NCBI GenBank assembly: GCA_949316235.1
Contig: OX438748.1
Span: 32,544,836 to 32,608,835 of the forward strand
Source of the DNA: Oegoconia quadripuncta
Lineage: Eukaryota; Arthropoda; Insecta; Lepidoptera; Autostichidae
Direction of reading: 5' to 3'
Length of the DNA: 64,000 nt
How positions within the stretch are numbered: position 1 is the stretch's first letter; each line of letters begins with the position of its first letter. A program made the position numbers and the translations under genes. Below, piece after piece: positions 1 to 64,000 of the stretch. Under the pieces are notes generated by a model that was not told the DNA's origin, did not search any database, and saw only the letters and a list, made by a program, of their open reading frames with translations.

Positions 1-84
1 ATGAGCCATATGGGTGTCATCAGCGGTACAGTTTGCGAAACAAACATTATCATTGCAAAATTGAATTAGATTTAGTAGAATTAC

Positions 85-271
85 CAATTATATATGTAGC
101 CGGATCAAACCCTTTCTCTGGTGGTTGACTAGCCTTCGTAGGCAGCAGCCAAGTCACAACAGCACTCTTTTCACAATACTGATCTGTCATAAAGCCACGT
201 ATCTGTGCGTAATATGTGCCTCCATCTACATCTAACATAGAGACTATATCTCCAACTTGCATGTAGTTGCC
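85..271 (-). CDS. GATAD1: GATAD1-like protein, coding exon 2 (gene continues off the left edge)
   Basis: Second coding exon of a GATA zinc finger domain-containing protein 1 homologue, a chromatin-associated nuclear protein. Read on the minus strand it follows a TTCCAG acceptor, begins GNYMQVGDIVSMLD and continues through the family-typical YYAQIRGF and DQYCEKSAVVTWLLPT stretches to FDPATYIIG, where a GTAATT donor follows at 84. The join to exon 1 is phase 0 (K|GNYMQVGD), in register with the vertebrate protein as I recall it. The exon ends after the first base of a codon. No AG acceptor is present between 1 and 50 on this strand, so the next intron runs beyond the window and the C terminus is missing. 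Codons after 85 that stay open to a stop at 50 are probably intronic. Confidence 0.88.
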
Positions 272-360
272 CTGGAATAGACAAAGTGATATAAGGTGTT
301 CTTTACTTAGAGGGTCTAAGGAGGAGTAAGAATGACAATCTTATAATAAGTGAGAATGAG

Positions 361-485
361 TTATGGGTGTTTGTAAATATTTATTTATGTTTATCCATTA
401 TCTAGTATCCACAGTACACACTTTGCCTAATTTTGGGGTAGATAATTCGGTGTATAAAGCGTATTATTTAAATAATAATAAAAAT
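361..485 (+). repeat. SINE-A2 fragment, 5'-truncated
   Basis: Matches the 3' part of the SINE-A2 copies at 49288 and 29846 (TTATCTAGTATCCA, the altered TGGGGTAGATAATTCGGTG, then an AT-rich tail). Diverged, and lacks the tRNA-like head. Confidence 0.6.
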
Positions 486-752
486 AAATAAAATAACTTT
501 AGACATATACACAGTGCCATCTAGTTCCACAGTAAGCAACTATATGCTTGTGTTGTGGATACCAGATGGTTGATATACTACATAAATACATTTTTTTTTG
601 TAAATAAATACTTATTATAAATGAAAACGTCCATAACTCGGGTACACATGTCGGTATTCATCACACAAACATATGCCCCTAGCGGGATTCGAACCCGCAA
701 CCTTTTTGGTATAGTGGTCAGAGTTTCTAACCACTACACCAAACAGGTCGTT
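478..752 (-). repeat. SINE-A1 (tRNA-headed SINE)
   Basis: On the minus strand it starts with a tRNA-like head: A-box-like TGGTGTAGTGGTT and B-box GGTTCGAATCC near 690. The family body follows (GAGTTATGG, TATCAACCATCTGGTATCCA, CTAGATGGC) and an AT-rich tail. It lies inside the GATAD1 intron. Confidence 0.85.
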
Positions 753-894
753 TATATACATAAAGCATATTTAATTATTATTATAATATTATAGACGAGC
801 AGCATTACTGCTGGTATGTGTATGTCACAGTGTTGGAAGAGTTCACATTGTTCATTATGTTGTTATTCAGTCATCAGTTATTATTTAAGTCATC

Positions 895-990
895 ACTAGT
901 TTTTTAAAAATTTGTCCAATCTATTCTTGAACGAATTCACTGATTGGGCGGAAACAACCTCTTCCGGCAGCTTATTCCAGGCCTGAACAA
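895..990 (-). repeat. LINE ORF2 C-terminal fragment
   Basis: Minus-strand translation reads AWNKLPEEVVSAQSVNSF and ends in FKNRLDKF, the usual last residues of Jockey/CR1-type reverse transcriptase ORFs, followed by stops. A related fragment is at 63630-63765. Confidence 0.65.
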
Positions 991-1170
991 CACGGTTTGT
1001 TTGATTGTTTGATGGAAAATTGTTTGATTGATTGAATAAAATTTCTAATAATCAGTTATCATATCTCGACTTTTAGATTAAATTATATTGGTATATAATA
1101 TGTCCGAAATATTCATTATTCTTATTATTTTACTGATTGAGTCAGTTTATCGATTTATGTTCTAATTTAC

Positions 1171-1569
1171 CTTAAAAAACACTGAGTCGCTGGTCACTAC
1201 AGTGGCTGTAGCCGTCGGCGCCTTCAATGGCTGCCTTTTAAAAATACTTCTACGGCCCCTACCGCGAGGAGCAGGCGTTTTGGGGACCGCGGGGGCTGGA
1301 GTTTTAGGCTTATATCTAGTGGCCCGTGTACTCTTCCTAGTACCTTTCCCTGTCGCCTTAGCCGGTGTAGATTCACTCTCCTTCCCATTCTTGCTGTCCA
1401 CATCGTCTTTATCATCTTCTTTTTCGACTTTTATATCAATGAGCTCGACTCTAGCCTCTTTTGAGACATTATTAGTAAGATGACACTCGTTGCATATTTG
1501 CCCATTCTCAGCGCTCCGCCAGAGTAGCGAGTCGTTAGTATCGCATTGCACACATATTGGTTTTGGCAT
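1171..1569 (-). CDS. GATAD1: GATAD1-like protein, coding exon 1 with start codon and GATA zinc finger
   Basis: First coding exon, 133 codons from an ATG at 1569. Residues 6-29 form a single GATA-type zinc finger, C-x2-C-x16-C-x2-C (CVQC...CNEC), with a tryptophan in the usual position. An acidic and lysine-rich linker follows (about residues 47-65), then a basic tract with RGRGRRSIFKRQPLKAP at about 102-118 that could act as a nuclear localisation segment. The exon stops at AAG|GTAAAT (donor 1169-1170), phase 0, and reads VFFK into the next exon. Residue order (one finger, basic RGRGRR segment, SDSVFFK) matches the GATAD1 family. The family is linked to histone methylation marks; that role is known for the family and is not visible here. 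The intron (272-1170) holds SINE and LINE debris. Confidence 0.9.
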
Positions 1570-2550
1570 TTTTTAAGGTTTCTGACTTGTTACTTGTAAA
1601 TAGGAGTAAAGTTTAATTTATAAAACATATCGCAAAACAAAGTACCCCGACGCTGTTATGACAGACCAGATCCAAGTTACGCAATATTTCACACTCATGC
1701 TGAACAAAGTCAGTTTCCATTTCTCTCAGACTAACAAAACATATTTCTATAATAGTAACTCTAATTATAACTGTAAAATTAAATAGCTCAATTAATTCTA
1801 TTCACGATTTAATTATACCTGAGGTTTTGCCTTAAAAATTATTGATATATCAAAATAACAACCTATAATGGAACGTGAAATGGTAAGCCACGATTCTAAA
1901 ACCGCAAAATATTAAAAACTATACTGTCAAATAAAGAAGCGCCACCTAGTATTGAGTAGCTGACACTAAAACATAGCGCCTTCTCTCGTCCAATAGCGTG
2001 CAAGAAGAAGCGTGTTTGAAACTGCAATTGACTAATTTCATGATAAGCAACTATGGTAAAACGCCGGACTCCCGTATCAATCATGAATTTGCATGAAATA
2101 CCAGTTCCCGTGAGTTATGACCGGTATCTGATTGCATGTCAGCCGTGTTTGCTTTACAACGATGTTTATGGCCACGAAAATCGAGCTTAATTTATTACGA
2201 GCGAACTATTTGTGTTATAAATTCTGCCACTGATTTTATTAATATGTAAATTGTGTTTACAATGTTTTCAATTACTTGTTTATTAGCACTGTTGAGATAA
2301 GGATCGTATTATCAGATTCACCACAAAAGTTTTATTTAAATTAATTTAATAATTTAAATAAAAATTTATTTCACAGTTACAGTATTTACACATTTGTATC
2401 TGTTACACTTTATGTCATGTTTCGGATATACCTACAAGTATAAGTCAAGTATAAGATAAATTCTACATTATAAATACTTATTTAATTTTTTTATTTTTTT
2501 CTCCGTTTATTTTAAGGAGAGTTTAAGAAGATGTCACCCTCATAGTGATA
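1570..2550. other. GATAD1 upstream region, no gene recognised
   Basis: AT-rich DNA upstream of the GATAD1 start codon. It must hold the 5' UTR and promoter, but I see no clear TATA box or initiator. No repeat family from elsewhere in the window was recognised. Confidence 0.5.
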
Positions 2551-2554
2551 CAGG

Positions 2555-2835
2555 ATACGCTATATACCTACATCAACTAAACTATAGAGTGTCCTAACTG
2601 CTCCCGATGTGGGGGCAGCTAAGACGCTGTTACACATTCCCATTTCGCCATTAAAGTTAATTTTGATGAAAAATTGTTGCCTCTCGGCTTCATTCCTGAC
2701 ACTCTCTATCATGATGTGGTAAACATGTTCTACAATTTCACATTCATTGCAGTTAGGTGATGTATTTGCCATAAGGAAGCTGAAACTGTTTATTGGAATG
2801 TGTCCGGAGCGAAGCCTAAGGACAGAAATTATAAA
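2555..2835 (-). repeat. LINE ORF2 C-terminal fragment (R1/Jockey-like)
   Basis: Minus-strand reading gives LRLRSGHIPINSFSFLM, then SPNCNECEIVEHVYHIMIE and RNEAERQQF. This is the distal zinc-knuckle region (C-x2-C ... H) found at the end of insect R1/Jockey-type ORF2 proteins. The start is truncated and the frame ends at a stop near 2560. Confidence 0.7.
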
Positions 2836-2949
2836 TACTTATAAAAATAAGCTTTTAACATCCATAATTATTATCCTATATTATTCTAGTAGAAACACGA
2901 GTAATATAAACGTTCCAGTAACAATCTTCTGACTCCATCTTTAGACCAT

Positions 2950-3410
2950 CATGTGTAATGGAAAGTGCTCATGGCAACAAAACAAACTAACCCAAATACT
3001 ATCTTGCTATTTGCCATCAGGGAGTTTCAGTCTCTACATTAGTAAGTCATTCAGAGGTAAATGTGTGCGCTTCTACAACAACGTTCCCATGGATATACGG
3101 AATCTTCCGTTTAAAATATTTAAACTTATTATAAAACAAAAATTATGTAAAATGGGATATTACAAAATTTCAGACTACATTATTGAAAGTAATCCATGGG
3201 ATTAAACGGCTCCTCTAAACGATATAAGTATAAAAATTGTTGTAACCTTTCTTGATTGTAAATGATTGATTGAAAAGAGACAAACCCTCTGAGTTTCTCG
3301 CTAGCTCTTCTCAGTAGTGGTCGCGTTCGGAGCTAGTGGTAGTTTAAAAAACAAATGACGTTCATAAGTGCATATTGTATTGCCTACGTCATGAATAAAT
3401 GATTTTCATT
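2950..3410 (+). repeat. LINE-C fragment: ORF C terminus plus 3' UTR
   Basis: The reading frame ends SKSFRGKCVRFYNNVP and continues to KMGYYKISDYI, then a stop at about 3203. A 3' UTR with CTCGCTAGCTCTTCTC and a terminal AATAAATGATTTTCATTTCATTTC tail follows. Three other copies in the window (33950-34340 minus, 54760-55290 plus, 62994-63320 plus) share this C terminus, so it is an interspersed non-LTR element and not a host gene. Confidence 0.65.
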
Positions 3411-4380
3411 TCATTTCCTTCCGGCTCCATCATCGGATCAGCTGAATGGTACGATAATATTTCATTGTCACTGAACTTACATAAATATGCCAAATTTCAG
3501 CTCAATCATCACCACGTGATTGAAAAATGTTTTGAAAATTTTGAAACGGACAATTACTTATTTACCTGCAAGCTAAATAAAAGCTTGTAAAGAAACATTT
3601 ATTGCGGTAACAGGTAAAGTCTCGACTTTTCACTCATCTAAGAGTTACCATAAGGTAACTCTTAGCCTTCTCTTAAGTATCTATCTTTGACGGTTCAGCC
3701 AATTAAAAGTTTTAATGTCGAGTTCACATGGTTTTACAAGTTGAGTAAAGTTGACTCTCTGAAAATGCGCAACAACTTTTAACGAATATCCTCTGTATTT
3801 AACTTTTAATAATGTCGATTTCAACATTATGGTATTTTAGAATACTTTTGTGACATTTCCCCTCAAGCATTTACGTATTACATTTACTTGTTAGGATATC
3901 TTACTGTTAGTTTTTTTTTGATAAAATAGCCAATTTCAAAGAACTAATATGAATATTATATTCGTTGAAATGGGCTAGGGTGTACTTTTAATTTGTTATT
4001 TTTTGTTTATTGTTGATTGACTGTGGAATTGGAGCACTTTCTTTGAACTTACAACATACATATGTAGCTTCATAAAAATTATAACTGTGCTCCAGTTGAA
4101 ACGACATTATTAACATAAATATCCCTTTCCTCCATATTGCCATGCCTGACAAGGTACATGTGTATGTTCGTACTTACCTATGTATTGTAACTATGACATG
4201 TGTAATGCAATAAATATATGAATTATTTTATATAGTAGAGGAGAGTACAGATTAGTTGCTGTAGCAGGTATACGGGTGTGGCGAAGAGAAATATTCAATC
4301 TCAATAATCAAGTTTATTTGTAATACAATAGTCAGTTTACATATATCTTAACTTGTAGCAGATATGTCGCTGAATACTAC
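3411..4380. other. No gene or recognised repeat
   Basis: AT-rich DNA with only short out-of-context frames. The one local feature is an inverted repeat around 3643-3668 (AAGAGTTACC / GGTAACTCTT). Confidence 0.5.
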
Positions 4381-4385
4381 ATTTA

Positions 4386-4717
4386 GGCCCGTATTAATAA
4401 ATCAATCTCAATACTAGTCTTGAGGCTGTATCAACCGAGATACGTCTTAAGCAGTTGACGCTATCTCAAGCTCCGTGCTAATTTATAAACCAATCTTAAG
4501 GTCTACTCAGCTGAGATCACTTCTCAAGTATTCGCCTCAGCGGCGAATGAATGATAGTCTTGAGTTTCGTTTATTAATAAGCGCACCTCTCAAGTGAGTA
4601 CTGCTTGAGTATGCACGTGCTTTTAAGGTCTCAAGTTAGGTTTATCAATCATCACATTTACTTGAGACCGGTCACAAGACTGATCTCAATCTTGAGAATG
4701 GTTTATTAATACGGGCC
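4386..4717 (-). mobile_element. Harbinger-like MITE (MITE-H), complete copy
   Basis: A 332-bp element with inverted ends GGCCCGTATTAATAAA and TTTATTAATACGGGCC, flanked by a 3-bp TTA duplication (4383-4385 and 4718-4720). It has no coding capacity. GG/CC-rich termini and a TWA-type 3-bp duplication fit the PIF/Harbinger superfamily. Further copies are at 27766, 29455 and 37478, with a short derivative at 5488. Confidence 0.8.
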
Positions 4718-4743
4718 TTACACAATTAATTACTTTACTTATT

Positions 4744-5022
4744 GACGACCTTTTGGTGTAGTGGTTAGAAATTCTGCTACTATACCAAAAGGTCGCGGGT
4801 TCGAATCCCGCTAGGGGCATATGTTAGTATGATTAAAACAAACATGTGTTCCCGAGTTATGGATGTTTTTCATTTATATATGTAATTTATTTACAAAAAA
4901 AATGTATTTGTGTAGTTTATCAACCGCATCTGGTATCCATAGCACAAGCCTAGATGCTTACTGTGGACCTAGATGGCGCTGTGTGTATGTGCAAAGATAT
5001 TTATTTATTATTATTATTTATA
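4744..5022 (+). repeat. SINE-A1, full length
   Basis: Head GACGACCTTTTGGTGTAGTG with A-box-like and B-box (GGTTCGAATCCCGC) promoter motifs. The body contains GAGTTATGGATG and CTAGATGGCGCTGTG, and an ATT-rich tail ends near 5022. Confidence 0.88.
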
Positions 5023-5234
5023 CAACAACCGGAGTAGCTGAGCGAGCCAACAGACAGGATAATGGACGAGCTGTCAAAGCGGGGTTGTATAGACAACTCT
5101 ATAGAAAGACGGTCTTACCACACAGCAGTAAACGTTTCATACACATTCTGACAGTTGCTACCACCAAGGATTGGACGACTTTCAAATCATCCAATAGAAT
5201 AGGTACCTTCGGAAAACAATCATCATCTTTATCA

Positions 5235-5333
5235 TCATATCAGCCATAGGATGTCCAATGCAAAACATAGGCGTCCCCCCGAGATTTCCAGAGCCACCGG
5301 TTGGAAGCGGCCTGCTAAAACCATAGATTTTTT
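5235..5333 (+). repeat. Interspersed repeat fragment (CATCATATCAGCC type)
   Basis: The TCATCATATCAGC ... TCCA ... AACATAGGCGTC ... GATTTCCAGAG pattern recurs in diverged form at 9705-9830. Probably a LINE piece; the family is uncertain. Confidence 0.45.
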
Positions 5334-5814
5334 AACCGCTTCCGTGGCTCATTGTAATTACAACATAGGGTTTACGAATCGGAGGTCGCGGGTTTGATCC
5401 CCAGCGGGGTACATGTTTAGTACTCAGTTTGGTTGGTGGTAGGGTATTTTAAAAGCCCGCCTGGCTAACTACCACCGTCTTATTTAAGGCCCGTTTTAAT
5501 AAATCGTTCTTCAGATTGAGATCGCCTCTCGGTCTCAAGACCATTTTTTCTGATGCTGTTTTAATATGCAACAGATTCTCAAGCGTCAACTTGAAACCAT
5601 GTCAATATTGAGAACTGTTTATTAATACGAGCCTGAATCTGCCGCCAAACAGCAATGTTGATAGCATTGTTGTGTTCCGGTTGTCAGATATAAGATAGCC
5701 AGTTCCCCAAATAAGATGGGGATTCCGGGTCAGTATTCCACCTTCAGGGTTATATTCACTTAACATCAAGTGTGATTGAGGCAAGTCCTAACACGTTGTG
5801 TATAAAAAAGACAG
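5334..5814 (+). repeat. SINE-B copy split by a MITE
   Basis: SINE-B head (AACCGCTTCCGTGGCTCATTG, B box near 5385-5400) runs to 5487. It resumes at 5634 (TGAATCTGCCGCC) through the TCAGGTGT-type tail. The gap is a 146-bp MITE-H derivative. Confidence 0.85.
5488..5633 (+). mobile_element. MITE-H deletion derivative nested in SINE-B
   Basis: Begins GGCCCGTTTTAATAAATCG and ends TTTATTAATACGAGCC, matching both ends of the 332-bp MITE-H but only 146 bp long. It interrupts the SINE-B sequence TTATCTAAATCTGCC at TAA (TAA left, TGA right). Confidence 0.78.
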
Positions 5815-5852
5815 CTTTAATGAGGCTCCATTTCAGAGGATTAATCTTAGAC

Positions 5853-6190
5853 AACCGCCTCCGTGGCTCAATGTAAACAACATTAGGTTTACGATTCGGA
5901 GGTCGCGGGTTCGATCCCCAGCGGGGTACATGTTTAAGTACTCGGTTTGGTTGGTGGTAGGGTATTTTAAAATGTCCGCCTGGCTAGCTACCACCATCTT
6001 ATCTAAATCTGCCGCCAAGCAGCAATGTTAATAGCATTGTTGTGTTCCGGTTGTCAGAGATAAGATAGCCAGTCCCCCAAATGTGTTGGGGTTTCCGGGT
6101 CAGTACGCTTCCACCTTCGACCTCATCTTCACTTAACATCAGGTGTGATTGAGGTCAAGTACAAACCCGTTATGCATAGAAAAAAAAAGA
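5853..6190 (+). repeat. SINE-B, full length
   Basis: tRNA-like head AACCGCCTCCGTGGCTCAATG with B box GGTTCGATCC near 5909. The body has GTACTCGGTTTGGTTGGTGG and GCCGCCAAGCAGCAATG. The 3' tail CATCAGGTGTGATTGAGGTC leads to an A-run. One of the best copies for a consensus. Confidence 0.9.
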
Positions 6191-6583
6191 CAAACTTTCG
6201 CATTTACCTACTGTATTAGTTGGGATTACCTGGAATCTAATCGTAATCAAATACCCTAATTACCCATAAAGGGTGTAAAGGGTGTGTGTAGCTTAGAAAT
6301 AAAAACCAACAAGAATTCAGTGACAAATATTTATTAAAAAATTCGCATTCAATGTTAGAGTGAATAAGTTAAAGCTTAACATAAACGGAATGTTTAAAAT
6401 GTTATAGTTACGTACTTATAGTAACACAACTTAGCGTACTTAATTAACTTAATACAATTTTAAAGCCGTTGAGTCCTATATTAAATGCAAAATGTATTAC
6501 AGTAACTTGAAAAACATTCCTGCTCCCAATTGCCCCCAGTAGGTACTGGCGCTACTTTTTAAAAATCATTATTGTATAAAATA
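6191..6583. other. No gene or recognised repeat
   Basis: AT-rich spacer between SINE-B and MITE-M. Nothing recognised. Confidence 0.5.
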
Positions 6584-6984
6584 TTAGGTCCTTACCTATG
6601 AAATTGGCGTATTGTATGAAGAATTTCATTAAGACTGTTTTCTCCATACAAACATTTTTGACTTTTTTTTGGGAACGGCAAATCCAAATTTAGCTAAACT
6701 TTGTGTGTATTATCGGATAACATTAAGTTAAGTATAGGTAGCGTTAATTTTTAAAAGTAACCGCTTTATAAAAGTTTCAGCGAATCCGAGAAATGATTAT
6801 GAGAAGCACATGAAAAGAACTCTGTTCAAATTTTTTTTATTATATGATTTAGCCTAGAAATTAAAACTCATTTCATGTGAAACCTTGAAATAATATTTCA
6901 TTTTCCAAACAAAAACAAATCGCAGGAATTGGTACACATGATTAACGAAGAAAAAAAACTCCAATTTCATAGGTAAATACCCAA
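6584..6984 (+). mobile_element. MITE-M with mariner-type ends
   Basis: A 401-bp element flanked by TA, with ends TTAGGTCCTTACCTATGAAA and TTTCATAGGTAAATACCCAA. The interior is non-coding (GGGAACGGCAAAT, TATCGGATAACATTAAG, AAGCACATGAAAAG) and shared with copies at 13608, 18586 and 31559. The terminal repeats match those of the mariner at 25375-27241. Confidence 0.85.
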
Positions 6985-7074
6985 TAAATAACTTATGCTG
7001 GGTATGACAAAAGAATGAAAGCAGAATTAGTGCAGTGGAAATGAGATTATTGAGAAGTATAATTATCCCTAATT

Positions 7075-7385
7075 ACTCCCGTACGAAATAAAAGATGAAT
7101 AAATGTATGCCGAGATGGTTTGGACATGTCGAGAGGATGAATGAAAGGAGACTAACGATAGAGATATACGAAGCGAATGTGGATGGTAGTGTTGGTAGGG
7201 GAAGACCACGGCGAACGTACCATTCAAAATTCAAATAAAATTCAAAAGTTTAAGTCAACAGTACCCTAAACCGACGAGCATGTGTGAACAACTTTATGAG
7301 AGTGAATGAAGCATAAGAGGTGTCAGGATCATAGCAAGTGGATGTCTGTGGTCTCTGCCTACCCCTACGGGAAACAGGCATGACT
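7075..7385 (+). repeat. LINE ORF2 3'-end fragment (RTE-like), broken
   Basis: Reads MPRWFGHVERMNERRLTIEI, then GRGRPRRTY, the end of an RTE-like reverse transcriptase ORF. The frame is then disrupted around 7220-7260 before the CCTACCCCTACGGGAAACAGGC tail. Related pieces: 48905-49200 (minus), 57825-57895 (minus), 62300-62515 (plus). Confidence 0.65.
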
Positions 7386-7388
7386 TTA

Positions 7389-7728
7389 GTATGTTGGTGT
7401 AGTGGTTGGAAACACTGACTGCTATATTAAAAAGGTTGCGGGTTCGAATTCCGCTAGGGCCATATGTTTATATGATGAACACGTGTATCCTAGTTATGGA
7501 TGTTTATATTTATAGGTATATGTTTTTATTTACAAAATCAATTTTTTTTAATGATTTTCTGGATTCGCGTTTGACCACAATCTCACCTGACGGAAAGTGA
7601 CGATGTGGTCGAAGATGAATGATTTTATTTGTGAGGTATATCAACCATGAGTTATTCATAATATAAGCCTAGTTGCATGGTGTGGAACTAGACGGCGTTG
7701 TGTGTAACTCCAAGGGTATTTATTCATT
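7389..7728 (+). repeat. SINE-A1 interrupted by a LINE 3' tail
   Basis: The head (GTTGGTGTAGTGGTTGG, B box near 7440) and front half run to about 7548. The SINE resumes at about 7629 with TATCAACCATGAG and CTAGACGGCG. The insert carries a 9-bp AATGATTTT direct repeat at its edges. Confidence 0.8.
7549..7628 (-). repeat. LINE-J 3' tail inserted in SINE-A1
   Basis: Antisense copy of the tail CACTTTCC...CAGGTGAGATTGTGGTC seen at the end of LINE-J (27120-27165). It is flanked by AATGATTTT repeats, so it looks like an extremely 5'-truncated LINE insertion. Confidence 0.7.
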
Positions 7729-7928
7729 TAAAATCTGATTTACAGGGTTGTTACACGAGCCCTGCAGAACTTATACATTCAATGAAATAATTACAGATAA
7801 CTTTGCTAAAAAGCAGCAGTTTTTTTCGTTTTTGTTTTCTATTTCTGTAGAGAAATATGTTTTATTGTTAAAGTCATAAGTTTTTAATAAACTACAAGAA
7901 TCTAGATTTTCGATATTTTTTAAAAATT

Positions 7929-9318
7929 TTTTTATGCACAACGGATTGGTACTTGACCTCAATCACACCTGAGGATCTATTACGTAAGTCAATCGATGAG
8001 TCCATCGTAAACGATTATTACGATCATCGACGTCAAACTCGCGAAATCTTATTACGCATTTCAAACGATTACGAATGCGAGTGTCATCGATACGATTGAC
8101 GATGAATGAATGATCTCTCATACAAAAGTAATGACATCGGCATTACCTATGCACATCGTATACGATTCAAACGTTATCGATAAAGGTGAGTCGGGGTTTA
8201 CCCCAATCGTATTCGTATTCACTATAGGTACTAAGAATTCTTATGATTCTTTTGTTATTGCAAAAAAATATTATTTCAAAAACGTGTTTTACGTTTATTA
8301 GTTAAGCTAGTACTCCTACTAATAATTTGTAGAATAAATACCTTTTCCAAAAAGTGAATATTTCGACAAATAACCTACTATTATAAAATTATTTTTATTA
8401 CATGATGATGTATGAGTCATGTAGATGATCGAAGCATGTATCAAACAATATTTTTAATGGTTCCTACGTAATTTTTCAGAAATTTCTCGGAAATGATAAT
8501 TAAAGAATTACAATATTGTTTCATGTAAAATGTTGTTTAATGTTTTACTTTAACTTGAAAACTTGTTGTTCTTATTACGTAAAAAATGTAGTAACACGAT
8601 TAGCAATAAAAATACTATGGGTTCTTTTACAAATTTTATTGGCCTTGATTCCCCGATAAATTCCCGATTTAAATTATTCCCCACTCTCTATTTTCCCACA
8701 AATCGAGGAATTTTTTCGTAATTGGCAGCACTGCATGTACAAATTTGGTAGGTTAGAAATTATGTAATGCAAAAATAGAGTGAGATAACGTTATTCTGGG
8801 TATAAGGGCATCCCTTTCTATTGCGCTCTTTTAGCCCAAGGTGTTAACGAAAAAAGTACACAATAGCGCCGTCTAGTGTCGAGTAGCAATACTTTTGGAC
8901 AATTACAATATCATTCATTCATTGTATACGAGTGTCAAACGACGACATACGTAATGCAGTAAGTTTTATACGAGTGGTCGATGATCGTAAACGATGGCCG
9001 ATGGCCGATTGAAACGTTTAGATTTACGTAATAGGCCCTCTGATATAGTGAAGATGAGTTTGAAAGTGGAAGCGTACTGACCCGAAAACCCCAACACATT
9101 TGGGGGACTGGCTATCTTATCTCTGACAATTATTATTATTATTATTATTGCTGCTTGGCGGCAGATTTAGATAAGATGGTGGTAGCTAGTCAGGCGGACA
9201 TTTAAAATGCCATATCCCCAACCAAACCGAGTACTTAAACATGTACCCCGCTGGTGATCGAACCCGCGACCTCCGAATCGCAAACCCAAAGTTGTTTACA
9301 TTGAGCCACGGAGGCGGT
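7929..9318 (-). repeat. SINE-B interrupted by a TIR element
   Basis: The antisense 3' end of SINE-B (ATGCACAACGGATTGGTACT to CACACCTGA at 7972) resumes at 9041 with TGATATAGTGAAGATGAG and continues to the head at about 9318. The gap is a 1.07-kb element. Near 9130 the CAACCGGAACAC segment is replaced by an ATT microsatellite. Confidence 0.8.
7973..9040. mobile_element. Non-autonomous TIR DNA transposon nested in SINE-B
   Basis: About 1068 bp. The left end GGATCTATTACGTAAGTC and the complement of the right end GAGGGCCTATTACGTAAATC pair as terminal inverted repeats. TGA is duplicated on both sides and is single in intact SINE-B. Subterminal zones are rich in ATCGTAAACGAT-like motifs. It has no long frame; the superfamily is unclear, possibly Harbinger-like. 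Confidence 0.7.
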
Positions 9319-10970
9319 TATTTAGCGAAATAATGATTTTTTAACGAGTGTTGTTTGTGCTCAGTGAAGGCGACTGAGAACAAGGCATTTTGAGAGTAAA
9401 CCAATAAGTAACGAGTCATAGAACTTCCTATAGTGAATTAAATATGGCGAGTGAAAATGGCATTTCACATTTATTTTATGAGGGGTTAAAAGGGGGTCAC
9501 TTTGAAGTTAACAGAAAACTGTGAATTGGAAATACGATGACAGAATTCTTGTGAATTGAAAGGTCGAAGCAAAGACAGCGTTAAAGGGAGCCCTGATTAC
9601 TGATAACGTCTTGTCGAATGAGAGTTTAATTTCCTGCCGTAGCAACAAATTAATAAAATAAAAATTGTGATACGTAGTCTATAACATGGACATAGGCTGC
9701 TCACCGTTATTCATCATCATATCAGCTGACGTCCGCTACTGAACATAGGTCATAGATATCCAGAGCGTTCGGTAGAAATCGGTCTGTATCCAACGACTTT
9801 CTGCGACATTCACCCGGTCGTAAACGTATTCCAATTTGCTAATGAACGAGAAAAAATACAACTACAAAATAATAACTTACTCTTTTAGCAATATTCGTAA
9901 CTGTTTAGAATATTTGCTGTTCATATAAGCATGAATCAGTCATATTGTATGCCTTTACGGCGGAACATAACGCTCTAAGGATTTTGTAAGACCAAATGCT
10001 ACCTGTGATTCACAATAAATGTACTTTGACTTTGACTTTGATCAGCTGCCTTGACAATGCATTTCGAGGAAATTTTCTAGGGTAGGAACCCTGTATGTAG
10101 GGCACGCCACTGATTGCAAAAAACAGTGTATACTTCTTTATACTCATAAATCGTAACTCCTAAGTATTTTTGATAATATATCCATTCATTCATTCGTTCA
10201 TTCATTCGTTCATTCGTTCATTCGTTCATTCGTATATTCCTTCGTTCGTCCGTCTGCCTTGTGGACATTCTATGCTGTACTTACCCCACCGGGCATCAGT
10301 TCTTCGAGCTAGGCACCCTGCCCACTGCTACCTCAACTTGCTAATCCGCTATGCGTCCGTGATTTTCATTCACTTACGGACTACCTCATTCCCGATCACG
10401 TAGTGAAACGCCGAGCATCGCCCTCACCATAGCTCGAAATTTCACAACAACGTGTGTGTCAAAATACCTATTACAACATTGTCAATTTTTCTAAATTATT
10501 TTTTGCATTCCATCCGAACATAAGGACTCAGAAATCGGTTCCCTGGCACAGATTAGATAACAGTGATTACGTAATTCCTGGAAGATTTAGGGGTGCGAAA
10601 ATGCAAGTTATATCTTTTCATCTTCCGCCATTTCTTTTATATGCTCTCCGTTTCAGTAGATACTCATCCTAATCAGTATGTAAAATGCCTTACTTTGCGA
10701 CATCGCTTTGATAATATTATGACTGTCTAGCTTAAGATATAAATTAAAGAAAATATTATATCAAAATAAACACAATTCAAAGCACTATTCTAGTTCTCTT
10801 GATTTACATGACAATAAATAATGTAAAATAACTACATCTATTTAAGTACAAAATTTTATTAGGAATGTTATAGCAAGCTTAATCGTTAACAATTTATTCA
10901 CAATCGGTGGTTAGGTTAAATGTAAATACAAGTAAAATTTAAAGCACAAATTTATTTAATTGCTAACTTA
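9319..10970. other. No gene; small repeat fragments and a microsatellite
   Basis: Contains a CATCATATCAGC-type repeat piece (9705-9830), a LINE-like tail ending in TTTGAC repeats (about 10013-10043) and a CATT/CGTT microsatellite (10180-10245). The moderately GC-rich 10250-10440 segment may be decayed LINE coding sequence; no frame convinced me. Confidence 0.5.
10180..10245 (+). repeat. (CATTCATTCGTT) microsatellite
   Basis: Tandem CATT/CGTT tetranucleotides, about 66 bp. It creates a spurious FIHSFIRS-type reading frame. Confidence 0.85.
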
Positions 10971-12212
10971 TACAGGGTGAATTTGAATTCGTGTAATTCC
11001 CATTCACCATATGAAACATATATACAGTTTAAAAAATAATCAAACCATTGCCACCACCAACAATCTTAATCTTTTGTCTTTTGTAAATTGTGTTTCAAAC
11101 AGTGATGTTTTGTTAATGTATTGTTCTATATTTTAAGTATCGCTCTTTGGCTGCAATAAAAAACTTACAATTGGTTTTTCCTACCTATTGTAATTTCTGT
11201 CCTCTGTTTGTTCAATGTGTGTTTGTATACTTATATGCAATAAAGTGTTAAAACAAAAGTTTCCCCAAGGCACCATAATAATAATAATAATAATAATAAA
11301 TATTTCGGACACTTACACCAATCATCTAGTCCCAAACTAAGCAAAGCTTGTGCTATGGATACTAGATAACGGATAAACATACATAAATATTTATATAAAC
11401 ATCCAAGACTCTGGAATAAATGTTCGTATTCATCATACAAACATTTACCCGTCGCGGGATTCGAACCCGCAACCGTTGGTTTCGCTGATAGGGTCACTAT
11501 CCACTACACCAATCGGTCGTCATATTCATAGCCGTATTCATCAAAAAATTTTCGATTACCCATTCAAACTCCCAGCTATAAGTATGTTTATGGAAAAAAT
11601 GTGTTTAATATGTGTATTTCCATATATAGTAATCTTCCGGACTGTTTAAAATCGCTGCATGAAAATTCTTTCAAAACGAACCTAACGAAGTGACTTCTCG
11701 ACCACTGTTTTTACAGTGTCAAGGAATATAATATGGAATATAGGAAAATATAATCATGTGTCGACTCTATTATGTAATTGTATCTTTTGTATGTATTTTT
11801 TAAATTTTGTTTTATAGAGTCACTGACTAATATTTGCATGTCTATTTCCAGGTTGAACACAATGAGCTTTTATAAGAAATAAGATCTATGATACTACTGT
11901 ATTCCCGCAAATAAACGATTTATCTTATCTTATCTTAAAGTAACCATTCTGAAACCACCTTTAGCATGGAAGTGCAACAAATTCGGGTGAATTCGGCTAT
12001 GGTTCCTAGTAGAAAGTTGTTCATAATCAGGGGTGGAGGCACCAGCCGGAAAATTGATGGAATTCTATACTAAAGTTGGTTTCGGAATGGTTTACTTTAT
12101 AATCGAAAATTTTTGGGTCCAATTTGACTATGGTTCCTTGAGGAAAGTTGTTCGTAATCAAGAGTAGCGTCACCAGTTAATGGGAATTACACGAATTCAA
12201 TTTCACCCTGTA
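10971..12212. mobile_element. 1.24-kb DNA transposon with long TIRs, no coding capacity
   Basis: Left end TACAGGGTGAATTTGAATTC and right end GAATTCAATTTCACCCTGTA are near-perfect inverted repeats extending into GTGTAATTCCCATT. TTA flanks both sides (10968-10970, 12213-12215). The interior has a nested SINE-A2 (11276-11521) and two variants of GAAAGTTGTTC..AATCA. A fragment of the same family is at about 22195-22362. Superfamily not assigned. Confidence 0.72.
11276..11521 (-). repeat. SINE-A2, full length
   Basis: Head GACGACCGATTGGTGTAGTG, B box GGTTCGAATCC near 11460. The body ends GATTGGTGTAAGTGTCCGAA, followed by an ATT tail. It sits inside the TIR element. Confidence 0.88.
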
Positions 12213-12254
12213 TTAGGCTTATTCCACAGTGTTAAACAGTCCGCTGTGGTGGGG

Positions 12255-12545
12255 TCATAATGTACCTACTTGAACTCGACACGTTTTCTTTTAGAAAACT
12301 AACCCGTTTCCTGTGAGTGTCGTAAAAGATGACTAAGGGACTTACCCGTCAAAAACATCTATAGACTTGCAACGGCGATGTGGTCACCCCCTGTCACCAT
12401 GTTCTTTTCTGTATTACGAAATGTGAACCTTGGATGTGCATAAAAAAGGCGTTTCAAGCATTAAACCTTAGCGCGTGGTGCACCCAAGCTCCATCTGTTT
12501 GGGATATCTCTGACCACCCCATTTGGGATAAAGGTCGTAACGCAA
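12255..12545 (+). repeat. Repeat X (unclassified interspersed repeat)
   Basis: Shares GACTAAGGGACTT, CTATAGACTTGCA, GTCACCCCCTGTCAC and GGGATATCTCTGACCA with 22760-23030. Antisense pieces are at 17455-17575, 18165-18310 and 45665-45785. No terminal repeats or coding frame identified. Confidence 0.6.
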
Positions 12546-12560
12546 TGTTGCGTATGCATT

Positions 12561-13018
12561 GTATATTTACAAAAAATGTCCGATTTTTTTGTGAAGTTGC
12601 TCCGTGGTTCCAAGTATTCGTACCGTGACATTTCATCTTTCACCGAAGTCTCGAAAGAAAAGCTTGCTTGTGATTTTCTTTTTGTTTAAAGTGGCTAAGT
12701 TTTGTTATAAAACCAGTATAACATACTTTCTAATTCGACACGACACCGTCTAAAAAGTATCGTATTTGTTTAAATATCGACTGCGAAGTATTGGGTATCG
12801 GATAAAAACTAGATACCAAAATGTACCTATCGATAGTTTTTCGTGTGCCTAAGCCATATACGCGTTGCGTCACGTGTGGTTTGACTAAGGTCCTTCCGAA
12901 AACCTAATAATATTTTAAAAAGGTGATTTAAATCGTCAAACAACTTTACTGTGGGACAAACTTGCATCAACGTAATTCAATAAACTTTAAGGGTGTTGAT
13001 ATATAGATGATAGAACGT
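12561..13018. other. No gene or recognised repeat
   Basis: Sequence downstream of the Wnt7 gene (minus orientation) and any short 3' UTR. Nothing recognised. Confidence 0.4.
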
Positions 13019-13180
13019 ATTTATTTATACCACTGCGTTCACATACATGCACACATATACAATATAAAATGAAATATACACACTAATAAAAACGGAAAAT
13101 ACAAAGATAGTGTGCGCCGCAGTAGCACAAATAGGTCATAACTCAGTGTGGCACATCACTCAAAGATCGAAACACTGATT
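13019..13180 (-). repeat. LINE 3' tail in the Wnt7 3' flank
   Basis: Antisense tail with GTGTGCGCCGCAGTAGCACA and a terminal TATTTATTTATA. A related copy is at 33690-33870. It lies about 155 bp downstream of the Wnt7 stop, and its TTTATT (AATAAA on the minus strand) near 13020 could serve as the Wnt7 poly(A) signal. Confidence 0.55.
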
Positions 13181-13334
13181 TTAGTTACAATCCCAACAAG
13201 TACGAGTGCATGAAAGTATATGCATATTAGTGTTCCCGTCTGCGTTGCACAGTTCATTGAATGAATTGATTTAAAAATGTATTGGAATCAAAACAACTAC
13301 AATGTCTATTGAGACTTTGATGGCAATGTTAAAG

Positions 13335-13486
13335 TCAGTTACACACATGCACTTCATTAACGGCTACACACTTCTCGCAAGAGACCCGACAACACCAGTG
13401 GAACCGGCATCGGCACTTGGTCTCCTCGATGCTTCTGACGGTGTTGTAGCCGCGGCCGCAGCAGAGGGTCTCACAGCCGCCTTCAC
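13335..13486 (-). CDS. Wnt7: Wnt7 terminal coding exon 8
   Basis: 152 nt after CTTCCACAG to a TGA at 13335-13337. Reads GEGGCETLCCGRGYNTVRS, then KCRCRFHWCCRVSCEKC and VHVCN-stop. This is the C-terminal cysteine-rich domain with CCGRG(Y)(N), C.C.FHWCC..C..C and a cysteine one residue before the end, the expected end of a Wnt protein. A SINE-A1 tail fragment begins only 17 bp upstream of the exon. The plus-strand frame here (13302-13508) is a shadow. Confidence 0.95.
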
Positions 13487-13502
13487 CTGTGGAAGAGATA
13501 AT

Positions 13503-13552
13503 ATATAATAATAAATATCATTGGATATATATACACAGCGCCATCTAGTTCC
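13503..13552 (-). repeat. SINE-A1 3' fragment beside the exon 8 acceptor
   Basis: About 50 bp of antisense SINE-A1 tail (CACAGCGCCATCTAGTTCCA) in Wnt7 intron 7. Confidence 0.65.
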
Positions 13553-13607
13553 AATCGGCTTTTATACAAAATATATATATTTTGTATAAAAGCTGACAGT
13601 TGTTATA

Positions 13608-14030
13608 TTGGGTCTTTACCTATGAAATTGGAGTTTTTTTTCTTCGTTAATCATTATGTACCCATTGCTGCGGTTTTCAAAGCTATATCCAAAATTGTTT
13701 TTTATTTGGAAAATGGAATATTATTTCAAGGTTTCACATGAAATATTTTTTAATTTCTGGGCTAAATCACATAATAAAAAAAATTTGAACAGAGCTCTTT
13801 TCATGTGCTTCCCATAATCATTTCTTAGATTCGTTGAAAATTTTATAAAGCGGTTACTGTTAAAAATTAACGATGCCTATACTTAACTTAATATTATCCG
13901 ATAATACACACAAACTTTAGCTAAATTTGTATTTGCCGTTCCCAAAAAAAAAACAAAAATATTTGTATGGAGAAAACAGTCTTAATAAAATTTGTCATGC
14001 AAAACGCCAATTTCATAGGTAAGGACCTAA
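13608..14030 (-). mobile_element. MITE-M copy filling most of Wnt7 intron 7
   Basis: 423 bp between TA duplications (13606-13607, 14031-14032). Ends TTGGGTCTTTACCTATGAAA and TTTCATAGGTAAGGACCTAA. Same interior as the other MITE-M copies, antisense. Confidence 0.87.
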
Positions 14031-14088
14031 TATATACAGACACTCTGTTATACATAACAGAGAATCAGTACATTGTTGGCTTTCTTAC

Positions 14089-14231
14089 CTCTGGAAGTTC
14101 TATTGCAGTGCCGCCCGTGTGTCCCCAGAGATCCCGTCACCAGATCAGGCTCACAGTAGGAAGGTGAAGCATCCAGATATACCAGCTCCGATTTCCTAGG
14201 CTGTCGGCCTATACCTGTGTTTTGTTTTGCC
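14089..14231 (-). CDS. Wnt7: Wnt7 coding exon 7
   Basis: 143 nt after ATTTCACAG, ending TTCCAGAG|GTAAGA (phase 1). Reads [20 protein letters not shown], then [19 protein letters not shown] and HCNRTSR. The ELVYLD..P.YC..D...GS.GT.GR.CN block is conserved in Wnts, and N-R-T is a predicted glycosylation site. The nearer acceptor ACACAG at about 14214 would break the phase, so the upstream one was chosen. A MITE-M copy ends 58 bp downstream of the donor. Confidence 0.94.
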
Positions 14232-15124
14232 CTGTGAAATAAACAAAGCAATAAAGGTAGATTAAAATTTCGAAAACGAAATGAAAATTTTGTTCAAATT
14301 AATTAAAGCAACGCCATCTATTGACACTAATTATTCAGCTGTGATTACTTGAGTAAGAGTGACGTTTATGAATTGACAAATCCCAACTGCTAAGTTCATC
14401 TTAAGCTTATTTGCGCGGCTCGCGTCTCAATCTGCAATGAGGCTTTCAGTGACCAATGACTTGCTTTTGAGCAAGGACGATAAAGTTCGTTAACTTTTGG
14501 AGGGTTCACCATGGGTTCAGAGGCGAGTTGTAATTGTGTTTTTTTTTTAAATCTTATTTAAAGAGCTTAGTCACTATGGTAGTCGCTGTGTCATTATCCA
14601 GTGCATATTTATTCGCTGTTACTCGTATTTACCCCGACACATTTACTAATTTATATTGGGCCATCAATCAATCAATCAAATACAAAAAGTATTGCACAAT
14701 TAACAAAAGCTACATGAAGAATACAGCGTACATCATTAATCACACAAAAAGGCGGCCTTATCGCTAACAGCGATCTCTTCCATGCAAACCTTAGGGTAAA
14801 GATACAAGCTACCAGTAGACGAGGTTTGCACTAATAGTAGCAATACAGGTGTATTTTATAGTTGGTAATTATTATATAACGTAAACATTAAAATACATAA
14901 ACTAAGCCTACAAACTGTAACTAGATAACTTAACTGCACTTAAAACATATAATATATTATTGACTACATAACACACACAAATTTATATATATATATCTTT
15001 ATACCCCTGTATAGAGAGAGACACTAGAGCACTCAACTAATTCAAACAGGTGTCTATGGGTAATATTAATTTGCCTTCTACATCTTTTATTACAGACATA
15101 CTTCATAAATAAATTCTAAATTAA

Positions 15125-15495
15125 AAAAAAAAAAAAAAAAAATATATGGGAAAAGTATTCTATAACCCTCTGTACAATTTGGTGGTCTTTTCAGCATTAT
15201 GATTGCAAACTTGTTAAGTGGGATGCGTTCAAAACGAAATCTGAAAGTGATAAGGTATTGTATGTCAATTAGCAATTATCGATCCAGGAAGAATTCTACG
15301 ACTGGGGTTGGATCCTTTTGTACCAGATACCCTTCTCCTTGGAACGTTCATTGAAATACTCTTTCCAAATTGTCTTACATTGATCTTTCATTTTACATTC
15401 ATCATTACAAGCCTGCCGCGCCAATTGGTCAGCTCTTTCATTGTACACGATACCAATATGAGGTGGAATCTCTGGGCTTACAGAATAATATAACA
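15125..15495 (-). repeat. LINE ORF2 RNase H-domain fragment
   Basis: Minus-strand reading around 15400-15490 gives IPPHIGIVYNERADQLARQA, the H-x-G-x2-x-NE-x-AD motif of the RNase H domain in R1/Jockey-type LINEs. It then decays into stops. Bounded by a long T/A run near 15120-15140. Confidence 0.7.
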
Positions 15496-15671
15496 GCTTA
15501 TGTTACCTTGCCTACGGTCTTGCCTTTTTGGTTCAAAACAATAAAATTGTTTCAATTTTTTTTTTATGCACGACGGGTTCGTGTTGAATTGTTGTTCAAC
15601 ATGTGACCTCCATACAATGGCGTCACTATTATAACTAAGTGAACTATCAATTAGGCTGTACCCTACCATGC

Positions 15672-15997
15672 AGCCTCCGTGGCTCAATGTAAACAATATT
15701 AGGTTTACGATTCGGAGGTCGCGGGTTCGATCCCCAGCGGGGTACATGTTTAAGTACTCGGTTTGGTTGGTGGTAGGGCATTTTAAATGTTCGCCTGGCT
15801 AGCTACGAACATCTTATCTAAATCTGCCGCCAAACAGCAATGTTAATAGCATTGTTGTATTCCGGTGTCAGAGATAAGATAGCCAGTCCCCAAATGTGTT
15901 GGGGTTTTCGGGTCAGTACACTTCTAACTTCGACCTCATCTTCATTTAACATCAGGTGTGATTGAGGTCAAGTATGAACCCGTTGTGCATAAAAAAA
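15672..15997 (+). repeat. SINE-B, full length
   Basis: GCCTCCGTGGCTCAATG head, B box near 15725, tail TCAGGTGTGATTGAGGTC and A-run. It lies in Wnt7 intron 6, 32 bp from exon 6. Confidence 0.88.
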
Positions 15998-16028
15998 AAT
16001 TATAAACTATGATTTTCTAACATCCCAC

Positions 16029-16228
16029 CTTCGTATAACAAGGTGCGTGTTCGGCGCATGCGTCGATGGTGGGGGGTGCGGGGTCACCATCTTCGCCCTA
16101 TTATACTTGTCTCTCAGTGATTTGGCGACAGTTTGGAATTGGGGCAGGGCTCTCCAGCAGGTCCTTAGTGCGCATGAGCCGGAGACGCCGTGGCATTTGC
16201 AGTCTCGTCGGACGAGGTCCTTTACTGT
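16029..16228 (-). CDS. Wnt7: Wnt7 coding exon 6 with the acylation site
   Basis: 200 nt after CTCTTTACAG, ending ATACGAAG|GTGGGA (phase 2). Reads TVKDLVRRDCKCHGVSGSC, then ALRTCWRALPQF and KSLRDKYNRAKMV. The serine in CHGVSGSC is the site palmitoleoylated by Porcupine in Wnt proteins and needed for Frizzled binding. The run after DKYN, containing HPPPSTHAPN, is the variable linker, followed by HLVIR. The downstream exon supplies the G completing the arginine codon. Confidence 0.95.
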
Positions 16229-16411
16229 CTGTAAAGAGGCTCTAGATAATATTATAAATCCTTTATCTAATCTATTTAATTCAATAAAATTTTAAATAAT
16301 ATTTCAGAAAATCAAAAAGCTTTAGCTTCACCTGTCCCGGTGTCTATCTGGGTCTATGTATGTGTTATCAAATAGTAAAAGTAAAATTTGACCCACTTTT
16401 TTTTATGGTTA

Positions 16412-16516
16412 ACTGGATACGCATTTGACCACAATCTCACCTGTTAGGAAGTGACGATCTTCGACCACATCGTCACTTTCCATCGGGTGAGATTGTGGTC
16501 AAACGCGAATGCAGTC
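16412..16516. repeat. Two LINE-J 3' tails in inverted orientation
   Basis: Left arm (about 16412-16458) is the antisense tail and right arm (16469-16516) the sense tail, GTGAGATTGTGGTCAAACGC, around a 10-base centre. Together they form a near-perfect roughly 47-bp-arm palindrome. Confidence 0.75.
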
Positions 16517-17454
16517 AATCATAAAAAAAGCAACACCTAAATAACTTTAATTACGGTTATTTACGAAAATTAAAATTTTTTATAATGTAATACCGGAAAA
16601 TGGCTGTCGGCAGACCTATTTAGGTATCTATTACTTATAATTAGATTTTACCCAGCCGTTAGACAGCCGGTAAACATCCCAACATATAGGTTTTCCCTCG
16701 TACAATGAGCAAGGATGAGTCATAGTCCACTACGCTGGTCCAATGCGGGTTGGTGACTTCAGATACCTTTAAGTTTTTAATTCTCAGGCACGCAGGTTTC
16801 CTCACGTGTTTTCCTTCACCGTTTAAGAACAGTTATACATAAAAAAAAAGTCGGATAAATGCATATAAGTAATTACATTACATTTAATAACTCATTGATA
16901 TATAGCCTGCCTGGGAATCGAACCCTATCGACCTATGTGTGCAGGTTAGAAAAAAAAAATGATTTTAATGATCTAATGAGGGCGCCACTAGATGAATTTT
17001 AGATTGCAGGCTAGTCTACTGTAAGGTCTTCAACGTATAATTCATTATTATCTACCGCATTGCGTAGATTAAGCAGCGCTCAAAGAAAAAAAAAATATAC
17101 GAATTTTTATATATTTTTATGATCATGTTCCCGTCGGAACAAAAAGCAGAGAGCAGTCGAGTTCGCATCCAACTTAATAGCGCATTCCTAATGTATCCAT
17201 CGGCATGGGTCGTTTGGCCCCGGGTGCCAATTAAGGTATTGTGCGAAATGACCGGTTTCTCGTTCAGGAGTCGCAATTACACCCCGAGCGATACGCGGGC
17301 GGTAGATCGGTGCGATTTGGTATCCTCAGTTTAGGGATCCACAATATCATCAGTCAGACGTCTCCACTAGGGTATGGCATAGCATCCTTTGACTTTGCGG
17401 ATCCAGTGCGTTTGAGGGAATTTGTATTAGATTAGAGCCCACCAGACATACATA

Positions 17455-17575
17455 TATACAACGATCTTTATCCCAAACGGGGTGGTCAGTGATATCCCAA
17501 ACATTAGCGTTTGTGTGTTCCAAAGATTCGAAGGTTGAAACAACATCCACTTTTCACCTTATGAAATACCAGCTT
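17455..17575 (-). repeat. Repeat X fragment
   Basis: Antisense TTTATCCCAAACGGGGTGG and AACAACATCCACTTTTCACC, matching the second half of the copy at 22760-23030 and the piece at 45665-45785. Confidence 0.6.
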
Positions 17576-17735
17576 TCCCTCCGCAGCTTGGCCTGCGTGG
17601 AATAAGTTTATCATTTTATCGAGATAAAAAATATCCTATATGTTAATCCAGGATATATTCTACCTTTATACCAAATTTTATCCAAATCCGTTCATACGTT
17701 TCGCCGTGATTGAGCAACAAAGAAACAAATATTTC
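17576..17735 (+). repeat. Repeat Y (GCCCGC..TTCGTC family, widespread in Lepidoptera)
   Basis: Diverged copy with GTGGAATAAGTTTATC, TTTTATCCAAATCCGTTCAT and CGTTTCGCCGTGATTGAGCA. Better copies at 24095-24312, 37030-37206, 45783-45985 and 49540-49760. Confidence 0.6.
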
Positions 17736-17769
17736 ATGGGGAGTGTTCTGAAGAACTGTTCGAGCTAAT

Positions 17770-18140
17770 ACCAGCTGTTCAATTTAACCGATACACTTCT
17801 CGCCGAAAATTAAATTTCCATCCACATCACCTGGATGAGTGGAAGTCTACCACTGTACGTTTCTCAAGAAACTTCTTACCACGTACGACCACCCTGTGGA
17901 ACGGACTTCCGGCAGCGGTATTCCCGAACGAGTACGACATTGGAACCTTCTAGAAACGAGCCTACACCTTCCTCAAAGGCCGGCAACGCATCTGTGACCC
18001 TTTTGGTGTTGCGGGTGTCCATGGGCGGCGGTGATTGCTTTCCATCAGGTGACCCGCATGCTCGTTTGCCTCCCTCTCATATATATAAAAAAAAAAAAAA
18101 AAAACAAACACCCAAACTTTCGCATTTATAATATTAGTTA
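17770..18140 (+). repeat. LINE ORF2 C-terminal fragment plus tail
   Basis: Reads [20 protein letters not shown], then [11 protein letters not shown], a stop and [14 protein letters not shown] across frame breaks. Typical of a lepidopteran Jockey-type ORF2 end. A run of A leads into a repeat Y end (ATTTATAATATTAGTTAGAA). Confidence 0.7.
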
Positions 18141-18164
18141 GAAGTCAGACTAGTTAGATTAGAT

Positions 18165-18310
18165 AGAGAAATGCACACGTGACAGGGGGTGAGCCCATCG
18201 CTGTTGAAATATGCAAATCTATAGACGTTTTTGGTGGTGTTAGTCTCCTTTTATGACACCCACCGACAGAGAGGTGTTCGTTCTATTCTATGTGAGTGTC
18301 GAAATGACAC
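18165..18310 (-). repeat. Repeat X fragment
   Basis: Antisense of GTCACCCCCTGTCAC and CTATAGATTTGCA, matching the first half of repeat X at 12300-12400. Confidence 0.55.
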
Positions 18311-18342
18311 AGTCCACCAGACAGTCAGTGTTTTTAAGTCTT

Positions 18343-18480
18343 CAACGGCCTCCGTGGTCCATAAACGATACAAGGTTTACAAGATGAAGGTCGCCAGTTC
18401 AATTCCCAACGGTTAGTACTCGGTTTGGTTGGTGGTAGGACATTTAACTGTACGCCTGACTATCACAATTTTATCTATGT
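18343..18480 (+). repeat. SINE-B 5' half, diverged
   Basis: AACGGCCTCCGTGGTCCATAA head, a degraded B box, then GGTTAGTACTCGGTTTGGTT. The 3' half is missing. Confidence 0.6.
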
Positions 18481-18585
18481 CTGCTTCCAATATTGATATT
18501 GTAAGCGGTAAAGCCGTTATGTCCCTTAAAACTATTACACTTTAAGCGACTTAGCCAGCTGTAGCTCCAGTAGTCCTTTCACATA

Positions 18586-19007
18586 TTAGGTCCTTACCTA
18601 TGAAATTGGCGTTTTGTATGAAGAATTTCATTAAGACTGTTTTCTGCATACAAACATTTTTGTTTTTTTTTTGGGAACGGCAAATCAAAATTTAGCTAAA
18701 CTTTGTGTGTATTATCGGATAACATTAAGTTAAGTATAGGCAGCGTTAATTTTTAAAAGTAACCTCTTTATAAGAGTTTCAGCGAATCTAAGAAATGATC
18801 ATGGGAAGCACATGAAAAGAGCTCTGTTCAATTTTTTTTTATTATGCGATTTAGCCTTGAACTTAAAAAATATTTCATGTGAAACCTTGAAATAATATTC
18901 CATTTTCCAAATAAAAAACAAATTTGGATATAGCTTTGAAAATCCCAGGAATTGTTACTTATGATTAACGAAGAAAAAAAACTGCAATTTCATTGGTAAA
19001 GACCCAA
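18586..19007 (+). mobile_element. MITE-M copy
   Basis: 422 bp with TA on each side. Ends TTAGGTCCTTACCTATGAAA and TTTCATTGGTAAAGACCCAA; interior as in the other copies. Confidence 0.87.
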
Positions 19008-19221
19008 TATATTCACATATATCAACAGCCTATAAGTAGTACAAGCGATTGGGAGACAAGGTGTGGTGAAAGAGTTTCCTCTAATTGCCATGGGCAGACG
19101 GGTTAGCGATTGCAGATTTCTTGGGAGCCAACCAATGACCATGCTTCCTATCACTGGTCTATGCTGTTATGCTCACAATCTCTTAGTCACCTTTTACCAT
19201 ACCCACGTGAAGAATATTATA

Positions 19222-19433
19222 CAATAAATATCTTTGCACATACACCCAGCGCCATCTAGTTCCACACTAAGCAACTAGGCTTGTATTATAGATACCAGAT
19301 GGCTGATAAACTACACAAATACTTTTTTTTGTATATAAATACACATAAATGAAAAACATCCATAACTCAGGAACACATGTTTGTATTCATCATACAAACA
19401 TATGGCCCTAGCGGGCATTCGAACCCGCAAAAG
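19222..19433 (-). repeat. SINE-A1, 5'-truncated
   Basis: Antisense body and tail (GCGCCATCTAGTTCCACACT, CATAACTCAGGAACACATG) up to the B box at about 19413. The A box is absent. Confidence 0.8.
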
Positions 19434-19615
19434 GTATTTACATCTTACCACAGTATTGTGGTGACTGGGTAGGGACTCAGCAGTGTTGCTGATTTTCAGT
19501 TCCGCCCAGTATAGTTTATGCTTAGGCGTGGCTCTGGACTGTGTAGAAATTAAATTAAAATGTCAGAATAAAGAGACCCCATCTGTCTTGTGAGCCACTT
19601 TGAACTACTTTAATA

Positions 19616-19651
19616 TCGCGAAGACGCGATTTTCTGATCGCGTCTTCGCGA
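19616..19651. repeat. Perfect 14-bp inverted repeat in a GC-rich island
   Basis: TCGCGAAGACGCGA, an 8-base spacer TTTTCTGA, then TCGCGTCTTCGCGA. It lies in an unusually CpG-rich stretch (about 19600-19830) within Wnt7 intron 5. No family recognised. Confidence 0.9.
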
Positions 19652-19872
19652 CGAACGCTAGTGCGAAAAAGGTCTCTCTCGCACCAGTGTTCGTCGAAGA
19701 AGCATTCTGTCGCTGTATGTTTTATCGCACAAGCCATGTGTCGACCAACAGAGTATCGGAACTACTCTTTCGAACCTCAGTTCTTCGCACGATTGTATTT
19801 CGAAGTTCAGTGACGGTACCTCACAGGAGAGTCCATGTGTAACATAGCGGATGAGTTTCTCACCGTAAGGAA

Positions 19873-20200
19873 CCACCTCCGTGGCTCAATGTAAACAACA
19901 TTGGGTTTACGATTCGGAGGTCGCGGGTTCGATCCCCAGCGGGGTACATGTTTAAGTACTCGGTTTTGTTGGTGGTAGGGCATTTTAAATGTCCGCCTGG
20001 CTAGCTACCAACATCTTATCTAAATCTGCCGCCAAACAGCAATGTTAATAGCATTGTTGTATGCCGGTTGTCAGAGATAAGATAGCCAGTCCCCAAATGT
20101 GTTGGGGTTTCCGGGTCAGTACACTTCCAACTTCGACCTCATCTTCACTTAACATCAGGTGTGATTGAGGTCAAGTATCAACCTGTTGTGCATAAAAAAA
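19873..20200 (+). repeat. SINE-B, full length
   Basis: ACCACCTCCGTGGCTCAATG head, B box at about 19927, GCCGCCAAACAGCAATG, CATCAGGTGTGATTGAGGTC tail, A-run. Confidence 0.88.
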
Positions 20201-20439
20201 AGGAAAAAAGGTAAGTTTTCGTTAAGTGAAATAGGTACAAGGTATTTGGTTAGGTAGTTTTTTTTTAAAACCGTAAACCATAATAAAGTTTTGTGACATT
20301 TGACGGTCGCGTTTATAGCATGTTCCACATTACATCATTAAATTGAAAAATTTAAAAAAAAACTTGGAGAAAATTTGATTTTCAAATAAACTTCGCATGA
20401 TAGAAACCCTAAGAATACCGCCAGTCGCATCTCAATCTC

Positions 20440-20710
20440 CGGCCGGAGTGTGGGTCGATGATGGTTTTGAAAAAAAAGAATGAAATACCTATGCCAATTA
20501 AGTGGGACTGGGCGGGTCACGTGGGCAAATGCGTCCACTATTTGGACTCCTACAACCGCCAGACGCAAACGCGGCAGACCGCGAAAACGGTGGAGGGACG
20601 AGCTTGACAGTTTTAATAAGGGATGGTTTATGCTCGCCAAGAACAAAAACCACTGGAAACTGACGAGGGTGGCCTTTACCCAGCAGTGGGACACTGTGGG
20701 CTCTTAATAA
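20440..20710 (+). repeat. RTE-type LINE ORF2 C-terminal fragment
   Basis: The frame gives KWDWAGHV, then (after a shift) RRKRGRPRKRWRDELD and WFMLAKNKNHWKLTRVAFTQ, ending QWDTVGS-stop. WAGHV...RRKRGRPRxRWRDD...A.nR..W is the hallmark of RTE-clade ORF ends. The antisense end of the same family is at 36004-36150. Confidence 0.75.
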
Positions 20711-21555
20711 TAATAATGCCAATATCTTCTATTCCACTTACCTAATATGCCCTATTTTTTCCTTACGTTAAAAAAACTCATCCGGTATATTCGTCTTTGT
20801 GTTGGCTTCTGAATATTCAAAAGCTTAAGCCTCGAAAGGCTTATAGATTATGGTAAACTGTGAAGCTACCATCCCACAGAACCCCACAATGTAAAACGTC
20901 GTGTGCACTCATCAAAATTCAGTATGCGAAACCACGAACTTAAGAGAGATATTAACACACTCACGGTGAGAACACATCTCAACATCTCATTATTGTGTTA
21001 CTGCCATATTAGCATTCGCGTTCCTTTTGAAAAGCAGCCATGTTGGTTCTTTTTTTAATAACTCGCCTGCACGCGATGTTGTTTTCGTTAAAGTAATGGG
21101 CGTTTATGAATTGGTTTGTGGCTGATATGTTGATTATCCTGTATCGATTGCAATCTGATTAAGTGTCTTGGATAAGAACATTAATGTCCTGTTGCAATTG
21201 AATTAATTGTGCGTTTTAATTCGAGGAAGGTTAAATCGAGTTCCTAAGGCGTTCCGAATTTATAGTATTCCATTGAGAAAAAGGCCATAAAAGTCTAAAA
21301 CAAGAAAAGACATCAAGCTAAGCTAAAATAAACCAATCTTGCTGTATTAACGTAAATTAAAGATGCAGTAAATGGAATGAATAGAAAACAAATTCGTAAG
21401 CAAAATTGTTTGATTGGTCGTGATTGGTGTAAATTCAAATATCTAACCTTTGGTGCCCAGACACCACTACCGAGGAGATCCTAGCTATTGCTAGAGATGA
21501 GTTATTACTCATCTCTCTCTCGTATGGTGATAACTGATATATCTACCTCGCTCAC

Positions 21556-21712
21556 CTTCCTGCCGACGCGATTGTTGTGCAGATTCATCAGACTCCTCGC
21601 ATCCGTCTCCATTTCTCTCGAGTCGAGAAATCTCCTTGCGAAGCGGGCCCCGTACGCCGCTTCACCACAGCCACCCCATTGGAATTGGTCTGTTGGGTTC
21701 GATGCTCGTCTC
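21556..21712 (-). CDS. Wnt7: Wnt7 coding exon 5
   Basis: 157 nt after CATCGACAG, ending GGCAGGAAG|GTGAGC in phase 0. Reads [20 protein letters not shown], then [20 protein letters not shown] and RVGRK. WGGC, the F..(F)(L/V)D.RE stretch and LMNLHNN..GRK are diagnostic for Wnt proteins. The plus-strand frames over 21488-21777 are shadows. Confidence 0.95.
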
Positions 21713-22362
21713 CTGTCGATGAGATAATCAAAGGATATAATGTTAATTTGATAATTACGGGATTTGGGTTAAGTTAAACTGCGTATGTGCTATAAGTTGG
21801 GTCCAGATCATGGATCAATGAATGGACTGAATTATATGCTATAGAGATGGTCTCGCGAACAAACTCTTTTTCGCGCTTTTCTTAGTATATAAAACAGCGC
21901 CATCTCGTGGAATCCTGGAGAACTAAAAGGACTGCTGAGAATAAATGGTCAAAACCCCCGCGCACAACCAAATTTTTAGTCTTGGCCCACAACCTATAAA
22001 TTGGTCACATAAAAGTGCAAGGAAAAATTATAATATTGATTATAAATATGAGTTTTACCAGTGATACAATACGTTTGTTATACTTAAAAGATAATCACCT
22101 GTTTTTTGGTCACTTGTCTGTGGCAAGTGATATTTTTTTTTACAATATAAATCAGCATTTGATACAACATTTCGCGAACGACGTCGGTGTGTGACTGAGT
22201 TCCCATTGGTTGTTCGTAATAAGGAGTGGAGGTACCAGCCGAAAATTGTTGGAATTCCATACTGAAAGTGATTTCAGAATTGTTGGTAGGTTGGGTACCT
22301 AATCGATTATTTTTTAATCGATTCGACAACGGTTCCATGGGGAAAGTTGTTTGTAATCTAGA

Positions 22363-22668
22363 GTACTTGACGTCAATCACACCTGATGTTAAGTGAAGAT
22401 GAGGTCGAAGGTGGAAGTGTACTGACCCGGAAATCCCAACATCTTTGGGGAACTGGCTATCTTATCTCTGACAACCGGAACACAACAATGCTATTAACAT
22501 TGCTGCTTGGCGGCAGATTTAGATAAGATGGTGGTAGCTTGCCAGGCGGACGTTTAAAATGCCTTACCACCAACCAAACCGAGTACTAAACATGTACCCC
22601 GCTAGGGTCGAACCCGTGACCTCTGTATCGTAAACCCAATGTTGTTTATCAGCCACGGAGGCGGTTTA
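22363..22668 (-). repeat. SINE-B
   Basis: Antisense copy from the CACACCTGATGTTAAGTG tail to the GCCACGGAGGCGG head. The B box is slightly damaged (CTAGGGTCGAAC). Confidence 0.85.
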
Positions 22669-22759
22669 AAATGATCTCCAAACAGTGAAATAGATGGAAA
22701 ATAATTTCTTCATAAGTGCACTATAATTTATACAAACATACATGTATCCGGGCTATGAC

Positions 22760-23030
22760 AGTGCTGTGAGGTTTCGTCACGTAAAACGAATAGAACCAAC
22801 TCGTCTCTTTTTGTGAGTGTGGTAAACGGTGACTAAGGGACTTTCCGCCGAAAGACATTTATAGATTAGCACGTTTTAACGGCAATGGGTTCACCTCCTG
22901 TCACGTGTCCTTTTTTGCATATTACATTAGGTGAACCGTGGGTGTTGTTTCAAACATTAAACTTTAATATTTGGAATACCCAAACGAATGTTTGGGATAT
23001 CTCTGACCATACCATTTGGGATATAAAGAT
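22760..23030 (+). repeat. Repeat X copy
   Basis: GACTAAGGGACTTTCCGCC, ATAGATTAGCA, TCACCTCCTGTCAC, GTTTGGGATATCTCTGACCA; the same order as at 12255. Confidence 0.6.
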
Positions 23031-23372
23031 TATTTGTCCATTACAAAAAGTTATTAATTTTCCAAAAACATAAACATAAATACTGAGTTTGTGAAAAACT
23101 GTTTATCTTAAGTATTACAAGTATCATAATAACAAAAACCTGTTGGAAGACTTTAATTTGTATTTTTTTTTGTTATACAAAAGTTAATATAGCACAATTT
23201 AATTGTCACTGTGTGTGGAGAGGAACTGTCTCCTGACATATAATGTCAGACAGACCTGTAGGTCTTACCAAGTTCAGGAGCCAGAAGTTTGATATGTAAT
23301 ATTTTTGTGCACAATAAATATGTTTTATGTTTATCTATAAGGCTGAGTTAAACACTGTGACGTTACCTGTAC

Positions 23373-23484
23373 CTATTGGTTGCGCATCCGCATGCGGGCA
23401 GGTCTCCTCTCGCGCATGCCGTACTGAGCGCATGCGTGACGCCAGCCGATGTGATCGCGTAGGTAAACGCAGCCTCGCGGGTTG
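23373..23484 (-). CDS. Wnt7: Wnt7 coding exon 4
   Basis: 112 nt after TTCCACAG. Reads [19 protein letters not shown], then [17 protein letters not shown], the conserved (S/T)REAAF.YAI..AGV ... AC..G.L..CGC block. Two in-frame donors exist six bases apart: AATAG|GTACAG (used here) and TACAG|GTAACG. The alternative would add two residues (YR), and either joins exon 5 in phase. A strongly diverged SINE-B lies about 40 bp upstream. Confidence 0.93.
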
Positions 23485-23520
23485 CTGTGGAAGTATACAC
23501 CATTAATTTTTATTGATTTA

Positions 23521-23705
23521 TGCTAAGTGAAGATGACGCTGAAGGTGGAAGCGCAATCACCCGGAACCCACAACTTATTTAGAGTACAGACAGCCGGAAC
23601 ACAACAATGTGATCAAGATAAGATGGTGGTAGCTGGTCTGCCCTACCACCAATCAAACTGAGTAATAAGGATGTGCGCCGCTGGGAGTTGAACCCGCAGC
23701 CTGCA
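23521..23705 (-). repeat. SINE-B, strongly diverged
   Basis: Recognisable by AAGTGAAGATGACG, GGTGGAAGCGCA, GATAAGATGGTGGTAGCTGG and CCCTACCACCAATCAAAC in family order. Internally deleted. Confidence 0.65.
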
Positions 23706-24030
23706 AAGCGCTTCATGTTTATCGTCATCAGGTACAATATTTCAAATAGGGATCCATTTAAGAAATATCTTTTGTTAAAGTGCATGCAAAAAAGGAAGTT
23801 CTCAATCTTCGACAATTTTGTGACATCATATTTGTTGACAAAAAAATGTATTGTATACTATTTATACATACCTACCGTAGCTAACATTATTTTAGGCGTG
23901 GAAATGCACTACGCATACCGCTCGCCTGGGGGACAGCGAGACGGTTATGCGGGACTCCCCTCCCTTGCGGGAGGTATACCCACTAAAATCCCAAGTAGGT
24001 AAAAACCAGGGTACGCATAGCCAGCTTTCA

Positions 24031-24052
24031 ACCCCCCCCCCCCCCCCCCCCC
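24031..24052 (+). repeat. Poly-C tract
   Basis: About 22 consecutive C. A low-complexity tract; its length is the kind of feature prone to sequencing error. Confidence 0.9.
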
Positions 24053-24094
24053 TCCCCTGAATCCCCTGCCACGAACTTCATCCCGGTTATATTT

Positions 24095-24312
24095 AATTTG
24101 TTTATCCCGCGGGAAGTATTCACTTTATCGGGATAAAAGTATGTTGTATTATTATTGTAAATTATTTTGCGCAATAAAGAGTATTTGTTTTGTATTGTAT
24201 TGTTGTATGTTTTAATCCAGGGTATGTTCTACCTATATAGCACATCCGTTTCGTCGTGATTGAGCCGTGACAAACAAACAACCAAACTGTCGCATTTATA
24301 ATATTAGTTAGA
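24095..24312 (+). repeat. Repeat Y
   Basis: TTTATCCCGCGGGAAGTATT ... CATCCGTTTCGTCGTGATTG ... CTGTCGCATTTATAATATTA GTTAGA order as in the other copies, with an internal AATAAAGAG insertion-like segment. Confidence 0.6.
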
Positions 24313-24691
24313 TTTTATTTATATACTCAGTGAAAACTGTTTTATATTTTTTTCCGTCGAGATCTTTCATATTAATGAAATGGGTGGTGGAATTAATTGT
24401 TGTCAAATTTGACAAAATGGCTGCTAACGTCCGCCATATTGGATTTAACATGATTAATCTACCTATTAAAAGTAACTAGGTAAATCCGTAGGTTGGGTCA
24501 AGCAGACTAAGTATTACTTACATTTTCCATTGTAAGTATATATAGATAGTTTATTTCATATAGGTGTTGACAGCTGAGTGAAATGTAGTTGCTGAATATT
24601 TACATAAATTATCTAGCCTACCCGTCTGTAAGCTAACATTCACACATAAATACACAATTTAGATGATAAGTAAGAAAAACATTACCCTTCT

Positions 24692-24985
24692 TTTTTTATG
24701 CACATTGTATTGATTGGTACTTGACCTCAATCACACCTGATGTTAAGTGAAGATGAGGTCGAAAGTCGAAGCGTACTGACCCGGAAACCCCAACACATTT
24801 GGGGGACTGGCTATCTTATCTCTGACAACCGGAACACAACAATGCTATTAACATTGCTGCTTTGCTGCTTGGCGGCAGATTTAGATGGTGCTAGCCAGGC
24901 GGACATTTAAAATGCGCTACCACCAACCAAACCGAGTACTTAAACATGTACCCCGCTGGGGCTCGAACCCGCGGCCTCCGAATTA
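24692..24985 (-). repeat. SINE-B, 5'-truncated
   Basis: Antisense from ATGCACATTGTATTGATTGG through the CACACCTGATG tail to the B box and CGCGGCCTCCGAATTA. The head end is lost. Confidence 0.82.
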
Positions 24986-25477
24986 TAAATTTTATATATA
25001 TGAACAAACAAACAAGCAAGTCAAACTTGTGATCATGTGCGTAGTGCACTGTGAATTGGCCCTTACATTGTGATGTCGTGACATTTATCTCAAGTTGTTA
25101 CAAGTCAATTAGTAAGCTCTTAGTGCTCGGGACATAGATACGGTCCGTGAGATAACCAACTATACCAATAGTAACGTGTCACAGTCACAGCTTACAGACA
25201 GCACTCTCTAGATACTTATAGGTAGCTCTCTACAGTTTGAGGACATATAATCACTTTATGATATTTATAACATTACGCTGTGAAGATATTTACGACAATT
25301 TCAAATATGTACGTTCGAAAAAATATTTATGCATTTCCGAAAAATAGTGACAAGCATAACTTAAATTTGAGATATTAGGTCTTTACCTATGAAATTGCCG
25401 TTTTGTATGAAAAAAATTAAACGAATTTTTTTCATGTATTTTTTTCATGTATTTTTTATTTGTATTAATCGAAGTAA

Positions 25478-26476
25478 TCACCCGCATGCAATCAATGCAT
25501 CTTTGCCAACGGAGTGGCAGTTTATTGATGCCCTTCTTAAAGAAATCAGCTGGACGGGAGGCAACAAATTCTTCAAAGGCATTTTGTCTCGAGTATTTTT
25601 TCCTGCCAAGAAGTTATCCAAATTCTGGAAAAAGTAGTAGTCTGTAGGCGCAAGGTCTGGTGAGTAGGGCGGATGACGGAGAGCTTCCAACCCCAGTTCT
25701 TGCAACTTGGAGACCGTCTGCTGTGCAGTATGAGGTCGCGCGTTGTCGTGCAGGAGCAGCGGAAAGGAGCGATTGACCAATGCTGGTTGGAGATGTGCCA
25801 GCTTCTCCATCATTGTGCTCAGTTCTTCACAGTACACATCTGCAGTAATGCTCATCCCGTTTGGTAAGAAGCTGTGATGAATCACACCGACGCTAGACCA
25901 CCAAACAGTGACCATCACTTTTCTAGGGGTAAGTTTTCGTTTTGGGCATTGTTTAGGTGCTGAATCAGGATCCAACCAACTTGCTGAGCGCTTGCGGTTA
26001 TCAAACAGAATCCATTTTTCATCACAGGTAACAATGCGGTTCAAAATTCCTTCATTTGTGTGTCTGTTGAGCAGTGCAAGGCACGTCTCGACGCGTACTT
26101 CGCGCTGGCGATCATTGAGTTCGTGAGGCACCCATTTGTCAAGATTTTTTACCTTGCCAATTTGACGCAAATGGACCAATATTATTTCGACGCTAACGTC
26201 GAAAGCTGCTGCTAATTCAGCCGTAGATTGTGTATCATCAGCTTCCACAATCGCCTTTAATTCGTCATTGTCGACCAAAGTCTTCGGACGACCGCGAGGT
26301 TCATTTTTCAGGTCGAAATTCCCAGAACGGAAGCGAGCAAACCAATAACAGGTGGTGCGTTGGTTTGTACGGAGCTAACCTCCGTAAACGTCGTTGATGT
26401 TGCGTGCCGCTTGTGCCGCGTTGCTGCCACGACGGTACTCATATTTCATAATTACTCGAATTTTTAACGTATCCAT
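25478..26476 (-). pseudogene. Mariner transposase, broken by an internal stop and a frameshift
   Basis: Cut-and-paste DNA transposase of the Tc1/mariner superfamily. From the ATG at about 26476 the frame reads the N-terminal helix-turn-helix part (AAQAARNINDVYG) into an in-frame TAG at about 26378-26380. It resumes with FARFRSGNFDLKNEPRGRPK and stays open for 266 codons from 26278. Catalytic motifs are visible: TCDEKWILFDN (first D), LLHDNARPHTAQ (second D) and YSPDLAPTDYYFFQNLDNF (third D), the mariner D..D34D pattern. After FLAGKN the frame slips in an A-run near 25600-25606, and the expected C terminus continues in another frame. The copy cannot make functional protein. Confidence 0.88.
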
Positions 26477-26609
26477 GATGACGAAAAAGATTGAAATGCG
26501 ATGAAAATGTAACACTAATCAATAAACAAATGAATACTTTTGGAAAAAGAATTCCATGTTTTTAAAATAAAATTAATTTGAAATTAGAATTCTTAGCCAA
26601 ACAAAAATT

Positions 26610-27183
26610 AGGCAGTGTCCGACTGGGGCGACGCCAATCTTGTCGAGTTCAATTCTTCTAAAACACAGGCGTGTCTATTCACTAGCAAACGGAGTCCTTT
26701 CCACCTCACTCCCACTTTCCGGGATGTATCCATTCCAATCTCTGACCATCTCAACCTCTTGGGTTTGGAGTTAACCTCGAGTCTGAATTTTGGGCGCTCC
26801 ATCGAATCGAAAGCGAAACTAGCAGCCAAGAAGCTTGGAATTCTCTCTAAGGTCAGGCGGTATTTCACACCAAAGCAGCTGCTGGAGCTTTACCAAGCTT
26901 TCCATCTTCCATCTTCGGACAACCAGGCGCGGGGGGGGTTTCCATCCATATGTTGTCAACATACCGAACATCCGCACTAAGCTCTTTGCTTCGTCATTTA
27001 TAATGCGGACTGCTAAGGTATGGAACTCACTGCCCGCGTCGGTTTTTCCCGACACTTACAACCTTGGGATCTTCAAGTCTAGAGTGAATAGGCATTTACT
27101 GGGTGCGCGTGATACATCTTCGGCCACATCGTCACTTTCCATCAGGTGAGATTGTAGCCAAACGCGAAAAAAAAAAAAAAAAA
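26610..27183 (+). repeat. LINE-J copy 1 inserted in the mariner, internally deleted
   Basis: 5'-truncated non-LTR element. Reads ANLVEFNSSKTQACLFTSKR, LNLLGLELTSSLNFG and KLGILSKVRRYFTPKQLLEL (late RT/thumb), then jumps at TTTCCATCTTC to RRGGGFHPYVVNIPNIRTK, SFIMRTAKVWNSLPASVFPD and FKSRVNRHLLGARDTSS. It ends in the shared tail CATCAGGTGAGATTGTAGCC and poly-A. AAAAATT is duplicated at both edges (26603-26609, 27184-27190). The jump skips about 190-200 bp of ORF still present in copy 2. Jockey/CR1-like. Confidence 0.82.
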
Positions 27184-27765
27184 AAAAATTTTGATTTGAA
27201 ATGGCCAGTACAGAACGGCAATTTCATAGGTAAAGACCTTATATAAGGGCAAATTAGTTACTGCTATATTCAGACTAAGCAAAGTTAACACATCATTTAT
27301 TGTATTCGCTTTTATAACCTTATACCTAAGAATTAATCAATCTGAAATTTAAAGATCATCACTAGTGAATATCTGAATAACAAACACGCTTGGTGCACTT
27401 TGACCATCTCCCCAAAATTATAAAATTGCATTAATTGTATACTTTTTATTTTAAATAAAAGGAGAACAATGATCCTGTGGGTTTCTTGCGCCGCCTTTTT
27501 TACCACAGATGATTTCCGGAAGAGGTACGAGTAGTATCTTGGACATATTGATTGACAGATAAATACAATAAGACCTTTTATTATTTCCAGTAGATTTAAC
27601 TTGACATTCAACCAATGATATCATGTATCTTACGTTAAAATAAATGCTTGAAGTTTGAACAATAAATAATAAAATTACAAATAAAAATATTCATTGAAAT
27701 ATGCTTGAAGTTTGATAAAGTACGCGCTCTCAGTAAATGCCTGATCCTGCTCTTGAAGACTCTAA

Positions 27766-28070
27766 GGCCCGTATTAATAAACCATTCTCAAGATTGAGAA
27801 CAGTCTTGTGACCGGTAAACGAGAAGTCAAGTAAACGTGTTGATTAATAAACCTAACTTGAGACTTGAAAAGCATGTGCATACACAAGCAGTACTCACTT
27901 GAGAGGTGCGCGTATTAATAAACGAAACTCAAGACTATCATTCATTCGCCGGTGAGGCGAATACTTGAGAAGTGATCTCAGCTGAGTAGACCTCAAGATT
28001 GGTTTATAAATTGGCACGGAGCTTGAGATAGCGTCAACTGCTTAAGACGCCTCTCGGTTGATACAGCCTG
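27766..28070 (+). mobile_element. MITE-H, right end lost to LINE insertion
   Basis: Starts GGCCCGTATTAATAAACCAT after TAA and follows the family to GATACAGCCT, where LINE-J copy 2 begins. The right terminal repeat is missing. Confidence 0.8.
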
Positions 28071-28595
28071 AGAAAAGGAATTCCGTGTCGTGGCAGTTAT
28101 TAATAGAGAACCAAGAGCTACTGGTGCTCTCGATTCTGTGGAACGACGCGCCATAAGACTCATAGGCGATGACTCAACGGTCACCGGCAAATTGCAAAGC
28201 CTTGAACACCGCCGTAGGGTCCCATGCCTTTCAGTGTTTTACAGGATACATTTCGGGGAGTGTGCGATGGAATTGCATGATCTTATTCCACCGTCCCCTT
28301 TCCATCTTCGGACAACCAGGCGCGGGGGGGGGTTTCCATCCATATGTTGTCAACATACCGAACATCCGCACTAAGCTCTTTGCTTCGTCATTTATAATGC
28401 GGACTGCTAAGGTATGGAACTCACTGCCCGCGTCGGTTTTTCCCGACACTTACAACCTTGGGATCTTCAAGTCTAGAGTGAATAGGCATTTACTGGGTGC
28501 GCGTGATACATCTTCGGCTACATCGTCACTTTCCATCAGGTGAGATTGTAGCCAAACGCGAAACCAGTTTTTAATAAAAAAAAAAAAAAAAAAAG
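28071..28595 (+). repeat. LINE-J copy 2, 5'-truncated
   Basis: Reads GALDSVERRAIRLIGDDSTV, LEHRRRVPCLSVFYRIHFGE and ELHDLIPPSPFHL, then a region nearly identical to copy 1 from TTCCATCTTCGGAC to the tail and A-run (28577-28595). Confidence 0.82.
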
Positions 28596-28690
28596 TTGTC
28601 CGAAAATGGAATAAGATTATACAGGTCCAACGTACATTCCCAGAAATATACATATTGCTACAATTAGTAACCCACCCTTTTATTAGTAGC
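28596..28690 (-). repeat. Antisense fragment of a related LINE
   Basis: Complement reads GTACGTTGGACCTGTATAAT and CTTATTCC...TTTTCGGACAAC, a diverged version of the LINE-J stretch at about 28255-28315. It is joined head to the copy 2 poly-A. Confidence 0.6.
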
Positions 28691-28691
28691 A

Positions 28692-28745
28692 TGTATGTCT
28701 ACCCTAAGGTTTGCGCGCAAGAGATTGCTGGTAATGATAAGGCTA
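28692..28745 (+). repeat. LINE 3'-tail fragment
   Basis: ACCCTAAGGTTTGCGCGCAA GAGATTGCTGG..GATAAGGC; related to antisense pieces at 14745-14810 and 55665-55735. Confidence 0.5.
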
Positions 28746-29454
28746 CCTTTTTAGCGATAAGTAACTTAACCAAATACACTTGTAATCTGTGATTTAAAGC
28801 ACTTGTGTCCCTTATGCTGTAGATATCTATGTGAAAACTTGTTGATGGCTTTCTGATATTAATTTCACTGTGTAGTTATAACAGGCCGTAGGAATTTCAA
28901 ATGAACATATTAAAAATATTTAAGCAAATGTTACAATTTAAAAATCAGCAAAATAAATCTAGTCTAATCAACGTCACTTTCCACAAACTCAAATTGTAAA
29001 ACTCGTATCCAGGCTATCATAAAAAAAGAAAAAAAAATCCTCTGGTAAATGACAATGCTCCGGAGTTTCTAAACGTATTTACACTAACCATCAACTGTCA
29101 GTATAAATTAACACAAGACATTTCAATTGATTTCAACAGCTCCCAGACGAAAGTTTATAACCCTGAATTAATTTATAGACAATACAAACAGTCAAGCAAA
29201 CAAACCAAAACAAACTGGCTACTTGTCTCCACAAGTATATGGACGGTACAGTAACGTCTATCATGGTATCTGGATATACCACGTATAACGGAAAGGGTAT
29301 CAAACCAGTAATGGATTTAAACTTCCTGAATCACTTTTTATTCGACTACGTACCTACACTATGCTAGCTAATAATAAAAAAAATTGTTACACAATTACTT
29401 TTATATCTATATCTGCACAACACTAACATCAGAGTGCGATCGATTCTGCCCTAA

Positions 29455-29781
29455 GGCCCGTATTAATAAACCATTCTCAAGATTGAGAACAGTCTTGTGA
29501 CTGGTCTCAAGTAAACGTGTTGATTAATAAACCTTACTTGACACCTGAAACGCACGTGCTTACTCAAGCAGTACTCACTTGAGAGCTGCGTGTATTAATA
29601 AACGAAACTCAAGACTATCATTCATTCGCTGGTGAGGCGAATACTTGAGAAGTGATCTCAGCTGAGTAGACCTCAAGATTGGTTTATAAATTGGCACGGA
29701 GCTTGAGATAGCGTCAACTGCTTAAGACGCCTCTCGGTTGATACAGCCTCAAGACTTGTATTGAGATTGGTTTAACGGGAC
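29455..29781 (+). mobile_element. MITE-H copy
   Basis: Starts GGCCCGTATTAATAAACCAT. The right end is shortened (GGTTTAACGGGAC in place of GGTTTATTAATACGGGCC). Otherwise close to the 27766 copy. Confidence 0.82.
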
Positions 29782-29845
29782 TTAGATTACGTAACTTCAT
29801 CGATATCGTTATCGATTACATTGACCAATGAAAAACCGTCAAATA

Positions 29846-30105
29846 ATAATAATAAATAAATAATAAATAAATAATAAATAAATAAATATTTCGGACACTT
29901 ACACCAATCATCTAGTCCCAAACTAAGCAAAGCTTGTGCTATGGATACTAGATAACGGATAAACATACATAAATATTTATATAAACATCCAAGACTCGGG
30001 AATAAATGTTCGTATTCATCATACAAACATTTACCCCTCGCGGGATTCGAACCCACAACCGTTGGTTTCGCTGATAGCCGAGCGAGCGATAACCCAACCA
30101 ATCAT
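29846..30105 (-). repeat. SINE-A2 with altered head
   Basis: Antisense tail and body as at 11276 and B box near 30048. The head is replaced after GGTTTCGCTGATAG by unrelated sequence. AAT/AAAT-rich tail. Confidence 0.8.
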
Positions 30106-31558
30106 AATATGTCAGAACGTAACCGATGACGATAACGATGAAATTATGTAATAGAACCCCTGCTCCACGTTCTAAGCTCATTGACGCGTAGTGTCGAGAT
30201 ACGTTTATTTTGATGTAAGATTATTAAATAACCGATAAAAAGTAATAAAGTTTATATTTCTATTTTACTTAAAAACATTTAGGGAAATTATCGTTACAAA
30301 ATATTTGTTCTCATTTTTAAATAAAACAACATAATTAAATAACAAATGTTAAGCAATGCGGCTCGACGATATTTTCAGCTAAAAACACATGCATGCCTAA
30401 CTATAACATGCTTCGTTTTTTATCCATCAATATTGACTGTGTTTAACAAAAGTCTACATAATTAAATATCAGTTAGCGTTTATTGTTATAAAGATACAAA
30501 TTAATAATAGGGTTTACTAAAAAATCTAGACTTAGATCTTTTTTACGCTTTTCGTTTCGGTAGCATGATAGGCTCACAAAATAAGATATCATAACCTTTC
30601 AGTTACAGTATTTATTTGAGTCGGAGGAGTTGCAGTAGAAAGCGGGCATTATTCAGCGATAACATCAGAGTTGTATGTATGGAGCATGTATAAGGAGGAT
30701 TTGGCGCAATACATTTTTCCTTTATTATTACGTGTCGCAAATGCGCGAGGTGAGACGACTCTGAACGTCGTATCGATTGTACTTTGTAGTTCCGCTACTG
30801 CTCGCTTGATCAGCTAAATCGTACTTACTTGACAAATGACAAGTGGCATTTTAGGGCTTCTCCGAAAAACTTTTATATGTCAAAATGCAACACTAATCTT
30901 CAACGGACTAATGACATGGATTTGTGAAAAAAAATATCGAGAGAGAGAGAAGTATCGAGCAGAATGTGCGCGGATCAGCTTGTGACCTCCAAAAAAGCAG
31001 AATAGGCCACACTCTTCGTCACGTCATTGCACAATTGAAATCACATTGCACAGTCCCTGTATAATGTCCGTGGTCCTCTTTGTATATGGTACGTGATTTA
31101 TGTATCCCAGTGGCGCTACAGTATCTAACTATACCTGCCGGTGTACACCTCAACCTGTCTCTCAATTAACACTCTAATAAAATAAACAAACAGAGTTTAA
31201 TAGACGAGACGTGAAGACATACGTACAAACACACGGGACACATGAGAGGTATCTCTTTATGTGAGGGGAGCTAAGCATTTGGAGAATGTGCTACTTTCCG
31301 AGACTTTTTAATAAAATTATATTTCTTAAAAGCAAAGGAGCTAATAACCACTGGCGGCTGGTGTCTCCGAGATTAGGTGGTGCGTTGTACTAATTTATTA
31401 TATAGGTATTTACGACATTTTTAAATGTGCTTGTAATTGTTGTATTTTTCATTTTGCACTCTCGTTTTATGACACTTTTTTTTATTTTTTGTTTTGGTTA
31501 AATCAATTTGTTAACTGTATTATTGAGAAATTCTGCTATCCAATACTTACTACTTATA

Positions 31559-31979
31559 TAAGGTCCTTACCTATGAAATTGGCGTTTTGAATGAAGAATT
31601 TCATTAGGACTGTTTTCTCCATACAAACATTTTAGATTTTTTTTTGGGAACGGCAAATACAAATTTAGCTAAACTTTGTGTGTATTATCGGATAACATTA
31701 AATTAAGTATAGGCAGGGTTAATTTTTAAAAGTAACCGCTTTATAAAAGTTTCAGCCAATCTAAGAAATGATTATGGGAAGCACATGAAAAGAGCTCTGT
31801 TCAATTTTTTTTTATTATGTGATTTAGCCCAGAAATTAAAAAATATTTCATGTGAAACCTTGAAATAATATTCTATTTTCCAAATAAAAAACAAATTTGG
31901 ATATAGCTTTGAAAATCGCAGCAATTGGTACATATGATTAACGAAGAAAAAAACTCCAATTTCATAGGTATATATTCAA
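31559..31979 (+). mobile_element. MITE-M copy
   Basis: 421 bp between TA duplications. Left end TAAGGTCCTTACCTATGAAA; the right end is partly decayed (TTTCATAGGTATATATTCAA). Confidence 0.85.
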
Positions 31980-32197
31980 TACTATATACCTAAATATAAT
32001 AACAATTTCACTGTGATTACACAGTAAATACTTATAAATACTTTATTCTAATTACACGCAATTTCTTAAACAAATTCGCAAAATACAGAAATTAACGTAT
32101 CGATAACCCTACTAAATAGTAAATTTTTATAACCTTATACCCTCTCGTAGTGAGAGGAGGCTGGGCCCTAACCGTGAGGACGTGTATGGCTGTTTTT

Positions 32198-32297
32198 TTT
32201 ATGCATAACGGGTTGGTACTTGACCTCAATCACACCTGATGTTAAGTGAAGATGAGGTCGAATGTGGAAGCGTACTGTCCCGGGAACCCCAATACAT
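32198..32297 (-). repeat. SINE-B 3' fragment
   Basis: Antisense tail (GCATAACGGGTTGGTACTTG, CACACCTGATG) to CCCCAATACATTTG. The front part is absent. Confidence 0.75.
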
Positions 32298-32394
32298 TTG
32301 TTGATGATGATGTATATTTGCAAGTGTACAAACCTGTCATTACTATAACACATCATATACAATCATCAACAACCTTACACGCACCCACTGTTGG

Positions 32395-32597
32395 GCCACA
32401 GCCTACTCTCACCGGGAGAGGTTATGGGCCATAATCCACCACGCGAGCCCAATGCAGATTGGTGGATTTGTGTCACCTTAGTGCCCAGCTGACAGTGGGT
32501 GTTTTTAAGCTAGCCCTGTAGCCACCGACATGTACTACTATGCCTTCAATTGACAACAACCGGCACCGACTATTTAACGTGCCATCCGGGGAGATGC
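32395..32597 (+). repeat. Repeat Z (GCCCAATGCAGATTGGTGG family)
   Basis: GGGCCATAATCCACCACGCG, CCAATGCAGATTGGTGGATT and TTCAATTGACAACAACCGGC recur at 35525-35675 and 63320-63500, with a weaker copy at 16700-16830. Interrupted by the fold-back element at 32598, after which CCATCCGGAGCACGG resumes. Probably a LINE 3' region; class not certain. Confidence 0.55.
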
Positions 32598-32788
32598 TAT
32601 GGTATATCGAATTACACTATTCCGAAACACGTTTGACCCGAAGAATGGTTGCTCGAATTCGGAGTACATTGCGGAGTTTGTTCATCATTAATTTTTTTAA
32701 TTAAAACCAACTCCACAATGTACTCGGAATTCGATCAACCGTTCGTAGGTCAAACGTGTTTCAGGGTAGGGTAATTCGGTATACCATA
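32598..32788. mobile_element. Fold-back (long inverted repeat) element
   Basis: About 82-bp arms (32598-32679 and 32709-32788), for example GGAGTACATTGCGGAGTT against AACTCCACAATGTACTC, around an AT-rich 29-bp centre. The arms begin TATGGTATA / TATACCATA. No coding capacity; sits within repeat Z. Confidence 0.8.
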
Positions 32789-33689
32789 CGTAGGTCGCCA
32801 TCCGGAGCACGGAAACACTAAATTAAATTGCCACTAGTGGTCACCCATCCAAGGGCAGACATCATATACAATATCTAACAGCAATTATTCAAGCTATTAA
32901 GTTATTACGAACGACCGTCTATTATTTATCAATTGTTATTAGTTATTGCTATTAGACTACTCAGTCGTGATAGTATCCTCCCACTTCCACAATCGTGATC
33001 GCGATTTCATATATATCGCTTCATTTGCTTGTTGTTTCACCTTTGTTTGCATTAATGTCTAGAGGCTTAGGTTATTGACTTCCTATGTTAATTCTATTTT
33101 ATTTATTTGGGAAACAAACAATAATAGCAACATTACATAATTAATTAATATTATATAGTAATAGACCTCGAGTTCCACAGATTTTTTATTCAAATTAATT
33201 AAATTTTTTTGTGTGAGCTCAGCAGGAAATAAATTGATGTTGCACATAAAGTACTTTAACGTTACCTAATACAAATACAAAATAATATGCTTATTATTAT
33301 ATGTGCCAAAAATTAAATTACTTATACTGAAACAATTTTCTGCGTACTTCATTTCCTAAATTTGCCCAAGGACAGGCCAAAAATGCCTACATGAATAAGA
33401 TTTACATTATAAAATTTTTATGTATTAACATTATTTCAATTATTTCAATATTTCAAGTTATTTAATTTTTTTATTTTTTACAGAATAATACAGAATCAAC
33501 TGTAACATTTATAAAAACTGTTACCTACACAAAATCTATCAGCCAAAGTTATGTCAATTGGATTCTGTAATTAGTTACAGATTCTCATTTTTAATTACAA
33601 TTCTTCTAAATAATTCGGTTTGAAAGTCATTATTAAATGATAATCATTATAAAGTAAATAAATTTCAAACAATCTATAGATAGATAGAT

Positions 33690-33870
33690 AAGCATTTATT
33701 TGCATCCATGTACACACACATAATAAATTTTACATATGAAAAATACAACTAAAACAATAACAACACAAGTATAGAAACAAACAAATATTATGTGTGTGCC
33801 GCAGTATACAAAAAGGTTACAGCTCAGTGTATGGATTTGCCCGAGGCGGGCAAAACACTGGTATATAGGT
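33690..33870 (-). repeat. LINE 3' tail
   Basis: TTATTTGCATCCATGTACAC and TATGTGTGTGCCGCAGTA, related to 13019-13180. Confidence 0.55.
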
Positions 33871-33949
33871 AAAAAACAGAAAGCTTTTCCCGTAGGTAAG
33901 TTATAAAATTAACATTTTAAAACTTCATGACATACAATAATATCGCTCA

Positions 33950-34340
33950 TTCACAAGGCCGACTCCCCAGAGAGAACGAGCAAGTAACTAAGGGGTTGCT
34001 CTTTTTAAATAAGTATTTTTACAATTTATGATTCGACAAAGAAAAAAAGAAAATAATAGACTGAATACCCTTGCATTGATTCATGGAAGTTATATAATAG
34101 CCTTTTGCATTTAATAGTGTTTCCGTTTAATGGTGGTTTTGAGGGAAATTTTGAATGTCTGCCGGAAAATTATTATAAAAGCGCATACATTGTCCCTTGA
34201 ATGACTTACTGACTTTCTGTAAGCGACTGAAATGAACAAGCAAGTTACGAAAAAACACCTCGAAATCGCTGCCGTTATCTCTAAAATTGTCGCTAGAAAA
34301 TTCAGAGAAGATCATACCAAGATCATAACTTTGGAAATCA
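33950..34340 (-). repeat. LINE-C fragment
   Basis: Antisense. The ORF end reads SKSFKGQCMRFYNN and DIQNFP, and the 3' part contains AGAGCAACCCCTTAG...CTCGTTCTCTCTGGGGAGTC. Diverged relative to 54760. Confidence 0.65.
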
Positions 34341-35345
34341 TGTGCAGATGGAAGGATTATCAGGCTAACCCAATATTAATTGGGTAGCTGTTTATTTAAC
34401 CGACTACGGGCAAGACGAAAAGGAAGGGTTCTAATAGTAGCACTCTATGTTATTAATAAAAAAATAAAAAAAATAAAAAGTTAGTTTTCCCAATTCAGTA
34501 TACAGTAGCTATAGTAACTGGAGATTCTTTTAAGCATAATAATGCCTGTGTTTGGAGACTCCGTTTTTCATAACTATTTTTATATAATTATATATGTCTT
34601 ATTAAATTAGCGACGGAATTTATAATTAGAATCATCGTATGACTATCATATTACGCGGTTAGTTACAAGAAGTGAACCTGGTGGCGTGGTATCGCTGAAA
34701 ATGGACGTTTACAGTCTGGACATCGAAAATGAATATTCAAAGGAGACGGGCTACCACTTAACACATCAACGAACATGAGTGACTCTGATCACTTACTATC
34801 ATGGACGCTTGGAACCTTATAGAATTTGAGCAGAAGCGATTGTTGACTACTCCGGTTGAATTCCACAGACTGCATGCGAGGGCCAAGTTTGATGGCCTGA
34901 GGGGCATGCAAATGTTTACCCTTCACCATTAAGCATCTCAGGTTTCATGATCATAATTCAATGTTATAATTTTTCTGTTGGTAAGTGGTCTGTAATTGCC
35001 ACCTTATAGATTTAAGGTAATCGGGCCCGTCTTCCATCAGTTGCGGACCATTACCTCGGTCTATTAAATCCTAGTGTCATTCTGGTATCCTATTCGCTTT
35101 TGGTAGCTTGACATAATATCACAGTTATCCGAGCTACCCGATACCACGAGAGCTGGCACCGCCCCAGTCGCTAGCAACGCCCGCGCTTTCCCGACATAAT
35201 CATTAGATCCGTGTAATATAAAGTAAAATACAAAATTAAATAAAACTTATACTAGTGCGTTTGTGTGTGCGTGTGTGTGTGAGTGTATTCGTGGGCTCTG
35301 CGTTGCGGTCAACCAAGACCTCATCCAAACCTCAAACCGACTCAC

Positions 35346-35443
35346 CGAGAGGCATGACATGTCCAAAATGATTTCCGTCTCCAACACCTGAACAATTCCA
35401 TCTGTTACCGCCGAGTTGCGATCGACACTCCGCGTACGCCATC
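35346..35443 (-). CDS. Wnt7: Wnt7 coding exon 3
   Basis: 98 nt between CTGTTTCAG and CTCTCG|GTGAGT. Completes R, then reads MAYAECRSQLGGNRWNCSG and HFGHVMPL, ending in phase 1. The ECx..(L/F)...RWNCS block is the most recognisable early Wnt motif, and N-C-S is a predicted N-glycosylation site. The phase agrees with exon 2 (AG|G) and exon 4 (G|CA). QL in place of the common QF is a mild departure. A GT-rich microsatellite (35260-35285) lies just downstream in the intron. Confidence 0.93.
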
Positions 35444-35524
35444 CTGAAACAGATAGCTTTATGTAACTCATGATCATCAACTTTACGTCCTCTGCTGAGG
35501 ACAGCCTGCTCTCGTTAGGAGATG

Positions 35525-35675
35525 GTATGGCCCATAACCTATAGCTTACAGTGCGAATTGGTGCGTAGCAGACTAATAGTGGTACTTGCAGGCCGCACGT
35601 GTAGGGCTCTGACTAGGTCAATGGCAGCCTTCAATTGTAAACAACCGGGACCGACTATTTTGACGTGCCCTCCTA
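35525..35675 (+). repeat. Repeat Z copy
   Basis: TATGGCCCATAACCTATAGC, CAGCCTTCAATTGTAAACAA and CCGGGACCGACTATTTTGAC as in the copy at 32395. Confidence 0.5.
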
Positions 35676-36003
35676 AGCATAGAAAATCAAAATGCCACCA
35701 CAAAATCCCTGCAAGGAGTCATCGCGCCATTGCGTAACAGATAGTTTAAAGTTAAATGAATGTATTTGTGATGTTTTAATAATTTGTGAATGTTGAATAT
35801 TGTTCGAAACAAGCCATTTATAAGTTTCCACCTGTGAGATGTGATGGCATTGTGGTCCAGCTATTTGAGATAACATAGCCAGTTTTTCTTCAATTAATAA
35901 ACTTAGATGTCCTGGCAAAGTATGACAAACGAGCTCGTAACTCACAGGTTGTTACCTCCTTCCAAACTTTTGAAAAGTAACTATTTATTTATTTTACTTT
36001 TAT

Positions 36004-36150
36004 TAAGAGCCCACAGTGTCCCACTGCTGGGCAAAGGCCTCCCTCATCTGTTTCCAATCGTTTCTGTTCTTGGCGAGCACAAACTGTCATCCTTATCAAA
36101 ACTGTCAAGCTCGCCTCTCCACCGTTTTCGCGGTCTGCCCCGCGAACTAT
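36004..36150 (-). repeat. RTE-type LINE 3' end, antisense
   Basis: Begins TTAAGAGCCCACAGTGTCCC and reads back to CGCGGTCTGCCCCGCG, the complement of the same ORF end seen at 20560-20705. Confidence 0.72.
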
Positions 36151-36388
36151 AAAAGTAACTATAAATTGAAAATTAAAAACCTTCGAGGTAATTTGTTTTT
36201 GTTCTTGGGGAAATTATATCATCCAGATAAACCAAACCAATTGTGTTAAAAGCTAAATATCTTCGAAATGGCTAAACCCTTGCCATCAAACATGGCTAAG
36301 AACCTATCCCCTTAAACATAAGAATAAAAATTTAGAACATCCTGGACAGCTTAATTATCACAAAAATGAAAAACCCCAGAAAACTTTG

Positions 36389-36592
36389 TTGGTGGTAGGG
36401 CATATTAAATGTCCGCTTGCAACTACCACCATCTTATCTAAATCTGCCGCCAAACAGCAATGTTAATAGCATTGTTGTGTTCCGGTTGCCAGAGATAAGA
36501 TAGCCAGCCCCTCAAATAAGATGGGTACGGCCTCATCTTCACTTAACATCAGATGTGATTGAGGTCAAGTGCTAAGCCGTTGTGCATAAAAA
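36389..36592 (+). repeat. SINE-B, 5'-truncated
   Basis: Starts within GTTGGTGGTAGGGCAT and continues to CATCAGATGTGATTGAGGTC and an A-run, with a small internal deletion after AAGATGGG. Confidence 0.8.
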
Positions 36593-37029
36593 AAAAACTG
36601 TAATACTACTAGTGTAATTACTAGCTAAAGTCATCAAACATGTCTGAGAACCTATATTATACCCTTGTTTAGTTTTTCATATACAAAAAATCGCACTCAA
36701 ATCGGACCAAGCATTATTGAGATACGTCCGGACAAAAACTGATACAGACACAACGCCGTCAAATACATAATACTCGTTACTTTTCGTCGGGGGTTAAAAA
36801 TGTAAAGTTTTCATATTTGATGATTTGAATTGTTATTTTTGAATGATTAATTATTGGATTATTTATTCATTGTATATTTCTTTTTTTTTTTTTTTTTTAT
36901 GCACAACGGGTTGATATTTCGAATTAAAAGATCATTACATTATTTATTTATGGCATTGTTTACTTATTGAAACAAATTAATAGAATTATGCTGAATTGAA
37001 TAGACTCAATGTTAATTATGTTTATAACA

Positions 37030-37206
37030 TACTAGCTTTTCGCCCGCTGTTTCGCCTCTGTGGAATAACTTTAGTGCGAAAATTTGTTTATGCCGCGGGA
37101 AATGCCTATATACCAACTTTCAACCAAATCCGTTCGTCCGTTTCGCCGTGATCGAGCAACAAACAAACAGACATCGAAACTTTCGCCTTTATAATATTAG
37201 TTAGAT
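37030..37206 (+). repeat. Repeat Y
   Basis: CTAGCTTTTCGCCCGCTGTT, GCGGGAAATGCC, CCGTTTCGCCGTGATCGAGC and the terminal TATAATATTAGTTAGA. Confidence 0.65.
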
Positions 37207-37292
37207 TGACGAAGTTCAATAATTTAATGATTGGCAGTGGATGACTATTACAAATAAATCTGACTCTGATTCTGATGATGGGGGTATCTCAC

Positions 37293-37437
37293 CTGAGGCC
37301 ATCACCAACGGCCGCGATGGCAGCGGGGGTGGACCGGCACATGGCGCGTTGTTTCTCCGTCAGCCCGGCGACTCGCGCGCAGACCAGGTGAGCTCCAAGG
37401 GACACCGGGGTGTTGCTTCTGTAACCAATGATGAAAT
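37293..37437 (-). CDS. Wnt7: Wnt7 coding exon 2
   Basis: 145 nt. Starts two bases into a codon after GCTAATGCAG and reads FIIGYRSNTPVSLGAH, then LVCARVAGLTEKQRAMCRS and IAAVGDGLR, ending in CTCAG|GTGAGA (phase 2). This is the mature N terminus with the first conserved cysteines and the GL..KQR motif. The acceptor has a clear pyrimidine tract (minus strand of 37463-37480). A second possible acceptor, TTACAG at about 37418, would shorten the exon. The plus-strand frame over this interval is an artefact of its GC-rich codons. A MITE-H copy abuts the pyrimidine tract. Confidence 0.92.
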
Positions 37438-37477
37438 CTGCATTAGCAACTCTATTCACGTTGAAGAAGAAGTAAAG

Positions 37478-37795
37478 AAACCATTCTCAAGTTTGAGAAC
37501 AGTCTTGTGCTCGGTCTCAAGTAAACATGTTGATTAATAAATCTAATTTGAGATCTGAAAAGCACGTGCATACTCCAGCAGTACTCACTTGAGAGGTGCG
37601 CGTATTAATAAACGAAACTCAAGACTATCATTCATTCGCCGCTGAGGCGAATACTTGTGAAGTGATCTCAGTTGAGTAGACCTGAAGATTGGTTTATAAA
37701 TTAGCACGGAGCTTGAGATAGCGTCAACTTCTTAAGACGCATCTCGGGTATACAGCCTCAAGACTTGTATTAAGATTGGTTTATTAACACGGGCC
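37478..37795 (+). mobile_element. MITE-H copy abutting the Wnt7 exon 2 acceptor
   Basis: Follows the family from AAACCATTCTCAAG to GGTTTATTAACACGGGCC. The first about 12 bases of the left terminal repeat are missing and replaced by the purine run that forms the Wnt7 pyrimidine tract on the minus strand. Confidence 0.82.
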
Positions 37796-39481
37796 ATCGC
37801 AACAGGCAGTCAAATGAGATTTCAATTACTGTTTACCCGACTGCCCAAGGAAGGAGGGTAATGTGTTTCGAGTATATGTATCTTTGTATATCCGTTCCTT
37901 TGGCACATTCTGTAGCCTAAACGACTTTGTAACGTGACGGTATTGCGTCTCGTTGGTGATTTTAGTTAGTAATCTTTTTGTTCTTTTTCCTTTTCGTTTC
38001 TCAATATTTAAATTCAAATTTCTATTTCGAACTCAGACGGCCGAACAAAACAACGGCATTATATTTTCAACAGTTCTAAAGCTCGGACGTATGTGTCAAA
38101 CTTACTATATTGAAACCTAATTGTATTATATTTCCACTGAGTGCGCTGGAGCTATCACTTTCATAAAATCATTATCATTCGTAAAGACATTGTTTTATAA
38201 CAGTGCCTTTTTATTACAATACGATATTCAAGTGTTCCTGATTTTTATTATTTATTGCGGCCTACTCCTGAGCAATCAATTGGAAGCCTGGTTCAGGAGT
38301 AGTGCCACAACTTAACTGATTTCGAAGTGCATGGTGCCGTTAGACTCGTCTTGGCACCCGAAGTGTCATGGGATACATTATAAGGTAAAAAATCCAACAT
38401 GGCGCCCGCAAAATACTAAATATGCTGTCGGGTTTTTGGTTTTTAAATAGTAATTACTTTAAGTATATAATTTTTATATCGAAAGGTATTTGTTGAGCCA
38501 TCTTGTGAAATAAGATTTTTTTTTTATTATTATTTATTTATACCGAATTCACACAGCATATATATTAATAACATTTCTTAAAATTTTTAAAGCCAAATTT
38601 ATAGAGATTTCTAATTTACAATTTAAATATTAACCGGTACTCAGCTAACTTATAAGCTAAAAACTAGGGTCGGGTGAATCGCCTCACACCACAAACGGTT
38701 CGCACCGCGGTGTGAAACGACCCATTCAATTTTTGAAGAGCCCCTTTCGGACCGGTGGTGTGAATCGCCACCTGGAAATTTTGAATGACATTAGTTTTAA
38801 CTGTGTATCAACCCAGTATTCTATATTGTATGTGTAATAATGTATGTAGGTTAAGTGACTTGTGTCATGGTCGACGAATAAATGTATTCTATTCTATTTT
38901 ATGTTAAAAATACGGAAAAGATACATCATCCAACAACTACTTGTTGAAACATTCGACATTTGCAACAATCATCACGGGTCAATGAAATGTATTGTGTTAT
39001 AACTGTATACAGGTGACATTAGTACCAGACCACAGTTCCGTCGCTTGTTGCCGCCAATGCGCGTGCGCATCCTGCTTATCATTTGCATGGACTTTTTAAT
39101 GACACATCTGACCGTGAGAATTTTAACGTACACTGCAATCTGGCGCAATCCGTGATGTACCAATTAGTGGGTCTATAAACCTTCATTCTTGTCGTCATCG
39201 ATAGGTATTAAGGAGAAAACGCCAACGTTTAAGGATTTTTAAATTCCTACCACTCGATAATTGTTTAAGAGAATACGACATATTTCAGTTTAGTAGTTAT
39301 TACATACATAATGTCACGACCTTTTCGTTTTCGTTAGAAAAGAGTAAAAGAGATTTATGATTTCTCCTCAGTATTATAGTAATTATTTATCATAATATAA
39401 GTATTGATAATGTATATACTTGTTTATACTTCATACTATAGTGTATATTGGATAGGTTATGTGGTATATTTATTTATATAT
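37796..39481. other. No gene recognised upstream of Wnt7 exon 2
   Basis: AT-rich. A GC-richer stretch at 38680-38780 has imperfect inverted segments (GGTGAATCGCCTCACACCAC / GGTGGTGTGAATCGCCACC) suggestive of a decayed MITE. I could not find an exon with a start codon, hydrophobic signal and the phase needed to join Wnt7 exon 2. Confidence 0.45.
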
Positions 39482-39772
39482 TGTTAGCAATAAGAATCGG
39501 ATTATATTAAAAAAAAACAATTACGAAACCTAAACTGTAATAATTATTGGCAAGTAAATTAACAAATCAAATTAAATAAATGCAAACAACACATAGACAA
39601 AGCTAAAGCACTGAATCCTGGTGAACGTCCGTCGCCTCCGAGCGCTGCGAGCCCAAGTGAAGTTGCCGCTCGACGATATTCACCGTCTGGCCTGCTGCCC
39701 CTTCCAAAGTGGTACCCCCACACTCTGACGTCACACTGGCCACGCCCATTTCAGTGAAATTTTCGGTTAATA
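39482..39772 (-). repeat. 3' LTR
   Basis: 291 bp; in element sense runs from TATTAACCGAAAATTTC to TTGCTAACA. Identical to 44773-45063 as far as I can compare by eye. Confidence 0.92.
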
Positions 39773-39983
39773 CGGCCTCTCCTGACGGCGGCGCGACCTC
39801 GCCCTCATCTGCGTCAGAGTGTATCGTAGACACCATACTGTCATCGGGAGAACAACATAATTCTGAAATTACATCGTCCTCAGAACAATCATCACCACCT
39901 AAAACAACATTGTTGACATTAGAATTGTAAACATAATTATAATACGCATCAATGATGTAAATTCTTTAAATTATCAAAAAATC

Positions 39984-40368
39984 AGAGAAGAGCCCTCGGG
40001 ATTCTCTCGGCCTCACTAGCGAGCGGCCTTAACTTTCTCACATGGCAGAGGCCTCAGCATACCGAACCATAGGCAGAGCCCTCAGGGTACCTAGGTATAC
40101 AACAAGGACAGAGGCCTCAGCTTGTCCAGACTAAACTTAGGCAGAGCCCTCAGGATACCTATACAACAGGACAGAGGCCTCAGCTTGTCCAGACTAGACA
40201 TTAGGCAGAGCCCTCAGGATACCTAAGTCTTAAACGGGAACAGAGGCCTCAGCATGTTCCTACTGGCAGAGCCCTCGGGATGCCAGCGTAGAAGAGCCCT
40301 CAGGATTCTACGAAACAAACCGTACACATAGTGAAGTAGGTACCATAGCAGAGCCCTCAGGATGCTAT
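39984..40368 (-). other. Array of 11 conserved-loop RNA hairpin units
   Basis: In element sense each unit is stem, A(U/A)(C/G)CYGAGG(G/C)CUCU, complementary stem. Spans: 39984-40007, about 40043-40064, 40070-40093, 40106-40127, 40138-40161, 40169-40190, 40201-40226, 40237-40260, 40263-40286, 40287-40312 and 40345-40368. Stems differ yet pair (AGAGA/TCTCT, GGAC/GTCC, TTAGG/CCTAA, GGAAC/GTTCC, CTGGC/GCCAG, CGTAGA/TCTACG, ATAGC/GCTAT in plus-strand letters). Units 8-11 lie in the last Gag-Pol codons, unit 7 contains the stop codon and the rest are in the 3' UTR. Unit 2 is weak. Function unknown; a bound protein or an RNA packaging or dimerisation role is speculation. Confidence 0.85.
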
Positions 40369-43300
40369 ACAAGATATCGTTTGGTGCAAATGAGTGGTAC
40401 TCACTCTCGTAAAATGCAGCACAGACCTCAGGGGTCCATTCACCACGCCATAACATCATATATTCAGCTGCGGCCTGAGTGGTCTTACCATACGACCCTG
40501 TTACTAACTTTAGGTCGTAACGACCATGAGGCAGCACTTTCATCACTTTATATGGCCCACGCATACCGGAGTCTAGCTTGCCTGTAGATTGACTCCACTT
40601 GCGTACAAAGACTAGATCCTCGTTCTTAAAAACGCGCGGAGGCTTACGTTCTTTATTAATACGAGCATCTTGTTTTTCTCGATTCTTATCCAATAAATCG
40701 TATGCGCGTTGTCTGGCAAGCTCGCGTAAGGACTCGCGATTAGAGCTAGTACTTTGCAGGGCTATATCGCGCACTAAGGAGCGTATGACGGGCGTCACTG
40801 ATTCACTGCCAATTAACAAATTAAGAGGTGAATATTGTGTTGACCTTTGCTTGGTAATATTCAGGTTGAGCTGTAACTTCCATAAAATATCCGACCATTT
40901 TGCATTTCTAAAATTTACCTCAACACGGATCATGTTCAAAATCGTACGGCAATATCGCTCAACCTGCCCATTACTTTGATGCATTTCAGGTGTTATGAGG
41001 TACAATCTGCTGCCTAACCCTTCGACCCAATTTGCAAAAGCTGAACTTTCATACATTCGCCCTCGATCAGCGACAATGAGTTTAGGGGTTCCAAATAGAG
41101 AAATAGCATTTTCAAAAACTCGTTTTAGTTCACTTGTATCTTGTTTACTAATAGCGTACAAAAGACAATATTTTGTAAAAGCATCAATAATTATGACGAC
41201 AAATTTAAATCCATTTGATTCTGGAAGTGGCCCCAAAACATCACTGTGCACAGTATCAAAAGGTGTACCGGGTTTGGTCCATGACTCAATAGGCTGTAAT
41301 GGCTGCCTAGGCGACTTTTTCTGTGACAAACATACAATACAATGCCGGATATATTTTTGAACAAATTGTCTAAGTCCGGGAAACCAAAAATGCTTCAGTA
41401 TTAACTCAGCAGTCTTATCTACGCCAATGTGTTGGTGTTCGTCATGGAAAACTCGCATTAAACTAAGACGGTGACCTTTTGGGATGTAACATAACAATCG
41501 AGATTGTTCTCCAGTTTTATCGAGTTTATAGTACAACACATCGTTACGTTTAATATATCGATTTGAGTCTAATTCACCATCGCTAAGTTTTTGTAGCATA
41601 GACTGGGTCTCTTCGTCAGCGGCCTGTGCTATCTGTGCCCAGTTGTGTGGCCTCTTAACTGTACACATATTAATCGGATTACGGCTCAAATAGTCGGCGT
41701 GAGATAGCATAGCCCCCTTTCGATATTCCAACTCAAAATCATAGTCCTGTAAATAGATCCACCACCGAGCCACTCTCGGTAATAGATCTTTCTTACGTTG
41801 AGTCATTTTCAAAGCATTACAATCTGTAATTACCCTAAAGCGCATTCCAATAAGGTAATGCCTGAAATGTTGCAATGCCTTGACAACGGCCAACGTCTCC
41901 AACTCATAAGAGTGGTAACGAGATTCAGCGCCTTGAGTAACTTTGCTAAAATAAGCAACAGCTCGTCTACGGCCTTCCGAATGAGTTTGAAGCAGAACAG
42001 CACCGTAGCCTATCGACGAGGCGTCGGTATGCACCTCCGTCGGCAGAGATGGGTCGAAAATAGCGAGAGCCGGCTCGTTAGTTAAGTGACCAATTATTTC
42101 CTTACGAACTTGTTCATGTTCATCATGCCATTTAAATACGGCGCCTTTGCGAAGTAGTCGTGCCATACAAGCTGTCTTCACGGAGTATCCAGGAATATAT
42201 CGTCTGAAATACCCCGCCAAGCCTAAAAATTGTCTAACTTGCTTGACGCTGCCGGGTACCGGTGCCTTCACAAGTGCTTCCACCTTATGGGCGCTCGGAC
42301 TAACCTGACCATTACTAATTGTGCGGCCCAGGTACTCAACTTCGTCAGCAAGGAAAGTACATTTCCTGAGATTTATGGAAAAACCGGCTTCAGTTAAAAC
42401 ATGCAAAATCTCTCGCAGCGTCTGCAGGCCTTCCTCTATCGTGAGGCTGGGCAGGAGTACGTCATCTATATAAACCAATGCTCGTCCAGATTCAATAAAG
42501 GAACGCAGCGTATTTGCGATAATACGTTGGTAAACTACGGGAGCATTTGCAAGACCGTACGGCATTTTCAAAAATTCAAAGTGCCCTTCGGGCGTTACGA
42601 AGCCTGTCTTGTGAGTAGACTCGCTATCCATTCTAATTTGAAGGAAGCCAGTAGCCATATCAAGGCTTGTAAAGAACTTACTGTTTCCCAAACGATCAAT
42701 GTGATCATCTATTAACGGTAATGGATAGCGGTCTTTCACTGTAATCGCATTCAACGCCCGAAAGTCCACGCACATTCTATCACTGCCATCTTTCTTCTTT
42801 ACCAATAGTATTGGACTGGAGTAATTAGATTGTGACTCCCTAATAATTCCCTTAGCAAGAAGATCTTTAATAATGTCACGGACACGTAGTTTCTCATCGT
42901 GAGATAACTTATATGGTCTATATACAATCGGAGTGTCGCTGGTGAGTGAGATGTGCATTGATCCAGTTTTAACTGTCGTAGTAGCGGTTCCAGAAATAAA
43001 ATTTTGTGAGTAATCATCGATTAATGACAGTAAACGCTTTTTATCACTCCCCACTAAAGGTGTATTGATCATAGAATGCACATTTGACTCTATAGCAAAA
43101 ACTTTTTCTACTCGCATAAGTCGCTGTTTACCTCTAGATCGAGTATAAGTAACTCCATCTCTGTTTAATACGTCAGTACCAATTATTACCGGTATGGTCA
43201 AACAATTATGTGGCACAACGTGGAAATCGATTTCTAACGATATCTCGGGGAATTCCACTGTTAAAGTCGTTGAATAACTGAATTCTAACTCTTGACTTCC

Positions 43301-44647
43301 GATACCACGTAAAACACGAAATGAGGGTATCTGTTTACAATGAAAATGCTTCACAACGGTATCCGAAATTAGCGATATGGTAGAACCGCTATCAATTAAA
43401 ATGTTCACAGGCACACCTTGAATAACTGCAGTGGCAATATCATTATTTTTATAACTACCCTGGATTTCACGACAAAAACTGACACTTGATTTACTATGGG
43501 ATTCGGCTCGTTGCTTAGCAAAACAATTGTCAATCTTGTGACCCATTTTTTTACAAAAAGAGCACGGCTCAGATTTCTCATTGTTTGTTATGGGGGTAGT
43601 AGAAGATGATTCTACCTTCGCTCGTTTTGGACACGAATTATCGTACTGCTTGTGACCGAAACCTCCACAAGAAAAACACTTCGGTGTCGGTCTATTTTGT
43701 TCTCGTTTATATGGGTGGCTATTTTTTTGAAAAACGTTACGCGTAGTGTGTGTCTTACGAATGGGTGGCGTTTGAGCGGGTTTCACGTAAATCGAGAGAA
43801 AGTTCACTAAATCATTCGGCAATAAATTCGCGTTAGTGGCGGCCGCGCGAATCTGAGGGTCTGTTATACCACGTATGATAATTGCAGTAATTAATTCATC
43901 ACTCAGACCCGTTACTATGCGGAGACGCAACAGCGATCGTCTCGCATATTCTGCATAGCTTCTATAATTATCCGAATGCGTTTTCATTACATCAAATAAA
44001 ATATTAGCAATGTCAACCCTCCGTGGACATAAGGCCTTGAATTCGCGTTTAAAATTTGACCAACTACGATAATTAGTCACCCACTCGTTGAGCCACACAC
44101 GCGCATCTCCCTTCAAACAGTTTCCTATTCTGGCTAGGCATTCCCTGTCGTCCCACCGATGCATAACACGGATATGATCCACTTCATCAAACCACACCTC
44201 AATGTCATTTAAAGCCGGGTCAAAATTAGAAATATAAACATGGGTGGATCTTACCGGATTTATTGCGCTTATCGCGCTGACGAGCTTATCAGTTACTTCA
44301 CTAAATACCGTTTCGACGCTATACGATGGCGTCGGCAGCGGCGTCTCTGGTGGCGGCGCAGGCTGGGGCACCGCGGTGAGCAGCGAGGCAGGCGCCTGCG
44401 CAGACGCAGCTGGTGGTGGCGCAAGCGTCATCGGGGTCGGGACGTATAATTCACCAGTGGCATCGGGCGGTATCGACACATTAATTGTATTCGACCCTCC
44501 GGCACCACACTCGCTAACAACTCGCGTATTTGGGTCACGTTCTAATGCGTTCAAACGAGATAAAATTATCTGAAGCTGCTGTTGCAAATCTAAATCAGGT
44601 GTATTATCACGCTGTTTGCGTTTGCGCTTTCTACTCGATTCAGACAT
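40223..44647 (-). CDS. Gag-Pol polyprotein of the LTR retrotransposon
   Basis: 1474 residues in one open frame. Gag: basic N terminus (SRKRKRKQR), Pro-rich linker (about 75-108) and capsid-like region (about 130-290). Two zinc knuckles follow: a variant C-x2-C-x4-H-x6-C at 324-339 and a canonical C-x2-C-x4-H-x4-C at 362-375. Protease has IDSG at 418-421. Reverse transcriptase runs about 585-780 with YIDD at 727-730. RNase H has D875, E915, D942 and D985. The integrase zinc-binding part runs about 1068-1106 (H-H-C-C), and the catalytic core has D1136, D1194 and E1230 (D-x35-E). A MRGPYKV motif is at 1362-1368. No frameshift, stop or env. The last about 50 residues, with repeated ILRALL, are encoded by hairpin units. 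It would support a full retrotransposition cycle; activity is not shown. Confidence 0.95.
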   Translation of the reverse strand: MSESSRKRKRKQRDNTPDLDLQQQLQIILSRLNALERDPNTRVVSECGAGGSNTINVSIPPDATGELYVPTPMTLAPPPAASAQAPASLLTAVPQPAPPPETPLPTPSYSVETVFSEVTDKLVSAISAINPVRSTHVYISNFDPALNDIEVWFDEVDHIRVMHRWDDRECLARIGNCLKGDARVWLNEWVTNYRSWSNFKREFKALCPRRVDIANILFDVMKTHSDNYRSYAEYARRSLLRLRIVTGLSDELITAIIIRGITDPQIRAAATNANLLPNDLVNFLSIYVKPAQTPPIRKTHTTRNVFQKNSHPYKREQNRPTPKCFSCGGFGHKQYDNSCPKRAKVESSSTTPITNNEKSEPCSFCKKMGHKIDNCFAKQRAESHSKSSVSFCREIQGSYKNNDIATAVIQGVPVNILIDSGSTISLISDTVVKHFHCKQIPSFRVLRGIGSQELEFSYSTTLTVEFPEISLEIDFHVVPHNCLTIPVIIGTDVLNRDGVTYTRSRGKQRLMRVEKVFAIESNVHSMINTPLVGSDKKRLLSLIDDYSQNFISGTATTTVKTGSMHISLTSDTPIVYRPYKLSHDEKLRVRDIIKDLLAKGIIRESQSNYSSPILLVKKKDGSDRMCVDFRALNAITVKDRYPLPLIDDHIDRLGNSKFFTSLDMATGFLQIRMDSESTHKTGFVTPEGHFEFLKMPYGLANAPVVYQRIIANTLRSFIESGRALVYIDDVLLPSLTIEEGLQTLREILHVLTEAGFSINLRKCTFLADEVEYLGRTISNGQVSPSAHKVEALVKAPVPGSVKQVRQFLGLAGYFRRYIPGYSVKTACMARLLRKGAVFKWHDEHEQVRKEIIGHLTNEPALAIFDPSLPTEVHTDASSIGYGAVLLQTHSEGRRRAVAYFSKVTQGAESRYHSYELETLAVVKALQHFRHYLIGMRFRVITDCNALKMTQRKKDLLPRVARWWIYLQDYDFELEYRKGAMLSHADYLSRNPINMCTVKRPHNWAQIAQAADEETQSMLQKLSDGELDSNRYIKRNDVLYYKLDKTGEQSRLLCYIPKGHRLSLMRVFHDEHQHIGVDKTAELILKHFWFPGLRQFVQKYIRHCIVCLSQKKSPRQPLQPIESWTKPGTPFDTVHSDVLGPLPESNGFKFVVIIIDAFTKYCLLYAISKQDTSELKRVFENAISLFGTPKLIVADRGRMYESSAFANWVEGLGSRLYLITPEMHQSNGQVERYCRTILNMIRVEVNFRNAKWSDILWKLQLNLNITKQRSTQYSPLNLLIGSESVTPVIRSLVRDIALQSTSSNRESLRELARQRAYDLLDKNREKQDARINKERKPPRVFKNEDLVFVRKWSQSTGKLDSGMRGPYKVMKVLPHGRYDLKLVTGSYGKTTQAAAEYMMLWRGEWTPEVCAAFYESEYHSFAPNDILYSILRALLWYLLHYVYGLFRRILRALLRWHPEGSASRNMLRPLFPFKT

Positions 44648-44772
44648 GTCGTAACAAGTTATTCACTACCCACTAATGTAATAATGCACTGAATTTAACT
44701 AACGGAATTAATTTAAAAGTCAGAATGCCAAACCAAAAGCGGATAAAGCAATGAGAGCTATCCCACTTCTGA

Positions 44773-45063
44773 TGTTAGCAATAAGAATCGGATTATATTA
44801 AAAAAAAACAATTACGAAACCTAAACTGTAATAATTATTGGCAAGTAAATTAACAAATCAAATTAAATAAATGCAAACAACACATAGACAAAGCTAAAGC
44901 ACTGAATCCTGGTGAACGTCCGTCGCCTCCGAGCGCTGCGAGCCCAAGTGAAGTTGCCGCTCGACGATATTCACCGTCTGGCCTGCTGCCCCTTCCAAAG
45001 TGGTACCCCCACACTCTGACGTCACACTGGCCACGCCCATTTCAGTGAAATTTTCGGTTAATA
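44773..45063 (-). repeat. 5' LTR
   Basis: 291 bp, same sequence as the 3' LTR. It should carry the promoter; the start codon of Gag-Pol lies 125 bp downstream of its inner edge. Confidence 0.92.
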
Positions 45064-45462
45064 ATATATTATTTTTTATTTAAAAAAAAATAATTTTCAA
45101 TTGTTGTGTATAGAAGAAAGAAAAACATTTATTCAGCTTACAATGGGCATGTACATGAAAATTTTTTGAGAAATTAAAACTAAAACATAATAATGTAAGC
45201 TGACATAGGTTCCAGCTCAGCATAATGCTGTGGCAAGAACCATATAGTACCGAGTATATTAATTGTGTGCCACAGCGCTGATTTTCAGCTGGCACCTTCG
45301 TAGGAGGTTAGACGCTCATAGAATAATTTAAAAAAAAACAAAGAAAAATAAATAAATAATTACATACACTATTTTCTGCCCAATCTAATAAACACTATGT
45401 ATCTCTAAGGTTTGCTGGTAGAAAACTCTATCGGAGTTAAGCTCGCCTTTGTACATTTTATA

Positions 45463-45610
45463 TTTATACACGAACATTTATTCCCGAGTCTTGGATGTTT
45501 ATATAAATATTTATGTATGTTTATCCGTTATCTAGTATCCATAGCACAAGCTTTGCTTAGTTTGGGACTAGATGATTGGTGTAAGTGTCCGAAATATTTA
45601 TATTTATATT
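45463..45610 (+). repeat. SINE-A2, 5'-truncated
   Basis: ACGAACATTTATTCCCGAGT to GATTGGTGTAAGTGTCCGAA and a TATTTATA tail; lacks the tRNA-like head. Confidence 0.82.
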
Positions 45611-45664
45611 TATATACAATGCATATTTCTGTAACAATTTTGTGTACAATAAAGATATTAAGGA

Positions 45665-45785
45665 TATTAAGGACCTTTATCCCAATTGGGGTGGTCAGAG
45701 ATAACCCAAACAATAGTGTTTAAGTGTTGCAAACATTAAGAGTTTAATGATTGAAACAACATCCACGGTTCACCTTATGAAATAA
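45665..45785 (-). repeat. Repeat X fragment
   Basis: Antisense CCTTTATCCCAATTGGGGTG and AAACAACATCCACGGTTCAC, as at 17455. Confidence 0.55.
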
Positions 45786-45985
45786 CTAGCTTTCCGCCCG
45801 CGACTTCGTCCACGTGGAATATTTCATCAAAATCGGTTCAGTAAAAAATTAGCCTATATGTTAATCCAGGTCCTAATTTCATACAAATCCGTCCAGTCGT
45901 AAAGGCGTAAAGAGGTAAGAAACATACATACATACAGACATACACACAGACAAACAAATTAGTTGGGATATCTAAATAGCTTCAA
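45783..45985 (+). repeat. Repeat Y
   Basis: CTAGCTTTCCGCCCGCGACT TCGTCCACGTGG, then ATCGGTTCAGTAAAAAATTA and CATACATACAGACA. A variant end with CATACATA repeats. Confidence 0.65.
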
Positions 45986-46426
45986 TAACGATTTTTGTCG
46001 TGAATTCTGGAAAATGGGGGTTATTTTCAGAGTTATTTAGGTATTATTTATAAGCTTTTGGGCGGTCAGACCGATTTTTTTAATTGATTCTATATTTAAA
46101 AAGAAATCTAAGTTTATCCAATGAGGGCGCCACTGGACGCAATAAACCTTCTTATTAAGGCATTGTTGAAATACCGTAGTAAATAGGACGCAGATTTCAC
46201 CTACCCGCTCGTTCTCTGTGTGAGCCTTCATTAAGACTAGCACGGTAATGACGTGAACCAATTAACGGGCCCGTGACAGGCTGACAGACAATTCACACCG
46301 CCCACACACCTGAAACTTGGCTTTTATGTAAACAACTGCGTTTAGTGGTGACCACAAGTTGGTCCATGTCCTTTGTGACTCTTGTTTTGATAGCATATAG
46401 TGTTAGTGGCCAGTTATGTATACGAC

Positions 46427-46925
46427 TGTTTGGTGTAGTGGTTAGAAACTCTGACCACTACACCAAAACGTCGAGGGTTCGAATCCCGCTAGGGGCATAT
46501 GTTTGTAAGAAAGAAAGAAAGAAAGAAAATTATTTATTTGTTAGATTTTGGGTATACAGATAAAGGTCTTATTTTGTAGATAGGTAGTCCAGCAAAATCT
46601 GCCTGTTATGGCGTACAAATATTTAAAATATAAAAATAGAATTAAAAAATCATGCAATATAAGCAGACACGCTAAACGACAACATTGTGTTAACCTGAAT
46701 AACTTTAAATATTACAATGTGACATGTGTATGATGAATACAGACATGTGTTCCCGAGTTATGGATGTTTTTCATTTTTGTATGTACTCGTGTTTATTTAC
46801 AAAAGAAAAATGTATTTGTGTAGTTATCAACCATCTGGTATCCATAACACAAGCCTAGATGTTTACTGTGGACCTAGATGGCGCTGTGTGTATGTGCAAT
46901 GATATTTATCTATTATATATATTAT
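46427..46925 (+). repeat. SINE-A1 split by an antisense LINE tail
   Basis: The head (TGTTTGGTGTAGTGGTTAG, B box near 46477) reaches GCATATGTTTG at 46505. The body resumes at about 46729 with TGTATGATGAATACAGACAT and runs to CTAGATGGCGCTGTG. The intervening about 220 bp starts with GAAA repeats and ATTATTTATTTG, consistent with an antisense LINE 3' end. Confidence 0.8.
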
Positions 46926-46943
46926 AAAAAAAATATATATATA

Positions 46944-47231
46944 ACCGCCTCCGTGGCTCAATATAAACAACATTGGGTTTACGATTCGGAGGTCGCGGGG
47001 TCGATCCCCAGCGGGGTATATGTTTAAGTACTCGGTTTGGTTGGTGGTAGGGCATTTTAAATGTCCGCCTGGCTAGCTACTACCATCTTTGTGTTCCGGT
47101 TGTCAAAGATAAGATAGCCTGTCCAAATATATTGGGGTTTCCGGGTCAGTACGCTTCCACCTTCGACCTCATATTCACTTAACATCAGGTGTGATTGAGG
47201 TCAAGTACCAACCAGTGGGGTATAAAAAAAA
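46944..47231 (+). repeat. SINE-B with internal deletion
   Basis: ACCGCCTCCGTGGCTCAATA head. The segment between CTACTACCATCTT and GTGTTCCGG is deleted; the tail CATCAGGTGTGATTGAGGTC is intact. Confidence 0.85.
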
Positions 47232-47681
47232 GGCAGACTCTTCGAAAGTTCCCTTGACTTGGTACTCAAACCAACGTGGTTATATTGATCACTAAAACAA
47301 GTCTCCTAATCTATTATTAGTATCTACTCTATAAATCATATAATTACCGGTAACTCAGGTATAGCGCCAACAGACAGACGAACAGACAAGGCTTGTGAGT
47401 GGGCAAACCCGGTTTTTGCTATTGAAAGATTTGCTCAAGCGATTAGAGGGAATTATGTTTCCTGCTCCCGATGCATAGGAGTTCGGCGATCTGTAGAAAT
47501 TGATAGCTGTTTTGATTAACTCCAACATATTTACAATGAAGTTAAGCAATATCTGGCACGGATGGGTGACCACTAGTGGCATATTTAACCTCCGACAAAA
47601 AATTACAAATGTTATATGTTCATTATGTGGACATACGTAGTAATGCCGTAGGTATACTTAATACGTAGTAATACGTAGTTA

Positions 47682-48004
47682 ACCGCCTCCGTGGCTCAAT
47701 GTAAACAACATTGGGTTTACGACTCGCAGGTCGTAGGTTCGATCCCAACATGTACCCACATGTTTAAGTACTCGGTTTGGTTGGTGATAGGGCATTTTAA
47801 ATGTCCGCCTGGCAAGCTACCACCATCTTATCTAAATCTGCCGCCAAGCAGCAATGTTAATAGCATTGTTGTGTTCCGGTTGAAGATAGCCAGTCCCCCA
47901 AATGTGTTGGGGTTTCCGGATCAGTACGCTTCCACCTTCGACCTCTTCTTCACTTAACATTAGGTGTGATTGAGGTCAAGTAACAACCCGTTGTGTATAA
48001 AACA
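47682..48004 (+). repeat. SINE-B
   Basis: ACCGCCTCCGTGGCTCAATG head, damaged B box (AGGTTCGATCCCAAC), tail CATTAGGTGTGATTGAGGTC and TATAAAACAAAA. Confidence 0.85.
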
Positions 48005-48040
48005 AAATGCGTGACGCTGCTTGAGACCGGTTTTTTAACA

Positions 48041-48206
48041 TTCCAGATCAAACCAGGGGACTGGTTCTTAGCCATGTTGGATGACTACAAAAAAGTGCAG
48101 TGCAGGATCCTGAACCTGACTAATGACGTGAATAAGGTGGCAGGGAGGACCTGGAAGGGTGAAGACTTCTATGGGAATACGAGTAGCCTAGGTCCAGCAA
48201 TAGAGA
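48041..48206 (+). other. Unidentified coding-like segment between two SINEs
   Basis: A GC-richer block. Its frame reads IKPGDWFLAMLDDYKKVQC, RILNLTNDVNKVAGRTWKG and EDFYGNTSSLG after TTTAACATTCCAG, a plausible splice acceptor. It is bounded by a SINE-B end on the left and a SINE-A1 head on the right. I do not recognise the protein. It could be a host exon or part of an unlisted mobile element; no clear donor was found. Confidence 0.3.
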
Positions 48207-48210
48207 ATCG

Positions 48211-48478
48211 GACCTGTTTGGTGTAGTAGTTAGCAACTCTGACCACTATACCAAAAGGTTGCGGGTTCGAATCCCGCTAGGGGCATACGTTTGTGTGAGG
48301 AATACGTACATGTGTACCCGAGTTATGGATGTTTTCATTTATTATAAGTATTTATTTACAAAAAAAAATGTATTTATGTAGTATATCAACCATCTGGTAT
48401 CCACAACACAAGCCTATAGTTGCTTACTGTGCAACTAGATGGCGCTGTGTGTATGTCTGCTTATTTAATATTTATACA
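48211..48478 (+). repeat. SINE-A1, full length
   Basis: ACCTGTTTGGTGTAGTAGTT head, B box near 48265, CTAGATGGCGCTGTG, AT-rich tail. Confidence 0.87.
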
Positions 48479-48904
48479 TCATGTTAAATGTAGACTTTTA
48501 ATTGTCATATTGATATACCAATGTGAATTTATAAAAGTATTGCTACGGTAACGGTAAAAATTATGTATGACGTCCGCCATCTTGATTTTATACCGTCACC
48601 TACTATGTCACTCGCCAGATTTATAGGCACTGATTCGAATCTGAATTTTTTTGTTCAGGTTAGGCTGTAAAAGCTAACATAGGTAGTTTATTTCTCTCAA
48701 GAAATAATGAATATTTTTATTTGTAATTTTATTATTTATTGTTCAAACTTCAAGCATTTATTTTAACGTAAAATACATGATATCATATGTTGAATGTGAA
48801 TCTAAATCTAATGGAAATAATAAAAGAGCTTATTGCATTTATCTTTCGGTCAGTATGTCCAAGATACTACCTATGATTGCTGTAACTATATACATACATA
48901 AAGT

Positions 48905-49200
48905 CACGCCTGTTTCCCGTATAGGGGTAGGCAGAGACCATAGACTTCCACTTGCTATACGATCCTGACATACCTGTTACGCTTCCTTCACTCTCATAAG
49001 GTTGTTCATACATGCTCGTGGGTTTAGGGTATTCTTGAATTGACTTTTCTTTAAGACGTCCCCGATTTGATCATGGTACGTTCGCAGTACCAACCCTTAG
49101 TACTTCCCCTACCAACACTACCATCGACATTCGCATCGTAAATCTCTTTCGTTAGTCTTCTTTCATTCATCCTCAACACATGTCCAAACTGTAACACGTG
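48905..49200 (-). repeat. RTE-like LINE 3' end
   Basis: Antisense. From GCCTGTTTCCCGTATAGGGG back to TTCATTCATCCTCAACACATG TCC, the complement of the 7075 fragment (CFGHV...NERRLT..IYDANVDGSVGRG). Confidence 0.68.
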
Positions 49201-49287
49201 TTGTAAAATTTCCTGATATTTTTGCATCGCTAAGAAGAAGAGTGCCTGAGACTACTAAATTGTGTTATGTTGGTCTGTTAAGGTTTA

Positions 49288-49530
49288 TGACGACCGGTTG
49301 GTGTAGTGGATAGTGACCCTGTCAGCGAAACCAACGGTTGCGGGTTCGAATCCTGCGAGGGGTAAATGTTTGTGTGATGAATACGAACATTTATTCCCGA
49401 GTCATGGATGTTTATATAAATATTTATGTATGTTTATCCGTTTATCTTGTATCCATAGCACAAGCTTTGCTTAGTTTGGGACTAGATGATTGGTGTAAGT
49501 GTCCGAAATATTTATCATTATTATTATTAT
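49288..49530 (+). repeat. SINE-A2, full length
   Basis: GACGACCGGTTGGTGTAGTG head, B box near 49340, CGAACATTTATTCCCGAGTC, GATTGGTGTAAGTGTCCGAA, ATT tail. Confidence 0.88.
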
Positions 49531-49539
49531 ATTACTAGT

Positions 49540-49760
49540 CTAACTTCTAACTAATATTATAAATGCGAAAATTTGGATGTTTGTTTGTTTATTTGTGTTT
49601 TGTTAGTTGCTCAATCACGGCTAAACGGCTGAACGGATTTGGATGCAATTTTGGTATATAGGTTGGATTGAGACATAGGATATTTTTTATAAATATATAA
49701 AATGTGTAGTTCCCGCGGGATAAACAAATTTCCGCGATAAAGTTAAGCCAAGCAGGCAAA
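49540..49760 (-). repeat. Repeat Y
   Basis: Antisense: CTAACTAATATTATAAATGC at the start, CAATCACGGCTAAACGGCTG and CCCGCGGGATAAAC in reverse order. Confidence 0.65.
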
Positions 49761-50529
49761 GCCGCGGCCACTAAGTTAATACACCATGGTATTGATCAAC
49801 AGTCATTTAAAAAGCAATTTGAGATTTCATCACAATAATTTTAACTACATAGGTACAAAAGCGAACAAACATTCCCAGAGTGTCCAATAAAGGAAATTGA
49901 AACGTGTATCACCGCGGGCGGACAGTTTAATTATACTATTTATATTAATATTCAATATTAAACAAAATTAGTATTCAATTTTAAACAAAATATTATCGTT
50001 TTAAATTGAAAATACCTCCTACGATCGAACGTGAATGGGGAAAGTAGATCCATTGAGAATAAATATTTAATTAAACAACAATGAACTTGGCCCTTTTTAT
50101 GGGGTCTGTATTAGTGTACTTTTTAGTTGTTGAAAGCCTATGAGTAGCATGGTATAGTTAACGTATGAAAACTGGATAAATGCGTGTCAGAGAACGCGCT
50201 GTGTAGGATTAGAAGGGGGCTTTTTGGTGTTTGATAAATAATTTTAAAAGCAAAGTACCTACATTTTGCAATTTCTTCGACAGTTATTCATTAATTTGTA
50301 AAGTTTACTTAGCTGTGATGGTTTTCCTTTTAATTTCGTTATCGAAAAGTACTCAAAGGAGTCTCGGGCCCGATTTTGGTGAAAACTAAAACGGGATCAT
50401 TGGATATTTGAAAAATCAATATTCCTAGCCAGGAATCGAACCCGTTGATTTTGAAAAAAAAGACACATTTGTATTATTACACGACAGAAAGATCTGTCGT
50501 CACTCCAGCCTAGACCAGAGTCTCTAGCG
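49761..50529. other. No gene or recognised repeat
   Basis: AT-rich spacer. AGCCAGGAATCGAACCCG at 50428-50446 resembles an isolated SINE B-box region. Nothing else seen. Confidence 0.45.
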
Positions 50530-51319
50530 CAGGGGGTCTCCATAATACGGCCAGCGGGTCAAGTGCGGCCCGCTTTTTTGGCCCGCCAAGTATGCCATAT
50601 TATCCGGCCCGCCTTATTAAAAGAATCATGCTAACAAAGCTTTTATTTAGTTTCTATGTAATGAATGTCCAGAACTTCTTTCCCAAATCTGTCTCCGACC
50701 TCCTGCTATATCACTTAGGCACAACGATCTCATTTTTCTCCCTCCGACTTCTACCAACTACAGAAAAAACAAATTTCTGTGGCGTGCGAGCAACAATTTT
50801 AATAAATTGTCTGAAAAGCTCGATCTAGAACTTTTTAACACTAGTTTTATGTCAGCGAGGCGTCAATTAAACCAACAAATCTTTGATGGCTTAATTTAAT
50901 TTATAAATCGTTTGTTTTTCCTTTTTTTTGGCGATGACTGAATCTGGTGTATGTACCGCGAGGGCAAAAAATGTACAGGTGTCATAATGCATGTTATTGA
51001 ATTATACATATAATATATTTCTATTTGTGAGGACCTGTAATTGCCATTAGTGTTATTGCAGCTTTTGGTTTTCCGAATAAATAAAATTTAAAAAAATAAA
51101 ATTACATTAAAAAAAAGTTACAAAATGAGATTAAACATGTTATTATGTATATCCACTATATGAATATCTACATTATACCTAAATAATGTAGATATTCATA
51201 TAGTGAAATTAAATAAAGAAACAATAAATTTTATTAAGACCAATGAGATGTGTGTAGCTGCGGTTTACTGACGATTATTTGCAATTTTGGATCTACACTA
51301 GTGAAAATTATCAGCAACT

Positions 51320-51667
51320 TCAAATGGCCCAAATAAGATGGGTTTTCCGGCTCAGTACGCTTCCACCTTCGGCTTCATCTTCACATAAAATCAGGGGGTC
51401 TACTCTCTAACGAAAAACTTCAGACGGCTCTAACTTCGGACTTTTTCTTCTGCAAAGAATCCTTTATTTGCATAACTTCAGACGTTCCTTGCGTCTCGTA
51501 CTAACTTGTGATGTACAACTAAAGTAAAAAATAATTACCATTGGTTTATAATTGACACAGCAAACTGCAAAAGAAGAAGTCCGAAGTTACGCCTGTCCGA
51601 AGCTATTTTCGTTAGAGAATAGACCCCCAGGTGTGATTGCGGTCAAGTGCTAACCAGTTGTACATAA
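51320..51667 (+). repeat. SINE-B 3' fragment split by a MITE
   Basis: CCCAAATAAGATGGGTTTTC to CATAAAATCAG (51394), resuming at 51628 with CAGGTGTGATTGCGGTCAAG and an A-run. Confidence 0.78.
51395..51627. mobile_element. MITE with about 60-bp terminal inverted repeats
   Basis: 233 bp. Left GGGGTCTACTCTCTAACGAA and right TTCGTTAGAGAATAGACCCC; the arms extend through CTTCGGAC and TTCTTCT. CAG is duplicated at 51392-51394 and 51628-51630 and single in intact SINE-B. Confidence 0.85.
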
Positions 51668-51785
51668 AAAAATAATTTTTTGTATATTTCAGAGAATGAT
51701 TTCTCACACAGGGCTAGGTCTTCGCCCTACGGACCTAGTGGAGGAGTCAGTATGGCCCTTAAGCTAAAAACTTTGGAGACTCCTG

Positions 51786-52430
51786 CTCTAAAATATAAAT
51801 ATAAAAATTTGAAACCAATCTAAATTGAAAATTGAATTGTATACCTGTGAGTTATATCCAACCGCACCGATTACTACCCACGCATCACTCGGGGCCCAAT
51901 TAGCCGCTGATTTATTGTCGATCGCGAGGCGCTTTGTTTATTTATTGGGCACAATAAACGTGCAATACGGACAGGTAATGATGGAAGTGTAACGAACTTG
52001 GCGATTGCACTACCTGCGCGATTTATTGGCCGTGAGGATGCGTGGTAAGAAAAGTTTTATAGAAAATGTTTGCTGTTTACATTTGAATGGTAAATAAATA
52101 TTTATTTACTTATTTACATAGAATCAACAGCATTATTGTAGAAATTATATTATAGTAAACTAATACCAAACTTATGCCAATTAGTGATTCTTATTATGTT
52201 ACCGAATGGTTATCGTTATAATTGAGTGGGTAACGTTTTAATTATATTACAAGAAAATATGAAATGAAATAAATTGAAAAGACAATGAAATGAATTATCC
52301 AATAAACAAATGTCTAAGTTAAAAGCTAAATATCTTAACTGATTTCCATCAGATATCAAAATCCGTTTAAAGTTTTCGATAAGCCTATCTAAATCTCTCA
52401 GAGGGAACGATTTACGCTAAATACGGGTTC
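51786..52430. other. No gene or recognised repeat
   Basis: AT-rich spacer; nothing identified. Confidence 0.45.
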
Positions 52431-52682
52431 GACCCCTAGCGGAGTACATGTTTAGTACCTACTCGGTTTGGTAGGTGGTAAGGCTTTTTAAATATCCACC
52501 TGGCGAGCTACCACCATCTTATTTAAATCTGCCGTCAAGCAGCAATGTTAGTAGCATTGTTGTGTTCCGGTTGACAGAGATAAGATAGCCAGTTCCTCAA
52601 TAAGATGGGGTTTCCGAGTCGGCGTCATCATCACTTAACAACAGGTGCTGTTGGAGATCAGGTGAAGGTGCAACAAAAAAAA
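52431..52682 (+). repeat. SINE-B, 5'-truncated
   Basis: Starts at the B box (GGGTTCGACCCCTAGCGGAG) and runs to a diverged tail (CAACAGGTGCTGTTGGAGAT) and an A-run. Confidence 0.8.
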
Positions 52683-53140
52683 ATCTTGACGCTGTGCAGG
52701 GTAGCTGTTGAGCGCAGATAATGTAGATATGAGAATTTATAGACATTGCCAAGAAAGAAATCATCCAGCTTATCGTTTGCTTAGTATAACCCTAACGATG
52801 CGACGGAAAGCTATAGTATGCCGTAAAGCTGCACGTATATTCCCAGATAAGATAACTTAAATTAATCTGCATTATTAATAATCTTATACCTATTTCTTAC
52901 AATAATGTTCCATGAATAAGCACTATCTTAAGATAGTGAACTATATAACAAAATGTATGCTGTTCGTTATGGCGAGATAAGGTGGGAATAATTTGATCAG
53001 AGGTAAGGTAGCGGTTATTTTAAGTTAGAAAAGCGTTATTTATCAATAACTCCACTTTCAATTTCTGCAAAAAGGCAGGGACGGGAGCAATGCAGGGGTT
53101 GATGTGACATCTAATGGGTGATTTATGCTTTTTTTTTATT
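52683..53140. other. No gene recognised
   Basis: Contains a palindromic patch CACTATCTTAAGATAGTG at 52921-52938. 52780-52870 may be decayed LINE coding sequence; not supported. Confidence 0.4.
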
Positions 53141-53655
53141 TTATTTATTTAGGATCATCAACAATTTTTACATCAGTACATAGTCCATCCAACAATTAAG
53201 GTAGCTGGTATTAAATTTCAATGTACAACCTTTTATAGGTGAACACATCATGCAAAAAACTTTAAAATAAAACAACAGTAAAACAAAAACTTATTTAAAC
53301 TAAATTGACCTCTACTTTGCTTTGATTGGTTGAGCAGTTTTGTGCCAAGTTGCGGTGATAAGGTAGTGAAAATAATAACTAGAAAGTAATATATTATGTA
53401 TGTTGTTGAGGGAATATTCAATGTGTAAACAATGGTATGTCAACTAAGTATTGAGGCAACTACTAATGGTTTTGTAAAATCTAGACACAGTATCGCAGTG
53501 AATGTCGATAAGGTCACTCTTGGCATTCAAAATCCTACACAACCTTGGGACTGGAGAGCCAGCACCGAGAACTGTTCTGCATGTTGGTGGATAAATAGGC
53601 ATGATTGGGTTGCGAGGCATTATGTTTGGTGCAGGAAATCTGAACTGTGCTAGCA
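53141..53655 (-). repeat. LINE ORF2 C terminus and 3' UTR, antisense
   Basis: Minus-strand reading from 53655 gives QFRFPAPNIMPRNPIMPIY, PPTCRTVLGAG and RLCRILNAKSDLIDIHCDT, the end of a non-LTR retrotransposon ORF. The T-rich TTTATTTAGGATCATCAACA at 53150-53170 is the antisense LINE 3' end. The plus-strand frame at 53432-53653 is a shadow. Confidence 0.6.
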
Positions 53656-53869
53656 GCTTAACTAAACTTGATTTGCCATTTTACCAGACTTATGCCGCCA
53701 GAATTGCGCTATTCGGACTCAGCAGTGTGATGTTCAGACTCCTCCCTACCCCAGCAGAGTAGTTGCTGCCATTAAAGAAAGAAACGAATGAGCGACCTTC
53801 TTATCGATATCAAAAATTTGTAACTCTAGATGGTGTCTCTTATAATAAAAAAATAAACTACTCTGCTAA

Positions 53870-54110
53870 TAGGCGTGGGCAGGGATTCCACCCGTACCTA
53901 TATAGTTATTTTACCGAACATTCGCACTAAGAAGTTCGACTCTTCATTCATAGTACAAACAGCCAAGACATGGATCTCCCTTCCGGCGTCAGTTTTTCCT
54001 GAATCCTATAACTTTGGGATGTTTAAGCACAAGCACAGAACCGTAATGCAATTTAAAATCACAATGACGAATTAAATGTGAAAAGGCGGGAAACCAATCG
54101 AAATTAAAAA
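53870..54110 (+). repeat. LINE-J copy 3, diverged
   Basis: Reads ILPNIRTKKFDSSFIVQTAK, then TWISLPASVFPESYNFGMFK, clearly the same C terminus as LINE-J at 26940-27090 but older; ends near an A-run at 54107. Confidence 0.72.
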
Positions 54111-54667
54111 AAAAACAAATGTATTCCAAATTTCAATTTAGAAAAAAGATGATTAGAACTTTTTAAATTGTAACATTATTTACAGCATGCTAAGATTCCC
54201 GAGTATTCAAAACTATAATCGCTAATCGCTCCGCTCACAACCCTATCTGCACCATTACAAGAACAGTTACAATTTACAATGCACACAGATAGCTAACTCG
54301 AATACATTTAAGGGCGGTGTCACATTAATACTGGCTCTTGCTTTGTTTAATGCCTTTTAACTTTACTACTGATAAAACTTAATGGATACTAGTTACTACC
54401 CGCGTCTTCGCTCACACACGCGACATAGCACTCAAATCGTCTGTTTCTGTTATAACTAACTTTTGGACGTTAACTTCTGTGACTGGTGTATCTAACACAC
54501 TATACTATGTAGTATAACTCGTAGTCGTGATAGGTATTAGTGTTCCTGTTCATATGTTCGCTTTGAGCAGCTATTGCTACTTGTACTACATAATTAGAGT
54601 TTCTTATTTTGGAATCTGGAAAATCAACATCAAAAACAACTATAATTTTTATAGATAATCAGCACAT

Positions 54668-54752
54668 GGTTTTTTTTTATGCATGACGGGTTCGTTACTT
54701 GTCCTCAATCACACCTGATGTTAAGTGAAGATGACGTCGAAGGTGGAAGGTT
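54668..54752 (-). repeat. SINE-B 3' fragment
   Basis: Antisense GCATGACGGGTTCGTTACTT, CACACCTGATGTTAAGTGAAG, GTCGAAGGTGGAAGG. Confidence 0.75.
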
Positions 54753-54759
54753 ATCTTAT

Positions 54760-55290
54760 TATTAGAAGAGTTATCCGTTTACGTTAGCCGACTTCACAAA
54801 GTTAGTAAATCCTTCAAAGGGCAATGTATACGCTTTTATAATAAGGTTCCAGTAGACATTCAAAATTTGCCTGTAAATAAATTTAAAGCAATCATAAAAT
54901 AGAAATTATTAGCAAAAGGCTATTATAAAATCACTGACTATTTGAATAAGAAGCAAGCATGGACATAGCTGTCTTATTATTCATATAATTTTCAAATCAC
55001 AAATTGTAACCCATAATCTGTTTAACAGAGCAACCATAGAGTTTCTTGCTCGTTCTTCTCTGGGGAGTCAGCTTTATTTATTTATTTATTTATCATTTAT
55101 TGCACACAAGAAAAAAAAAACATACAGATACAACATAATAGAAACGACACAACAGGTTCTGCTTATTTCTACAATGAAATTTCTTCCATTTGTGAATGAG
55201 TAGTAAATTTAAGTGTAATATTAATGTTAATAGTGGCGTTTTCAAGTGATAATTTTATCCTATGAAATAAAATATTTTGATTTGATTCCT
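54760..55290 (+). repeat. LINE-C copy
   Basis: The frame reads VSKSFKGQCIRFYNKVPVDI, QNLPVNKFKAIIK, a stop, then KGYYKITDYLNKK. The 3' UTR has GAGTTTCTTGCTCGTTCTTC and ends ATGAAATAAAATATTTTGATTTGATT. Near-twin of 62994-63320. Confidence 0.7.
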
Positions 55291-55664
55291 GTATAATAAA
55301 CCTCTTAAAATTAGCGACAAAGTAATTTCACTCAACCGAAACCGCGGACGGAATGCTAGTTCAATCATTTAGATTATTGTCCAAATGAATACAATTCTGG
55401 AATTGGGTCAACTTTCCCAAGTTCAAGGTTCTCGGTTAGGGGTCAGACCCCCCGCAGACTGAATGCACGCTAATGGTTTAAACGCCGGTTAACTGATTGC
55501 TATCGGCGTTTAACATCTACCTATCCGTTGAGATAACTTTCTTGTGTTTATTACCCGACTACACCAGGAAGGAGGTAATGGTTTTCGGGTGTGCAATACA
55601 AATGCACTTTATTGCACAACAGAAAGGAAAATATAGTTACAGAAAGGGGTAAGAGAAGAACGTA

Positions 55665-55735
55665 CAGTTTGGCGACCTTATCATTAAAAGCGATCTCTTC
55701 CATGCAACCCTTGGGTATAAGGATTATCATAAATT
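55665..55735 (-). repeat. LINE 3'-tail fragment
   Basis: GCGACCTTATCATTAAAAGC GATCTCTTCCATGCAACCCTT, as at 14745. Confidence 0.5.
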
Positions 55736-55909
55736 ATATATTACTGTAATAAAATTGCAAAATTTTAAATAACATTTTATTCCATTAAATTGTATTCAAA
55801 TTCTTAAATTATGTTACAGTCAAAAATTAAGTCAAAAGTTAAAATAATAATGATATCAGTAATAAAACCGTCAAAAGCGGCATTAATTAAGTGGGTATTT
55901 CCTCACACT

Positions 55910-56227
55910 CGCTTCCGTGGCTCAATGTAAACATTTACGTTTCGGAGGTCGCGGGTTCGATCCCCAGCGGGGTACATATTTAGTACTCGGTTTGGTTCTG
56001 GTAGGGCATATTAAATGTCCGCCTGGCTAGCTACCACCATCTTATCTAAATCTGCCGCCAAACAGCAATGTTAATAGCATTGTTGTGTTCCGGTTGTCAG
56101 AGATAAGATAGCCAGTCCCCCAAATAAGATGGGGTTTCCGGGTCAGTACGCTACCACCTTCGGCCTCATCTTCACTTAACATCAGGTGTGATTGAGGTCA
56201 AGTGCTAACCCGTTGTGGATAAAAACA
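55910..56227 (+). repeat. SINE-B
   Basis: CGCTTCCGTGGCTCAATG head with a shortened spacer, B box near 55950, CATCAGGTGTGATTGAGGTC tail, AAAAACAAAA. Confidence 0.87.
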
Positions 56228-56602
56228 AAACACTAGCACAGGCAGATAAATGCATTTGTGACTGTTGCTTATTATTTGATTTTGGTAAATGTTATGTACA
56301 CCGTAATTGTCACATATATTAGAAATAATTACATCTACAAATTTTCTGAAATTGTATAAATATATGTGATGTGGATGTACTGTGTTTTTAATGTATAAAT
56401 AAATAAAAGGGCTGTCCCATTTGCTCGCCATTAATGTACAGGAGACTCTTGGTAATGCTCCGGACTCTGCTCATGATGAAAGTGGTTTTTTTGAGCATTA
56501 CTTGCCGGTGATATAAACGGTAATACAGTGTTATTACTCTATGGTAATACTAAAGATCCATAGAACTATCAATGCTCTACTTTTCAGCTTATACTCGACT
56601 GT
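56228..56602. other. No gene or recognised repeat
   Basis: AT-rich spacer; nothing identified. Confidence 0.45.
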
Positions 56603-56882
56603 TGTAGCGTAATATATATGCATGTACCTAGGTTAGATGATCGATCTTGTAATCAATTATATTACATTTATTAAAGCAGTTATAATCCATAAAAAAAAAA
56701 AAAATTGTTCAATTTTTTTTTTGTCCCAGATGGGGCGTGTAGCGTAATATATATGCATGTACCTAGGTTAGATGATCGATCTTGTAATCAATTATATTAC
56801 ATTTATTAAAGCAGTTATAATCCATATTCCATGTGTCTCACTCGTTTCTGGTCTCCGTTAGTCGCATCCGTATACTGTAACA
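56603..56882 (+). repeat. LTR-like direct repeat with poly-A junction
   Basis: An identical 88-bp segment (TGTAGCGTAATATATATGCA ... AGCAGTTATAATCCAT) occurs at 56603-56690 and 56738-56825. The first copy runs straight into about 14 A's; the second continues to ACTGTAACA at 56882, a possible 145-bp TGT...ACA LTR. The 47-bp spacer ends GTCCCAGATGGGGCG. It may be a retroposed relic of a small LTR element. Confidence 0.6.
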
Positions 56883-57810
56883 TAACTATAAAATAGTTTT
56901 TATTAACATAAACAAATAATAAACACTGTCCTAATGGTAACCTTTGTAAACAATTTTAGATTAATTTAATTTCCTATAAAATATATAGGTGGATTCGACG
57001 CTTTGAGACATACTGCTGTGTAGTTTGACGAACATTTTAGATTATCAACAGTGTCCGTTACTGTTGTACTGCAAGTTTTTGGGTGCATTGCATAGGCAAT
57101 CCGATAATAAATTAACGAGATACGTAGCCGTAAGGACTTTACACTTTTGTTGTGATGGACGGGAGACGCGTTTGAACATAAGAGTTCTGATTAGAAGTCT
57201 GCATTAAGAATGAAAGTTTGCTTAGTGCGTATATTATAGATTTTTTAATGAAAGACCAGAGACTCGATTGACCACAATCTTACCTGGTGGAAACTGACGA
57301 TGAAGCAGAATCGCAGATCATGCGATTGCGATTTCATTCTTTCAGTCAATGTCCGGTTACCCTCGAATTGAAGGTTATATTGATTTGCACTATGCTATAA
57401 ATTTATTTGTTGCTCGACAGCTAAAATGCTCGCTTCATGCATCACCGGTGTGTCTCAATAAAATATCCATACAATAAACTAAACGATCTATTATGTTAAT
57501 CTTTATGCGATATTTACGAGCTCTTGGCCCTTTGTCGGATTCCTTCTGTCGCTTTTCTACTGGTGCCTATTGATAAAAATATCGAGTTAATGTGAAAAAG
57601 AATATCAAAACAATTATATCAATAGGTATCGAAAAATATTATTTAAAATCAAATAGTTAAAAACAGCGTTTAAAGCTTTCTATAAAAATATAATCTAAAA
57701 CTTATTGGAACTTAATACATATTGTACAGGCACATTATTGAGAAGGAAGTAGTTCAAAATTTAAAGAGTGTGGATATATCGGAGAATATATACAACGTGT
57801 GAGTATTTAT
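56883..57810. other. No gene; a partial LINE-J-like tail
   Basis: 57265-57305 (GACCACAATCTTACCTGGTGG) resembles the antisense LINE-J tail. 57020-57200 has a short coding-like frame that I cannot assign. Confidence 0.4.
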
Positions 57811-57824
57811 ACATACATACATAA

Positions 57825-57895
57825 AGTTACGCCTGTTTCCAGTAGGGGTAGGCAGAGACCACAGACTTCCACTTGCTACGATCCTGAGCCCTTTT
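57825..57895 (-). repeat. RTE-like LINE 3'-end fragment
   Basis: The complement ends AQDRSKWKSVVSAYPYWKQA-stop, the usual end of this LINE ORF; joined upstream to unrelated sequence. Confidence 0.65.
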
Positions 57896-58383
57896 GGCGG
57901 GATCTCGGCGAAAGAAGTTGCAATTTTCTTTATAATTCTTATAATTTGTGAATTCTGACTTTTGAAGCTTAATAATGGCAGGATATTGTGCAGCAAATGT
58001 TAGTGATGGTGTACAAGTGAAGGGAAGTGTAAATAAAGTGCGTAATGGAGCTTTCGGGTTTCCACAAGAAGCCGCCAAAATCTTTTGCAAAGCATTCTGC
58101 CACTTTACTGAAGAATGACTTGACCGTGACTAGACACTGTATACGCCAAGTATACGACGAATTACTTGTTTTAACTGAGACTGACTTATAAACCCGAAGA
58201 AATAAGAGAAATGAGACATTTCTGTATGGGCTTGATCCCTTTACCTTCTCCGAGAGTAAAGAATAAAATTAAAAAAAAGCTACGATCCTGACACACCTCT
58301 TTTGCTTCAGTATTTAAACTTGTTTTATTAATAGTCAAAATCCCTTTATAATTACATAGTAAATGAGAGGTCCATTGCTGACA

Positions 58384-58585
58384 TTCGTATGATGAATACG
58401 GACATGTACTTATGTCCGGGTCATGGATGGTTTACATTTAAAATAAATTTATATGTTTACAAAAAACAACATGTACCTATTCGTGTAGTATATCAACCAT
58501 CGTCCTTCGTGCGACATGCATAATACAAGTAAAGATGCTTAAAGTTGGTAGATGGTGCTGTGTACTCTAATTTATGTATTTAATC
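58384..58585 (+). repeat. SINE-A1, 5'-truncated and diverged
   Basis: CGTATGATGAATACGGACAT, TATCAACCATC and GATGGTGCTGTGT in family order, with a 20-base insertion. Confidence 0.72.
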
Positions 58586-58675
58586 CATTGCCTTAAATTA
58601 TTATCTATATACACATAAATTCATGTAAAACATACTAGAAAAATTAAAATTATTATATTTACATAATTATAAAAA

Positions 58676-58942
58676 GTGTATCGCTTCGAGCTCTTCTACT
58701 ACAACATTGTCCCCAGCACGTTAGCCGCATTGCCCCGCTGTACCGCCCAGGTTGAGTCTTTGTGCAAAGAATGTGCCCGCGTGTTGTCACCTGAAGCTAA
58801 GATTAGCAAGTCCGACACTTCTTTTATGAAGTTTTTGGTGTTGGACGACCACGGGCCAAGTTATTCAAAGGCAATTGCCGCTGTGACCATGTCCAAGATA
58901 GAAAACCTTTATGTCCAAGGATATTATTTATTAAAATAATAT
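58676..58942 (+). other. Unidentified coding-like segment, possible terminal exon
   Basis: A GC-richer frame reads YRFELFYYNIVPSTLAALPR, CTAQVESLCKECARVLSPEA, KSDTSFMKFLVLDDHGPSYS and MSKIENLYVQGYYLLK-stop. It follows AATTATAAAAAG, a weak possible acceptor, and ATTAATAAACG after the stop could be a poly(A) signal. Codon use is coding-like against an AT-rich background. I do not recognise the family. It may be the last exon of a plus-strand gene or a retroposed fragment. Confidence 0.35.
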
Positions 58943-59312
58943 AAAGTTGTGTTTCATTAATAAACGTTTTACGAAGGGTTTTCTATAGCCTATTACTATT
59001 TAAATGTAAACAAACCGAATGGGACTATTTTGGGAAAATACATACTTGGAATATTCAAATAAACAACATGAACTAGAGACAAAGGGACGTGGCGGTGGTC
59101 TTCGTCATTCGAATTAGCTTAGAATTCGATAGAAGATTCCTAATAACATTACGTAACCGACTGACAGACTAACAAAATATATAGATTCAGAATGCACGAT
59201 ATATTATCATTAGAGCGATATATTCCAAATAATCGTATCTCATTAAAATACCGTATAAGAGTTATGACTAGGGATGTACTGCGTTTAATAAATTTATTAA
59301 TATCGATAGTAG

Positions 59313-59600
59313 TGACGACCCTTTTGATGTAGTGGTCTAAGCGCATACATTTGTATGATGAATATGGACATGTATATTGAGTTATGGGTGTTTACATTTA
59401 TAGTATGCATATACTCATTGGATGCGACTAGCACAGGACAGTGAGATTTGGCGTATTGGAGAAGAGGGCTATGCCGTGGGTGGATATGGACTGAGATTGA
59501 TTGATTAATTGATATACTCACAAAAAATTCGTTATAAAACAAGTCACTGAGTGTGAAAGATGGTGGTGTGAATGTATCGAAGGATATTTATTTATTATTT
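59313..59600 (+). repeat. SINE-A1 with a nested LINE tail
   Basis: GACGACCCTTTTGATGTAGTG head, B-box region deleted. An insert at about 59415-59510 (GGATGCGACTAGCACAGGAC ...) is flanked by ATACTC direct repeats. The SINE then resumes with ATACTCACAAAAAATTCG. Confidence 0.7.
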
Positions 59601-61181
59601 ATCGATGCTGCGATCGTGTAATTTAATATCTACATTGATTTTTGATGACATTCATTAGACTATTTAATTTTTTTAGTTATCGTGGTATTTTATTTTAATT
59701 TTTAATTGATCACCTTTTGTACCACATTTTTAGCAAATAAAGATTATCCTTATATTCCTTGTAGGCACAATCTGATACATGTAAAACTTTACTGTCCTGC
59801 TTTAGATTTTTCCACAGAAAATCATTTCTTGATATAACTTTCCGATTATTGTTGAACTTAGCAATTGCTGTACCTCAATAAAAGAATTACGAAAGACGTT
59901 CATGATTTCTTGAGAAAATTAATATTAAAGCAGAACTGTAAAAGTTCATAAGATTACAGACTGTATACGTGTAAAAGTAAAAAAACAACTCACGAAATTA
60001 AGCCTCAGATAAAACCGGATTTGAATACTAAATAAATTTCAATGAATACAATTTTGAATGAATTTATAGTGACGTTTTTGCCAAAGTTATAATAATGTCA
60101 AAGTCAAAAAATCTTAATTTAGTAGATAGACAGAGTACACATAAAATCAGCTAAGCCCATTTTTTAAGCTACTGCTTGTTCAAAAGGTATTTTCTCCTGA
60201 GAAGAACAAGTAAGAAAATTGAAGCGTTGCTCTTTTAAAACTGCTTTTTATAATACAAAAGGTCACAATAATATTATTAATTGTGAAATAATCTGGCATG
60301 CGAACGAGCTGGTTATGTCCAAGGAAGATTATTATCTAAAAAGTCCGATATCTTATAATATGCTTTCTAAATAAGTTTCCCATTTATTTTAACTATAATT
60401 TTTTGAGTGGAAGACTTTGTATATCAACGGGTACCCTATTGAAAAACGTAACCATAATCCAAAGAATAATACGCAACAGCATTTCAGTGGGCGCAGTTTA
60501 CCAATACCAGTTTCAGTGTTATGGAAAACTTGCCCGACGGATAGCTTATAGGATGAGTTACCAAAGTATGCCTTGTATGTATTAATTTCTATGAAAACGA
60601 TCGATATATTGAGCACGGCCCATCACTATTAGCTATAGCATGTCAGGATTGTAGACTCTAATCTACTACAAATTATGCTTAGTTGTCAATTGTAATGATA
60701 TGATAATTTGGGTGTTTTCTCTTTAAGAGGTGATGTTATTAGCTTGTAATGTATTTAATTTATATAGATACTTATATGACCTTTTTAAGTGACCTCTTTG
60801 AGACTATAATATTTACTATAGTCGAAGGATTAGTGGACCTACTTTCTTCTACTTAGTAATACTAATTATATAATAAAGGGAGAGCTCCTGCCTGATTGAT
60901 TCAACAATACAAATGCATCACGGTTACATCGAAGTGGGACACCAAGTTTCAGCTCCATTTTGTTGGAAAGCAAGTCCGTAAACTTCCAGTAGGTAGGCAG
61001 TGCTATCGTCAGTGGTCAGCACTGTGTCTGTCGCTGTGTATATCTTTGAGTTGAATAATTCATCAGATATTTCTAGGGTCTGATATTAGAGCCGGAAGGT
61101 ACCAAGAACTCAGCAACGGCATATAGTAAAATTTTCTCATGAAGGAGCAATAAAAGGTTGTTTTTAAAAAGTATTTAAAAT
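59601..61181. other. No gene recognised
   Basis: AT-rich. Short overlapping frames at 60389-60616 on both strands show no family I know. 60190-60240 (CTCCTGAGAAGAACAAGTAA) resembles an antisense LINE-C 3' UTR. Confidence 0.4.
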
Positions 61182-61440
61182 GACGACCTGTTTTTGTATA
61201 GTGGTAAAAACTAACTCATATGGCAAAAGGTCGCGGGTTCAAGTCCACTAGAGGCATATATTTGTATGATGAAAACGGACACGGGTACCAGAGTGGTAAA
61301 TATATGAAATATGTATATACTTACAAAAGAAAATGTATTTGTGTAGTTATATCAACCATCTGTTATACGTAATACAAGCCTAGTTGCATAGTGTGGAACT
61401 AGATGGCGCTGTGTGCATGTGCAAAGATATTTATTTATAT
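61182..61440 (+). repeat. SINE-A1
   Basis: TGACGACCTGTTTTTGTATAG head, degraded B box (GGTTCAAGTCC), CTAGATGGCGCTGTG and a TTTATTTAT tail. Confidence 0.8.
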
Positions 61441-61965
61441 ATTATTTTAATGATAATGAAGGTTTAGTGTTTTTAAAACAACCCTGAATTTAATACTTAC
61501 TATTTATTTGTGCTGCTTTAAAATATAAATAGGAATTAATAAGGATTTTCTATAAATTAATCCGACTATGCAAAACATATCACAGAACTTCAACATTTAA
61601 ACCACAGATAATCCTAATTGACCTGTCACAGATAATCAAAACATTTACAAAAAAAACCAACACGCGTACCAGACAAAAAGTTCTAAATAGAGTCACTATA
61701 TACAATCCGCAGACCGTATCGCATTGTTCGTCTGTTCATCCGGTAGTACAAGTAGCTCATTACCTCTGTAATGATATACCATTATCTCGTATTGAATTAC
61801 ATAGTTTTTGTAGCTTCATATTTCGGTTTTGGAATTCTCATAAAAAGGGTTTTGTAATATCAAAGCAAGTACAGTCTGATTTTTATGAGGAAAACTTTAT
61901 TATTGCTAGGGCGTCGGTAAATTAAACGATTTTCTTTTCGAATTATTACTCTCTTAGTAAGATTA
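61441..61965. other. No gene; possible decayed ORF
   Basis: A weak frame at about 61690-61921 (HPVVQVAHYLCNDIPLSRIE) may be old LINE coding sequence. Not assigned. Confidence 0.35.
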
Positions 61966-62291
61966 TAACCGCCTCCGTGGCTTAATATTAACAACATTGG
62001 GTTTAGGATTCGGAGGCGAGGGTTCGATCCCCAGCGGGGTACATGTTTAAGTACTCGGTTTGGTTGGTGGTAGGGCATTTTAAATGTCCGCCTGGCTAGC
62101 TACCACCATCTTATCTAAATCTGCCAAGCAGCAATGTTAATAGCATTGTTGTGTTCCGGTTGTCAGAGATAAGATAGCCAGTCCCCCAAATGTGTTGGGG
62201 GTTTTCCGGGTCAGTGCGCTTTCACTTTCGACCTCATCTTCATTTAACATCAGGTGTGATTGAGGTCAAGTACGTCGTGCATAAAAAAAAA
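61966..62291 (+). repeat. SINE-B
   Basis: AACCGCCTCCGTGGCTTAAT head, B box near 62020, CATCAGGTGTGATTGAGGTC tail and A-run. Confidence 0.87.
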
Positions 62292-62299
62292 GATTGAAA

Positions 62300-62515
62300 A
62301 AAGTAAGCTAAGATGGTTTGGACATGTGGAGAGGATGAATGAAAGAAGACTAACGGGGAAGACCACAGCGAACGTGCCATGGTCAGATCGGGGACGTCGT
62401 CAAGAATGTCCCGAGCCGACAAGCATGTGTGAATAACATTATGACAGATGTCAGGAATCTAGCAGGTAATCTATGGTTTCTGACTACTCCTATACGGGAA
62501 ACAGGCGTGATTTTA
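62300..62515 (+). repeat. RTE-like LINE 3' end, internally deleted
   Basis: KLRWFGHVERMNERRLTG joins directly to GRPQRTCHGQIGDVVKN and runs to the CCTATACGGGAAACAGGCGTG end; it starts right after the SINE-B A-run. Confidence 0.68.
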
Positions 62516-62524
62516 TGTAAATAA

Positions 62525-62730
62525 ATAAATATCCTTGGACATACACACAATCCATATTAAGCAACTATAGATTTGTGTTGTAGATACCCGATGGTTGATA
62601 TACTACACAAATACATTTTTTTTGTAAATAAATACATATATAAATTAAAAACATCCATAACTCGGGAACATATGTCCGTATTCATCATGCAAACATATGC
62701 CCCTAGCGGGATTTGAATCCATATGAAGCT
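62525..62730 (-). repeat. SINE-A1, 5'-truncated
   Basis: Antisense tail and body up to the B box (GCGGGATTTGAATCC), then unrelated sequence. Confidence 0.78.
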
Positions 62731-62993
62731 CGACCCAGCTTCACTAGACCTTCTTCCCCATAGGGTTGGCATTAGCGCCGTTTTGCATTTCATTGGCTAC
62801 ACTCCCATTTACCGAGTGGGGAGGGGGAAATTTCTTTCTTAAATTAGTATGGTGTCTAATGTAGCAAATGGTCGTGTACGCGTCCATTTTGAGTAGGCGC
62901 CGTGTCGAGTACCACTGTTGATCCTGGCTTATAGGAGTTACAGTGGGAGGAGTATGGGGGATTGTTACTATGGAACTGATAATACGTCATTGG

Positions 62994-63320
62994 TTTTTAT
63001 AATAAGGTTCCAGTAGACATTCAAAATTTTCCTTTAAATAAATTTAAAGCAATCATAAAATAGAAATTATTAACAAAAGGCTATTATAAAATCACTGAAT
63101 ATTTGAATGATAAACAAGCATGCACATAGCTGTCTTATTATTCATATAATTATCATACCCATAATCTGTTTAAAAGAGCAACTCTAGGTTTCTTGCTCGT
63201 TCTTCTCTGGGAAGTCAGCTTTGTTAATGAGCAGTAAATTTAAATGTAATATTAATAGTGACGTATTCAAGTGATAATTATATCCTATGAAATAAAATTT
63301 TTATTTTTATTTTGATTCAG
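62994..63320 (+). repeat. LINE-C copy
   Basis: Near-identical to 54835-55280 from TTTTATAATAAGGTTCCAGT; includes the same premature TAG in the ORF end. Tail ATGAAATAAAATTTTTATTT. Confidence 0.72.
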
Positions 63321-63500
63321 CTTTACACGTCCCCATTGTTGGTGCTCAGCCTCTTTTCACTAGGAGCAAGTGCAATTCACCACGCGGGCCCAGTGGGGAT
63401 TGGTGGATTTGTGTTAGACAGTCAATGTTCTAAAGCCGAACCTGCGACTTGGCTTGACTGCTTCCAATTGAAAACAACCGGGATCATTATTTAGCAAGGA
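63320..63500 (+). repeat. Repeat Z copy
   Basis: CACGCGGGCCCAGTGGGGAT TGGTGGATTTGTG and TTGAAAACAACCGGGATCA, as at 32395 and 35525. Confidence 0.55.
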
Positions 63501-63629
63501 AATACTCGAAGATGCCACTAGTCGTTATCAACTAAGAAGTGAGATTTCAGACTACGGTAATCTAAAACGAGCAGAGCATGCGATTGCGCAGCGAGCAAAT
63601 GCTCATGTAAATCAAACCCTCGCAGACAT

Positions 63630-63765
63630 TTTATCAGTAATAGAGTGGCGGAAGCGTGAAACAAACTACCAGAGGAAATTGTCGTCGCACACATTATCAA
63701 CAAATTTAAAAACAAATTAGATATATACTTAAGTAAAAATAAATTAAAAAATAGAAATATTTAAC
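63630..63765 (+). repeat. LINE ORF2 C-terminal fragment
   Basis: FISNRVAEA, a stop, NKLPEEIVVAHIINKFKNKL and DIYLSKNKLKNR; the same kind of ORF end as 895-990. Confidence 0.62.
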
Positions 63766-64000
63766 TCAGACAACTGTGAAAATTTAATTCAGATATAAGC
63801 TTAATCAGTTGTTTCAACTGCATGCTTATTCAGCAATAATAATAATAAATAATAAATTCCTACAAATTGACGAAAACGGACAAACGGACTAACGATTTTA
63901 AAATAAATAGAGTTATTTTAAGATACTTGGTTAATACCCGTAAATGGTATGATAATACCAGCTCATGCTGAGAAAAAGAAACACAAATATATAATAATAA

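Follow-up and report, generated by a model that had tools for sequence, protein, structure and literature searches.

Does a tandem array of short hairpins near the 3' end of an LTR retrotransposon represent a selected RNA structure and, if so, what might it do for the element? We addressed this question for a 64,000-nt stretch of Oegoconia quadripuncta DNA (hereafter, the window), in which 11 hairpin units occupy positions 39984-40368 of the minus strand, which is the element sense (Table 1).

A hairpin array in a Ty3/gypsy-type element

The element carrying the array is a Ty3/gypsy-type LTR retrotransposon, based on its LTR pair and the order of protease, reverse transcriptase, RNase H and integrase in gag-pol (Pfam RVP, 407-502; RVT_1, 621-782; RNase H, 870-974; integrase zinc-binding, 1060-1116; rve, 1135-1225). 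Its unspliced gag-pol frame runs out within the hairpin array. Read by eye, Gag contains CX2CX4HX6C and CX2CX4HX4C, compared to the CHCC signature CX2HX9CX3C described for the CsRn1 clade of Ty3/gypsy (PMC2582038), and placement in that clade was rejected solely on this mismatch. The TCAGGAGAGGCCGT stretch at the 3' LTR edge is the same, or carries 1-2 changes, across the 11 families of related elements described below; a protein ending, S-G-E-A-V, that recurs in relatives is probably this DNA translated at the LTR edge and no protein motif. Three near-identical copies of the element end (L042, L043 and L044, on G000 C7 and C2; 6 differences over ~2 kb in each pairing with the window), together with the identical LTRs of the window copy, suggest recent activity. 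Outside the element, the window also holds a 298-aa open frame (25478-26374, minus strand).

Table 1 Features of the element and its hairpin array in the window
Feature	Position	Strand	Basis or remark
5' LTR	44773..45063	-	291-nt direct repeat, 100% identical to 39482-39772
gag-pol frame, stop to stop, first ATG near 44647	40223..44662	-	Open frame and Pfam domain order
Intron, 506 nt, GTGAGT...TTTTAG, phase 1	39899..40404	-	Predicted; same predicted in 11/11 families
Hairpin unit 1, class 1	40345..40368	-	5-nt arms counted in
Hairpin unit 2, class 1	40288..40311	-	
Hairpin unit 3, class 1	40263..40286	-	CGAG
Hairpin unit 4, class 2	40237..40260	-	
Hairpin unit 5, class 1	40202..40225	-	
Hairpin unit 6, class 2	40168..40191	-	
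Hairpin unit 7, class 1	40138..40161	-	
Hairpin unit 8, class 2	40105..40128	-	
Hairpin unit 9, class 1	40070..40093	-	ACCC
Hairpin unit 10, class 2	40042..40065	-	3-bp stem
Hairpin unit 11, class 1	39984..40007	-	CGAG
Branch-point-like CTAAT	39918..39922	-	Consensus match only
Exon 2, acidic tail running into 3' LTR	39603..39898	-	Predicted; acidic tails in several NCBI models of relatives
Polypurine-tract-like TCAGGAGAGGCCGT at 3' LTR edge	39772..39785	-	Role inferred from place
3' LTR	39482..39772	-	Partner of 291-nt repeat 44773-45063

The core YGAGGSCTCT occurs 11 times in the window, always on the minus strand (39989-40359), compared to 0.10 times expected from shuffles, and none of 100 shuffles reached this number. 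Outer stems flanking the 14-nt loop measure 6, 6, 6, 5, 6, 4, 5, 4, 5, 3 and 5 bp, class 1 loops make up 7 of the 11 units and a tandem period of 64 nt occurs within the array. A covariance model of the units recovered these 11 and no others in the window up to E = 5; with filters off, the best other place in the element scored 11.9 bits (E = 0.15). Searching 39400-45200 of the window against Rfam 15 gave no matches up to E = 1.

An earlier note on this DNA had given every loop the formula A(U/A)(C/G)C..., which fits ten units, the one at 40075-40088 reading ACCC. The covariation that it described between loop positions 3 and 10 is present but amounts to a single two-class split. It had also assigned the YGAG tip to the YNMG tetraloop class. 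At the sequence level, C-[CT]GAG-G in 11/11 units does fit Y-N-M-G closed by a pair, as in YNMG hairpins such as that of enterovirus oriL (PMC6563195), and YNMG-type tips occur in some other families, making the assignment partly right; YGAG itself is restricted to the window's family. As terms, UGAG and CGAG did not appear in the two papers searched for them.

The central claim of the note, that changing stems stay paired, was borne out well above chance. Counting the first four stem pairs of the 11 units, 43/44 positions pair; the unit at 40042-40065 has only 3 bp. Among the 8 distinct stems, 31/32 positions pair, a level matched by 2 of 40,320 permutations of the 3' arms. When the 11 units (9 distinct) were aligned, 95.8% of cells were paired compared to 69.5% in shuffles, and the covariation score was 0.771 versus 0.250 in shuffles, with 0/500 shuffles as high; sliding the partner by 1-3 columns lowered the score to 0.131 or less.

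We also searched the 622.6-Mb genome for the 12-mer CCYGAGGGCTCT, finding 55 exact matches compared to 15 for a reversed control. Three array copies account for 21 of them; the remaining 34 each stand alone and have 0-3 stem pairs, so that the loop brings complementary arms only inside arrays. Thirteen of these isolated matches (L001, L011, L012, L020-L026, L032, L034 and L038) belong to one unrelated genomic repeat (agtaacTGCCTGAGGGCTCTgatcga). Of the two array copies besides the window's, one has an identical intron and the other a single changed base, at 40205, where the pair is kept as G.U.

Whole-array folding energy was ordinary compared to shuffles (z = -0.65), which counts against the explanation that we favor. 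In ensembles predicted for the intron alone, stem probability reached 0.5 in 2 of the 11 hairpins without a span limit and in 5 of the 11 with a span of 60, most local hairpins being outcompeted. The tips may contribute stability that the energy model leaves out, and co-transcriptional folding favors local hairpins; we offer both as arguments.

A predicted pol intron holding the array

Where the array lies was revealed by the protein ends of relatives, leading us to reject the reading of the array as plain untranslated 3' sequence. Protein relatives (90 in the first set and 101 overall, with named ones including Loxostege and Plutella) mostly end in ...GEWTPETCAAFFE, and in unspliced-type records the codons that come next spell a splice donor. 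Among 86 unspliced-type tails from other data sets (the 101 proteins minus 3 without the end motif and 12 NCBI-type tails), these codons fit GTRAG in 77 and GTRAGT in 64. Several gene models of relatives go on into an acidic tail instead. In the window, the corresponding intron is predicted to run from a donor at 40404 to its last base at 39899, near the gag-pol 3' end. It encloses the entire array, and its last 85 nt are unit-free and contain the CTAAT.

To compare relatives within the same genome, we used a 129-residue piece just upstream of the donor as query, giving at least 82 matches (150 of 300 candidates scored). Families F1-F11 were grouped from the 30 loci listed among these matches plus 9 near relatives (L072 and L082-L089); the near relatives came from 18 further places, of which the other 9 are distant elements and were used as controls. 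By sequence, the 30 loci form nine families, the eight besides the window's (F1) being 56-71% identical to the query, and the two added families are partial matches at 52-63%. One representative was counted per family, some counts being based on nine families and others on eleven, and all 11 families come from one genome. No DNA of relatives was found in scans of public viral contigs and prokaryote contigs.

All 11 families contain a phase-1 GT...AG intron of 384-890 nt, followed by an acidic exon that extends to, or nearly to, a TCAGGAGAGGCCGT-type LTR edge (its frame ends ~8 codons early in F6, just before TCAGGAGAGGCCGT in F5 and within it in F2). The F7 donor was taken as GTGGTG, and GTGAGT three bases further gives the same phase. 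In F8 (L061-L067), intron length varies between copies, by up to 148 gap positions compared to the representative. With GT...AG ends, a preserved frame and a conserved position in 11/11 families, the sequence has the features of a spliceosomal intron; splicing is predicted here from sequence together with gene models of unknown support.

The intron was present at 30/30 of the loci listed, and none of the nine further near relatives was intronless, although L083 has an altered donor. Because the intron is kept at all of the loci listed, the RNA that is copied back was probably unspliced, but retention would also be expected if splicing hardly ever happens.

This bears on splicing control, the main rival to a role in export or packaging. 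Hairpins, or a protein bound to them, would slow intron removal and thereby set the ratio of two Pol forms, one with a short C terminus (unspliced) and one with an acidic tail (spliced), with no part in export or packaging. Consistent with such a regulator, the array fills the intron between the GTGAGT donor and the CTAAT/TTTTAG region, both Pol forms have an open frame in the window, and exon 2, read in the phase-1 frame, is open and acidic across 11/11 families. Taken alone, however, regulation of splicing leaves the 30 intron-bearing loci unexplained unless splicing is nearly absent, and we regard it as unlikely.

An internal-loop motif in seven families

The earlier note had looked to related elements for the array and its compensated stems. 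In this genome, 7 of the 11 families share the motif; the other 4 lack it, which counts against the explanation that we favor, and have hairpin repeats of a different sequence. The shared motif consists of a variable outer stem, A-W-S-C, a tip of 4-25 nt, G-S-C-U-C-U and the pairing stem, and is found in 11 units in F1, 2 in F2, 4 in F3, 1 in F6, 5 in F7 and 1 in F9; F11 adds one unit with the variant GCCTAT, found by covariance model. Across nine representatives, the motif matched 26 times in sense introns (including 2 overlapping alternates, in F2 and F7, that were excluded from the 24-unit set), compared to 0 times in antisense, 0 downstream and 1 upstream, and 24 of the 26 intron occurrences of GSCTCY belong to such units.

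The 24 units contain 17 distinct stems, in which 67/68 stem positions pair; none of 200,000 permutations equaled this value, the best reaching 55. A model-based alignment of 23 units (21 distinct), built from four loci (F1, F2, F3 and F7) and adding one F3 unit, gave 97.6% paired cells versus 66.6% when shuffled and 55 double-change cells versus 14.4, but leans towards structure because it was fitted to the model. An earlier alignment of 21 of the 24 units was poorly aligned and left unused. The first loop pair is A-U in 20 units and G-C in one; at the inner pair, 15 units have G-C and 6 have C-G.

Transfer between families by covariance model is the strongest part of the evidence, with E-values that are rough owing to short calibrations. 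For a model built from the 11 units of the window, the next ranks were 10 intron units of F2, F3, F6 and F7 (E = 0.009-0.77), and the first match outside an intron appeared at E = 1.0. A four-family model (F1, F2, F3 and F7) placed the held-out F9 (two copies), F11 and F6 first (E = 0.0004-0.004), whereas the best of the distant Ty3-like elements had E = 2.1 and the best of 32 control loci E = 0.33. Judged from these sequences, the families have in common the asymmetric internal loop (A-W ... C-U-C-U) and its two inner pairs, a part that the first reading missed, as it did the location in a pol intron. Since the internal loop recurs while tips differ by family, the YGAG tetraloop belongs to the window's family only. 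Compensation within the array and, independently, across related families supports the proposal of a selected RNA structure.

In a tree of 16 rows of ~400 residues, motif-bearing families occurred in each of the four multi-row groups. The motif label needed 3 changes, and shuffled labels did as well in 98/500 cases, so the tree indicates a widespread motif, not a single origin. In F11 (L085), a long tandem array of short units has an end unit that still resembles ATGC...GCCTAT, and looks as if it had grown from decayed copies of the shared hairpin.

Repetition by itself could be a mutational by-product, spread by slippage or template switching in reverse transcription, with pairing maintained by copying instead of selection. 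The 64-nt period of the array, repeat periods of 38 and 46 nt in two relatives and the varying F8 array length (gaps between copies) would all fit. However, many neighboring units combine a common loop with stems and linkers that are unrelated, contrary to what recent tandem copying would give, and the same loop motif recurs in distant families with a bias to the sense strand and the intron, which makes this origin improbable.

Tightly clustered copies of a conserved core could also point to DNA, either as repeated sites for a DNA-binding protein (insulator-like) or as cruciforms. The Su(Hw) insulator of gypsy is likewise a set of tandem short sites within a Ty3/gypsy element, but there the sites act as DNA and compensated stems are not a known feature of them. 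Here, the arms vary freely yet remain complementary, motif orientation is fixed relative to transcription, and U.G pairs recur in the element sense (5/21 distinct units, one pair), which on the other strand would be A.C mismatches. We consider a DNA-level element extremely improbable.

Another possibility is that the units make loop-loop contacts, holding two genomic RNAs together or compacting one (dimer or kissing sites). Class 2 loops of the window contain the palindrome GAGGCCTC, tips in F3 and F7 contain ACGT, palindromes are used in Ty1 dimer models (PMC4974528) and the predicted ensembles prefer alternatives to the local hairpins for most units. By eye, however, class 1 loops (7/11) and the F2 and F6 tips are not palindromic, conservation between families is lowest in the tip and the motif lies far from the 5' leader; such contacts thus seem highly improbable.

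Candidate role on unspliced genomic RNA

We propose, with a probability of roughly one half, that the array is a selected multi-copy intron RNA element whose repeated docking sites would tag unspliced genomic RNA for export and/or packaging. In each unit, the outer stem would be free to vary, the asymmetric internal loop and its two inner pairs would be fixed and the tip would be specific to the family; the copies would dock one RNA-binding protein, either an export factor of the host or the Gag of the element itself. Because splicing would remove the intron with the array, only full-length genomic RNA would carry it, and the array would ensure that unspliced RNA is exported and/or packaged instead of being spliced or kept in the nucleus. 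That the site is kept while stems, linkers and tips change fits repeated protein docking on the internal loop, and the retention of the array in an intron by the copies seen points to a task on unspliced RNA. Real splicing of the intron, binding of a protein and the role in export or packaging are what we infer from sequence.

The closest parallel is the constitutive transport element (CTE) of MPMV/SRV, whose repeated internal loops are each said to take one Tap-p15 heterodimer (PMC4330393; PMC7551171). The CTE resides on unspliced retroelement RNA; the array, too, would do so and would present repeated internal loops, in that its covarying hairpins recur in a predicted intron, but predicted folding does not favor most of them as local hairpins. 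The CTE forms a single extended stem-loop (150-175 nt) containing two internal loops, whereas the array comprises up to 11 separate short hairpins with differing stems. The CTE internal-loop sequence AAGACA, as given in PMC4330393, was found in 0/24 units and 0/11 introns. Given this absence, and with NXF1/Tap-p15 binding only an analogy, the array would most likely work like a retroviral CTE but is not filed as one. More generally, retroelement RNA with splice sites needs help leaving the nucleus (PMC10309623). Rev/RRE and CERV, the export system of the Caenorhabditis elegans LTR retrotransposon Cer1 (PMC4488727), likewise provide a dedicated nuclear exit route for retroelement RNA with usable splice sites; the predicted intron here differs in being small and at the 3' end of pol.

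Titles and abstract openings searched, outside subscription journals and repeat databases, gave no account of such an array or such an intron. To our knowledge, how non-vertebrate LTR retrotransposons discriminate full-length from spliced RNA and bring it out of the nucleus is largely open. The array is a compact candidate signal for unspliced RNA, for which the 11 families of one genome serve as natural replicates, and its motif is defined well enough for pull-down or reporter tests. Because stems and tips turn over while the internal loop is kept, plain sequence searches would miss such a case.

Other hairpins in the introns of relatives

The introns of F4, F5, F8 and F10 are without the shared motif and contain repeated hairpins that differ from it in sequence, with arms that are compensated in some of them. 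Examples include the F5 loop ACTGCGGG with GACAC/GTGTC and GGACGT/ACGTTC arms and, by eye, GCTCG/CGAGC versus GCCCG/CGGGC arms in F10; F4 and F8 hairpins were judged by eye only. A broader reading, which we hold tentatively and at somewhat below even odds, is that the array represents an old lineage-wide module of lepidopteran Ty3/gypsy elements. In such a module, a retained 3' pol intron would carry tandem docking hairpins based on one ancestral internal-loop motif and serve as a splice sensor, restricting export, packaging and reverse transcription to intron-bearing RNA. Families would swap the motif for other hairpins and keep the intron, as an arms race or a change of protein partner would predict.

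C-YNMG-G tips on stems of at least 5 bp numbered 24 across the 11 introns, compared to 2.7 in shuffles, 3 in antisense introns and 3 in equal-length coding pieces, and were found mostly in F1 (10), F5 (4) and F6 (4). The F6 intron (L057) has both kinds of hairpin, an A-N-S-C/GCCUCU unit and several C-UGCG-G units with differing stems.

Local folding (span 50) in nine families gave intron z-scores of -0.4 to -4.0, compared to -1.2 to +0.8 for coding pieces and -3.9 to +0.5 for antisense introns; the antisense value was as low as or lower than the sense value in F1, F3 and F4, which also counts against the favored explanation, as the test does not by itself distinguish the strands. When we scanned generically for hairpins whose internal loop is longer on the 3' side, we found 130 versus 94.4 in shuffles, and 97 versus 94.3 for the mirror form (sums over 11 introns). 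This excess is modest, falls within the shuffle range in 9/11 introns and was not used as proof.

Finally, we considered 88 read-through protein tails. The 14-nt motif was codon-compatible at two places, both in P0007, compared to a mean of 0.047 and a maximum of 1 across 300 shuffled sets; random flanks allowed stems of these lengths in 84 and 87 of 400 trials, making P0007 suggestive only. Of 19 tails with 25 or more residues, three, P0038, P0073 (an NCBI model) and P0028, contained tandem repeats exceeding those of all 200 shuffles. In P0038 and P0073, two relatives belonging to other data sets, read-through of the same intron shows 38- and 46-nt repeats that, as deduced from protein in three frames, could form UUCG- or UCCG-tipped hairpins.
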